Virus record (IMG/VR): IMGVR_UViG_3300048925_000614
Location: 1-41,164 of that record
DNA from: a virus
Strand: one strand, 5' to 3'
DNA length: 41,164 nucleotides
The notes beneath the pieces are model-generated. The model was not told the origin of the DNA. It saw only the letters and a program-made list of their open reading frames with translations, and did not search any database. Below are positions 1 through 41,164 of this stretch, piece after piece (within the stretch, counting starts at the first letter, position 1; each line of letters starts with the position of its first letter). Both the position numbers and the translations under genes were made by a program.

Positions 1-1029
1 CTACCTTGTGGGCGTAACCTTGGCCCCCCGGCGCTTCCGGACATAGTGCTCTGTCATCACCAGCGAAGCGTGCCCCAGCTGCTGCTGGGCTTGGCGAATG
101 TCGCCTGCTGAGTCGGTCTTATCGGTTCCGGCCTTGGCCCGAAGGTCCCTGAACTGAATTCCTTCGATCTTCGCTGCCTTGCATGCCTTCTGCCAGCGCC
201 TGGACATGGCCGCAACGGTCATGGACCTGCCATGCTCGTTCACAACCAAGCGTGTGCTGTGGACAGTGAAGGCCTTTTTCCTTTCTCGGATACGCTCGAG
301 CAGCGCCGCTAGCTCGTCGCTGATCGCCACGCGCAGTTTGTGCGCGGTCTTGTTCTGGCGTAAGTGAATTGCGCCTTCTCGTACATCCATCTCAGTCAGC
401 CCAAGGACGTCGGCTGGGCGCTGCCCAAGGAGATAGGCCAAGTCCATGGCGTCCTGCACACAGGTGTCAGCAACGCTCCAGACGGCCTCATACTGCGAGT
501 CCTCGATGTAGACGTCTCGGCCATCCTCCTTGTAGCCCTTGATGCCGGCGCATGGATTTGGCATGGCGGTGTACCCCCTATCTCGCGCGTAGTTCCAGAT
601 GTGGGAGAGCAACGCCTTCTCGCGGTTCGCGCGGACGAAGCCACGTCCATCCTTTGTCCGCCACGTCAGGTACTCGCGGACACTGACCGGCTTGATGGCT
701 TCCAGGGGGGCGGGCGGATCGCAGAAGAACTCGCGCAGCTTCAGGACTTCCTTTTGGTTGTCTTGGAAGGTGCGGGCTGCCTTCTTAGAGGCGACGTCCG
801 CCATGTATCGATCGCACACCCACTCAAACATGACGCGTGGTGCTTGGCTCGTATGAGCAGCGCGCTCCAGCTGCGCCCACTTCTGCACGGCCAGTCCATA
901 GTCGCTTCCCAGTGATTCTTCGCGGCGGGGCGTTCCACCGTGGTCATAGAAGTAATAGACCTTGCTGCCTCGCTTGCGCTGGCGGAATCGGGGGATCGAC
1001 CCCGGGGTGCTTGGCTTACGTCCCATCAT
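1..1029 (-). CDS. int: Tyrosine site-specific recombinase (phage integrase)
   Basis: 342-aa tyrosine recombinase that would integrate and excise the prophage at tRNA-Leu. The C-terminal half shows the catalytic set Arg204, Lys227, Arg297, His320 (in LGHAS) and nucleophile Tyr329 (TEHYVRKR). The usual HxxR motif reads RDLR, so the first His is replaced by Arg294. I chose the ATG at 1029 because it overlaps the upstream stop as ATGA and begins MMGRKPS; an open frame extends further upstream but lies over the DUF4224 gene. It is the last gene of the leftward operon and points at the expected attL. A homologous fragment of another integrase lies beyond attR at 38513-38662. Confidence 0.95.
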   Translation of the reverse strand: MMGRKPSTPGSIPRFRQRKRGSKVYYFYDHGGTPRREESLGSDYGLAVQKWAQLERAAHTSQAPRVMFEWVCDRYMADVASKKAARTFQDNQKEVLKLREFFCDPPAPLEAIKPVSVREYLTWRTKDGRGFVRANREKALLSHIWNYARDRGYTAMPNPCAGIKGYKEDGRDVYIEDSQYEAVWSVADTCVQDAMDLAYLLGQRPADVLGLTEMDVREGAIHLRQNKTAHKLRVAISDELAALLERIRERKKAFTVHSTRLVVNEHGRSMTVAAMSRRWQKACKAAKIEGIQFRDLRAKAGTDKTDSAGDIRQAQQQLGHASLVMTEHYVRKRRGAKVTPTR

Positions 1030-1241
1030 GCGGCCTTGTTCGACCGCCATGTGGTCGCTTCGGGCTGCTCCAGCGGCTGGATTCCGTCCACTGTCGAGCG
1101 AAGCACCACGGGCCAGCCGTGTGCATCCTTGTAGTGCCGGATCCCATTGGCTTGCAGGAACCCCAGCTGCCGCTTGCGCTGAGGCGACCGGCAGAGGGCG
1201 GCCACCTCTTGTTTGCTGAGGCAAATGTCAGTTGCGCTCAT
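1026..1241 (-). CDS. DUF4224-like small protein, possible excisionase/recombination directionality factor
   Basis: 71-aa protein. The arrangement of a short helix-turn-helix-like N-terminus (LSKQEVAALC), a basic RSPQRKRQ segment and a C-terminal WPVVLRS strand resembles the DUF4224 family, which often sits directly upstream of phage integrases. A strong ribosome site (AGGAGGGGGAG) precedes the ATG at 1241, and its stop overlaps the int start. Position and size fit a directionality factor, but that role is inferred, not shown by the sequence. Confidence 0.75.
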   Translation of the reverse strand: MSATDICLSKQEVAALCRSPQRKRQLGFLQANGIRHYKDAHGWPVVLRSTVDGIQPLEQPEATTWRSNKAA

Positions 1242-1404
1242 CTCCCCCTCCTTTCAGTGCTTCTAGTGCCTTGGCCGCCTCTTCTAGCGCATCCGCAGCT
1301 TGTTCCATTTCCCTTAGGAGCCAGTCGGGAAACTGGCTCCTCATCTGCGCTGTGTCCCTGAGGATCATCGCCCGCCGCTGCAGGTTGCTCAGTAGCTCAC
1401 GCAT
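1228..1404 (-). CDS. Hypothetical helical protein, 58 aa
   Basis: No family recognised. The sequence is strongly helical, with an Ala/Glu-rich heptad-like C-terminal half (EQAADALEEAAKALEAL) that suggests a short coiled coil. The frame stays open up to 1437, but the ATG at 1404 has a clear AGGAGG 8 nt upstream and overlaps the end of the preceding gene, so I use it. Its 3' end overlaps the next gene by 14 nt. Confidence 0.6.
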   Translation of the reverse strand: MRELLSNLQRRAMILRDTAQMRSQFPDWLLREMEQAADALEEAAKALEALKGGGDERN

Positions 1405-1549
1405 CGCTCGCCTCCTGCGGGCTGCCCGGCCACGCACCTGCCGTCACCAGAAGCGATGCAATCATTCCGATGGGGTCGCCGACTACCACAAAGACCATGG
1501 CGAGGCAGAACATGGCGATGCTCGCGATCCTTCGTGCGATGCGCTTCAT
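1397..1549 (-). CDS. Small single-pass membrane protein, 50 aa
   Basis: Short gene beginning MKRIARRIASIAMF. A basic N-terminus is followed by a hydrophobic stretch (about residues 9-40) with a small break at GDPIG. It fits tightly between its neighbours: its start overlaps the upstream stop as ATGA and its end overlaps the start of the next gene, which supports it despite its size. Function unknown. Confidence 0.6.
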   Translation of the reverse strand: MKRIARRIASIAMFCLAMVFVVVGDPIGMIASLLVTAGAWPGSPQEASDA

Positions 1550-1896
1550 TCCTTCACCCCCTGCGGGCGGGCGGCGAGCATGTGCGCGATAAATTCCGCG
1601 GCTTCATCCATAGTCTGGCCCTGTAGGCTGTTCTTATTGAGGCCAGTCGTGGCGTACCTGCGCAGCCGCTTCAACGTCCCGTGGATGCCCTCGGCGCAGT
1701 GGTAATGAGTCGCAGGCACCTCCGGCGCGGCGCGCAGGGCGGCGATGATTGCGGCGATGGCCATGTTTGCCTCACGAACCCAACCCAAATGCTCATCCAT
1801 CCGGTTTGTCCGAATATCTCGGGCCGATTGGTGTAATCCGCGACGCTCGTACTCCTGCGCCAGAAACTCCCTGGCGCGCTGCTGGTCATCGGTCAT
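1546..1896 (-). CDS. Hypothetical early protein, 116 aa
   Basis: Unrecognised acidic/basic helical protein beginning MTDDQQRAREFLAQEYERRG. It contains a His/Cys patch (THYHC, about residues 63-67) that could bind metal, but too few ligands are visible to argue for a zinc site. It overlaps both neighbours by 4 nt within the leftward operon, so it is translationally coupled and expressed early. Confidence 0.65.
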   Translation of the reverse strand: MTDDQQRAREFLAQEYERRGLHQSARDIRTNRMDEHLGWVREANMAIAAIIAALRAAPEVPATHYHCAEGIHGTLKRLRRYATTGLNKNSLQGQTMDEAAEFIAHMLAARPQGVKE

Positions 1897-2564
1897 GCGA
1901 TCAGCCTCCCTTGTGTGCCTTCTGCTTTGAGCCTGCGCAGTGCCGTTTCGAAATGGTCGGGGTCGGACTCAATGCCGATGAATGGAATCCCGGCTCGCAT
2001 GCACGCGATTCCTGTCGAGCCGCTGCCCATGTACGCATCGCAAACCGGTCCGGTGAACTTGACCTGCTCCAAGCACCAGGACATCAGCGCCACCGGCTTC
2101 TGGTTCGGGTGCAGCTTGGGCGAGCGCGACACGTTCTCCTCGCCAGCCCGCATGATTCCGCGCCACAGGTGAGTGAAGATGCGCGAAGGACCGCGTTCGC
2201 TCGTCCATGCGTGCTCGACGTCTGATGCAGATGGGGTGGGAGTCTTCCCCGCGAGCTTGTCCCACGTCAGCCACTTATTGCCCGCTGGCAGCCTGTCGGC
2301 GAAGAAGTTCGCCCCCCATAGGACCGTAGGTACGCCAATCGCTAGCAGGTGTGCGGGGTCGAACGGTGATTCGTCGCCAGCTATGGGAGCGAAGTCGCCA
2401 GACTTGCGGACCAGGTCAGCGCGAGCGATGCCCTTGTTGTAGTTGCTTTTGTAAGCCATGCCGTAGGGCGGATCGCAAACAAGCGCGCCAATTTCCAGCG
2501 TAGGCAGGATTTCACGGCAGTCACCGAGATAGAGCGTGGCATTGCCGATAGTCTCAACGCGCAT
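1893..2564 (-). CDS. DNA methyltransferase, beta-class amino-MTase (N6-adenine or N4-cytosine)
   Basis: 223-aa SAM-dependent DNA methyltransferase. The catalytic motif IV DPPY (residues 31-34) precedes the SAM-binding motif DAYMGSGSTG (176-185), the order of the beta class; HPNQKP (152-157) is the usual element before the SAM motif. There is no partner restriction gene nearby, so it is an orphan enzyme, typical of phages that protect their DNA or alter regulation. Target sequence and modified base cannot be read from the sequence. It overlaps the downstream gene by 4 nt. Confidence 0.9.
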   Translation of the reverse strand: MRVETIGNATLYLGDCREILPTLEIGALVCDPPYGMAYKSNYNKGIARADLVRKSGDFAPIAGDESPFDPAHLLAIGVPTVLWGANFFADRLPAGNKWLTWDKLAGKTPTPSASDVEHAWTSERGPSRIFTHLWRGIMRAGEENVSRSPKLHPNQKPVALMSWCLEQVKFTGPVCDAYMGSGSTGIACMRAGIPFIGIESDPDHFETALRRLKAEGTQGRLIA

Positions 2565-2703
2565 CCGACACCCCCGCGCCGTGGCTGGTGGTCTTTGTGC
2601 GGTAGTCGGACTTAGCTTTTGCCCGCTCGTACCACTTCTTCGAGACTTGCTTCCACTCGGTCCAGCCTTCCTCGGTGCGTGCGGCTATCCAGTAGCGAAT
2701 CAC
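2554..2703 (-). CDS. Hypothetical small basic protein, 49 aa
   Basis: Begins with a GTG at 2703 that overlaps the stop of the upstream gene (GTGA) and reads VIRYWIAARTEEG. A longer frame exists upstream but covers the neighbouring gene. Aromatic/basic content (WTEWKQVSKKWYERAK) suggests a small nucleic-acid- or protein-binding module; no family recognised. It overlaps the methyltransferase start by 11 nt. Confidence 0.6.
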   Translation of the reverse strand: MIRYWIAARTEEGWTEWKQVSKKWYERAKAKSDYRTKTTSHGAGVSDAR

Positions 2704-4046
2704 GCCCCCACCTCGGCGCTGGTGGCCTGCATTGCAGCAGTCAGCGCGGCGCGCATGCTTGCCCGCATATCCTCCCGCGTGTCGTTTCCGACTGAGTTGA
2801 ACATCCTGTCGTGCGCAGCGCATGCGCGATCAACCATGGAGTCGGTGATCGCACCGCTGCCGCCCTTGGGGCTGGCGTCCATATCAGTTGCGCCGCCAAT
2901 CAGGTCGGACTTATCCCACATCCCAGGCAGCTCATCCATCGATAGGTCATCGCCCTTGGGGCTGGCGTCGAGTGCTTCGCGCGCTGCACGCAGGTCAATG
3001 TCGTTCGCTTCCATCACATCCACCGGATCGCAGTCGCCGCCAAGCGACGTGATGCGATCCATCCCGGATTCCAGCAGGCGGACGTAAGCCCGGTACAGGT
3101 TGCGCATCGGCTCGCGCAGGTCGATCCCCGGCGCTGCGGGGGTGCTGCGAGCGATCACCGCATCAGCGATCTGATCCCACGTGCCGGTGACGCCGAACGC
3201 ATCGGCGATGCGGGCCAGCGGAGACAGCGAATCAACCGGCGCTTCGGGGGTGCTTACTGCCTCCGGCTGCTGCTCGTTGTAGAAGTAGCCCAGCGGCTCG
3301 CCACCTTCCACCCAGTCGTCGCGGTCCAGGTCAAACCGCTCCCGGCGCAGCTCACCGTCGGTGTCCAACTCGGGAATCGAGTACACGTCGAACGGCCCGC
3401 CGTACATGGCGATCATGCCGCGCTCTGGATGCTCCATGTTGTCGTAGAACGGCAGGCCCGTCATCGGACATGCGTTGCTACCAATCGGCTTGGTCGGGAA
3501 CTGGGCAACCGGCTCTGCGGGGGTGCTTGCGCGCAGCGCGTGACCGAGGCGCACGTTCGCAAGCTGGGCCTGCGATGCGAACGGCCCGATATTTCGCTGG
3601 TACTTTGCATACAACTCGGCAAGCACGTCGGCTGCGAAGCGTGCGGCGCTGTGCAGATCAACCGGCGCTGCGGCGACGGGGGCGGCGACCAACGGGCCAA
3701 GCCATTCGAAGTCGTCCGACAGATCGACCATGGGCCACCAGTCGTCCATGTCATCATTGCTGGTCGATTCGTGGATGTTGCACACCAACTCGGGCGCGGG
3801 CTCGCCGTCGAAGCGGTGTATGCGGACCTGCACCAGTGCCTCGTCTTGGCCGATGGCGAATCCCCGCACGTAGTACGCGCCCTCGGTGGTCGGCTTCGTC
3901 TTGCTCCACGCCATCGCCTCCTGCGCTGCGGCGGGCTGCGCAGCCTCGTAAGCCTTCACCGCATCAGCGTACCCAGCCTGATAGCCCTCGGCATGCCCAC
4001 TCGCCGCTGCCGTGCTCATGTCTGCTGCTGAAAATCCACTTTTCAC
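2700..4046 (-). CDS. Large modular accessory protein with repeated linkers
   Basis: 448-aa protein of unknown function that looks like several small phage domains strung together. Recurrent linkers separate them: STPAEP, STPEAP, STPAAP and two copies of DASPKG. One module (about residues 196-270, with MTGLPFYDN, GGPFDVYSIPE and ERFDLDRDDW) and the segment ITDSMVDRACAAHDRM near the C-terminus look like separate, independently mobile pieces. It starts 4 nt inside the upstream gene and ends overlapping the next. No catalytic motif is evident. Confidence 0.75.
   Translation of the reverse strand: MKSGFSAADMSTAAASGHAEGYQAGYADAVKAYEAAQPAAAQEAMAWSKTKPTTEGAYYVRGFAIGQDEALVQVRIHRFDGEPAPELVCNIHESTSNDDMDDWWPMVDLSDDFEWLGPLVAAPVAAAPVDLHSAARFAADVLAELYAKYQRNIGPFASQAQLANVRLGHALRASTPAEPVAQFPTKPIGSNACPMTGLPFYDNMEHPERGMIAMYGGPFDVYSIPELDTDGELRRERFDLDRDDWVEGGEPLGYFYNEQQPEAVSTPEAPVDSLSPLARIADAFGVTGTWDQIADAVIARSTPAAPGIDLREPMRNLYRAYVRLLESGMDRITSLGGDCDPVDVMEANDIDLRAAREALDASPKGDDLSMDELPGMWDKSDLIGGATDMDASPKGGSGAITDSMVDRACAAHDRMFNSVGNDTREDMRASMRAALTAAMQATSAEVGA
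2861..2969. repeat. Direct repeats encoding linker boxes in the modular protein
   Basis: CGCCCTTGGGGCTGGCGTC occurs exactly at 2861-2879 and again at 2951-2969, 90 bp apart, encoding the two DASPKG linkers. Related GGGGGTGCT boxes recur near 3138, 3246 and 3519, encoding the STP(A/E)xP linkers. These are natural sites for homologous domain shuffling. Confidence 0.8.
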
Positions 4047-4447
4047 AGTCCGCTCTCCTTGATCTTGTCGCCATCCACGATCACCGTAGAGTGGGAGTAG
4101 TAGCCGTTGTGTGCGTTGTAGACGACAAACTGGAGCGGCCCGCGATCCGTGGCTACTTCGATAGCCTGGAATCCGCCCGCATCGAACCCATACTCAGCGT
4201 AAGGGTTGTCGATGCTCGCCGGCCATGTGTAGATTTCGCGCAGGCCTTGATACTCAGCGCCGACGAAGTTGGGATAGTCATCAGCCGGGTGGAGATAGTT
4301 GAAGTCCTCGCAGCACGACTGGCCATCGCTGATTCCGAACCGTACGGCCCGCCCGTCATCTAGCGAGATGGTCACGCCGACATGCGGCTGGTTGTACTCG
4401 CCGGCATTCCATGCCGAATCGGGATCTATTGCGACAATCTTGCTCAT
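4043..4447 (-). CDS. Hypothetical beta-rich protein, 134 aa
   Basis: Begins MSKIVAIDPDSAWN after an AGGAGCAAGAC ribosome site. Conserved-looking features are a double cysteine (GQSCCEDF), and the segment LQFVVYNAHNGYYSHS, which resembles a phage DUF7448-like family. No enzyme motif is clear. It overlaps the start of the downstream modular gene by 4 nt. A gap of 154 bp separates it from ssb upstream. Confidence 0.65.
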   Translation of the reverse strand: MSKIVAIDPDSAWNAGEYNQPHVGVTISLDDGRAVRFGISDGQSCCEDFNYLHPADDYPNFVGAEYQGLREIYTWPASIDNPYAEYGFDAGGFQAIEVATDRGPLQFVVYNAHNGYYSHSTVIVDGDKIKESGL

Positions 4448-4601
4448 GTCTTGCTCCTAAAGGGTGGGGCGGGCCGGAGGTGATCCCGGCATGGGGCGAC
4501 GTTGGGGCTCAAACCTCAGTTCTTTCTTTGCCGTCGTAGTTCAAAGTCACGCCCTCGGAACCTGGACCTGCGCATCACCACTGCGCATTCCGCCCCGTAG
4601 A

Positions 4602-5075
4602 TCAGAAGTGACCGAACTGGGTCACGAACGGGATATCGTCATCCGGCGGGAAGCTGTCGCCGCCTGCAACGTTGTCAGTCGCACGCGCCGGACGCTGCCG
4701 GGCAGGAGCGCTAGAGTTCGAGACGCCGCCGTTGCCTTCCTGACGACCGCCAAGCATCTGCATCTCGTTGGCGACAATATCGGTGCTGTACTTCTCCACG
4801 CCATCCTGGCCGGTGTACTTGTCGTAGCGCAGCTCGCCTTCGACGTAGACCTGCGAACCCTTGCGCAGATACTCGCCAGCGATCTCGCCGAGCTTCCCGA
4901 AGAAGACAACCCGGTGCCACTCGGTCTTCTCCTGCTGGTTTCCGTCCTTGTCCTTGCGGACTGAGGTTGTGGCAAGGCTGAAGCGGGTAATCGCCATGCC
5001 AGCCTGCGTGTACTTGGTGTCCGGATCGTTGCCGAGGTTTCCGACGAGGATCACTTTGTTGATGCCACGGGCCAT
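4602..5075 (-). CDS. ssb: Single-stranded DNA-binding protein
   Basis: 157-aa SSB. Residues 1-110 form the OB fold, beginning [15 protein letters not shown] with the typical [13 protein letters not shown] segment. A Gly/Ser/Pro/Arg-rich linker follows. The acidic tip DDDIPF, normally the extreme C-terminus used to recruit partner proteins, lies at about 145-150 and is followed by seven more residues, VTQFGHF. It is two bases downstream of the bet gene, so annealase and SSB are made together. See the finding on the extended tail. Confidence 0.95.
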
Positions 5076-5077
5076 GA

Positions 5078-5944
5078 TTACGCTGCCTCCGATTCAGTGG
5101 TGGGTCGGTACTTGGTGAAGTCGGATGACTTCATGATCTCGCGCTGCTTGGTCGAGAAGGGGCCGCCCTTGGAGGGCGCAACCCACAGGCCGCGCATCGT
5201 GTCCTGGTCCAGCTCGTACCAAGCTTCCGCAGCCTTCACGTAGTCGCCGGAATCAAGCCCGTCTTGGATGGCCACGATGCTGTCCGCATGGGTGATGCAC
5301 AGCTCGGCGCATTTGGTAGCGCGGTAGTCCTGAGCGATCTGTCGGTTGTCCGTTTCCAGAACTTCCGTGGCCTCGCCGTCGATGACCTCAGCCGGAGTTG
5401 CCTGCGCCATCTCATCGGAGGTGTACAAGCCGGAAAGCTCAGCCGGGAAGGCGCGTCGCAAGGCCAGTGCTTCAGCCACCTTGGCAATCATGAGTTCCGG
5501 CATCTTCCCCCACAGGCCAGCAGGTCGACCTTCCTTGGTGACCTGACGGTAGCTGTCCATGCGAGCAACGGCATACAGGGGCTCCTTGAAGTCCGAGCGC
5601 ATGACGCCGACCTTGGCTGCCTGCGGCGGCTCACTGCTTAACCAGCAGTCAACCCACTCCTTGCCGTCGGCAGTCCACCACGGGCCGAGTTGGCCGGCGT
5701 ACTTGCCACTCCTTTCGGCAATCAGGCGGAACCCGTCGATGCTGACTTGGATCGCCATTACCTCGCGCCGTTCACGGCTATCCCACCGCTTCACTGCGTA
5801 GATCTGGCGTGCGAACGGGTCGAGCCCAGTCCGGTTGCATTGCTCCACGAACATCGCCAGCTCGTCATCAGTAGTGCCACGAGCGATGGTTCGCTTGATC
5901 AGGTCGATCTTGTCGTTGCCAATGGTTGAGAGCTGTGCGCTCAT
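5078..5944 (-). CDS. bet: Bet/RecT-family single-strand annealing recombinase
   Basis: 288-aa Redbeta/RecT-type annealase. The family core is clear: [34 protein letters not shown] and [13 protein letters not shown]. It promotes annealing of complementary strands during phage recombination and replication. The start at 5944 (MSAQLST) has AGGAGA upstream; the open frame before it lacks a ribosome site. No exonuclease partner (Exo/RecE-like) or Gam is recognisable next to it, only SSB, so strand resection may depend on a host nuclease or on an unrecognised small gene. Confidence 0.93.
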
Positions 5945-6150
5945 CTCGTTCTCCTGGAATATGGGTAACTCGGACCGTCTTTCCGGCCTGCCATCTGCCG
6001 CGCCCGTCGTGCCGCGTCGTTTTGCGGTGGACCCGTGGCAACCGCTGCCGTCCGCCTCATGGATAGGCGCAGTACATCGACACGGGCGGAGTCCTTCGGG
6101 TGGCAGAATCTGTGCGTTACATGCGCCACGCACAGTGGGCTAGGGGAGGG

Positions 6151-6321
6151 TTAGACGGGCATAGTCACAATGACCTGCCCGCCTTCGAACGCATTGCGAC
6201 ACTGCTCGCCAAGGACGCGACGTTGCGACTGGTCGTCGTGATCCATCACATACTGCTTGAATGCAGAGGATCCGCTCTGGAAGCTGTTGACGTTGGCATA
6301 AACATAGACTCGGATTTTCAT
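6151..6321 (-). CDS. Hypothetical small early protein, 56 aa
   Basis: Begins MKIRVYVYANVNSFQSGS after GGAGAGACCA. It has an N-terminal beta-strand pattern and ends in VIVTMPV. Function unknown. The 206 bp between this gene and bet hold only a GTG-initiated frame without a ribosome site, which I do not call. Confidence 0.6.
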   Translation of the reverse strand: MKIRVYVYANVNSFQSGSSAFKQYVMDHDDQSQRRVLGEQCRNAFEGGQVIVTMPV

Positions 6322-6354
6322 TGGTCTCTCCTTTTCGGCGAGTGGACTAGACGG

Positions 6355-6591
6355 TTATCGAACGTCGCGCTTCGGTTGCGCCGGGAAGTCGGGGATCTTG
6401 CTCAGCGGCTCGTGCTTCGGCTGCCTGCGCAGCGTCCGAACGTGCGCCACGATTGCGTCGGCCAGCTTGAATCCGTTGATCGCCATCAGGATCAAGAGGA
6501 CTGCAGCTGCCAGTTCGCTCCAACTGCTTGCCATAAGTGCCAGCGATGCGAATAGGAGGACGTAGGCGAGGGAGCGGCGGATGGCGGTCAT
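6355..6591 (-). CDS. Small membrane protein, 78 aa
   Basis: Two adjacent hydrophobic segments (about residues 7-22 and 26-42: SLAYVLLFASLALMA and LAAAVLLILMAINGF) followed by a basic cytosolic tail (RTLRRQPKHEP). The start overlaps the upstream stop as ATGA. Unknown role; small membrane proteins in left operons of lambdoid phages often act on the host envelope or on superinfection, but nothing here shows that. Confidence 0.65.
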   Translation of the reverse strand: MTAIRRSLAYVLLFASLALMASSWSELAAAVLLILMAINGFKLADAIVAHVRTLRRQPKHEPLSKIPDFPAQPKRDVR

Positions 6592-6824
6592 GACTGGGCC
6601 CCTGCTTCATCCTTTGGCTTCCAGTCCAGCAGAACGCCGCAGCACATTGGTCGGTCTTCGCCGTACTTCGCCATGGAGTGAACGTCGGCGCTGACTCCGC
6701 TCCATCCGCTTCCAGCATCCTCGACTCCCTGTCGCCAGCCCCTGAGGAAAGCGAGCGCCATGTCGCGCTCTCGTTGGCTCGTAGCCTCGTTGACAGCATC
6801 GAGTAGCTCTTCTTGACTGCTCAT
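6588..6824 (-). CDS. Hypothetical protein, 78 aa
   Basis: Begins MSSQEELLDAVNEATSQRER. The N-terminal half is helical with the segment MALAFLRGWRQGVEDAG; the C-terminal part carries a CC pair (RPMCCGVLLDW). No family recognised. It overlaps both neighbours by 4 nt. Confidence 0.6.
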   Translation of the reverse strand: MSSQEELLDAVNEATSQRERDMALAFLRGWRQGVEDAGSGWSGVSADVHSMAKYGEDRPMCCGVLLDWKPKDEAGAQS

Positions 6825-6946
6825 TCCTCACTCTCCTGTGCGCAGATGCCTTCGTTGGCTTCCAGTTCTTGCAGCGGGTCAGGTGCCTTGATCGGCGGGA
6901 ACACCACTGCTGCGATGTCGGCGGCGGTTGGGATGCTGGGGGTCAT
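6821..6946 (-). CDS. Hypothetical small acidic protein, 41 aa
   Basis: Start chosen at 6946 (MTPSIPTAADIAAVV), where the ATG overlaps the preceding gene's stop as ATGA and a GGAG lies upstream; the frame is open to 7003. A Pro-rich middle (FPPIKAPDP) is followed by an acidic tail. Unknown function. Confidence 0.5.
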   Translation of the reverse strand: MTPSIPTAADIAAVVFPPIKAPDPLQELEANEGICAQESEE

Positions 6947-7110
6947 GGGCGGCGCTCCAGAGTCCGGTACGCGACGTTCGCCACTTGGCCGTTGCTTTGC
7001 CACATGAAGTCGATCCAGACAGGCTTATCGGCATGCCAGAACCACTTGCCGTCGCCATCCATAGCCACCCACTGCGCCCACTCCGGGGCATCCTTCCAGT
7101 CAGGCTTCAT
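6943..7110 (-). CDS. Hypothetical Trp-rich small protein, 55 aa
   Basis: MKPDWKDAPEWAQWVAMDGD, with seven tryptophans in 55 residues. It matches the general form of a phage family I have seen beginning with a WKDAPEWA-type motif and containing W-x-H/W clusters; function is not known. It overlaps both neighbours by 1-4 nt in the operon. Confidence 0.65.
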   Translation of the reverse strand: MKPDWKDAPEWAQWVAMDGDGKWFWHADKPVWIDFMWQSNGQVANVAYRTLERRP

Positions 7111-7256
7111 CACACACCCCCAGCAAGTTGAATAAGCCGCAGCGGCACGAGGAACACGCCGGCTGCGATGAGAGAGATCCCGAACAGGTCGCAGAGCAGC
7201 GTGTACTCGGCGGTATAGGGGAAGGTCTGCAGGAACGATTTGAGGCGGCGGCTCAT
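7110..7256 (-). CDS. Small single-pass membrane protein, 48 aa
   Basis: MSRRLKSFLQTFPYTAEYTL followed by one hydrophobic helix (FGISLIAAGVFLVPLRLI). The start overlaps the upstream gene and the stop shares a base with the next start. No family recognised. Confidence 0.6.
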   Translation of the reverse strand: MSRRLKSFLQTFPYTAEYTLLCDLFGISLIAAGVFLVPLRLIQLAGGV

Positions 7257-7579
7257 GCGAACGCCCTCCGCAGCCGAGCAATCGCATGGTTGACCGTGAT
7301 GCCAGCCTCGTCGGCGATGGTCTCGACCTGCTCATTGGCGTAGTCGTCGCGCATCTTGCGCAGCGCGTTGCCCAGCTCGGTGTCTCGGCGGCTGTCCAGT
7401 AGCGGGGCAATCAGTGCGAAGAAGTCATCAGCCTGATTCGTCAGCGCCTCGCTCAGCAGCAGCGGCATGGCGCGGAGCTTGTCCAGGGCGGTTTCGTTGA
7501 CTTCGGAGAACTTCGGCAGCAGGTGGTCGTATGCCAGCTGGGCGGACCGTTGCTGCTCGTTGCGGGCTACTAGGTTCAT
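7253..7579 (-). CDS. First gene of the leftward operon, hypothetical DNA-binding-like protein, 108 aa
   Basis: Mostly helical. The last 20 residues (IADEAGITVNHAIARLRRAF) resemble a helix-turn-helix reading head, so a regulatory role is possible. It lies about 30 nt downstream of the PL promoter, with a GAGG-type ribosome site. In lambdoid phages this slot carries N-type antiterminators or early host-takeover genes; I see no Arg-rich N-like motif. Confidence 0.65.
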   Translation of the reverse strand: MNLVARNEQQRSAQLAYDHLLPKFSEVNETALDKLRAMPLLLSEALTNQADDFFALIAPLLDSRRDTELGNALRKMRDDYANEQVETIADEAGITVNHAIARLRRAFA

Positions 7580-7618
7580 CTCTGCATCCCTCGGCCTCGG
7601 GGTGAGGCGATGGATATA

Positions 7619-7646
7619 AGTCTAGCGAACTAGACTATGCAGTCAA
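7619..7646 (-). promoter_or_regulatory. Leftward early promoter PL with embedded operator
   Basis: On the minus strand, TTGACT (7641-7646) and TAGACT (7619-7624) are separated by 16 bp. The perfect palindrome AGTCTAGCGAACTAGACT (7619-7636) covers the downstream part of the spacer and the -10 box, so repressor binding would block polymerase. The design matches the rightward promoter at 9061-9088. Confidence 0.8.
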
Positions 7647-7650
7647 GGGC

Positions 7651-7666
7651 TCTAGACAAACTAGAC
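7651..7666. promoter_or_regulatory. Second left operator
   Basis: TCTAGACAAACTAGAC, the same half-sites as the other operators but with a 5-bp instead of a 4-bp centre. It lies just upstream of the PL -35 box, so it could cooperate with the promoter operator. Confidence 0.65.
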
Positions 7667-7701
7667 GCAGCTTTTTATGAACGTTCTTTGTTCTGTTCAG
7701 C

Positions 7702-8343
7702 TTATCGGAAGATCACGATGCCGAGCCCTACCACGACTGCCCCAAGGATGAATAGGGCAGTAGATGACAACTCTTTGAGTTGCTTGAAGAGGGGATCTAG
7801 GTCGCGCGGGGTCAGTGCAGGATCGGCTGCATGAGTGACGGGTTCATCTTGATCGGGCTTCGCGGGAGCTGGGTCTAGTATCTCAAAGCTGGAGCCGGCA
7901 ACAGTTCTGTGCGGGCTCTTCTCATCCCACACCTTGCTGCTTCCGTCTGGCTCCCAACCGTATTCCAGCCCTTCGACTGCAACAGTCATGCGGGAGAAGC
8001 GCTTGCCGGCGAGCCATGCCGAAATAAGGGCCTGCTGCTCAGCAGCATCCATCCCAATATGCCCATCGAAGGAGGCTTCATATCCGTAGTCAGGATCATC
8101 GAAGTCGTCCAAAAACGAGCAGAGTCCTACTCCACCGCTCTCCTTGGCGGCCGCCGAAATGGACCCCATTGGCACTATCAGGAAGGACCATGGGGCTGAA
8201 GAAAGATCACGATCCCCCTTGGTCCTAATGGTGGTTCCGCGCGCCAGCCGCCCCTTCACGAGTAGCGTTGCTCCCGAGGACTCGGCGGAGTGGTTGACAT
8301 GGAGGTCAACGGAGGAAACCTGTATCTTGATGTAGGCCTGCAT
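7702..8343 (-). CDS. Repressor-linked, C-terminally membrane-anchored protein, 213 aa
   Basis: Unrecognised protein whose start (MQAYIKIQVSSVDL) overlaps the CI stop as TAATG, so it is expressed in the lysogen with the repressor. The N-terminal about 140 residues look soluble and beta-rich; a Pro/Asp-rich linker follows (about 155-185); the last about 20 residues (TALFILGAVVVGLGIVIF) form a tail anchor. Genes in this slot commonly confer superinfection exclusion or other lysogenic conversion, which is the inference here. No catalytic motif is visible. Confidence 0.75.
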   Translation of the reverse strand: MQAYIKIQVSSVDLHVNHSAESSGATLLVKGRLARGTTIRTKGDRDLSSAPWSFLIVPMGSISAAAKESGGVGLCSFLDDFDDPDYGYEASFDGHIGMDAAEQQALISAWLAGKRFSRMTVAVEGLEYGWEPDGSSKVWDEKSPHRTVAGSSFEILDPAPAKPDQDEPVTHAADPALTPRDLDPLFKQLKELSSTALFILGAVVVGLGIVIFR

Positions 8344-9023
8344 TAGTCCTCCCAACTGCCTATCCAGCGGACCCGGCCAATGATCTGAATTGGGTGCCGC
8401 TTGTCGTCCATGCGCTTGGCCTTCTTCCAGTTATGGTCGCCAGTTGGGTTGTCTGCTTTGAAATAGACGATGTCGTCTAGTTGCTCACATCGCTTGACCT
8501 GGTACTCATTGTTGTGAGCGCCGGGAACAAGGATCACGAACAAGGCTCCATCTCTCGGCCTAGTGTCAGACGTATCAAAGAGGATGGCGTCGCCAGAGTG
8601 TATCCGTGGGTACATGGAGTCCCCCGATCCGTACATGACGGCCAAGGCATTCGCGCGGAGCCTCTTCCTTGCCAACGAGGACGCCTTGAACTTCAGCTTG
8701 TGGGTCTCGGCGTACTCGGATGCCTCAGGGCCACCACCGAGGCCAACTGCCTGGGAGTAGCCTTTCACATCATCCCAGTCTCCCTCCGAGATCTGCAGGG
8801 ACCCTTCCATTGGGCCGCGCCCATGCTGGATCCACTCTGCATTGACCCCCAAGGCTCGACTGAGCTTGTCCAGTGTCGTTGCCCGGATCTTCTCTGACTT
8901 GGTCGTGCCATCGAGGATGAAGTAGATGCCGGCCTTACTGAGCACCTTTCGGTTGATCAGGTCGGTCGGGGTCATGCCCCGGATCTCTAGTGCGCGCTTA
9001 ACGCGTTCAGCCATCGTGTCCAT
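8343..9023 (-). CDS. cI: CI-type repressor with LexA/S24 autoprotease domain
   Basis: 226 aa. Residues 3-65 form a helix-turn-helix domain (MAERVKRALEIRGMTPTDL, then LDKLSRALGVN). A linker leads to the S24 peptidase domain with the nucleophile in GSGDSMYP (Ser136) and the general base in QVKRCEQ (Lys177). SOS-induced RecA filaments would trigger self-cleavage and induction. No clear Ala-Gly scissile pair is visible; the Gly-rich VGLGGGP (about 93-99) is a candidate. ATGs at 9023 and 9014 are both possible; neither has a ribosome site, which suggests a leaderless transcript. Confidence 0.93.
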   Translation of the reverse strand: MDTMAERVKRALEIRGMTPTDLINRKVLSKAGIYFILDGTTKSEKIRATTLDKLSRALGVNAEWIQHGRGPMEGSLQISEGDWDDVKGYSQAVGLGGGPEASEYAETHKLKFKASSLARKRLRANALAVMYGSGDSMYPRIHSGDAILFDTSDTRPRDGALFVILVPGAHNNEYQVKRCEQLDDIVYFKADNPTGDHNWKKAKRMDDKRHPIQIIGRVRWIGSWED

Positions 9024-9032
9024 AGAACTAGA
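9018..9032. promoter_or_regulatory. Degenerate operator over the cI start codon
   Basis: Read on the minus strand, TCTAGTTCTATGGAC matches 12 of 15 bases of the PR operator (TCTAGTTGTCTAGAC) and contains the cI ATG. Position suggests negative autoregulation of cI at high repressor levels, comparable to a weak OR3. A TACTTT box at 9033-9038 (minus) just upstream could be the PRM -10. Confidence 0.5.
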
Positions 9033-9060
9033 AAAGTAGGCTGAATTCAGGCTAGAGCGC

Positions 9061-9088
9061 TTGACAATAGAGTCTAGACAACTAGACT
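9061..9088 (+). promoter_or_regulatory. Rightward early promoter PR with embedded operator
   Basis: TTGACA (9061-9066), 16 bp, TAGACT (9083-9088). The perfect 7-4-7 palindrome AGTCTAGACAACTAGACT occupies 9071-9088. Transcription should start near 9095, only about two bases before the cro ATG at 9097. Spacing, -10 sequence and operator placement mirror PL. Confidence 0.85.
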
Positions 9089-9096
9089 TAGCTTCC

Positions 9097-9306
9097 ATGG
9101 ACATGACCAAGTCGGCGGTTAAGGCCGCTCTGAACATCGAAACGGACGCGGGTCTCGCATCTCTTCTTGGGATCGGGCGCTGGGCTGTCGGCCAGTGGGG
9201 TGCTGATTCGGCTATCCCCAAGGCTCGCCAATGGCAGCTCCAGATCCTTAGGCCCGACCTGTTTGGACAAGCCCCAGCCCCGGCCCGCCGCAAGAGGGGG
9301 AGCTGA
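9097..9306 (+). CDS. cro: Cro-like YdaS-type repressor
   Basis: 69-aa helix-turn-helix protein reading MDMTKSAVKAALNIETDAG, then LASLLGIGRWAVGQWG and IPKARQWQLQILRPDLF, the layout of short Cro/YdaS-type repressors. It is the first gene from PR and divergent from cI, and ends in a basic tail (RRKRGS). No Shine-Dalgarno sequence precedes either ATG (9097 or 9103) and the predicted transcript starts almost at the codon, so translation is probably leaderless. Confidence 0.8.
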   Translation: MDMTKSAVKAALNIETDAGLASLLGIGRWAVGQWGADSAIPKARQWQLQILRPDLFGQAPAPARRKRGS

Positions 9307-9307
9307 G

Positions 9308-9562
9308 ATGCGCGTTAGTTCGGCTCTTGTCGGGCAGATCGTGTTGGCCGAGTGGCTGGACTCCAGCCGCAGCGATGGCTGGACCCGGGACGAGCCGGAG
9401 TCGGTCGAATCGCTCCGGTGCTTCTCAGCTGGCCGGCTGATCTGCAAGAGCACCGGTGCCGTGACGATTGCGGGGCACTGGACGGACGAGGAAAGCCCCC
9501 AGCGCAGTGGGTCGATGACGATCCCGACCAAGGCCCTCGTATCGCTGAGGGCCTTGGCATGA
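9308..9562 (+). CDS. Hypothetical early protein, 84 aa
   Basis: Begins MRVSSALVGQIVLAEWL after a GGGGAG ribosome site that lies in the end of cro. It alternates beta strands and acidic turns; no family recognised. It occupies the position of cII/early regulators but shows no helix-turn-helix. Confidence 0.6.
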   Translation: MRVSSALVGQIVLAEWLDSSRSDGWTRDEPESVESLRCFSAGRLICKSTGAVTIAGHWTDEESPQRSGSMTIPTKALVSLRALA

Positions 9563-9569
9563 CTCAGGG

Positions 9570-9710
9570 CTACTTCTTCTTGCCCTTGTCCGCGGCCTGC
9601 GTAAGAGCAGACGCGGCAACGGACTTCACAGCCTTGGACGACTTCGGGTTGCTCAACAGCTTCGATGCGGTTGTAGCGACCTTGGAGCTGGTTTTCTCGT
9701 TCTTTGCCAC
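9570..9710 (-). CDS. Small Lys/Ala-rich basic protein, 46 aa
   Basis: Opposite in strand to the surrounding early operon. The product starts VAKNEKTSSKVATTASKLL from a GTG with AAGGA 8 nt upstream and ends ADKGKKK. Similar short NEKT-x-ASK...SALTQA-xxK proteins recur in many proteobacterial genomes without a known function. Composition resembles a histone-H1-like or DNA-associated peptide, but this is only compositional. Confidence 0.65.
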   Translation of the reverse strand: MAKNEKTSSKVATTASKLLSNPKSSKAVKSVAASALTQAADKGKKK

Positions 9711-9763
9711 AGCGACATTCCTTGAACGGTGCGGGCGATTCCGCGCTGCCAATGATAGCCATA

Positions 9764-9880
9764 TCAGCCCCCACGAAGAAGCCGCACGACATGGCGCTCG
9801 CCATTCCAGCGGACTGCGTAAACACCGCCTTCGTAGCGGATTAGAGAAACGACATTTGTCGCAGTTGTAGCAACAACCAT
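9764..9880 (-). CDS. Hypothetical 38-aa protein on the opposite strand
   Basis: Start chosen at 9880 (MVVATTATNVV), where GAGGTG lies 6 nt upstream; a longer frame from 9907 would overlap the start of the divergent plus-strand gene. Contains an RYEGGVYAVRWNGERHVVR strand-turn pattern. Real but unexplained, or a spurious frame; the ribosome site is the main support. Confidence 0.4.
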   Translation of the reverse strand: MVVATTATNVVSLIRYEGGVYAVRWNGERHVVRLLRGG

Positions 9881-9905
9881 CACTGACACCTCAATGGATT
9901 GATCC

Positions 9906-10091
9906 ATGTACGCCGATCCGACCCACATCCGAGATAACGCAGTTAAGTCCCGATACAACGATGCGGAGAACGAACTCCTACGCGCTGTAGCGCAATTCAA
10001 CGGGATGCAAGTTGCAGTTCTTCAGCGTGAGCTGACGCTCGCCGCCTTGGCTACCTGGGAGAAATCCTCCCACGCACTCGATGCAGCTTGA
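9906..10091 (+). CDS. Small Arc-like/ribbon-helix-helix-like protein, 61 aa
   Basis: MYADPTHIRDNAVKSRYNDA, then ENELLRAVAQFNGMQ and VLQRELTLAAL. A strand followed by two helices is the pattern of ribbon-helix-helix repressors, and proteins beginning MYADPTHIR are familiar phage-early products. Likely a DNA-binding regulator, inferred from the pattern only. Confidence 0.65.
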   Translation: MYADPTHIRDNAVKSRYNDAENELLRAVAQFNGMQVAVLQRELTLAALATWEKSSHALDAA

Positions 10092-10120
10092 AGGGCCAAA
10101 CGAGTGCCCGAGGAGGGCCT

Positions 10121-10315
10121 ATGCCGCCAGATACGCGCTTCACCCGTGACGAGATGAGGCGCCTCAAGCGCTATGCAGAGGCGCATGGGCTGAAGGATGA
10201 AGAAGAAGCGCACATGCAGTTGTCGAGAGATGAGTTGGCTCGGCGCTACAAGATTCCAACCAAGCGAGGGGCTGTTCTGCAGTTTCAGGCCCTGAAAAGT
10301 CCCAGAAAGAGGTAG
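10121..10315 (+). CDS. Hypothetical basic protein, 64 aa
   Basis: Start at 10121 (MPPDTRFTRDEMRRLKRYAE) chosen for the AGGAGG just upstream; the frame is open from 10088. Highly charged, helical, with LSRDELARRYKIPTKRGAV resembling a small helix-turn-helix. Probably nucleic-acid-binding. Confidence 0.6.
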   Translation: MPPDTRFTRDEMRRLKRYAEAHGLKDEEEAHMQLSRDELARRYKIPTKRGAVLQFQALKSPRKR

Positions 10316-10320
10316 CCCAA

Positions 10321-10515
10321 ATGGCTGACGAATTCGACCGAGCAAGCGACCTGGAAGAAGCCCAGCGGCAGGAAGCCATCGCCCGAGTGCTGGCTCGCCC
10401 TGTTGAGCCGCGCCGGGTGGTTCTGGCCTGCGTGCACTGCGAGGAGATGCCACGGCAGTTCGGCTCTGTGAACTGCCTGAGGTGCAACCTGGAGCTGGCC
10501 CGTGGACACCATTGA
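10321..10515 (+). CDS. TraR/DksA-like zinc-finger protein, 64 aa
   Basis: Helical N-terminus MADEFDRASDLEEAQRQEAI has the typical TraR opening. A CxxC...CxxC zinc finger follows: ACVHCEE (about 36-41) and NCLRCN. Short phage TraR/DksA proteins bind the RNA polymerase secondary channel and change promoter use. The intervening segment is shorter than in classical TraR, so it could alternatively be just a small zinc ribbon. Confidence 0.7.
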   Translation: MADEFDRASDLEEAQRQEAIARVLARPVEPRRVVLACVHCEEMPRQFGSVNCLRCNLELARGHH

Positions 10516-10714
10516 GGCATCCATTGCCATCTGCATTGACCGCTGGAACAGGAATGCCCCTGAGGCGCGTTGCGCGGCCTGTTTGGAGGCCCTCAATAGT
10601 CCTGCAATGACTGCTGCGGAGAAGGCCGTCTATGACAGCCAGCGTGCCGCAGAGATGCACAAGGCAGAGATGCGCCGCCAGCCGAGTCCACAGTTTGACC
10701 TTGGAGTTCGCTGA
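10502..10714 (+). CDS. Hypothetical protein, 70 aa
   Basis: GTG start within the end of the TraR-like gene (14-bp overlap). Sequence reads MDTIEASIAICIDRWNRNAP with a CAAC pair (about 24-27) and a Met/Ala-rich helix. No family recognised. It overlaps the replication initiator by one base. Confidence 0.55.
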   Translation: MDTIEASIAICIDRWNRNAPEARCAACLEALNSPAMTAAEKAVYDSQRAAEMHKAEMRRQPSPQFDLGVR

Positions 10715-11442
10715 TGCGCGACTACGGGAAAATTCATGTCAGCTTCTGGGCTAGTCAGACCATGTCTGACTTGGACTCCGATGCTCGGCTGCTGGCGATC
10801 TACCTGATCACCAGTCAACACACCACGATGCTGGGTGCCTTCCGCCTGCCAGACGCCTACGCTTGCGAGGATTTGGGCTGGAGCGCGGAACGGTTCCAGA
10901 ACGGTTTGGAAACCCTTTCGGCTGTGGGTTTCATCAAGTATGACAAGGCGACCAAGATTGTCTGGATCGTCAAGTTCACCAAGTGGAACAAGCCGGACAA
11001 CCCTAACCAGCAGAAGGCCATTGCCAAGTTGGGCCATGCTCTGCCTGCTGACCTGCTGTTCAAGGATGAAATCCTCGCTGCGTGCGGAGTTTCCGAAACG
11101 GTTTCGAAACCGTTAGGAAACTCTCCTATTCCTACTCCTATTCCTATTCCTGTTGTTGAGCAGGAAATTCTTGATGCGATCACCCTGCCGCTGAACGACG
11201 GCAGCGAGTACGCCGTGACTGAGGCCGAGCTGGCGGTAATGCGGTCGGCCCACCCTCGGGTGGATGTGGTCGGCGAGCTGCGCAAAGCCAGGCTGTGGTG
11301 TATCGCCAACCCTGCGAAGCGGAAAACGCGTCGCGGCGTGATGAGCTTTCTGGCGAAGTGGCTGGGTAACGCCCCGGTTGTGGCAAGCGTAGCCGCCGTG
11401 ACGGCCCCTCAAGCGCCGGGTGGCGGAAGGAGGGCGCTGTGA
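10714..11442 (+). CDS. Replication initiator-like protein (lambda O/DnaD-like winged helix)
   Basis: 242 aa. The N-terminal about 110 residues (MRDYGKIHVSFWASQTM, LLAIYLITSQHTTMLGAFRL, KIVWIVKFTKWNKP) match the winged-helix domain of phage replication initiators. A Pro-rich linker (PIPTPIPIPVV, about 140-150) is encoded by an iteron-like repeat, and the C-terminal helical part (about 160-240) would contact the helicase. It immediately precedes and overlaps the DnaB-type helicase gene, the standard initiator-helicase pair. Confidence 0.8.
   Translation: MRDYGKIHVSFWASQTMSDLDSDARLLAIYLITSQHTTMLGAFRLPDAYACEDLGWSAERFQNGLETLSAVGFIKYDKATKIVWIVKFTKWNKPDNPNQQKAIAKLGHALPADLLFKDEILAACGVSETVSKPLGNSPIPTPIPIPVVEQEILDAITLPLNDGSEYAVTEAELAVMRSAHPRVDVVGELRKARLWCIANPAKRKTRRGVMSFLAKWLGNAPVVASVAAVTAPQAPGGGRRAL
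11088..11153. other. Candidate phage replication origin inside the initiator gene
   Basis: A near-perfect 35-bp palindrome (11088-11122), with the perfect core AACGGTTTCGAAACCGTT and AGTTTCC/GGAAACT arms, is followed at once by five tandem hexamers TCCTAT/TCCTAC/TCCTAT/TCCTAT/TCCTGT (11124-11153). In lambda the origin also lies in the middle of gene O as iterons next to an AT-rich stretch. Confidence 0.6.
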
Positions 11443-12716
11443 GCCGAGTGACCCCAGCCTTCGCCGAAGACGCGGTTCTTGGTGGCCTGCTGCTGGCAAA
11501 CGACCGCCTGCACGATGTCGCCCCGCTGCTGTCCGCCGAGCACTTCACCAGCCCGAAGCGCGCCCGGCTGTACTCGATCATCCGTGACCGGGTGTTGGCG
11601 GGCGAGCCAGCAGACGCGGTGACCGTGGGTGAAGTGGACGCCGGCCTGTTCGATGACGCCGTGGACCTTGCCCGCAACACGCCGGGCGTCTCGCAGGTCA
11701 TGGCGTACGCCGAGATCGTCCGCGAGAACTGGCGCAGGCGCGAGGCTGTGCAGATCGGTTTGGAGCTGGTGCAGGGCGCGAAGGCCGGCGAGGCGGACGC
11801 GGTGGATGCCGCAGTCTCCCGGTTGATGGCCCTGAGCGCGACTGTCACGGACTGCGAGTTCACCGGCAAGCAGGCAATGCATCAGGCGTGGCGGGTTGTC
11901 GAGGAGGCTCACGCGAACGGGGGCAAGCTCCCGGGCATCACCACTGGCCTGTACGCTCTCGATGAGATTCTGGGCGGCTTCCACGACTCCGACTTGACGG
12001 TGGTAGGCGGGCGCCCCGCGATGGGCAAGACGGCGTTCCTAGGCGGCCTTGTGGAAGCTTCGGCAAACGCTGGCAAGCGTCCCGGGGTGATCTCCGCTGA
12101 GCAGCCTGCTGTGCAGTTGGCGCTGCGCCGTCTGTCCATGGTCTCGAGCGTCGCGGCTTCCAGGCTGAGAGCCGGCAAGGTGGACGACGAGGATTGGGCG
12201 GCGCTGCAGTCGGGAATCGCCAAGGCCATCCAGCGCGATATGTGGATCTACGACCGTTCTGCGGTGACGTTGGACGAGCTGATTTGCATCGCCCGCAAGT
12301 GGAAGCACACACACGACATCGGAATACTGTTCATCGACTACGCCCAGCGCATTCGGGTGCCGAAGGCGGACCGCATCACTGAGGTTTCAGAAGTGGCGCG
12401 CGGCCTGAAGAACTTGGCACGTGATCTAAACATCCCGGTTGTATCGCTGGCTCAGGTGGTGAAGGGCGTGGATCAGCGCGTTGGCGACAAGCGCCCCACG
12501 GCAGGTGATCTGGCGAACAGCGACGAGCTGACACGTGAAGCGGACCAGATCCTGATGCTCTACCGGGATGAGGTCTACAACCACGAATCGCCGGACAAGG
12601 GCATCGCCGAAATCCTGATCGAGAAGAACCGGCACGGGCCTACGGGGTTCAAGAAGGTCGCGTTCCTGGGCGAAACGATGCGCTTCGCTGATCTGGGGCG
12701 AGGCGATGGGTTTTGA
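11439..12716 (+). CDS. dnaB: DnaB-type replicative DNA helicase
   Basis: 425 aa, GTG start overlapping the initiator stop as GTGA. The N-terminal domain (about 1-100) begins AFAEDAVLGGLLLAN, as in DnaB. The RecA-fold motor has Walker A GGRPAMGKTA (190-199), a glutamate in VISAEQP and Walker B ILFIDYAQRI (Asp300), then the LKNLARDLNIPVVSLAQV motif. It would be loaded at the phage origin by the initiator. No intein is present. Confidence 0.95.
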   Translation: MSRVTPAFAEDAVLGGLLLANDRLHDVAPLLSAEHFTSPKRARLYSIIRDRVLAGEPADAVTVGEVDAGLFDDAVDLARNTPGVSQVMAYAEIVRENWRRREAVQIGLELVQGAKAGEADAVDAAVSRLMALSATVTDCEFTGKQAMHQAWRVVEEAHANGGKLPGITTGLYALDEILGGFHDSDLTVVGGRPAMGKTAFLGGLVEASANAGKRPGVISAEQPAVQLALRRLSMVSSVAASRLRAGKVDDEDWAALQSGIAKAIQRDMWIYDRSAVTLDELICIARKWKHTHDIGILFIDYAQRIRVPKADRITEVSEVARGLKNLARDLNIPVVSLAQVVKGVDQRVGDKRPTAGDLANSDELTREADQILMLYRDEVYNHESPDKGIAEILIEKNRHGPTGFKKVAFLGETMRFADLGRGDGF

Positions 12717-12877
12717 GCAGTGAGCGCATCGACGCAAGGCAGTTCGGCCGCTGGGCCAGAGAAGCAGGTCGCGGCATCAACACGTGCCCCGGCTACGGAA
12801 TCACAACAGAAGCAGCAGACGAGCGCCGGAAGTGGCGCGCTGGCTGGAACGAACGGGATAGGGAGATGAGGCGATGA
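12713..12877 (+). CDS. Small RMF-like protein, 54 aa
   Basis: TTG start overlapping the helicase stop (TTGA), stop overlapping the next ATG. The pattern RQFGRWAREAGRGINTCPG then WRAGWNERD (Gly-rich helix, a central CP, conserved W-x-x-GW) resembles ribosome modulation factor, which dimerises ribosomes in stationary phase. The start codon is unusual, but the coupling at both ends supports the frame. Confidence 0.55.
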   Translation: MSSERIDARQFGRWAREAGRGINTCPGYGITTEAADERRKWRAGWNERDREMRR

Positions 12878-13074
12878 AGTACTGGACTTGCAGTGAGTTC
12901 GCTGGGCATTGGCCGGTTGGCTGTGCTGCCGTTGTCGCTGAGGAAAGTGCCGAAGCAGCGGCGGAGCTTCTTGGCCTTGTGCTTCGTGAACGAGGCCTTG
13001 AGCAGACGGTCAGGCCAGAGGCAATGATCGAGTTTGTTGGCGGCGTGCGAGTTCTTTGCGATGGGAGTTACTGA
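12874..13074 (+). CDS. Hypothetical protein, 66 aa
   Basis: MKYWTCSEFAGHWPVGCAAV, then an Ala/Glu-rich helix (AEESAEAAAELL) and a C-terminal strand pair. It looks like a compact two-strand/one-helix fold. No family recognised. Confidence 0.55.
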   Translation: MKYWTCSEFAGHWPVGCAAVVAEESAEAAAELLGLVLRERGLEQTVRPEAMIEFVGGVRVLCDGSY

Positions 13075-13075
13075 C

Positions 13076-13483
13076 ATGAGCGAGAACGAGATCAAGCCGG
13101 TGGCGTGGGATATGCCTTGTGGTGGTTGCGACTGCGGGATTTACGACGCGGCGGCGATATCTGCTTTCAATGGAGATATCCCCCGATGCAAGAACTTTGA
13201 GCGTCAGTGCGTGGGTGCAACCCATGCAGCACTCGCCGAGATGGGCCGCCTGACGGCAGAGCGGGATGATGCACTGGCCGCAGCAGACTCTAAGGCTGGC
13301 TGGGAGTGGAAGAAGCGAGCAGAGAAAGCTGAGGCAGAGCGGGACGCGGCTGTGGCTGATGCGGAGCGGTATCGGTGGCTGCGTGATCTTCCAGAAGGTC
13401 ACCCTAGTGAATGCATAGGAAATATGCCGGGTGATATGTGGGACTCAATGATTGATGAAGCCCGCTCGGAGGGTGGGGTATGA
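13076..13483 (+). CDS. Hypothetical Cys-rich/coiled-coil early protein, 135 aa
   Basis: Start at 13076 (MSENEIKPVAWD) has GGGAG upstream. A Cys cluster (CGGCDCG, about 18-24) is followed by a long heptad region (about 60-105, MGRLTAERDDALAAADSK and AEAERDAAVADAERYRWLRD). RYRWLRD followed by a short acidic IDEAR tail is common in small, highly variable phage early proteins. Role unknown. Confidence 0.65.
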   Translation: MSENEIKPVAWDMPCGGCDCGIYDAAAISAFNGDIPRCKNFERQCVGATHAALAEMGRLTAERDDALAAADSKAGWEWKKRAEKAEAERDAAVADAERYRWLRDLPEGHPSECIGNMPGDMWDSMIDEARSEGGV

Positions 13484-13680
13484 GCTGGATGATCGTCTAC
13501 GCAGTCGTTCTAGTGGCGATGCTGTATGCAGATTGCATTACTTGCTACGCAGGACGCCGCCGATTCCGCATCGGTCAGTGCATCGTTCTATGCGCGATCT
13601 GGCCGGTTACGCTCCCGATGATGCTTGTTGGGGTTGCATTCCTTACGCGGAATGATCCGCCCACCGGGAGGGAGTCATGA
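13480..13680 (+). CDS. Two-pass small membrane protein, 66 aa
   Basis: Two hydrophobic helices (about 3-24, WMIVYAVVLVAMLYADCITC; and 35-56, IVLCAIWPVTLPMMLVGVAF) joined by a basic loop RRRFR. Both ends overlap the neighbouring genes as ATGA. Function unknown. Confidence 0.65.
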   Translation: MSWMIVYAVVLVAMLYADCITCYAGRRRFRIGQCIVLCAIWPVTLPMMLVGVAFLTRNDPPTGRES

Positions 13681-14114
13681 CCCACAACGTCATAACCCTC
13701 CCGCCGAAGGGCAGGGAGCGCATGGTGGAGCAGGTGCTTCGGTTCCTGCTCGGCGCGCACCCCGGAAAGCCGGTGAATGTGAAAGTCAGCGTTGCCCGGC
13801 CGGAGCGCACCGACCCCCAGAACCGCTACCTGTTCGGCGTGGCCTATGCGGTCATGGCTCCCCAGATGGGGTTCAGTGCCGAGGAGATCCACGAGTGGAT
13901 GTGCGGCGAGCACTTCGGCTGGGTGACTCGGAAGCTCCCTGGCGGGCGCACTGAGCAGAAGCCGTTCCGCACCACGACCCGCGACGAGCACGGCAACGCC
14001 GACAAGCTGGACGACCGGGCGTTCTGGGACTTCGTGGAGCACGTGCAGCGCACGGCGGCTCAGGCTGGCGTGTTCATTCCTGACCCGAACAGCGAATACA
14101 AGGCGGTGGCGTGA
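13677..14114 (+). CDS. NinB-like recombination protein (tentative), 145 aa
   Basis: Size and operon position after the replication genes fit NinB (Orf), a recombination mediator that helps load annealase or RecA onto SSB-coated DNA. The motif RTDPQNRYLFGVAYAVMA, followed by GFSAEEIHEWMC, is the recognisable element. The family match is from memory of the layout only, so the name is tentative. Confidence 0.6.
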   Translation: MTHNVITLPPKGRERMVEQVLRFLLGAHPGKPVNVKVSVARPERTDPQNRYLFGVAYAVMAPQMGFSAEEIHEWMCGEHFGWVTRKLPGGRTEQKPFRTTTRDEHGNADKLDDRAFWDFVEHVQRTAAQAGVFIPDPNSEYKAVA

Positions 14115-14458
14115 TGTCCATCATCTCCAAGAAGCTGCGGGAGTCGGCGGGCCACCACGATGCGCATTGCATGGTTGAGCTGCCGGGCATCTGCGGCGAC
14201 TCAACCGAGTCCAAGACGGCGGGCTGCATGCTGGCCCACTGGCGGTTCAGCGGGAACGCTGGCGGGGCGCAGAAGCCGGATGACCTGTGTGCCGGGTTCG
14301 CTTGCGGCCCGTGTCACACGGCGATGGATTCCAACGGGACAACGCACGGCATTCAGCGCGGCTCCCCGGACTGGCTGTTCTACGCCTTCCGGGCAACGGT
14401 CCGGACGCTGCGATGGTGGCATGACCACGGGCTGCTAGACGTAAAGGGTGCGAAATGA
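14111..14458 (+). CDS. DUF1364-type putative HNH-like nuclease, 115 aa
   Basis: Zinc-ligand pattern and architecture fit DUF1364: LRESAGHHDAHCMVELPGIC near the N-terminus, CMLAHWRFSG in the middle and DLCAGFACGPCHTAMDS before the C-terminal helix. Such proteins occur in the ninB-ninG region of lambdoid phages and are thought to be nucleases. Start GTG ATG overlaps the upstream stop. Confidence 0.75.
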   Translation: MMSIISKKLRESAGHHDAHCMVELPGICGDSTESKTAGCMLAHWRFSGNAGGAQKPDDLCAGFACGPCHTAMDSNGTTHGIQRGSPDWLFYAFRATVRTLRWWHDHGLLDVKGAK

Positions 14459-14667
14459 GCGCAACACTGACAAACGAAGGCTATATCCCCCACATGCTCG
14501 TCGTGACTGACGCCGGCACGCTGCGCGCCCCGGTTAAGCTGCAGACCGAGGCTGATGGGAAGATCAAGACAGCGGACATCAACCGCAACTATCTGCCGCC
14601 CGTGGCGATGCGACGGGAAGGGCGGCTGGTGTTCGCGCTGCCGGGTGGCGGGGAGGTGCTGGGATGA
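14455..14667 (+). CDS. Hypothetical beta-rich protein, 70 aa
   Basis: MSATLTNEGYIPHMLVVTDA, followed by alternating strands. No family recognised. It overlaps both flanking nuclease-like genes by 4 nt and so belongs to the recombination cluster. Confidence 0.6.
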   Translation: MSATLTNEGYIPHMLVVTDAGTLRAPVKLQTEADGKIKTADINRNYLPPVAMRREGRLVFALPGGGEVLG

Positions 14668-15095
14668 GCGGGGCATACAGCCGGCGCAAGGGCGCAACCG
14701 CTGAGCGGGAGCTGTGCGGCCTGCTACGCGACTTCCTCGGGGTTGAGGCCGGTCGGAACCTGAAGCAGTACCAGCAGGCCCAGCATGGGGACATCGAGCA
14801 GCTGATCGGCCCATACCTGGTTGAGGTCAAGAACTGCGCCCGCTTGGAGCTTGGCAAGTGGTGGGAGCAGGCGAGGGTAGCTGCGTTGGCCCGGGGCGCT
14901 GTCCCGTGCCTTGCGTACCGTCTGCCGAACCGTGGGCAGTACGAGAGGTGGCGGTTCATCGTCCCGCTTAACGAGGCATGGCGTACCGGCTGCGACTGGC
15001 GCGATGCATTCCGATACACGGCAGACGTGGGACTGGAAGGCTTCTCTCTTCTGGTACGCGAACATGGCGGCGCCGCCGCTAACGAGGGGGTGTGA
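14664..15095 (+). CDS. PD-(D/E)XK nuclease, putative Holliday-junction resolvase
   Basis: 143 aa. The signature residues are Glu14 (KGATAERELC), Asp43 (QHGDIEQ), and Glu54/Lys56 in LVEVKN, the E-D-ExK order of Hjc-type resolvases and related nucleases. It lies in the slot occupied by NinG or RusA in lambdoid phages, so a role in resolving recombination or replication branches is likely. Confidence 0.8.
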   Translation: MSGAYSRRKGATAERELCGLLRDFLGVEAGRNLKQYQQAQHGDIEQLIGPYLVEVKNCARLELGKWWEQARVAALARGAVPCLAYRLPNRGQYERWRFIVPLNEAWRTGCDWRDAFRYTADVGLEGFSLLVREHGGAAANEGV

Positions 15096-15096
15096 G

Positions 15097-15261
15097 GTGG
15101 GACATCGACTGAATCGCACTGTGAAGAACTGGCGCTGGTGGATCGCGCTGCCAATCATCCTGCCAACGGCTGCCATTGGGGCCTTTGGATGGTTGGTAGA
15201 GCTGCTGATTGAGGCGTTCTTCGACTTGATAGATTGGGTTGAATCAGGAGTAGATCAATGA
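15097..15261 (+). CDS. Small single-pass membrane protein, 54 aa
   Basis: GTG start at 15097 after GAGGGGG. A basic Trp-rich N-terminus (HRLNRTVKNWRWWIA) leads into a hydrophobic helix (LPIILPTAAIGAFGWLVELLI) and an amphipathic acidic tail. It could be a holin-like protein, but it lies upstream of the late terminator rather than in the lysis block. Confidence 0.55.
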   Translation: MGHRLNRTVKNWRWWIALPIILPTAAIGAFGWLVELLIEAFFDLIDWVESGVDQ

Positions 15262-15902
15262 CTGACCCCCGCGAAATGCTGGCAAGGCTGAACCCGACCA
15301 ACGTCCGCTTCGACGTGGGCCGGGGCGGCGGCACGCCAGAGCTGACCAACATCGACATTGCCGGGGCGCTGGGGATGGTGCCGGCTGGGCTGGGCCGCGA
15401 GGTGCTGGAGGCCTGCTGGTGGCCGGCAGGTGCTGCCACTCGCCGGCATGGCCTTCGTGATGCGGTCGTCGCCCTGGTGGGTGTTGAGCTTGCCCGCCAG
15501 AACAAACGGATGATCGAGGCCCACTTGGACGTGCAGCTGGCTGAGGCCGCCATTATGTGGGGTGGGCGGGCGTGTACTGCCGAGCAGCGGACAGAGGTGC
15601 AGCGCGCACAGATGCGGTTGGCCGAGGTACGTAAGGCCTGTTGGCCGAAGAACACGATGGAGCGCCTGCCGTTGATTGCCCGGGCTATCGTCAATGAGAT
15701 CGTTTGCGCCTATCCGGTGGTGGACGATGAGGGGCAGGTGCTTACCCCTGATCGCCGCCGCGCCATTGCCATCGACGTTGACCCATCGGACTACCCGAAG
15801 CGCTGGAAGGTGGTCTATCAGTGGGTGATGGATCAGATGGTTGAGGCAGAGCAGGAGGCCGCACGGGCATTGGCGCAAGCCCTGAGGCGGGAGGCTGCCT
15901 GA
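15258..15902 (+). CDS. Last gene of the rightward early operon, possible late regulator, 214 aa
   Basis: Helical protein, no family recognised. Its place, last before a strong terminator and the late genes, is where lambdoid phages encode the antiterminator Q, and its size (214 aa) is similar. No zinc finger or Q motif is visible, so that role rests on position only. Features: IDIAGALGMVPAGLGREVLE, RRHGLRDAVVALVG and VDPSDYPKRWKVVYQWVM. Confidence 0.6.
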   Translation: MTDPREMLARLNPTNVRFDVGRGGGTPELTNIDIAGALGMVPAGLGREVLEACWWPAGAATRRHGLRDAVVALVGVELARQNKRMIEAHLDVQLAEAAIMWGGRACTAEQRTEVQRAQMRLAEVRKACWPKNTMERLPLIARAIVNEIVCAYPVVDDEGQVLTPDRRRAIAIDVDPSDYPKRWKVVYQWVMDQMVEAEQEAARALAQALRREAA

Positions 15903-15961
15903 TATGGAGTTGCCCGCTCCATACTTTGAGGCCTAGATTTCTATCATCGCGCGCGACTCAT

Positions 15962-15979
15962 GCCCCGGACAGCCGGGGC
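15962..15979 (+). terminator. Hairpin terminator between the early operon and the tRNA/late region
   Basis: GCCCCGG-ACAG-CCGGGGC, a perfect 7-bp GC stem, followed by only a short T run (TTTCG). A smaller hairpin (TATGGAG/CTCCATA) lies immediately downstream of the preceding stop near 15903-15924. It would stop early transcription unless an antiterminator acts. Confidence 0.65.
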
Positions 15980-15997
15980 TTTCGCGTTATGGCTTAT

Positions 15998-16080
15998 GCC
16001 GGCAGCCCATGGTTGGGCACATCGTGAGTGGCCCGTTCGATTAGGGAGGATAAATGGGTTCGAATCCCACTGCCGGTCCT
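15998..16080 (+). tRNA. Degenerate tRNA-like element (isotype uncertain)
   Basis: The ends pair as an acceptor stem (GCCGGCA with TGCCGGT) and a T-arm with TTCGAAT is present at 16058-16070. A D-arm (GCCC/GGGC) can be drawn. No convincing anticodon arm exists: 3 to 4 bp stems can be drawn but not a standard 5-bp stem with U33. I read it as a decayed or atypical tRNA rather than a working one. No CCA is encoded. Confidence 0.4.
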
Positions 16081-16086
16081 AATTGC

Positions 16087-16162
16087 GTTCGGGTAGCTCA
16101 ATCGGGAGAGCGCCGTCCTCCAAAGTCGGTGGTTGCAGGTTCAAGTCCTGCCCCGTTCGCCA
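16087..16162 (+). tRNA. trnW: tRNA-Trp (anticodon CCA), with stem mismatches
   Basis: 76 nt with encoded CCA. D-arm GCTC/GAGC, T-arm GCAGG-TTCAAGT-CCTGC, loop CTCCAAA giving anticodon CCA, and a 3' half very like bacterial tRNA-Trp. Three base pairs are replaced by U-U oppositions: positions 2-71 and 3-70 of the acceptor stem (GTTCGGG against CCCGTTC) and 30-40 of the anticodon stem. Confidence 0.75.
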
Positions 16163-16176
16163 CATCAGAGGTAAGC

Positions 16177-16332
16177 ATGTCATCGGTCAACGTAGAGCGC
16201 GTGGCCGGTGGCTACGTCGTGAGCCGCCATTTTGAGAGTCAGGCTGCGGCGCAGCGTGCGACCGACGTGCTGCTGGAGATCAATGAGGCTGCCTTTCAGC
16301 CCGCCCCGGTGGTGACCGATGCAGCCCCGTAG
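16177..16332 (+). CDS. Hypothetical protein, 51 aa
   Basis: Start at 16177 (MSSVNVERVAGGYVVSRHFE) chosen for GAGGTAAGC immediately upstream; the open frame further upstream is the tRNA-Trp. Short strand-strand-helix pattern (SQAAAQRATDVLLEIN). Overlaps the next gene by 14 bp. Confidence 0.6.
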   Translation: MSSVNVERVAGGYVVSRHFESQAAAQRATDVLLEINEAAFQPAPVVTDAAP

Positions 16333-17158
16333 GCACTACGTCATCCCTGATGTCCAAGTCAGGCCGGGGGACGCTACAGACCATCTCGACTGGATCGCTG
16401 CGGACATCATCCGGCGCAAGCCCGATGTCATCGTCTGCATCGGCGATTTCTGGGACTTGCCCAGTATGTCGAGCTATAGCGCCCCCGGCGGGGTGGAGAA
16501 GGAGAATTCCAGGTTACTGGCTGACATCGAGGCGGGCCGCGAGGCAATGGCCCGGCTGACGGCCCCGATCTGGAAAGAGATCAAGCGGCTCAAGGACAAC
16601 AAGAAGAAGCAGTGGAACCCTCGCTGGATCTTCACCGAGGGCAACCACGAACACCGGGCCGCCCGGCTGGCAATCAACGACGCCCGGTTTGAGGGTGTAG
16701 TCGGTACGCATCTGCTGGACGTGGAGACCTTCGGCTGGGAGCGGTACAAGTTTGAGCAGCCGGTTCAGGTGGACGGCGTTTGGTACTGCCACTACTGGAA
16801 GACGGCACATAGCCCCCGCCCCATCGGTGGAACGATCGACAACCGGCTCAACAAGCTGGGGTTCTCGTTCGTGCAGGGGCATGAACAGGGCAAGCGATAC
16901 GGCGACCGCCCGCTGGCGAACGGCAAGACGATTCACGGCCTGGTTGTCGGCTCCTGCTATCTCGGGACCGAGCTGTACCGAGGGCCTCAGGGTGCGAACG
17001 AATGGCGCGGTGTGGCTGTGCTGCATGACGTGCGGGATGGGGACTTCGAGCCCATGTTCCTGACGCTGCGCTGGCTGTGCCGCGAGTACACGGGTGAGGA
17101 GCTGCCGGCATACATGCGCAGGCGCTACCCGGCCCGAGACTGGAGCCACTTGGAATGA
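16319..17158 (+). CDS. Calcineurin-like metallophosphoesterase, 279 aa
   Basis: Dinuclear-metal phosphoesterase signature: Asp11 (IPDVQ), GDFWD (42-46), GNHEHR (108-113) and a downstream FVQGHEQ histidine, with an Arg/His-rich loop between. DVQ replaces the commoner DxH at the first motif. Substrate unknown; phage members include nucleotide and DNA 3'-phosphatases. It begins the late-region accessory genes after the tRNAs. Confidence 0.85.
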   Translation: MQPRRHYVIPDVQVRPGDATDHLDWIAADIIRRKPDVIVCIGDFWDLPSMSSYSAPGGVEKENSRLLADIEAGREAMARLTAPIWKEIKRLKDNKKKQWNPRWIFTEGNHEHRAARLAINDARFEGVVGTHLLDVETFGWERYKFEQPVQVDGVWYCHYWKTAHSPRPIGGTIDNRLNKLGFSFVQGHEQGKRYGDRPLANGKTIHGLVVGSCYLGTELYRGPQGANEWRGVAVLHDVRDGDFEPMFLTLRWLCREYTGEELPAYMRRRYPARDWSHLE

Positions 17159-17346
17159 AGCCCAACCCGGAAGTGCTGGGCATCGTGGAGGGCCTGCGCG
17201 AACAGGTGCTGCGCGGCGAAGTGAAGGGCCTGTTCGTTCTGGCCCAGATGCGTGATGGCGAGTACGCCTGCGACTACTACAGCCCAGACATCGGAGACAT
17301 GCGGCTCCAGCTGGGCACCGAAATCATGGGAATCGAACTCCCGTAA
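17155..17346 (+). CDS. Hypothetical protein, 63 aa
   Basis: MKPNPEVLGIVEGLREQVLR, then VLAQMRDGEYACDYYSPDIG. Overlaps the phosphoesterase stop by 4 nt. No family recognised. Confidence 0.6.
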   Translation: MKPNPEVLGIVEGLREQVLRGEVKGLFVLAQMRDGEYACDYYSPDIGDMRLQLGTEIMGIELP

Positions 17347-17369
17347 CAGACCGCCCACAGGGGGCCAGA

Positions 17370-17846
17370 GTGTCGGATCTCGACTACATCGTTAACCGGG
17401 TAGTCGGCCCCGGGCTTGCTTTGCTGCCGACGAAGATGGATTCGGACAAGGCGCGGCTGATGCTGCTTGCCATCGGGCTGCAGGAATCACGCTTTGAGCA
17501 TCGCCGCCAGATCGGTGGTCCGGCTCGCGGATTCTGGCAGTTCGAGAAGGGCGGCGGCGTCCGTGGCGTGCTTACCCATCAGGCAACCAAGTGGATCGCT
17601 ATCGACGTGTGTCGGGAGCGGGGCGTTGATCCGACTGAATCAGCCGTCTACCCGGCGCTGGAGAAGGACGACCTTCTGGCCTGCGCCTTTGCGCGACTGC
17701 TGCTCTACACCGATCCGCGTCCGCTCCCGGCACCGGGCTACGTCGCCGCGGCGTGGGACTACTACATCCGCAACTGGCGTCCGGGGAAGCCGCACCGGCA
17801 GACATGGGATGTCCTCTACGCTCAGGCGTGGGAGGCGACCCAGTGA
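17370..17846 (+). CDS. Endolysin, SLT-type lytic transglycosylase-like, 158 aa
   Basis: GTG start. The motif MLLAIGLQESRFEHRRQ carries the catalytic glutamate (Glu39) in a QES context typical of soluble lytic transglycosylases, followed by GGPARGFWQFE, the usual substrate-cleft segment. No signal peptide, so export through a holin is expected. It starts the lysis block; membrane genes and spanins follow. A lysozyme-like fold with another cleavage mode cannot be excluded. Confidence 0.75.
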   Translation: MSDLDYIVNRVVGPGLALLPTKMDSDKARLMLLAIGLQESRFEHRRQIGGPARGFWQFEKGGGVRGVLTHQATKWIAIDVCRERGVDPTESAVYPALEKDDLLACAFARLLLYTDPRPLPAPGYVAAAWDYYIRNWRPGKPHRQTWDVLYAQAWEATQ

Positions 17847-18136
17847 TGGAGACGTCAAACGGCCTTTGGGCTGGTGCAGCAGCTGGGGCGGCGCTGGTCG
17901 GCAAGTTCCTCTGGGACAAGTTCATCAGCACCGAGGGGAAGTCCTACGACGCCTTGGTGGGTCAGCTTGGTGAGCGCATCGCAGCCCAAGAGGCACGGCT
18001 GGTGACGCTGGAGACCGGGCTTGATGACGAGCGCAAGGCCCGCCGGGACGCTGAGTCGAAGGTCTACGAACTGAAGATGCGGATCATGCGCATGGAGTTC
18101 GAGCTGAAGAAGCACAACATCGAGGTGCCGCAGTGA
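17846..18136 (+). CDS. Membrane-anchored coiled-coil protein of the lysis block, 96 aa
   Basis: An N-terminal hydrophobic helix (about 7-23, GLWAGAAAGAALVGKFLW) is followed by a long coiled coil (about 40-90, EARLVTLETGLDDERKARRD, VYELKMRIMRMEFELKK). The start overlaps the endolysin stop (TGATGG). It could be a holin accessory or antiholin-like protein; spanin genes are separately present downstream. Confidence 0.65.
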   Translation: METSNGLWAGAAAGAALVGKFLWDKFISTEGKSYDALVGQLGERIAAQEARLVTLETGLDDERKARRDAESKVYELKMRIMRMEFELKKHNIEVPQ

Positions 18137-18411
18137 TGGCTAAGTACCGCAAGAAGCCTGTTGTTGTTGAGGCCATGCAATACCCCTGTGAGCATCCGGC
18201 GCTGCGCCGCTGCTCATGCGAAGAGTTCAATAAGGGCCTGCCTGCCCGCAGGCCTCGCTGTGGATGTAGTAACTGCGGAAGGGTCTATATCCAGACACTG
18301 GAGGGTGCCATGACGGTCAGTCCCGGCGACTGGATCATCACCGGTGTGCAGGGCGAACACTACCCCTGCAAGCCAGACATCTTCGCTGCTACATATGAGC
18401 TGGCGGAGTGA
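18136..18411 (+). CDS. Conserved phage protein with a Cys-rich insertion, 91 aa
   Basis: Core MAKYRKKPVVVEAMQYP plus VSPGDWIITGVQGEHYPCKP is a widely distributed phage protein. Between them lies a Cys-rich segment (C16, C25, C27, C41, C43, C46, in CSCEE and CGCSNCG) that could form a zinc ribbon. The stop of the preceding gene overlaps its start. Function unknown. Confidence 0.7.
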   Translation: MAKYRKKPVVVEAMQYPCEHPALRRCSCEEFNKGLPARRPRCGCSNCGRVYIQTLEGAMTVSPGDWIITGVQGEHYPCKPDIFAATYELAE

Positions 18412-18444
18412 ACACATCGGCCCTTGTGGGCGTGGAGGTTTGAG

Positions 18445-18591
18445 ATGTACGGCAGCGGAATTGATGGAGCCTTCACCGCAATGCTGGTGGTAGCTGCGTT
18501 GGCTGGAGCGGCATTGTTCGCACTCCTGTTCTGGGCGGTTCCATGGCTTTGGGAGCTGGTGAAGCCGTGGCTACATACGGTCACAGGGTGA
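18445..18591 (+). CDS. Small single-pass membrane protein, holin candidate, 48 aa
   Basis: GGAGG-type ribosome site just upstream. MYGSGIDGAFTAMLVVAALA is followed by one long hydrophobic helix (about 11-38), with a Pro-Trp tail (PWLWELVKPW). Class III-like single-pass holins are this size. It lies between the endolysin and the spanins, so it is a holin candidate by position. Confidence 0.55.
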   Translation: MYGSGIDGAFTAMLVVAALAGAALFALLFWAVPWLWELVKPWLHTVTG

Positions 18592-18595
18592 AGCG

Positions 18596-18700
18596 ATGAA
18601 GTTCATCATGGATTTTGTGGAGGCAGTGCTTGATATCCCGGTAGAGGGGATCGTCCTTATCCTGCTTACGTGGGTGGGCGTATGGGCATCCTTCCAATGA
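18596..18700 (+). CDS. Very small membrane peptide, 34 aa
   Basis: MKFIMDFVEAVLDIPVEGIV then VLILLTWVGVWASF. The stop overlaps the next gene's ATG as ATGA. Tightly packed between two genes but short; a second holin/antiholin component or a chance frame are both possible. Confidence 0.4.
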   Translation: MKFIMDFVEAVLDIPVEGIVLILLTWVGVWASFQ

Positions 18701-18993
18701 CCCGCGCCCAGATCCCCGCCGCGCTGCCGCGTCCCGGCTACGACGCCCTGTGGGACTACTTCGGCCTGAGCTACGCCAGTTGGGTGACGCTGCCTCGCGT
18801 GCTGATGCATGAAATGCCAGATGAGTGGCAGGCGAGGATGGCCGAGTTGCTGCAGGAGTTCGACCTCACGTTCAAGCACGTGCCGCAGTTTGATACCCAC
18901 GTGCAGCTAAAGCAGAACGGGAAATTCGTGCGTGCACCTGATTGGCTCGCCTACCGTCACCCCGACCGCGACCTGATCGAGACCTTCAAATGA
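18697..18993 (+). CDS. Hypothetical late protein, 98 aa
   Basis: Starts at 18697 (MTRAQIPAALPRPGYDALWD), which overlaps the upstream stop; ATGs at 18670 and 18682 are alternatives. Helical with the segment LMHEMPDEWQARMAELLQEFD. No family recognised. Lies just before the spanins. Confidence 0.6.
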   Translation: MTRAQIPAALPRPGYDALWDYFGLSYASWVTLPRVLMHEMPDEWQARMAELLQEFDLTFKHVPQFDTHVQLKQNGKFVRAPDWLAYRHPDRDLIETFK

Positions 18994-19211
18994 CCCCAGA
19001 ACAATTCGCCTACTGGATGCAGGGCTTCGCCGAGCTGAACGCAATCCCGCCTAGCCCTGAGCAGTGGCAGTCGATCCGCGAGCATCTGGCGCTGGTGTTT
19101 GACAAGAAGACGCCGCAGTTCATTCCTGATCGAGCCGTCCCCGATCTGCAGCGGGACCTAATGCGCGCGATGGGCCCGGGCATCTCCACCAGTGGTGGGC
19201 CGCGGTGCTGA
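18990..19211 (+). CDS. Conserved phage protein of the MTPEQF type, 73 aa
   Basis: MTPEQFAYWMQGFAELNAIP then PSPEQWQSIREHLALVF. Short phage proteins with this opening and with SPEQW-x-x-IKEHL are frequent near spanins or terminases; no function is known. It overlaps the spanin start by 7 bp. Confidence 0.7.
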   Translation: MTPEQFAYWMQGFAELNAIPPSPEQWQSIREHLALVFDKKTPQFIPDRAVPDLQRDLMRAMGPGISTSGGPRC

Positions 19212-19672
19212 GCAAGGCGCAGATCGTCGCCGTTGCGTGGCTGACCAGCCTGTTCTTCGCCTTCCTTGCCGGTTGGCAGTGGAAGGGCGACAGGGCAGAG
19301 GTCCGCGAGACTCGGGCAGAGCTGAGGCAGTCCAAGGCAGAGACCAAAGCAGTCGAGCAGGCCCGGGCAGTAGAGCAGAACAAGTCAGCGGCACTGGCCG
19401 AGATCGGAGAGAGGCATGAACTGGACCGGCAAGCCGCTGAAGGCGTGGCTGACACTGTTGTGGCTGACCTGCGCGCTGGCAACTACCGGCTGCGCGACGA
19501 ACTCGCGAGCTGTGAAACCAGCCGCCTGTCCAGTACTGCCGCCACCGCCAGCCAACGTGATGCGGGAGCCGACAGCAGAGAGCAGATTGCGGCAGCTGCT
19601 ATTCGTATCGCCCGGGGCGCCGACGACCAGCTCAGGGCCTGCCAAGCGGTAGTGCTGGAGGATAGGAAGTGA
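19205..19672 (+). CDS. Rz: i-spanin Rz-like
   Basis: 155 aa, GTG start. One N-terminal transmembrane helix (about 4-24, AQIVAVAWLTSLFFAFLAGW) is followed by a long charged coiled-coil periplasmic domain. Together with the nested lipoprotein below it forms the two-component spanin that fuses inner and outer membranes at the end of lysis. Confidence 0.9.
   Translation: MLSKAQIVAVAWLTSLFFAFLAGWQWKGDRAEVRETRAELRQSKAETKAVEQARAVEQNKSAALAEIGERHELDRQAAEGVADTVVADLRAGNYRLRDELASCETSRLSSTAATASQRDAGADSREQIAAAAIRIARGADDQLRACQAVVLEDRK
19416..19652 (+). CDS. Rz1: o-spanin Rz1-like lipoprotein, embedded in Rz
   Basis: 78 aa encoded entirely inside Rz in the +1 frame, as in lambda. The signal peptide MNWTGKPLKAWLTLLWLTCA ends in the lipobox ATTGC (Cys26), and the mature part is Pro-rich (PACPVLPPPPANV). 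This places an outer-membrane-anchored partner for Rz. Confidence 0.88.
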   Translation: MNWTGKPLKAWLTLLWLTCALATTGCATNSRAVKPAACPVLPPPPANVMREPTAESRLRQLLFVSPGAPTTSSGPAKR

Positions 19673-19977
19673 TCGAGCCGAACGAGCGGACCTATACGGC
19701 CAGCCAAGCCGCTGATGCGGACTTCATGACCTGGATCAGGAGCGTGGATGGCAGAGCCGACCTGGATGGCGTCGAGCTGGAGGTCGTGGTCAGGGGGTAT
19801 GGAAGATGCCACCCCTGGCTGACTGTTCCAGCAACTGGCGACGCCCAAGGCAAGGTTCAGTGGGGCATCACCACCGAACAGGCCAAGGGCCTCGGTCTGG
19901 GCCTTTACAGAATCATCATCCGGCGCGCCGACAAGGGCGAGCTGTTACACCGGGGCACGCTTGAGGTTGCGGCCTAG
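19669..19977 (+). CDS. Hypothetical beta-sandwich protein, 102 aa
   Basis: GTG start overlapping the Rz stop as GTGA. Beta-rich, with EVVVRGYGRC, KVQWGITTEQAKGLGLGLY and HRGTLEVAA; the pattern resembles small Ig-like phage structural or baseplate modules, but no function is assigned. It immediately precedes the terminase genes. Confidence 0.6.
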   Translation: MIEPNERTYTASQAADADFMTWIRSVDGRADLDGVELEVVVRGYGRCHPWLTVPATGDAQGKVQWGITTEQAKGLGLGLYRIIIRRADKGELLHRGTLEVAA

Positions 19978-19995
19978 CGCGAACTAGGAGGGGCA

Positions 19996-20385
19996 ATGCT
20001 AACGCCCAAGCAGGAGGCGTTCTGCCTCAGGTACATAGAGACCGGCAACGCCAGTGAGGCCTATCGGCTCAGCTACGACGCCGAGAACATGAAGCCGGAG
20101 ACTGTCCACCGCTCAGCCAATGAGCTGATGGGTAACCCCAAGGTCACCGCAAGGCTTACTGAGCTGCGACAGAACGTCGAGGCCCAGCACGGGGTAACGG
20201 TTGACTCGCTCCTGAGGGAGCTGGAGGAGGCCCGGGTTGTTGCCAAGGGGAGAGAGCAGGGCGGCGCAATGGTGCAGGCTACGCTTGGCAAGGCGAAGCT
20301 TGCGGGGCTGCTAGAGAAGGACGAGAAGCAGGGCGACGACACCAGCAAGCTCCTGCAGCGGTTGATCGAAGGGCTTCCCGGATGA
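19996..20385 (+). CDS. Terminase small subunit (Terminase_2 type)
   Basis: 129 aa. MLTPKQEAFCLRYIETGNAS, then AYRLSYDA and NELMGNPKVTARLTELR, is the classic TerS opening (DNA-recognition helix-turn-helix). It selects the phage DNA for packaging and pairs with the large subunit whose start overlaps its stop by 4 nt. Confidence 0.9.
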   Translation: MLTPKQEAFCLRYIETGNASEAYRLSYDAENMKPETVHRSANELMGNPKVTARLTELRQNVEAQHGVTVDSLLRELEEARVVAKGREQGGAMVQATLGKAKLAGLLEKDEKQGDDTSKLLQRLIEGLPG

Positions 20386-21755
20386 CTACTGGCAACCTGC
20401 TGCTCGATAGGCAGCTGGCCCGCTGGTATGCACTGAAGGATCATCCAGTACAGCTTGCGCTTGTGGACGCGGTGCCTTCGGGCGTCCGGTTCCCCCTGGT
20501 CCCCGCGGGCCGGCGCTCTGGCAAGACTGAGCGGTTCAAGCGCTTCTTGGTGAAGCAGGCCAACCGAGTCCCGGGGCCGTACTTCGCTGCTGCGCCTACG
20601 CACGATCAAGCCAAGAAGATTTTCTGGGACGACCTGAAGGCCTTCACCCTGTCGGCGATGCACCCCCGCCGGCCGTCCGAGTCTGACCGGATCATCTACT
20701 TGCCCAACGGCAGTGAGATCCATGTGATCGGGCTGGACAAGCCGCAGCGCATTGAGGGCATCCCGTGGAAGGGTGGCGGGATCGATGAGTTCGCGGATGT
20801 GAAGTCCAGTGCGTGGGAGGCCAACATCCTGCCCGCGCTGAACACGGTAAACCCGCTGGACCCTGACTACCGGGCGTGGTGTTGGCTGCTGGGCGTTCCC
20901 GATGGCCTGAATCACTACTACGACCTCTGCCAAGCAGCAGAGACAGGGGCCGACCCGAACTTCCAGGTGTTTCACTGGAGGTCCGCCGAGATCCTTCCGC
21001 CCGATGTCATGGAGTCCATGAAGCGGGCGATGTCTTCAAAGCAGTTCAGGCAGGAGTTCGAGGCCAGCTTTGAGACAGCCAGCGGTAGGATCTACGAGGA
21101 GTACGGCATTGAGAATCAGACTGACGAGCTGATTCAGCCGCGTGAGCAGTTGATGTGGTGCCACGACTTCAACTACACCCCGCTGTCATCGGCGGTCTGC
21201 GTCCGGCGCGGCGACAGTGTGTATGCGCTTGACGAGATCGTCCTGACAAGCGCCGTGGCGCGGCAGTCAGCCCTTGAGTTCGTGGAGAAGTACAAGAACC
21301 ACGACAACCGTGAGGTGCTGATCTACGGCGATCCGGCGGGCAAGGCGGGCGAGAAGCACGGCCAGCAGTCGAACTACACCGAGATGGAGCAGGTGTTGCG
21401 CGACAACCGCTGGGAGGTCACACGGCTTGTTCCCGGTGCGGCCCCGGCAATCAAGGACCGGCAGAACGCGGTCCGCGCCAAGGTTCGCAATGCTGCTGGG
21501 CGGGTCTCGCTGTACGTCAACCCGAAGACTGCCCCGTGGTGCCACAAGGGCATGGCGACGGTGCAGCTACAAGAGGGCTCCTCGTTCCAAGAGGACCAAA
21601 AGAACCAGTACCAGCACATCACCACGGCCATTGGCTACATGGTGGCTTTCGAGTGGCCCGTCCTCCCAGGCGGGGTGGCATCTGAAGCCAAGAAGCGCAA
21701 GCGGCGCGACTACGACATAGACGCCGAAACCGGCGATAACTGGAAGACAGCATGA
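20382..21755 (+). CDS. Terminase large subunit
   Basis: 457-aa packaging motor. ATPase: Walker A PAGRRSGKTE (41-50), Walker B GGGIDEF (131-137). Nuclease: Asp262 in WCHDFNY, Asp317 in YGDPAG and a C-terminal HITTAIGYMV helix. Cuts concatemeric DNA and drives it into proheads through the portal. Its length fits the family. Confidence 0.95.
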   Translation: MTTGNLLLDRQLARWYALKDHPVQLALVDAVPSGVRFPLVPAGRRSGKTERFKRFLVKQANRVPGPYFAAAPTHDQAKKIFWDDLKAFTLSAMHPRRPSESDRIIYLPNGSEIHVIGLDKPQRIEGIPWKGGGIDEFADVKSSAWEANILPALNTVNPLDPDYRAWCWLLGVPDGLNHYYDLCQAAETGADPNFQVFHWRSAEILPPDVMESMKRAMSSKQFRQEFEASFETASGRIYEEYGIENQTDELIQPREQLMWCHDFNYTPLSSAVCVRRGDSVYALDEIVLTSAVARQSALEFVEKYKNHDNREVLIYGDPAGKAGEKHGQQSNYTEMEQVLRDNRWEVTRLVPGAAPAIKDRQNAVRAKVRNAAGRVSLYVNPKTAPWCHKGMATVQLQEGSSFQEDQKNQYQHITTAIGYMVAFEWPVLPGGVASEAKKRKRRDYDIDAETGDNWKTA

Positions 21756-23680
21756 CCGACGCTACTTTGGATGACAGCACCGCTTCCAAGCCGGTGTCGG
21801 TGGACCTGTCTGTCCTGATCGACCAGTTCGAGCAGGCAGAGCAGGAGACGCGAGACGAGCGGGAGCTTTCCGAGCGCGACCGCGATTACTACGACGGAAA
21901 GCAGCTTAGCGATGAAGAGCTGCAGGCGCTGAGCCTACGAAAGCAGCCCGCCGTGGTCAGCAACCGCATCGCACCTAAGGTGGATGCCCTGCTGGGGCAT
22001 GAGCGTCGGATGCGGACTGACCCGCGCGCCTATCCGCGCACCCCGAAGCATGAAGAGGAGGCGCAGTCGGCCACTGACGCCATCCGGTTCGTCTGCGACG
22101 AGAACAAGTACAGCTTGGTCCGCTCATCGGCGGCTGACTGCCTGTTCGTTGAAGGCATCGGGGCGGTGTCAATCGCCATGCGAGTGGTTGGTGGAGAGCG
22201 TCAGGTCTCAATCACGGACATCCCGTGGGATCGGTTCTATCGCGACCCATGCAGCCGCCGCCGTGACTTCAGCGATGCCAAGTTCAAGGGCATCACCATC
22301 TGGATGGATGAGTCAGATGCGCTGCGGGAGTTCAAGGGGAAGGAAGACGCGATCTCAGGCTGCTACTCCCCGGGGATCGAGTCGGAGACCTACGGCGACC
22401 GTCCCAAGGTCCAGTGGGGGGACTCCAAGCGCAAGCGTATCCGCGTGCTGCAGCATTGGTTCATGCACGAAGGCCAGTGGCATACGGCCATCTTCTGTAA
22501 GGGTGGATACCTCCGCGATCCGCAGGTTTCGCCCTATGTGGACGAGAACGGCGTACCGCAGTGCGCCATCGTCGCCACCTCGGCCTACATCGACCGTGAG
22601 AACCGGCGCTATGGCGTAGTGCGGCGGATGATCTCCCCTCAGGATGAGATCAATAAGCGGAAGTCCAAGTCCCTGCACCTTCTGAACAGCAAGCAGGTCA
22701 TCTACGAAGAAGGGTCGGTTGAAGACCTGGAGGCGATGAGGCGAGAGGTTGCTCGCCCGGATGGCGCCATCAAGGTGCGCCCCGGGATGCGGTTCGACAT
22801 CGTGGACGGCTTGGCGCTGGCTCAGGGCCAGATGGCACTCCTGCAGGAGGCCAAGGCCGAGATTGACGCAAGCGGCGTGAACCCTGCCATCGAGGGAGAC
22901 GCCAGTGCCCCGAGCGGACGCGCCCAGGAGATGATGCTTACGTCTGGCTTGGCCGAAATGTCTGGCATGTTCGAAGCCCTCCGCATGATGAGCTGGGAGG
23001 TTTATCGGCAGGTTTGGTATCGAATCCGCCAGTATTGGACGGAGGAGCGCTGGATCCGCGTCACTGACGACGAGCGCAACCTGCGCTGGGTGTCGATCAA
23101 CAAGCCGCTGCGTGCGTGGGAGAAGGCGGCTCAGGAGGCTGAGCAGGCCGGTCAGCCCCTGTCGCCTGAGGAGCTTCAGCAGCTTCAGGCGGACCCGATG
23201 ATGCAGCAGGTCGTTGCCACGCAGAACCAGCTAGCCGAGTTGGACATCGACCTCATCCTTGAGGACGGCCCGGATAGCGTGACGATCCAGTCGGAGCAGT
23301 ACGAGCAGCTGGTCGAGCTGAAGAAGGCCGACCCGGCAGCTATCCCGACCAAGGCGATCATCGAGGCCTCCAGCCTGCGCAACAAGGATCAAATCCTTGA
23401 GCAGATGGAACAGGGCGGCATCCCGCCGCAGGTCCAACAGCAGATGCAGGAGATGCAGCAGGCGCTGCAAGAGGCCCAGCAGCAGCTGCAGCAGGCCCAG
23501 AGTGACAAGGCCGGCGAGATGCTGAAGTTGCAGATCGAGCGGTACAAGGCGGTCACCGACCGTATCAAGGTGCTTGGGGCCATTCCTCCTGACATCCCTG
23601 ATGGGTGGCAGGGCGACGCCAGCACCCAACAGATTCCCGACCAAGCCCCGCCACCGAGCGGGGTTTTTGTTGGGCAGTAA
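21752..23680 (+). CDS. Portal protein, P22 gp1-like
   Basis: 642 aa; start overlaps the terminase stop. Hallmarks include YYDGKQLSDEEL, RYGVVRRMISPQDEINKRKS and SGVNPAIEGDASAPSGRAQ. The C-terminal about 90 residues form a Gln-rich coiled coil (QQQMQEMQQALQEAQQQLQ), like the barrel of P22 portals that extends into the capsid. Forms the dodecameric DNA entry ring. Confidence 0.92.
   Translation: MTDATLDDSTASKPVSVDLSVLIDQFEQAEQETRDERELSERDRDYYDGKQLSDEELQALSLRKQPAVVSNRIAPKVDALLGHERRMRTDPRAYPRTPKHEEEAQSATDAIRFVCDENKYSLVRSSAADCLFVEGIGAVSIAMRVVGGERQVSITDIPWDRFYRDPCSRRRDFSDAKFKGITIWMDESDALREFKGKEDAISGCYSPGIESETYGDRPKVQWGDSKRKRIRVLQHWFMHEGQWHTAIFCKGGYLRDPQVSPYVDENGVPQCAIVATSAYIDRENRRYGVVRRMISPQDEINKRKSKSLHLLNSKQVIYEEGSVEDLEAMRREVARPDGAIKVRPGMRFDIVDGLALAQGQMALLQEAKAEIDASGVNPAIEGDASAPSGRAQEMMLTSGLAEMSGMFEALRMMSWEVYRQVWYRIRQYWTEERWIRVTDDERNLRWVSINKPLRAWEKAAQEAEQAGQPLSPEELQQLQADPMMQQVVATQNQLAELDIDLILEDGPDSVTIQSEQYEQLVELKKADPAAIPTKAIIEASSLRNKDQILEQMEQGGIPPQVQQQMQEMQQALQEAQQQLQQAQSDKAGEMLKLQIERYKAVTDRIKVLGAIPPDIPDGWQGDASTQQIPDQAPPPSGVFVGQ
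23646..23668 (+). terminator. Intrinsic terminator within the end of the portal gene
   Basis: CCCCGC-CACCGA-GCGGGG followed by TTTTTG. The hairpin and T run encode the last portal residues (PPPSGVF). It could reduce transcription into the scaffold/coat genes, or be read through or processed. Confidence 0.75.
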
Positions 23681-23694
23681 TCGCCCTTGTGGCA

Positions 23695-23739
23695 CGTGAC
23701 GACGGCGAACGGTCGAGCGTGACGACGACGTACGGTCGA
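23695..23739 (+). repeat. Tandem 22-bp repeat upstream of the scaffold gene
   Basis: Two copies of a 22-bp unit of the form CGTGACGACG...CGGTCGA at 23695-23716 and 23718-23739, matching at 20 of 22 positions, 1 bp apart. They fill the gap between the terminator and the scaffold start. Confidence 0.8.
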
Positions 23740-23753
23740 TGGAGCAGAAGAGC

Positions 23754-24470
23754 ATGAGCGACAACGGTAACGACTTCCTTGATGACATGACTGAGCAGTT
23801 GGCCGCGCCGGAAACGCCGGAGACCCCGGAGCCGGAGCAGCCTGCCGCAGAGGTCGAAACGGTCGAGAAACCGCCGGAGACCCCGGCCCCCGAGGTGACG
23901 ACGACCCCGGAGCCCAAAGAGGAGCAGGCCGTCCCGTATGCCGCGATGAAAGCGGAGAGGGATAAGCGACAGGCGCTGGAGAAGGAGTTGGCAGAGCTTA
24001 GGGCGGCGCAGCAGGCCGCACCGCAGCAGCCAGCCCCGGACTTCTTCGACGCCCCTGACCAGTACGTGCAGGCGATGGAGCAGCGGACCACCGCTCGTTT
24101 CCATGCTGCATTGGCTGAGCAGGCCCGCGAGGTCTACCCGGACTACGACGAGAAGTTCGCCTTGGTGTTGGAGGCCGCGAAGGGCAACCCGGCGATTGAG
24201 GCGCAGATCCTCAATGCCGCAAACCCCGCGCTTGCCGCCTACAAGCTCGGCGCACAACTGGCCGAATTCCAGCGGATGCAAGACCCCGCCAAGTACCGCG
24301 CCGAGATCGAAGCCGAAGTCCGCGCCAAGTTCGAGGCCGAACAGAAGGCCAAGGAGCAGGCGCGCGCCAAGGCTGACGCCGAGATCCCTCCCGACATGAC
24401 CCAAGCCCGGAATGCGGCAGGCCAGTTCGCCCCGCAGGACGACGATGTCTTCACCGACCTATTCAACTAA
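23754..24470 (+). CDS. Scaffolding protein, P22 gp8-like
   Basis: 238 aa, highly charged and helical. The acidic/Pro-rich N-terminus (PETPETPEPEQPAAEVETVE) is followed by two helical regions and a basic C-terminal part, as in scaffolds that direct procapsid assembly and leave before packaging. The ATG at 23754 has GGAG upstream; an ATG 15 nt earlier has none. Lies between portal and coat, as in P22. Confidence 0.85.
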   Translation: MSDNGNDFLDDMTEQLAAPETPETPEPEQPAAEVETVEKPPETPAPEVTTTPEPKEEQAVPYAAMKAERDKRQALEKELAELRAAQQAAPQQPAPDFFDAPDQYVQAMEQRTTARFHAALAEQAREVYPDYDEKFALVLEAAKGNPAIEAQILNAANPALAAYKLGAQLAEFQRMQDPAKYRAEIEAEVRAKFEAEQKAKEQARAKADAEIPPDMTQARNAAGQFAPQDDDVFTDLFN

Positions 24471-24485
24471 CGAGGTACAAGCAAC

Positions 24486-25565
24486 ATGGCAAGCACTACC
24501 ATCAGCCCCGCAGTACGGGCCAAGCAGTGGGATAACGGCTTCTTCAAGGAGTACGTCCGAGGCAGCCTCTACAAGCGCTACATGGGCTCCGCCGAGACCG
24601 ACATCTTCCAGGTCAAGAACGATCTGACGAAGAAGAAGGGCGACACCATCACCATCAACCTGCTGGGCGCCCTGAACGATCAGGACAACGACGGCAGCAC
24701 GCCGCTGGTTGGCAATGAGGAGGCCCTGCCGAACGAAGGCCACCCGATTGCCATCAAGATTTCGCGTGCCGCAACCGATGTGACTGTTCTGGAAGAGCAG
24801 GCCAGCCCGTTCGACATCCGCGACGCCGGCCGTTCGGCCCTGAAGGTGAAGGCCGCGCGCATCCTGCGCAACGCGATCACGACCGCCCTCGGGAGCATCA
24901 ATGGCACCGCATACAGCACTGCCAGCGCCGCCCAGAAGAATGCGTGGACTGTGGCGAACTCGGACCGCGTGCTGTTCGGCCGACTGGCAAGCAACTACAA
25001 CGCGACCCACGCCACGGCGCTGAACGCGATCACCGCAGCTGAAACCCTCGACCGTGCCACCGTGTCCAAGCTGAAGGCCATCGCTCGCTCGGCCAGGGCT
25101 GCCAACGGTGAGGGCATCACCCCGCACATCTACGGCGAGGACCACGAGACCTACGTGCTGTTCGTCGGCACCCGTGCGTTCCGTGACCTGAAGAACGACA
25201 TGGCGAGCGTGCTGGCCGAGGCGGAGAAGCGCGGCAAGGAGAACCCGCTGTTTACTGGCGGCAACTCGCTGTGGTGGGACGACGTGATCATCCGCGAGGT
25301 TCCGTCCATCGGGAACTTCAACAACACGGCAGCCACCCCGATCCCGCTGGAGCCCATGTACTTCTGCGGCGCTCAGGCGGTCGGCATTGCCTGGGCGATG
25401 ACCACGAAGAGCACCATCAAGAAGGAAGACGACTACCAGCTGCACTACGGCGTCGGCTACATGGAGCTGCGTGGCGTCGAGAAGCTGCAGTGGAAGAAGG
25501 GCGATGCCGCCGCCAAGGACTGGGCTGTCGTGACCGGCTTCGTGTCGGCTCCGGCTGCCGCCTAA
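24486..25565 (+). CDS. Major capsid protein (N4-gp56/DUF4043-like)
   Basis: 359 aa; MASTTISPAVRAKQWDNGFF, then VKNDLTKKKGDTITINLLGA and LRGVEKLQWKKG. The DLTKKKGDTI opening resembles N4-gp56-like coats, which share the HK97 fold, and differs from P22 gp5 in length. Forms the icosahedral shell. Confidence 0.88.
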   Translation: MASTTISPAVRAKQWDNGFFKEYVRGSLYKRYMGSAETDIFQVKNDLTKKKGDTITINLLGALNDQDNDGSTPLVGNEEALPNEGHPIAIKISRAATDVTVLEEQASPFDIRDAGRSALKVKAARILRNAITTALGSINGTAYSTASAAQKNAWTVANSDRVLFGRLASNYNATHATALNAITAAETLDRATVSKLKAIARSARAANGEGITPHIYGEDHETYVLFVGTRAFRDLKNDMASVLAEAEKRGKENPLFTGGNSLWWDDVIIREVPSIGNFNNTAATPIPLEPMYFCGAQAVGIAWAMTTKSTIKKEDDYQLHYGVGYMELRGVEKLQWKKGDAAAKDWAVVTGFVSAPAAA

Positions 25566-25583
25566 TCGGCATAGCAAGGCAAC

Positions 25584-25611
25584 AGGCGGGGGCTTCGGCT
25601 CCCGCCTTTCT
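25584..25611 (+). terminator. Intrinsic terminator after the coat gene
   Basis: AGGCGGGGGC-TTCG-GCTCCCGCCT (one T-to-G pair) followed by a TTTCTCTTT run. The UUCG tetraloop makes it very stable. Located between coat and gp4-like genes, it may set the coat:tail protein ratio. Confidence 0.85.
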
Positions 25612-25625
25612 CTTTGGGAGGGTCC

Positions 25626-25973
25626 ATGGCGAACCGCGCCGAACTGAACCGGATGGTTCTACTGAAGCTTGGCACGGTCGATGCCAACGAGGCCCCGGGG
25701 GCTGAGGACTATCAGGATGTGGATGTGCAGACTCTGGCGAAGCTGGAGGAGCTGTACGACGACGGCCTGATCCCCTTCGATCTAGAGGGGGAAATCCCCC
25801 GCAAATTCCTTGTCCACCTGTCATTCCTGGTCGCCTTGGAGCTGGTGGACGACTATGCGGCGCACTCTCGCGCCCAGACAATCGCAGCAGGTGCTGATCG
25901 CGGCCTGCGTGCCCTGTACCGCTTCGCTGCGCGTCCGTACTCCGGCGCGGTAGTGCCTTCGGAGTACTTCTGA
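25626..25973 (+). CDS. Head-completion/tail accessory protein, gp4-like
   Basis: 115 aa; start at 25626 (MANRAELNRMVLLKLG) after GGGAGGG. Contains LAKLEELYDDGLIPFDLEGE and LSFLVALELVDDYAAHS. It sits where P22 encodes gp4, the ring that joins portal and gp10. Shorter than P22 gp4. Confidence 0.7.
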   Translation: MANRAELNRMVLLKLGTVDANEAPGAEDYQDVDVQTLAKLEELYDDGLIPFDLEGEIPRKFLVHLSFLVALELVDDYAAHSRAQTIAAGADRGLRALYRFAARPYSGAVVPSEYF

Positions 25974-27181
25974 TGCGCTCCCAGCCCGTAAACCTGCTGG
26001 GCGGCTTCAACCGGGACGATGCTCCGTCGTGGTCTGTGCAGGATGTCGTGAACTACCTGCCAGTGGTGGCGGATCAGGCCGGCACTCGAACGCAATACAA
26101 GTTTCGGACGCCCCCGGGCCTGAAGCCGTTTCGGCGCATTGGGGCTGGGCCGATCCGGGGCATCCACAACGCCGAGGGCCGGCTGTTCGTCGTCTCGGGG
26201 CAGACGCTGTACGAGGTGACCAGCGCTGGAGTTGGCATCTCTCGCGGGACCATCCCCGGCGTTGGCCGGGTGCGGATGGCACACAACCAGGTCAAGAACG
26301 GGAACCAGCTCGCCGTCGTCAACGGCCAGTCCGGCTACGTCTACAACACCGCGACTCAGGTGTTCGCGCGCATCACGGACGAGGGCTTCCCCGGGGCGAT
26401 TGATGTCAAGTTCATTGACGGCTACCTGTTCTATCTGGAGCCGTTCGGCCGATTCTGGCTGCACTCGGACCTTGCCGATGGGCTGAACTACAACACGCTG
26501 GATCGCGGTGAGGCTGAAAGCCAGCCGGATCGGCTGGTAGGCCTCGCAGTCAATCAGGGTGAGGTCGTCCTGTTCGGCGAGCGGACTACGGAGTTCTTCT
26601 TCAACACGGGGCAGGGCACAGGGACCTTCCAGTCCCGAGACGCCACCATCGATGTGGGTTGTGCCTCGCTGCACACTGTCTGCAACCTCGACAACTCGGT
26701 CATGTGGCTGGGCAACGACGGGGTGGTGTACCGGCTGGAAGGCTATCGGGCCATCCCGATCAGCACCCGGTCGCTGGAGCGGGTCATCGCCGCCTATGAG
26801 TGGAAGTCGGCGTTTGGCTTCACCTGGGAGGACGAGGGCCACAAGGTCTACTACCTGACCTTCCCGAATGGGGAGACGTTCGGCTACGACGTGACGGTGG
26901 GCCTATGGCACCGCCGAGTGTCCAAGGGCTTCAAGCGCTGGCGGCTGAGCGGCTGTGTTTCGTGGGGTCGGAAGTGGATTGGCACAGACTTCCAGGACGG
27001 CCGCTTGTGGGAGCTGGATTGGGGCTATGTCATGGAGGGGTACGACGAGCTGATTTCCGAGTTCACAAGCGGCGTGTTCCACGATGACGGGAACGTCATT
27101 GGCCTACCTGAAGCCGAGTTCCTGTTCGATACGGGGCGTAAGCAGACAGTGCCGATTGGCTTCCCGGGGGATCCGCCATGA
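25973..27181 (+). CDS. Packaged-DNA stabilisation protein gp10-like, N-terminal propeller part (split gene)
   Basis: 402 aa; begins MRSQPVNLLGGFNRDDAPSW and includes GWHRRVSKG-like and FGYDVTVGLWHRR blade motifs. gp10 forms the tail hub with the needle. The propeller region is complete, but the protein stops at ...KQTVPIGFPGDPP, where related proteins continue with a C-terminal beta domain. That domain occurs 1 kb downstream, at the end of the 27807-28460 gene. See findings. Confidence 0.9.
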   Translation: MRSQPVNLLGGFNRDDAPSWSVQDVVNYLPVVADQAGTRTQYKFRTPPGLKPFRRIGAGPIRGIHNAEGRLFVVSGQTLYEVTSAGVGISRGTIPGVGRVRMAHNQVKNGNQLAVVNGQSGYVYNTATQVFARITDEGFPGAIDVKFIDGYLFYLEPFGRFWLHSDLADGLNYNTLDRGEAESQPDRLVGLAVNQGEVVLFGERTTEFFFNTGQGTGTFQSRDATIDVGCASLHTVCNLDNSVMWLGNDGVVYRLEGYRAIPISTRSLERVIAAYEWKSAFGFTWEDEGHKVYYLTFPNGETFGYDVTVGLWHRRVSKGFKRWRLSGCVSWGRKWIGTDFQDGRLWELDWGYVMEGYDELISEFTSGVFHDDGNVIGLPEAEFLFDTGRKQTVPIGFPGDPP

Positions 27182-27807
27182 CCATTGGCCTTGATGTACA
27201 CGTTCTGGTGATGGACTACACGCCGGCTGAGCAGGTGGAGCGGTGCAGAGAGTCCATCCGAGTCGCGGCTGAGCAGGCCGGCTACCCAGTCGTAGCCCAC
27301 TTCCTCCCCGGCGTACTCGGCCACCTCGGCAAGGCCCGGGGGAACGGGTATGCCTTGGGGTCACACCAGTACGTCACCCACGTTGACGATGACGACTGGT
27401 TGCAGCCTGACGCCTTCGCGGTTCTCGCCGAACAACTGAGGGCTGGCGTGGAGGCCGTGACGACCGGCGAGAACCTTGTGCAGGGCGATTCGGTGGCCCC
27501 GGCTCCTGAGTCCCGGCACCACTTGGCAGTCTACCGCCGTGAGTACGTGCGCGGGCTTGGTTACGCCAGTTTCCGCTACTACCCCGATCAGTACCTGCTG
27601 AGCATGTGCGAGCCGGTGCACCTGCCTGTCTGCGTCTACAACCACCGAATCAACATGAATAGCGGAAGCCGGCGGCAGCGCCGAGCCAAACCGCATGAGG
27701 CCCGGTTGGAGCTGGAAGTGATCAAGCGACCCGACCTGGCGGTGGTCGAGAACGCCTGCCCAGCCTACTTCGCGTCGGCCATAGACCGTGAACTGAGAGG
27801 TAAATAG
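27178..27807 (+). CDS. GT-A type glycosyltransferase, 209 aa
   Basis: N-terminal Rossmann-like strand-helix (MTIGLDVHVLVMDYTP, YPVVAHFLPG), a HLGKARGNGYALGS segment and the metal-binding motif THVDDDDWL (Asp 70-73), typical of family 2/A glycosyltransferases. No membrane anchor. It lies inside the disrupted gp10 gene, overlapping its stop by 4 nt. Acceptor unknown. Confidence 0.8.
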   Translation: MTIGLDVHVLVMDYTPAEQVERCRESIRVAAEQAGYPVVAHFLPGVLGHLGKARGNGYALGSHQYVTHVDDDDWLQPDAFAVLAEQLRAGVEAVTTGENLVQGDSVAPAPESRHHLAVYRREYVRGLGYASFRYYPDQYLLSMCEPVHLPVCVYNHRINMNSGSRRQRRAKPHEARLELEVIKRPDLAVVENACPAYFASAIDRELRGK

Positions 27808-28460
27808 TGGCGAACCTTCTGCAGATCCCTGCCGATTGGGATGCCACATCGGCGCAGTACAACGGTGGCGTGTGGGAGGTGGCGGTCAACGGTGTGTATG
27901 CCGAGGTCCCGAACGGTTCCATCCGCTACATCGGTACGGTCCAGCCCGGCGACACGATCCAGGCCACTGTGACCTACGAGATCACCGAGGCGATAGACCA
28001 AGACCTGTGGTTCCTCGTCTACTCGTCCAGCGGCGCAATCATCGCCCACAAGATGTGGAACGCGGACCATTCGTCGCCGACCACGGGGCAGTTTGACGTA
28101 GATGTGGACATGACGGACTGGCCTTGGGTCATTCTCGGTGCCTCCACGTCATCCGAAGAGTTCGTGGACCCGCTGAGCTACGGGAAGGTGGCTGAGGTGT
28201 TCATCTCGCCGCCCATCGCCCCGCCGGAACCGCCTCCGCCGGACCACCACGTCCTTATCTGCTACAGCAAGGATGGTGGCCGGAACTGGTCGAACTGGAA
28301 GAAACGCTCGCTGGGCGACATCGGTCAGTACGCCGACCGCATCCGAGTCAGGCTGACCCGTCTGGGCGTTGGCCGGCAGTGGGTGTTCCGAGTCCGAGTC
28401 TCCAGCCCGATCAAACGGGACTTGCTGGGGGCGGTAGCAAAGACAGAGCCGAGGTCCTGA
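27807..28460 (+). CDS. Hybrid protein: new beta domain fused to the gp10 C-terminal domain
   Basis: 217 aa, GTG start overlapping the stop of the glycosyltransferase gene. Residues 1-135 are beta-rich and unlike gp10 (GGVWEVAVNGVYAEVP, IQATVTYEITEAIDQD). A Pro-rich hinge (APPEPPPPDHH) leads at about residue 146 into a C-terminal gp10-type domain: ICYSKDGGRNWSNWKKR, GDIGQYADRIRVRLTRLG. Probably restores tail hub function in two polypeptides, though this is inference. Confidence 0.8.
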   Translation: MANLLQIPADWDATSAQYNGGVWEVAVNGVYAEVPNGSIRYIGTVQPGDTIQATVTYEITEAIDQDLWFLVYSSSGAIIAHKMWNADHSSPTTGQFDVDVDMTDWPWVILGASTSSEEFVDPLSYGKVAEVFISPPIAPPEPPPPDHHVLICYSKDGGRNWSNWKKRSLGDIGQYADRIRVRLTRLGVGRQWVFRVRVSSPIKRDLLGAVAKTEPRS

Positions 28461-29006
28461 ATGCTTGTGATCGATGAGTTCCTGACTGATGCGCAATCAG
28501 TCCGGGAGGATGGCTTGCGCGCCTCATACGTCGATTGGCCCGCGCCAGACGGAGAGGTCTACAAGCGCATCGCCATCGCGGAGGTTCCCGGGCTACGGGA
28601 GGGCATCGAGCGGGCAATGGGGCCTGTGCAGATGCTAGGAATGGGCTATCGGCTCAACTTCAATGGCGAGCTTCCCAGCGCCGCTATCCACTCGGATCTT
28701 GGTTGGGGCACTCATGCCGCCGTCCTCTATCTCAGCGAAGGCGAAGGCGGGACAGCCTTCTGGCGGCATCGCGAGACCGGAGCAAGCCGCATCGATCCTG
28801 GCGACATGGTCCTGTTCGAGAAGGTCCGGGATGACTGGAATGACGCCAGCCGCTGGGAGCGCATCGGGTTGGCAGAGATGAAGCTTGGGCGGTGCGTGAT
28901 CTACGAATCAGCGCTGTTTCATAGCCGTTGGCCGTTTGCGGCCTTCGGTGATGACGCAGAGACAGGGCGACTCGTAGCAGTCGCCTTTTTTACGCCGGAG
29001 GGCTGA
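28461..29006 (+). CDS. 2OG-Fe(II) dioxygenase-like protein, 181 aa
   Basis: Iron-binding triad in the usual order: His77 and Asp79 (AIHSDLGWG), and His154 (ALFHSRWP), with Arg170 (TGRLVAVAFF) as the likely 2-oxoglutarate ligand. FYxHSDxGW and the YLSEGEGGTAFW strand match the double-stranded beta helix. Substrate unknown; could hydroxylate a virion protein or a nucleotide. Starts 1 base after the previous stop. Confidence 0.8.
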   Translation: MLVIDEFLTDAQSVREDGLRASYVDWPAPDGEVYKRIAIAEVPGLREGIERAMGPVQMLGMGYRLNFNGELPSAAIHSDLGWGTHAAVLYLSEGEGGTAFWRHRETGASRIDPGDMVLFEKVRDDWNDASRWERIGLAEMKLGRCVIYESALFHSRWPFAAFGDDAETGRLVAVAFFTPEG

Positions 29007-29452
29007 TGGAAATACGCAAAGCAACACTGGCCGACGTGCCGGTGATCGTCGCCATGTCCGCAAGGTTCTACCCAACCACCCACTACGCCGATTGGTGCGA
29101 GATGGACGAGGCGAGCGTGGCAGAGCTGGCTTCAATGCTGATCAACGATCACGTGTTCTTGGTTGCCGAGGCGGATGGCCGATTGATTGGCATGGTCGGC
29201 GTGTTCGTCGCTCCCTTCCTGTTCAACCGGAACCGGAACTTCGCATCCGAGGTCGTGTGGTGGGTCGCCCCGGAAGCGCGGGGAGGCCGGGCTGCATATG
29301 CGCTTCTCTCTGCCATTGAGGAGCCATGTAGAGAGTTCGGTGCAGATCGCATCCAGATGGTTCACATGCCCAACAGCCCGCCGCAGGCCGCTGCTCTCTA
29401 CGAGCGGACCGGCTACTCCCGTTCCGAAATCAGCTACACAAAGGATATTTGA
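29006..29452 (+). CDS. GNAT acetyltransferase, 148 aa
   Basis: MEIRKATLADVPVIVAMSAR, then LIGMVGVFVAPFLF, EVVWWVAPEARGGRAAYALL (acetyl-CoA site, Gly-rich) and a C-terminal AAALYERTGYSRSE, the full GNAT layout. Overlaps the oxygenase stop. Might act on the same target as the oxygenase and glycosyltransferase. Confidence 0.85.
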   Translation: MEIRKATLADVPVIVAMSARFYPTTHYADWCEMDEASVAELASMLINDHVFLVAEADGRLIGMVGVFVAPFLFNRNRNFASEVVWWVAPEARGGRAAYALLSAIEEPCREFGADRIQMVHMPNSPPQAAALYERTGYSRSEISYTKDI

Positions 29453-29453
29453 C

Positions 29454-30152
29454 ATGGCAGCTGTTACTTCTGGCGTGGTTGTTGGGGCTGGCTCTGCATT
29501 GCTGCAGAACCGAGCTGCGAACAAGGCTACCGCCGCTGCGAACAGGGCGAGCAATCAGGCAAATGCTCTCCAGACTCAGATCTACGATCAGGCGCGCAGT
29601 GACCTTGCCCCATATCAGCAGGCAGGCACAAACGCACTGACGGGCCTGAATGCTCTGGCCGCTGGCGACTACTCGGGCTTCAACGAAAGCCCCGACTACA
29701 AGTTCGCCCTACAGCAAGGCCTGCAGGCAGTAGATCGTTCGGCGGCGGCGCGCGGCTCGATGTACTCAGGCGGGAACCTCGTTGACCTGAACAACTACGC
29801 TCAAGGGGCTGCATCGCAGAACCTAGGCAACTACCGAAACAGCCTGATGAACCTTGCGAACATGGGCGCAAGTTCCAGCTCGGCGCTGGCCGGAGTCGGA
29901 CAGAACTATGCAGGTGCCTACGGGCAGAACCTGAACAACTCTGCATATGCGCAGGGTAGCGCGGCGCTCTCCCAGGGCAACAACTGGTCGCAGGCGTTGG
30001 CTGGACTGGGCGGGTTGGCTAACAACTACGTGCAGGGGCGGCAGAGTGCTTACAACCCGCAGGGGAACCTTCTGGCGGGGCAGATGACGACCGGTCAGGG
30101 CAGCGCTTACAACTTCGGGAACAACCTTTCCAACTTCAAGGGGCGAGTGTAA
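29454..30152 (+). CDS. Ejection protein gp7-like
   Basis: 232 aa, very close in size to P22 gp7. Begins MAAVTSGVVVGAGSALLQNR; Gly/Ala/Asn-rich with GLNALAAGDYSGFNESPDYK and repeated GQNYAGAYGQNLNNS-like motifs. One of three internal proteins injected with the DNA. First of the 7/20/16-like set. The ATG at 29454 is two bases after the GNAT stop. Confidence 0.75.
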   Translation: MAAVTSGVVVGAGSALLQNRAANKATAAANRASNQANALQTQIYDQARSDLAPYQQAGTNALTGLNALAAGDYSGFNESPDYKFALQQGLQAVDRSAAARGSMYSGGNLVDLNNYAQGAASQNLGNYRNSLMNLANMGASSSSALAGVGQNYAGAYGQNLNNSAYAQGSAALSQGNNWSQALAGLGGLANNYVQGRQSAYNPQGNLLAGQMTTGQGSAYNFGNNLSNFKGRV

Positions 30153-31735
30153 TGGCGCAGGCATACCAGCAGTTCTCGCCCCTCGCAGCGCTGGGCTTTG
30201 TACAGCAGCAGGGCGAGATCGGGCGCGAGCGGGGGAAGGAGAATCGCCTGAATCAACTGGCGAGTCTGGCCTACAGCGCCCCCGCAGATCAGCGCGATTC
30301 GATCCTGTCGCAGGCCGCATCCGTTGATGCGGGTGCAGCGCAGGGTCTAGAAAAGCAGATGGCCTATTCGGATGAGCGCCGCAACGCCAGCATGGTGAAC
30401 ATGGCGCGTCTTCTGACCAATGCCCCGGAGCAGTCCCGGGCTGGTCTGTACCGCAGCATGGTGCCGACGCTATCCCGTTTCGGCCTGTCTGACATGCCGC
30501 AGGACTACACGCCGGAAACTGCTCCGGTCATCATGCAGGCTGCGCAGTCGCTGGTGCAGGCGTATCAGGGTACGAATGCGACGCCGACGGACGTTCGCTC
30601 CTTCCAGATGATGACCGCAGGCCTTTCACCTGAAGATCAGATGCGGGCACGTCGGATCAATCTCGGCCTCGATGGACGCGCTTCCAATGCTGGCTATGGG
30701 TTCTTTGAGTTCGACGGCGCAGATGGCCGCAAGCGCATGGGGCGCAACAATCCGAGGACCGGCGACCGCGAGGTGTACGACGAGGCTTCAGGGGAGTTCG
30801 TACCCCTGGGCGGAATTGGTGGCGGTGTAACCACTCCGCCGCAGGGTCAGGATGGGCAGCATTTCGGCGACTTCACGTCTCTTGCTGGTGAGTTCCCGGG
30901 CGTCACCATGACCAGTGGTATGCGCACTGCTGAACGTAACCAGCAGGTTGGCGGCACCCCTAACAGCCAGCACCTGACTGGCACGGCAGCTGACTACGCA
31001 GTACCCCAGCAGCTGAAGCCGGCCTTCATGTCCCGCGCTCGCCAAATGGGCTATCAGGCGATTGATGAGGGCGACCACATCCATCTCCAGCTGCCGCGTG
31101 GCGGGAGGTCCGCATCGGCAGGGCTGGCGGTCGGGCGTCGCAAGGAAGACGAGGCGAGGGCCGTTGCACAGGCTCAGTCGGACGTTGAGTTGGGCGCTTT
31201 GCCAACAAGGCTCGGGATGCAGACTGATGCTGATATTGCCAAGGCGCGGGGGGTGGAGCAGGCCAAGAGTGAGCAAGAGCGAGCCAGTACTGAACGGGCC
31301 AAGACGGCTCAGCTCAACAATGTGGATCGCGGTTTGACTCGAATTGATGAGGCCTTGAAGAACCTCACGGGGAGTCTGATTGACACTGGCCCCATTGATG
31401 GGCGGCTGATGGTTTCGACGCCGCAGGGGCAGGAGCTTGAGGCTGCGGTTGGCGCGATCCAGAACGATATGCTGGCGCTCACCCGCGTCCCAGGCATTGG
31501 CTCGCAGTCCGACCTTGAGGCGAAGATCGCTAACCTGAAGTATCCGTCGATCTACAACCATCCGTCCGTCAACGCCGCCAACGTCAAGCAGTTGAGGGAA
31601 TTCATGGTGGATCTGCGTCGCCAGATCACCGGAAGTTCCGCAGGCAGTGGTGGGCGGGCAATCGTCCGTACTGGCACATCCAATGGCCGGAAGGTCATCC
31701 AATATAGCGACGGGAGCGTCGAGTATGGCAATTGA
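30152..31735 (+). CDS. Ejection protein gp20-like with embedded M15-type peptidase domain
   Basis: 527 aa. N-terminal about 230 residues are helical. Residues about 248-316 carry a D-Ala-D-Ala carboxypeptidase (M15) motif set: TMTSGMRTAERNQQVGG, SQHLTGTAADY (His274, Asp281) and DEGDHIHLQLP (His309/His311). The remainder is helical. It follows the gp7-like gene and overlaps the next by 11 bases. The enzyme could cut the peptidoglycan during injection. Confidence 0.85.
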   Translation: MAQAYQQFSPLAALGFVQQQGEIGRERGKENRLNQLASLAYSAPADQRDSILSQAASVDAGAAQGLEKQMAYSDERRNASMVNMARLLTNAPEQSRAGLYRSMVPTLSRFGLSDMPQDYTPETAPVIMQAAQSLVQAYQGTNATPTDVRSFQMMTAGLSPEDQMRARRINLGLDGRASNAGYGFFEFDGADGRKRMGRNNPRTGDREVYDEASGEFVPLGGIGGGVTTPPQGQDGQHFGDFTSLAGEFPGVTMTSGMRTAERNQQVGGTPNSQHLTGTAADYAVPQQLKPAFMSRARQMGYQAIDEGDHIHLQLPRGGRSASAGLAVGRRKEDEARAVAQAQSDVELGALPTRLGMQTDADIAKARGVEQAKSEQERASTERAKTAQLNNVDRGLTRIDEALKNLTGSLIDTGPIDGRLMVSTPQGQELEAAVGAIQNDMLALTRVPGIGSQSDLEAKIANLKYPSIYNHPSVNAANVKQLREFMVDLRRQITGSSAGSGGRAIVRTGTSNGRKVIQYSDGSVEYGN

Positions 31736-33629
31736 TCCGGCCACCATCGTTTGGGATGACGAACCTCCGGTTCAGCCCCAGCGTGCGCAGGCCATCGACC
31801 CGTCCACGGTTGTATGGGATGACACTCCGATTACTGACTTTCCGACGGTCAATGCAGAGCGACCTACGGACTCGATGAGTACGAGTGAGCGCTTTGCTGC
31901 TGGTGTTGGTAAATCGCTGGTGGACACCGGAAAGGGCGCACAGCAGTTCCTTGCTGATATGCCGTCGCTGCCATTCTCTGCGGTCAGCCAAGGTGTTCTT
32001 GGCGTCCTGAAGGGAGAAGGATTCACTCGGGGGATGGTCAACGGGCTGGCAGCCATGGGGAGAGAGCGGCAGGCCCTGCGAGATGAGACGGCAGAGCGGC
32101 GCGAGCTTGACCGTGATCTCACTTCAACGGGCGCGGGCATGTCAGGCAATGTGATCGGCACCATTGCTCAGATGCTGGGTCCGGGGATCGCTGCGCGAGG
32201 AACTCTGGCCGCTCCGGCGCTTCTGCCTGCAACCATTCGGGGGAACGCCCTGCAAGGCGCATCCATTGGCGCCCTGCAGCCAAATACCGGGGCGCAGGAC
32301 CGAGGGTTGAACATGCTCCTCGGCGGGGTGGGTGGCGCAGCTGGTGCGGGCTTGGTCCGGCTGGCGGGTGCCACATCCTCGGGGCTTAGGAATCTTCTCG
32401 GCCGGACGGGGCTATCTGGAACTGATCGGCGAGCGGCAGAAATCCTCGCACGAGAGGCGACGGCTCCCCAGACTCTCACCTACCAGCAGTCCGCCGTTCC
32501 GGGGGTGCGTCTGACACTTGGCGAATCCACGCAAGACCCGGGGTTGATGGCGCTAGAGAACGCCATGCGGGCACGGAATCGTGGCGCATTCGAGGCCATT
32601 GACCAGTCAAACAACGCTGCTCGCGTCTCTCAGTTGGGGCGTATTGCAGGCAATGAGACGGACATGGCAGCGGCCATCGAAGCCAGAGATGCTGCGTCAT
32701 CTGGCTTGCGCGATGCTGCCTTCCGAGAAGGCGATGCTACAGCTCAGGCGGCCCGGGACCGCTCTGCCCTGATGTTGGGCAATAGAGGTGATGCACTGCG
32801 GCCCCTGAGGGAGCAGGTGTCTGCAATGTCCGCGCAGAACGCTAGTCGTCCTAGTGTCCAAGCTGCTGTTCGTGATGTTGATCGCGCCCTGGAAAATGCC
32901 GGTGATTCGGTTGGGAGTCTCTACAAGGTCCGCCAGTATGTGGGCGACCTGTTGGAAGGGAAGGCGGGCGGGGACAAGGGCTATGCGAAGGCCGCGTCCC
33001 GAGAGCTGATGCAGATTCGGGATGCACTGGACGAGCAATTGGCCCAGCGTGCCCCGAGCTTCCCTGAGTACCTTCAGGCCTACCGGCAAGCCTCGCGCCC
33101 GATCAACCGCATGGAAGTGGGTCGCGAGGTGCTGCAGCGTTCGTCCGGCGCGGTTCCCGACCAGCTGGGAAACCCTGTCCTCACTCCGGCTGGAGTGATG
33201 CGTGCGACGGGCGACTTGGATGCCATTGCTGCAAAGGCGACTGGATTCAAGAAGGCCCAGGCCGCTGAGATCCTTTCGCCTGAGGATATCGGTGCAATCC
33301 GTGCAATTCAGGATGACATGGTGCGTCAGGCTTCCCGCCAGCGCTCAGGAACGGTTGGAAGTCAGACGGCAGAGCGACTGGCAATCGGCGACCGAATTGC
33401 CAAGCAATCATTGGCTACGCGTGTGCCCTGGGCCGGGCAGTTCTTCGAGCATTTCGAGGCTCGGGCCAATGAGCAGCTGCAAGAGCGATTGGCATTCATG
33501 ATGGCGAACCCGCAGGAGGCAAAGAGGGTGCTTGCCGCGCTTCCAGAAAGGGATCGGGCTCCGGTCAGGGCGATGCTTGGACAGCTTGCAATGGCTTCTG
33601 GCAGAAGCTCTGCAGCCCAGCAGAACTAA
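31725..33629 (+). CDS. Ejection protein gp16-like
   Basis: 634 aa; start at 31725 (MAIDPATIVWDDEPPV) after GGGAG. The N-terminus holds two near-identical repeats of the form IDP(A/S)T(I/V)VWDD. The rest is largely helical with small-residue-rich segments (GAAGAGLVRLAGATSSG), as in the long P22 ejection protein gp16 (609 aa). Third in the 7/20/16 order. Confidence 0.8.
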   Translation: MAIDPATIVWDDEPPVQPQRAQAIDPSTVVWDDTPITDFPTVNAERPTDSMSTSERFAAGVGKSLVDTGKGAQQFLADMPSLPFSAVSQGVLGVLKGEGFTRGMVNGLAAMGRERQALRDETAERRELDRDLTSTGAGMSGNVIGTIAQMLGPGIAARGTLAAPALLPATIRGNALQGASIGALQPNTGAQDRGLNMLLGGVGGAAGAGLVRLAGATSSGLRNLLGRTGLSGTDRRAAEILAREATAPQTLTYQQSAVPGVRLTLGESTQDPGLMALENAMRARNRGAFEAIDQSNNAARVSQLGRIAGNETDMAAAIEARDAASSGLRDAAFREGDATAQAARDRSALMLGNRGDALRPLREQVSAMSAQNASRPSVQAAVRDVDRALENAGDSVGSLYKVRQYVGDLLEGKAGGDKGYAKAASRELMQIRDALDEQLAQRAPSFPEYLQAYRQASRPINRMEVGREVLQRSSGAVPDQLGNPVLTPAGVMRATGDLDAIAAKATGFKKAQAAEILSPEDIGAIRAIQDDMVRQASRQRSGTVGSQTAERLAIGDRIAKQSLATRVPWAGQFFEHFEARANEQLQERLAFMMANPQEAKRVLAALPERDRAPVRAMLGQLAMASGRSSAAQQN

Positions 33630-33630
33630 G

Positions 33631-33786
33631 TCAAAAGGTGCGCTCTTTTGTCAGGGCGCGCTTTAACTTCCCATCGGGCAATGCCTTGCACAGCCACGGG
33701 CCGCCCTTAACGGCAAGCAGCCAATAGATGAAGACGATGATCGGCGCAAAGATCAGCTTCAGTCCGAGCGCATAGAGCCAAGCCAT
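33631..33786 (-). CDS. Small membrane protein between ejection and tail genes, SieA-like position, 51 aa
   Basis: Opposite strand to the late block. ATG at 33786 with AAGGAGGGGG upstream gives MAWLYALGLKLIFAPIIVFI, one hydrophobic helix (about 3-27) and a basic tail. In P22 the same place (between gene 16 and the tailspike) holds the immI region with sieA, a membrane exclusion gene. This one is much smaller, so only the position is shared. Confidence 0.7.
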   Translation of the reverse strand: MAWLYALGLKLIFAPIIVFIYWLLAVKGGPWLCKALPDGKLKRALTKERTF

Positions 33787-33844
33787 ACCCCCTCCTTGAG
33801 CGCCCATCGTACCACCGGGGCGTGAAGCCCGATCCTTACCCCCG

Positions 33845-33866
33845 AGCCCGCCCAGTGCGGGCTTTG
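33845..33866 (+). terminator. Hairpin terminator upstream of the tail fibre genes
   Basis: AGCCCGC-CCAGT-GCGGGCT with a short T run (TTTGTCATTT). It lies between the minus-strand membrane gene and the tail fibre gene. Confidence 0.6.
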
Positions 33867-33884
33867 TCATTTCTGGAGTCATGA

Positions 33885-34685
33885 ATGACCTCGTACAACT
33901 CCTACGACCCCGCTCCCGTCTTCTTCGGTCTGGATGGGATCACTCCTTGCGTCAATGGCTCCCTGACCTTCTGTGACTTGGGCACCACCACCCTGAAGGA
34001 CACGTGGTCCGACCCGGATCAGGCGACCCCGAACAGCAACCCGGTCCTGCTGGACTCGGCTGGCCGGTCCAATACGAATATCTGGCTGGACGGGGGCTAC
34101 ACCATCACCCTCAAGGACAGCGACGGGGTAGTCGTCTGGGTCCGCGACGTGGACAGCGGGCAGGGTGCCGGCGCGTCCATTCCGGCGCTGGAGTCGGGGA
34201 GGTTCCTGTCAAACGATGGGTCGAACCTGATCTGGGCCGACGTTCGGCAGGTTCCGGACCCATCCGGATCTCCCGATGCGATCCTCGGGACGGACGGCGC
34301 GAACCTGATCTGGACCCCGAAACCCGAGCCGCCACCGGCTGCAGAGGTGTCGGGCGTCGATACCGTCATCATCAAGACGGGCGGCGATACCGACTGGCAG
34401 ATCCTGAAGGGGTCTGGCACCGCGCCAGTCTCTGGCACCGCTCAGACCTCCCTCGCCGTGACCTTCGCAACCCCGTTCAAGAGCGGGACTGTGCCGAATG
34501 TGTCCATCACGCCAGCCCCGGGCAACCAGCCCTATGGCCCGGTCGTCCCGTACCTGTCTGCAGCGCCCACCGCGAGTGGCTTCACGGCTGTCTTTGACGT
34601 TGCCGAGGGCAATACCGGTGGCTCAACTGTCACCAATTCCGTGGCCTTTCAGTGGATCGCACAGGGACAGGTCGCCGCATCATGA
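33885..34685 (+). CDS. Tailspike/tail fibre head-binding-domain protein, 266 aa
   Basis: Opening domain (about 1-95, YDPAPVFFGLDGITPCVNGS, LLDSAGRSNTNIWLDGGYTI) resembles the virion-binding domain of podoviral tailspikes. A repeated NGSNLIW-type motif (NDGSNLIWAD, TDGANLIWTP) and a beta-rich C-terminal domain follow. It lacks a long spike beta helix, so the fibre is assembled from this and the two next proteins. Confidence 0.75.
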   Translation: MTSYNSYDPAPVFFGLDGITPCVNGSLTFCDLGTTTLKDTWSDPDQATPNSNPVLLDSAGRSNTNIWLDGGYTITLKDSDGVVVWVRDVDSGQGAGASIPALESGRFLSNDGSNLIWADVRQVPDPSGSPDAILGTDGANLIWTPKPEPPPAAEVSGVDTVIIKTGGDTDWQILKGSGTAPVSGTAQTSLAVTFATPFKSGTVPNVSITPAPGNQPYGPVVPYLSAAPTASGFTAVFDVAEGNTGGSTVTNSVAFQWIAQGQVAAS

Positions 34686-35404
34686 AGAACCTTGGATTCG
34701 CATACCAGCCGGGGCAGGGCGAGCCGATTGCGGACTCTGCTGGCCGCGTAACGCGGGTGTGGTCCAACTACTTCGCCAAGCTGGCGCTCGTCCAGACGAG
34801 CGACGAACTCCGCGACCTGTATCTGGCGCTGGCCGAACGTGTCGGAAAGCTGGAGGACGGGCAGGCCCTGACCATCATCGGCCGCAACTCCGTCAAGACT
34901 GTCGGAACCGGTCAGGTCGAAATCCAGCTCGTCGGGGACGAGGATGCCCCTGGGAGCACCGAGTATTACGGGACGAACGCAGCCGGCGAGAAGGGATTCC
35001 ACCCGGTTGCTGATGCAATCGAGGTGGAGGTCACCGAGCTGACCAAGGAGGTTGGCCTCGACGGCATCATCACCCTTGGCCTAGCCGATGTGCCGGACAG
35101 CGGCATGGGCACCCTGCAGAGAACCCAGTTCGACGCGAAGGGGCGGAAGACTGGGACCAGCTCCGCCACGACCGATGACCTTCCAGAAGGCTCGACCAAT
35201 CGCTACTTCCCAGAGGCCCCCATTGATGGGAAGCAGTACGCACGGAGGGATGCTGCTTGGACCGAAGTCGATGCCATTTCAATCCAGTTCCCCTTCTATG
35301 CGACGTCCGGGGCCTTTGATCCTGTTCCGCTAACCGCCAACAGGGAGCTTCCGTTCTTCTTGACAAATGGGACGCAGGCCAACATTCCAATGGTGACCGC
35401 ATGA
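34682..35404 (+). CDS. Tail fibre component, 240 aa
   Basis: Start overlaps the previous stop as ATGA. MKNLGFAYQPGQGEPIADSA; a helical stalk (LRDLYLALAERVGKLEDG), and then beta-rich collar/shaft segments (LADVPDSGMGTLQRTQFDAK, TTDDLPEGSTNRYFPEAP). TNRYF-type signatures occur in fibre shafts. Probably trimeric. Confidence 0.7.
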   Translation: MKNLGFAYQPGQGEPIADSAGRVTRVWSNYFAKLALVQTSDELRDLYLALAERVGKLEDGQALTIIGRNSVKTVGTGQVEIQLVGDEDAPGSTEYYGTNAAGEKGFHPVADAIEVEVTELTKEVGLDGIITLGLADVPDSGMGTLQRTQFDAKGRKTGTSSATTDDLPEGSTNRYFPEAPIDGKQYARRDAAWTEVDAISIQFPFYATSGAFDPVPLTANRELPFFLTNGTQANIPMVTA

Positions 35405-36183
35405 CTGATGCAATCCCAGTAAAGCGCCGCGATGCAACGAGCCTGGGGGAGTTCGCAGCGACAGATCGCGCGCCAATGCGATTCCTGCAGCTCCCGAGGG
35501 GCTACATTGATGGCCTGAAAATGGAGTGGCTGTCTGCCACTTCGCTGCGAATTACCACTGGTGCGGCCTATATTCCGATCCTCGATCAAGTCCTTGATGT
35601 GCCGTCTGCGATCACTAAATCCAGCATCTCACTTTCGGCCAGCGCATGGCATCACCTGTACCTTTTCAGCAATGCGGGAGTTCCGGATTTTGAAGTTTCG
35701 GCCACTGCACCGGCAGCACCCTACAGCGGCTCAGCACGAACGAAAACGGGCGACACATCACGTCGCTACGTCGGCTCAGTGAAGACCGATGCGTCAAGTC
35801 AGATCATCAAGTTTCTACAGGCTGGGAACTCGGTTCTGTATCAAGCGAACACTGCCTTGGCACCGCTTCGCATTCTGAGCAACGGGCTTGCGACGACAAC
35901 TACCGTTGTTTCTGCAGCGGGCGCAATTCCGGTCACGTCGAAGAAGATGACCGCGCGACTCGTAAGCCTGAGCGCAACGCCATCCAACAATCTGTTCGTT
36001 GCCAATCCATTTGCTTTTCCCGTTGTGTCCGATCCGAACTTCATCATTGCTATAGGCAATAACGTCAACGTCTACGTGCCTATCGCTACCGACGATTCCC
36101 AGAACATCAACTACGTGTATGGCGTCGGTCCGGGAGCCACTGGTGCGTATGTCGAAGTCAACGGCTATGAGTATGAGAGGTGA
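35401..36183 (+). CDS. Tail fibre distal/host-recognition protein, 260 aa
   Basis: Overlaps the previous gene by 4 nt. Beta-rich with tandem LSASAWHHLYLFSN, RRYVGSVKTDASS strands typical of receptor-binding tips. The gene looks less GC-rich than its neighbours (for example 35601-36100), as expected for a recently exchanged receptor-binding protein. No known fold is recognised. Confidence 0.65.
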   Translation: MTDAIPVKRRDATSLGEFAATDRAPMRFLQLPRGYIDGLKMEWLSATSLRITTGAAYIPILDQVLDVPSAITKSSISLSASAWHHLYLFSNAGVPDFEVSATAPAAPYSGSARTKTGDTSRRYVGSVKTDASSQIIKFLQAGNSVLYQANTALAPLRILSNGLATTTTVVSAAGAIPVTSKKMTARLVSLSATPSNNLFVANPFAFPVVSDPNFIIAIGNNVNVYVPIATDDSQNINYVYGVGPGATGAYVEVNGYEYER

Positions 36184-36185
36184 CG

Positions 36186-36479
36186 ATGTACGCAATTTGC
36201 GGTGATGGCTACAGGGCAATCTCTGGCCCGAATGACTTGCTCCCAGGGGAAACGCTGGCTGCCGAGATACCTGCTGACGCAATGCGCGCACTTCGCATTG
36301 TTGAGGCCAGGGTTGGCCGCGACCTGATGCTCCGGGCATCGGATTGGACCCAAATGCCGGATGCCCCGATGAGTGAGGCGACCCGGGCCAGCTGGGGCGG
36401 GTACCGGCAGGCGCTCAGAGACCTTCCGCAGCAGCCGGGGTTCCCGGATTGCGCCTGGCCGACAGCGCCCGACGCCTAA
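36186..36479 (+). CDS. Tail fibre assembly chaperone-like protein, 97 aa
   Basis: Start at 36186 (MYAICGDGYRAISGP) after AGAGG. The C-terminal motif RASDWTQMPDAPMSEATRA, ...WGGYRQALRDLPQQPGFP is the recognisable element of tail fibre assembly proteins. It directly follows the fibre genes. Confidence 0.8.
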   Translation: MYAICGDGYRAISGPNDLLPGETLAAEIPADAMRALRIVEARVGRDLMLRASDWTQMPDAPMSEATRASWGGYRQALRDLPQQPGFPDCAWPTAPDA

Positions 36480-36697
36480 ACCTTGCCGTGCAGCGATGCC
36501 TCGGGCTGGACCCCCATATGCACCAGCCACGCCGCAACCATCTCGATGATGGCGCTGTCGTCTTCGGGGTAGTTGTCGATCAGCCGGTCCTCGACCGCAT
36601 CGCAGATGTCCCAGAACGCCGGGGTGTCGCCATGCTCCCGGAAGGCGTGGGCCAGCTCTCCGTACGCCAGCTCGTAGTCCCCGCGTCGGTTACTCAT
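36476..36697 (-). CDS. Hypothetical protein, 73 aa
   Basis: ATG at 36697 with GGAGG upstream: MSNRRGDYELAYGELAHAFR, then ICDAVEDRLIDNYPEDDSAI. Helical, acidic. Overlaps the tail assembly gene end-to-end (4 bp) on the other strand. No family recognised. Confidence 0.6.
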   Translation of the reverse strand: MSNRRGDYELAYGELAHAFREHGDTPAFWDICDAVEDRLIDNYPEDDSAIIEMVAAWLVHMGVQPEASLHGKV

Positions 36698-36923
36698 GCG
36701 TTGCCTCCGGCTGGAGCATGCCGGCCTCCCAGATGATGGCCTCGACGCTGTCGTGGAAGTACGCGATGTCGACGGGCGCAACGCGTTGTTCCAGCACCTC
36801 GGCCTCGCCGGCCACGGCCTCGACCTGGTCGCCGACCGGATAGTCCCGGGCAATGCGGGCCGCCTGGGCCCGCAGGGCTCGCAGCTGGTCGTCCAGCTCG
36901 TTGCGCGTCAGCTTGCTGTTCAT
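36690..36923 (-). CDS. Hypothetical protein, 77 aa
   Basis: MNSKLTRNELDDQLRALRAQ; helical with EAVAGEAEVLEQRVAPVDIA and a short IIWEAGML stretch. Overlaps the next minus-strand gene by 8 bp. Divergent from the SRAP gene: 52 bp between them, holding the palindrome CCGGTCAACCGG. Function unknown. Confidence 0.6.
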   Translation of the reverse strand: MNSKLTRNELDDQLRALRAQAARIARDYPVGDQVEAVAGEAEVLEQRVAPVDIAYFHDSVEAIIWEAGMLQPEATHE

Positions 36924-36975
36924 GTCGAATCCTATGCCCGGCGGGCGTTATGCTCCGGTCAACCGGAGGTGACAG

Positions 36976-37908
36976 ATGTGCTACTCAGCTCAGATCGAAG
37001 CCGACTACAAGCAGTTCGTCCGCAACTTCGGGGCGATCATCGACCTCAAAGAGTTCGCCGCTCTTTGGCTCCGCGACGCGGGCAAGGAGAAGCGGCCGAA
37101 GACCCCCAGGGCGCTGGACCTGTCGTTCCTTCTCTCCGACGACCCGGCCATGGAGGGGCTGGCGGATGAGATCCGACAATGGGACGCCCACGACGTCTCA
37201 CAACTTGAGACGGAGCTGTTCAAGCAGGCCAAGCGCCTGGCCGATGCCGAGCGGAAATTGTCCGAGAAGCCGACGAAGACCGCGGCGAACGAGCAGCGCA
37301 TCGCTGTCAACAAGATCGAGCAGATCAAGGGGCGAATCGCCGACCTGAAGCGCTCGAAGGCCGAGACCCGGGACTTCCGGATGTTCCCTGGCTACTACTG
37401 CCCCGTGCTGGTCAGCGAGGGGGGCAGGGTGGTAGTGAAGCCGATGCGCTACCAGTGCCGGCCGGCGGGGAAGCCCGCCTTCTACGACACGAAGTACCCA
37501 GGCACATACAACGCCCGGCGCGACAACCTGGAGAGCTTCTGGAAGGGTCAGTTTGGCCGCACGCACGGGTTGATCGTGGCTACCAAGTTCTACGAGCATG
37601 TGGAGGTGGAGGGCGAGAACAAGATCCTGGAGTTCGTGCCGCGCACCGGTGAGCCGATGCTCATTGCTTGCCTGTGGTCACACTGGACCGACCCAAAGGG
37701 GAAGGAACCGGACCTGCTCAGCTTCGCTGCGATCACAGACGACCCGGAGCCGGAAGTTGCCGCCGCCGGACACGACCGGACGATCATCAACATCAAGCCC
37801 GAGCACGTGCAGGCCTGGCTCAACCCTGACCCCGGCAATCTCGAAGCGCTCTACGACATCTTCGACGACAAGCGGCACCCGTTCTATGAGCACAAGATCG
37901 CAGCCTGA
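36976..37908 (+). CDS. SRAP-domain (HMCES/YedK-like) protein with helical insertion, 310 aa
   Basis: The family captures abasic sites in single-stranded DNA by a covalent bond to Cys2. All key residues are seen: Cys2 (MCYSAQ), Asn179 (YNARRDN), Glu207 (FYEHVE), and His266 (GHDRTIINI). Family members are usually about 220 aa; here about 90 extra residues (about 50-135), including a coiled-coil-like stretch (LFKQAKRLADAERKLSE, IEQIKGRIADLKRSK), sit between Cys2 and the core. Starts right after a GGAGGTGACAG ribosome site. Confidence 0.9.
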   Translation: MCYSAQIEADYKQFVRNFGAIIDLKEFAALWLRDAGKEKRPKTPRALDLSFLLSDDPAMEGLADEIRQWDAHDVSQLETELFKQAKRLADAERKLSEKPTKTAANEQRIAVNKIEQIKGRIADLKRSKAETRDFRMFPGYYCPVLVSEGGRVVVKPMRYQCRPAGKPAFYDTKYPGTYNARRDNLESFWKGQFGRTHGLIVATKFYEHVEVEGENKILEFVPRTGEPMLIACLWSHWTDPKGKEPDLLSFAAITDDPEPEVAAAGHDRTIINIKPEHVQAWLNPDPGNLEALYDIFDDKRHPFYEHKIAA

Positions 37909-37939
37909 TCCCAGCCCCTGAGACGCCCGGGAGTATCCT

Positions 37940-38248
37940 GTGTGGATGCTTCCGGACGGCTTCAAGTGGATTAGAGCGATGCCCAGCGAGCGGGTGCCGA
38001 CCGCGCTGGCTCTGGGCGATGTGCCTGTATGCCGGATGATTGACCGGGTGGACGGTACGTGGTTCGTCTATCTGGACTACCACCTCCCGCCGCCCGAGGG
38101 GCAGCTGGTTCACCGGAAACGGGACTGCTCGACCTTCGCCACAGGGGTGCAGGGGTGCGAGCTGTGGGTCCAGAAGCACGAGGCCCGGCTCCGGGAGGAA
38201 GTCGAGGCCAACCGGCTGGCATGGCGGCAGCGGCGGGGGCTTTTGTGA
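37940..38248 (+). CDS. Hypothetical protein at the right end of the prophage, 102 aa
   Basis: GTG start with GGGAG upstream, MWMLPDGFKWIRAMPSERVP; an in-frame ATG follows six bases later. Beta-rich core (RVDGTWFVYLDYHLPP) and helical C-terminal tail with a basic end. Two Cys (CSTFATGVQGC). No family recognised. Last gene before attR. Confidence 0.6.
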   Translation: MWMLPDGFKWIRAMPSERVPTALALGDVPVCRMIDRVDGTWFVYLDYHLPPPEGQLVHRKRDCSTFATGVQGCELWVQKHEARLREEVEANRLAWRQRRGLL

Positions 38249-38256
38249 TTGGGGAG

Positions 38257-38331
38257 CCGTTCCGCAATTCGAAGGCGTCCCTTGCTGTTCAAGGCATTCA
38301 AAGGCATGACTTGATAAGTTTTGCGGAACGG
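38257..38331. repeat. Inverted repeat next to attR
   Basis: CCGTTCCGCAA (38257-38267) and TTGCGGAACGG (38321-38331) form a perfect 11-bp inverted pair with a 53-bp centre, 39 bp before the tRNA-Leu copy. It could be arm-type integrase or excisionase sites, or a structured RNA. Confidence 0.65.
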
Positions 38332-38369
38332 AATTGCCCCCGAAACCATTGGTACGCCTAGATTCTTGT

Positions 38370-38429
38370 GCGGATTCAAAATCCGCCGCCCTTAAAAGCG
38401 TGTGGGTTCGAGTCCCACCTTCGGCACCA
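38370..38429 (+). other. attR: 3' portion of tRNA-Leu(CAA)
   Basis: Anticodon arm GCGGA-TTCAAAA-TCCGC (anticodon CAA), variable arm, T-arm GTGGG-TTCGAGT-CCCAC, and 3' acceptor CTTCGGCACCA. The 5' half of a tRNA is not present: upstream (38341-38369) only loosely resembles a D-arm (TTGGTACGCC). I take it as the phage copy of the integration target; the intact gene should lie left of position 1. Confidence 0.85.
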
Positions 38430-38438
38430 TTTGAAAAC

Positions 38439-38458
38439 AGGCACTTAGGTGCCTTTTT
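38439..38458 (+). terminator. Terminator after the tRNA-Leu copy
   Basis: AGGCAC-TTAG-GTGCCT followed by TTTTC. Natural terminator of the tRNA gene, now duplicated with the att site. Confidence 0.75.
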
Positions 38459-38478
38459 CTTTGCCTGCGATTTGGGTC

Positions 38479-38504
38479 GGCTGCTCCGCAATATAGGAGC
38501 AGCC
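38479..38504. repeat. Hairpin between attR and the fossil integrase
   Basis: Perfect 9-bp inverted repeat GGCTGCTCC/GGAGCAGCC with an 8-bp loop. It lies 8 bp from the stop of the fossil integrase and could be its old terminator. Confidence 0.6.
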
Positions 38505-38512
38505 CCGCAATC

Positions 38513-38662
38513 TCATTTGGTCGGAGTCACCTTGTCGCCCTTGCGCTTCCGGGTGTGGTGCTCGGTCATTGACGCTGTGGTGTGCCCGAACTGCCTCTGA
38601 GTCTGCCGGATATGGCCGTATCGCCGGTCGCGGTGATCCTTGCGGGCATCAAGGTCGCTTAC
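38513..38662 (-). pseudogene. Fossil integrase C-terminus of a second element
   Basis: Minus-strand frame ending RQTQRQFGH, then MTEHHTRKRKGDKVTPTK and a stop. It aligns over about 50 residues with the C-terminus of the intact integrase (MTEHYVRKRRGAKVTPTR), retaining the Arg of IRQ and the His of FGH, but the tyrosine position reads His. Upstream of 38662 the similarity stops; the region 38663-38864 shows no gene except decayed sequence and a hairpin. Confidence 0.85.
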
Positions 38663-38766
38663 GGCCGACGTGCGGCGCAGCCCTTCGGAATCGGCAGGGG
38701 GGCGACCGTAGAGCCCGAGGGGCCGACGTCGCCGTGACGCAGAGCGATGCTTGGTTCAACGGAGGA

Positions 38767-38790
38767 GGCCGCTATCGGCCAGTAGCGGCC
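38767..38790. repeat. REP-like hairpin in the non-coding stretch 38663-38864
   Basis: Perfect 8-bp inverted repeat GGCCGCTA/TAGCGGCC around TCGGCCAG. The surrounding 200 bp has no gene I can support. Confidence 0.55.
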
Positions 38791-38864
38791 ATCGTGATGT
38801 CCACTTCAACTTGCCTCGATGTGCGGATTGCGAAAGTCGGTCACGCAATCAGACAACCCACCTT

Positions 38865-39056
38865 TCAGCGAAACAGGGGCACTGTCCCGAAGGAAGTGGT
38901 GCGATCTCCAGCGTCCTTCAGCCTGCGGCCAATCTCCGCGACGCGGCGCTCGTCGTAATCAGCGAACCGCTTCCAAAGCGCGCGACCTGCAGGGGCGAGC
39001 ATCAGAGCCAGGGCGACGCCGAGGCCGTAGACCCACGAAAAGGATTCCATTTCCAT
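38865..39056 (-). CDS. Small membrane protein, 63 aa
   Basis: ATG at 39056: MEMESFSWVYGLGVALALML; one hydrophobic helix (about 7-28) and a basic amphipathic tail (RALWKRFADYDERRVAEIGR). Belongs to chromosomal or older-element sequence right of attR. Its 3' end may be a truncation, since the last residues do not look conserved. Confidence 0.5.
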   Translation of the reverse strand: MEMESFSWVYGLGVALALMLAPAGRALWKRFADYDERRVAEIGRRLKDAGDRTTSFGTVPLFR

Positions 39057-39122
39057 TACGCACCCGCCCGGCTGCAATTCGTCTGGTTGACCACAAAAAT
39101 GCCCCGCTTTCTCGCTGTTGCG

Positions 39123-40027
39123 CGGAGGATAGCAGGGCTATCAGGACGCCACCCGGGAGCTATTGGCAAATGCCGCTGGTCGAATTCACTGCATCCTGGT
39201 AGTCGTCAGCGGCGTATCGAACTGCTCGAGCTTGCCGAGCGCAATCGTCCCTTAGATCACCCCATGATGCGCATTTGGCCAGATTGTTTGCCGCGTCAGC
39301 CAGCTCACGGGCCTTATCTTGGGCAGCTTGGCATTGGGATGCTTCGTAGGTCTGTTGGGATGACGCGGGTCCAAATGCCTGGCTGGGGAAAAAGGCGGGA
39401 AGGCCATACCAGGCCGCCGAGATGGCACCCACCCATTGGGCTGGCGGCAGGGTGTTCTGAATCTCCCGCACTTGGCCTTGGATTAACGCGAACTTTCTAT
39501 CGAACTGTGGATCTGCTGCACGGAGACGCTGCCCCAGCTCCTGAACAGCGATCAGGGCAGACTCCCTTTCAGCTGTGTTCTCGGACCGCATGCTGGCTGC
39601 CCTCTGCTCCCCGATAGGAATGCCAGAAGGGTTCAGAGTGGTGGATTGCTGATTTCCGTAGTTGCGCCAGTTTGACGGGGAGGTCGGTGGGCTGGCCGGT
39701 GGCGCCGTAGCTGGGGCCACATAGCTCGATGACCCGTAGCTGGTTTGCCGAGGCAAGCTGCCGGGTGCGTAAGGATCAACCGTGCCAAGCTTGCCGGTGT
39801 ACGGGTTGTAGTTTCCACGCGTCGAATAATTGTCCGACCTGTTTGAATTCGGAGCTGATCGGTAATGCGGTGCCACGTATGTGCCGTCCTTTCGCGTGTA
39901 TCCCCGGACGCGGACACCGCGCGCCTCCGCTACAGACACGAATAGCATGGCGCAAAGCGCCAGCAACACCGCAATAGCTTTCATCCGAGTAGCCCCCTAT
40001 CCCTGATGCCCGGAGGATAGCAGGGCT
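39123..40027. repeat. 17-bp direct repeats flanking the secreted-protein gene
   Basis: CGGAGGATAGCAGGGCT occurs exactly at 39123-39139 and at 40011-40027, on either side of the 39160-39984 gene. No other copy is apparent in the window. Confidence 0.75.
39160..39984 (-). CDS. Secreted protein, 274 aa
   Basis: Signal peptide MKAIAVLLALCAMLFVSVAEA (cleavage about residue 22), then RGVRVRGYTRKDGTYVAPHY, a motif of exported proteins in Xanthomonadaceae, then a Ser/Asn/Pro-rich low-complexity stretch (about 45-110) and a helical domain with a Cys pattern (SQCQAAQD, AKCASWGDLRDDCARQ). Function unknown. Not phage-like. Confidence 0.75.
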   Translation of the reverse strand: MKAIAVLLALCAMLFVSVAEARGVRVRGYTRKDGTYVAPHYRSAPNSNRSDNYSTRGNYNPYTGKLGTVDPYAPGSLPRQTSYGSSSYVAPATAPPASPPTSPSNWRNYGNQQSTTLNPSGIPIGEQRAASMRSENTAERESALIAVQELGQRLRAADPQFDRKFALIQGQVREIQNTLPPAQWVGAISAAWYGLPAFFPSQAFGPASSQQTYEASQCQAAQDKARELADAANNLAKCASWGDLRDDCARQARAVRYAADDYQDAVNSTSGICQ

Positions 40028-40168
40028 TCGGACGGGGTGGCTCTGAGGCTTGCTCTTTGCGTCCCGCCGGCAGTCCTCCCGTAAGAGCCTCGCCCTCAGA
40101 TGATGGATTAAGAAAATGTGATAAATAGGCCGAAGCGGCAGCATGACGCTGCCGACACAGGGGGCTGT

Positions 40169-41164
40169 ATGAAGCTGTTTCTAGCGATACTGCTTTTCCA
40201 TCTCAGCTTTTTGCTTTCGGGCTGTGGCGTATACATCGTGAAGCGAGCGGACAAGAAGCTCGCAGGTGTCCAAGGCGTTAATTCGGCAGAGGAGACGCTC
40301 GTAGACGTCCACGGCGTTCCGTTCCTTACCCGAGTTCCGGTGTCCTATCAGGAGACGAAGTTGCTCCAGACTCGCTGGAAGGTCCAGTACGTGATGACAG
40401 TGGGACTCCAAGAGTACCGTGCGCCTTCGGTTCCTTTCGACATGCTCCCTAGTGAGACCGGAAGAGCCGCGTTGCTCAAGATCAACAATGAGCTTGATCG
40501 CCAAGGAGCACAGTTGACCCCAAAAACGTTCCGCGAAGTCGTTGAGAAACTGGTAGACGAGAACGCTAGAGCGTGGCACTCGTGCGGTAGCAACGGATCC
40601 TATGACAGGGTGTGCGCAGTCAGTTCAGATACCAATTCGGTGCTTCTCTCAAACGTCTTCGTGACCAAGACGGAGATCTCCAGCAGGCAGCACTACATCA
40701 ACGTACGCCGGCCATTGATAGGGAAGGCCACGGCTACCGTTGAACTTGCGCCTGACGGCACCTTAGCGAAGTCCACTGGTGAGATAGAGAGTAAAACTGT
40801 CGAGACGATAGTCAGCATCATCCCATTTGCTGATTATGCAAAGAAGGTGCTGAAGCTCGGGGAATACGCAGCCAAGACGGCGAGCGACGGTGTTAAAATT
40901 TCTTCAGGCGGTGGCAGGGGTGGCACTTCTCTGGATGGAGACGTATCCATCTCATACGAAGTAACGCCGGAGCCTTGGCTGTACGTCCTTCAGAGTCGTG
41001 CGGGCGCAGGTGCCGAACTGCCACCAGCTTTGTCTTACGGTCCAAGCGAGGTGGAGCTGGTGGAGGCTAGCAAGGTCGCTGATCCCTCAAAGAAAGAAGG
41101 TGAGGCGCCTAAGGGTTGGAGTATTAGCGGTACCGTGACGCCTCTGGCTGGCGCGGGGAAATAG
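40169..41164 (+). CDS. Lipoprotein, 331 aa
   Basis: Type II signal MKLFLAILLFHLSFLLSGC with lipobox LSGC (Cys19). The mature protein has no family I recognise; it contains KVQYVMTVGLQEYRAP, ISSRQHYINVRRPLIGKATA and a Gly-rich loop (SSGGGRGGTS). ATG at 40169; the frame ends exactly at the window end. Divergent from the secreted-protein gene with about 185 bp between them. Confidence 0.7.
   Translation: MKLFLAILLFHLSFLLSGCGVYIVKRADKKLAGVQGVNSAEETLVDVHGVPFLTRVPVSYQETKLLQTRWKVQYVMTVGLQEYRAPSVPFDMLPSETGRAALLKINNELDRQGAQLTPKTFREVVEKLVDENARAWHSCGSNGSYDRVCAVSSDTNSVLLSNVFVTKTEISSRQHYINVRRPLIGKATATVELAPDGTLAKSTGEIESKTVETIVSIIPFADYAKKVLKLGEYAAKTASDGVKISSGGGRGGTSLDGDVSISYEVTPEPWLYVLQSRAGAGAELPPALSYGPSEVELVEASKVADPSKKEGEAPKGWSISGTVTPLAGAGK

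Follow-up and report, generated by a model that had tools for sequence, protein, structure and literature searches.

A probable two-chain variant of the P22 gp10-type tail hub with an exchange slot ahead of its C-terminal domain

The window analysed here is the whole 41,164-nt stretch of virus record IMGVR_UViG_3300048925_000614, and it carries the gene set of a temperate podovirus. Its relevant features are given below, where CT is the C-terminal domain of the hub, GT is glycosyltransferase, and the loci of relatives carry L numbers.

Left arm of the window: integrase, repressor and RecT-like genes
Within the window: large terminase gene
21752: portal gene, P22-like
24486: capsid gene, P22-like
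25626: 115-aa gene in the adaptor position, without a family match
25973..27181, + strand: hub chain A, comprising the N-terminal segment and beta-propeller of a P22 gp10/Hc3-type hub without the C-terminal domain (phrog_578, Pfam Phage_stabilise, L054 model)
27029..28264, + strand: extent of the exchange cassette relative to L006 (blastn of the window against L006)
27178..27807, + strand: GT family-2-like gene of the cassette, 209 aa (Pfam PF13641 6.2e-5, under the cutoff; phrog_19440 9e-14)
27793..27809, + strand: GTG start of chain B, preceded by a probable ribosome-binding site, GAGAGG, at the 3' end of the GT gene (sequence read directly)
27807..28241, + strand: beta domain and proline-rich hinge, chain B residues 1-145, fast-evolving (all-beta AlphaFold2 model; dN between L005 and L008)
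28242..28457, + strand: CT of the hub on chain B, Asp-box-like YSKDGGRNWSNW ... GAV (phrog_578, phrog_19101, alignment with fused and split relatives)

The hub gene at 25973 is placed after the portal gene, the capsid gene and the gene in the adaptor position, as is the case for P22 gp10-type hubs, and tail-fibre-like genes are found further downstream at 33885-36476. When GenBank phages were searched with the region for distant DNA similarity, the sole match was to the capsid region of Phage CBW1004C-Prop1. The only tRNA gene of the window, a tRNA-Trp with anticodon CCA, lies at 16087-16162 (+).

The 402-aa product of 25973-27181 ends in GFPGDPP. It matches phrog_578 ('head closure Hc3', the P22 gp10 family) with an E value of 2.3e-108 over profile positions 1-400 of 486, and passes the Pfam family Phage_stabilise (PF11134) at 31.9 bits against a cutoff of 25. 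In P22 gp10-type hubs the C-terminal domain is part of the same polypeptide, whereas here it is carried by the separate gene at 27807. This chain B gene (27807-28460) encodes 217 aa, and its residues 149-216 match both phrog_578 positions 407-472 (E 4.5e-8) and phrog_19101 positions 521-592 (E 1.9e-28). Since the two pieces adjoin at 400/407 in phrog_578 numbering, the split is exact. By tblastn, the CT residues align to the C-termini of intact gp10-like proteins in five cultured phages: Vibrio phage 1.211.A, P26218, Pam5, VvAW1 and PBR31. A profile search of the window for the CT gave no second copy. The first-pass annotation had described a divided gp10-like hub gene, with its C-terminal domain placed behind a beta domain of about 135 residues and a proline hinge in a hybrid gene, and a GT gene between both parts; this description is borne out, including the resemblance of the end of chain B to gp10 C-termini. 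Membership in the gp10-type hubs therefore holds for both window genes jointly and for neither alone. The pair is best classed as a variant of the P22 gp10-type hub, in which the fold and sequence features are present jointly but the single polypeptide is not.

The genes of the cassette are tightly coupled, with an ATGA overlap between the hub stop and the GT start and a TAGTG overlap between the GT stop and the chain B start. The GT product contains VDDDDW as a candidate for the acidic metal-binding motif of family 2, and its Pfam scores fall just below the cutoffs (23.6 vs 27 and 21.6 vs 23.3). Residues 1-135 of chain B are predicted by AlphaFold2 to be all-beta and are followed by the proline-rich hinge; the model is of moderate confidence, with a mean pLDDT of 70 and a pTM of 0.49. 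A Foldseek search with the beta domain found nothing significant in PDB or BFVD. The PDB list was headed by carbohydrate-binding modules, the best being a CBM4 module, but at E values of 0.04 or worse, so no lectin is claimed. The beta domain is also the most variable part of the region, as a comparison of L005 with L008 gives a dN of 0.59 for the beta domain, 0.059 for the hub core, 0.025 for the GT and 0.006 for the CT.

Relatives can be used to place this arrangement in context. Scans of viral and genome contigs yielded about 60 loci with the same hub, and a search with fused hubs gave a further 80 loci, partly on the same contigs. The first set includes loci from Stenotrophomonas, Xanthomonas and Lysobacter genomes, such as S. 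humi DSM 18929 (L018) and S. koreensis DSM 17805 (L020). By profiles of the hub core and the CT, the CT has a gene of its own in 51 loci of a clade of Xanthomonadales temperate podoviruses (about 48 non-identical loci, the cores of L004/L021 and L043/L044 being identical). In 44 of the 51, the CT gene directly follows the hub gene. In relatives that have no GT, the hub is immediately followed by a stand-alone CT gene of 73-95 aa, as in L006, L009, L021 and over 40 more; that of L006, a locus close to the window, is 73 aa long. Whole genes lie between hub and CT in the window, L005, L007, L008, L018, L060 and L077. This distribution bears on the origin of the split. According to the first-pass annotation, an intact gp10 gene of this phage was interrupted by a GT gene and its C-terminal domain ended up in a hybrid gene. 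The position of the GT between both parts fits such an insertion, as does a profile search of the scanned loci, which found the pair of GT and beta domain in the window, L005 and L008 alone. However, the split is present in more than 40 relatives lacking the GT, among them the sister lineages L006, L007 and L018. Because the CT is separate in 51 loci of the clade, the GT does not appear to have broken an intact hub. The short CCGCC-type sequence proposed to be shared by the junctions is at chance level, as TCCGCC is found 41 times in the window against 43.7 expected. A recent GT insertion is thus very improbable. That the GT wanders as an insert was also considered and rejected. Its profile hits only the window, L005 and L008, and a scan of viral contigs for the GT itself found no relatives, the latter being weak evidence, as L005 and L008 were also missed. 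The hubs of L005 and L008 end at the same point as that of the window, an outcome that the first-pass annotation had taken as speaking against a split, yet both carry the same CT hybrid gene and so leave the split unrefuted. A sequencing or assembly artefact was considered and is ruled out by the identical gene order in L005 and L008, which derive from other metagenomes.

Fused hubs also exist. L022, L023 and L054 are fused and lie within the clade, and among distant relatives (about 31% identity or less) with a scorable CT almost all are fused, many with short linkers; some distant relatives have no scorable CT and one looks frameshifted. On the hub-core tree, where the window groups with L005, L008, L007, L018 and L006 with full support, the fused state requires at least 4 changes. 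Given the fused outgroups, an early split followed by re-fusions is one account that the tree would allow, with the polarity unproved. The split has the appearance of a stable design rather than of a single accidental break in a gene. In Xanthomonas sp. NCPPB 1128, the same fused reading frame of 997 residues occurs twice on one contig, as L022 and L025, about 37 kb apart; these are possibly two prophages or a duplication.

What the first-pass annotation left out is a wider pattern, namely an exchange slot between the hub core and the CT. A blastn alignment of the window with L006 loses homology at 27028 and regains it at 28265, from where it continues for 2.7 kb at 77%. Five further pairs (L056/L059, L019/L032, L042/L044, L030/L032 and L020/L033) enclose unrelated inserts between cores of 94-99% identity and CTs of 89-99% identity; for the first three of these, the ranges are 96-99% for the core and 92-99% for the CT. 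Overall, inserts are unrelated or only partly related in 46 of the 55 pairs whose cores are at least 80% identical. The slot thus combines high turnover with conserved attachment flanks, a feature of receptor-binding modules. The inserts are of several types. Among them are BNR or WD40 propellers preceded by Ig domains, a GTA-type TIM barrel, a ConA/LamG-like lectin domain, SPRY, and the tail-fibre families phrog_4176 and phrog_4950. For the window, L005 and L008, the slot is filled by a GT plus a beta domain, the latter fused to the CT.

The same module can be found in different chain arrangements. For instance, the TIM barrel and CT of L094 form a separate 595-aa chain (7626-9413) that matches phrog_19101 end to end, while L022 (10001-12955) joins hub, TIM barrel and CT in one 985-aa protein whose module is 73% identical to that of L094. 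Likewise, a tail-fibre-family protein is free in L018 and has a homologue fused to the CT in L060. Proteins that are joined in one phage but encoded side by side in another frequently function together, and such cases here suggest that hub, module and CT are together on the particle. The family phrog_19101 joins a GTA-type TIM barrel to the hub CT, and would be explained as a chain B with a TIM module.

In L007 (9154-10203) and L018 (11574-12629), genes of the tail-fibre families phrog_4176 and phrog_4950 lie between the hub core and the CT. The hub tails of both loci carry short repeats such as GSLRSLFQQG, and their CT has lost part of the Asp-box motif, which counts against the reading favoured below.

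A detached CT could be a relic, with chain A working without it and the CT being a non-structural remnant, or acting only as chaperone or assembly factor of the cassette. The CT does close the cassette in all loci in which it was detected, and in the model of chain B alone (pLDDT 70) it has three strands as compared with five when L054, a naturally fused orthologue, is modelled. The smaller number of strands would be expected if the CT needs the rest of the hub, and may also be explained by a shallow alignment. Selection, co-variation and start signals argue against a relic. The dN/dS of the CT is mostly 0.02-0.24, which indicates purifying selection (the window/L006 comparison gives 0.43, and L056/L059 have too few changes to judge). 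CT distances track hub-core distances with a Mantel r of 0.78, while the highest of 2000 permutations reached 0.32; no clear trend was found for the CT to follow the cassette rather than the core, few pairs sharing a cassette. Start signals are conserved as well. The CT start codon lies -7 to +4 nt from the hub stop in 43 of 44 adjoining cases, and an SD-like motif precedes it in 22 of 44, compared with 4-7 of 44 at control positions. In the fused hub L054, moreover, the CT is integral and confidently modelled. A relic is therefore improbable, although the CT may conceivably act as a chaperone, and the CT is a functional gene.

The same start signals bear on whether programmed frameshifting or readthrough of the stop still yields a single fused hub. 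In favour of this, 44 loci have hub and CT genes that overlap or almost touch. All three relative reading frames occur among these 44, however, which excludes frameshifting or readthrough as a general route; SD-like motifs are common before the starts, and in the window and the six other loci named above, whole genes lie between the two parts. This explanation can be given almost no weight.

The AlphaFold2 model of L054 (pLDDT 84, pTM 0.87) matches P22 gp10 (8eap) over its full length with a TM of 0.82 and 469 columns. It also matches the Sf6, Pam1 and Pan3 hubs and, more loosely, the SU10 and T7 nozzles. With the hubs of P22 (gp10), Sf6 (gp8), Pam1 and Pan3 (phrog_578, PF11134; 8eap, 8u10, 7sg7, 7eeq, 9vyg), L054 shares the same fold over the full length at a TM of 0.79-0.82, and further likenesses are the similar place among the late genes and the sequence homology of the CT. 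Those hubs are one chain of about 440-490 aa with no insert at this position, unlike the two or more chains and exchange module described here. In the virion, P22 gp10-type hubs form a hexamer between the adaptor and the needle. In the T7 nozzle, the fibre dock is located between the end of the propeller and a C-terminal platform that is built from both chain ends (PMC6702177), and in the SU10 nozzle the platform likewise combines N- and C-terminal parts and touches the adaptor (PMC9509320). T7 gp12 and SU10 offer a likeness in the propeller, the outward fibre-attachment part and the platform from both chain ends (PMC6702177, PMC9509320), but they are single chains with the fibre dock built in as a domain or loop, and the fold match is loose. 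Our assignment of the CT to the platform is carried over from T7 and SU10, hubs that share the fold but little sequence.

Taken together, we favour, at a probability of about 0.72, a two-chain P22 gp10-type hub in which the CT completes the fold and the interval between core and CT is an exchange slot whose module probably faces the host. Chain A (25973) would give the N-terminal segment and propeller, and chain B (27807) would give the CT that completes the hub fold and would display the fast-evolving beta domain, hinged to the CT by the proline segment. Recombination between the conserved flanks would swap modules in the slot, which could be carried on the tail of chain A, as separate genes, or on chain B ahead of the CT. 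By analogy, the slot would be the position where the T7 fibre dock joins the propeller to the C-terminal platform domain, and the module would be displayed outward, most likely touching the host surface. That the hub works as two chains had been proposed in the first-pass annotation and stands as the best reading; we infer the association of the chains in the virion, their position on the particle and receptor binding. The GT perhaps modifies the displayed domain or a surface glycan. Given the downstream tail-fibre-like genes at 33885-36476, receptor binding may depend mainly on proteins other than the slot module. Indeed, the split hub could be real and its module serve another purpose, such as virion stability, environmental adhesion or competitor exclusion. 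Ig, propeller, ConA lectin and SPRY are general binding folds, and the separate tail-fibre-like genes would agree with such a role, but tail-fibre families are found in the slot itself and its position corresponds to a fibre dock (PMC6702177). We consider another purpose unlikely, though less so than the other alternatives, and retain the two-chain hub with a host-facing module. A broader form of this reading, which we rate at even odds, is that one domain of an essential, symmetric hub, the CT, has become a detachable docking part and that a second chain completes the hub fold in trans. The two-chain joint would then be a general socket for host-recognition modules on either chain, which can be exchanged without disturbing the hub, and the chain break would move, close and reopen over time.

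Module exchange in tail fibres of other phages similarly involves a conserved attachment end and variable distal domains (PMC10386132). The likeness lies in conserved attachment with variable domains, while here the slot is inside the hub, with both flanks conserved and on two chains. The 595-aa phrog_19101, annotated as unknown function, is alike in having the same CT together with a TIM barrel in one chain, and differs in that chain B of the window has a beta domain in place of the barrel. The literature searched, mostly outside subscription journals, contained nothing on a gp10-type hub divided in this way. The pattern is far wider than one insertion, as dozens of relatives share the two-gene hub. 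If true, a stable two-chain hub with a slot would be a route to place variable recognition domains on a tail core and a naturally occurring example of a structural protein built up from two parts. It would also explain the unannotated family phrog_19101 and flag many small 'hypothetical' genes as hub parts.

Other genes of the region may be mentioned. Three possible modification enzymes lie 3' of the hub (27178-29452, +), namely the GT, a DUF6445 protein and a GNAT acetyltransferase. The DUF6445 protein has weak similarity to 2OG-Fe(II) oxygenases and carries the phrog label 'minor coat protein'. In some relatives, this position is taken by other genes, such as another GNAT or a cupin-like protein. 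Further along, 3' of a DNA-ejection-type gene, a 527-aa gene (30152-31735, +) is endolysin/peptidase-like at residues 251-312. By eye, this segment is present in the L005 and L006 homologues and missing in those of L004 and L009, which suggests a swapped enzymatic insert.
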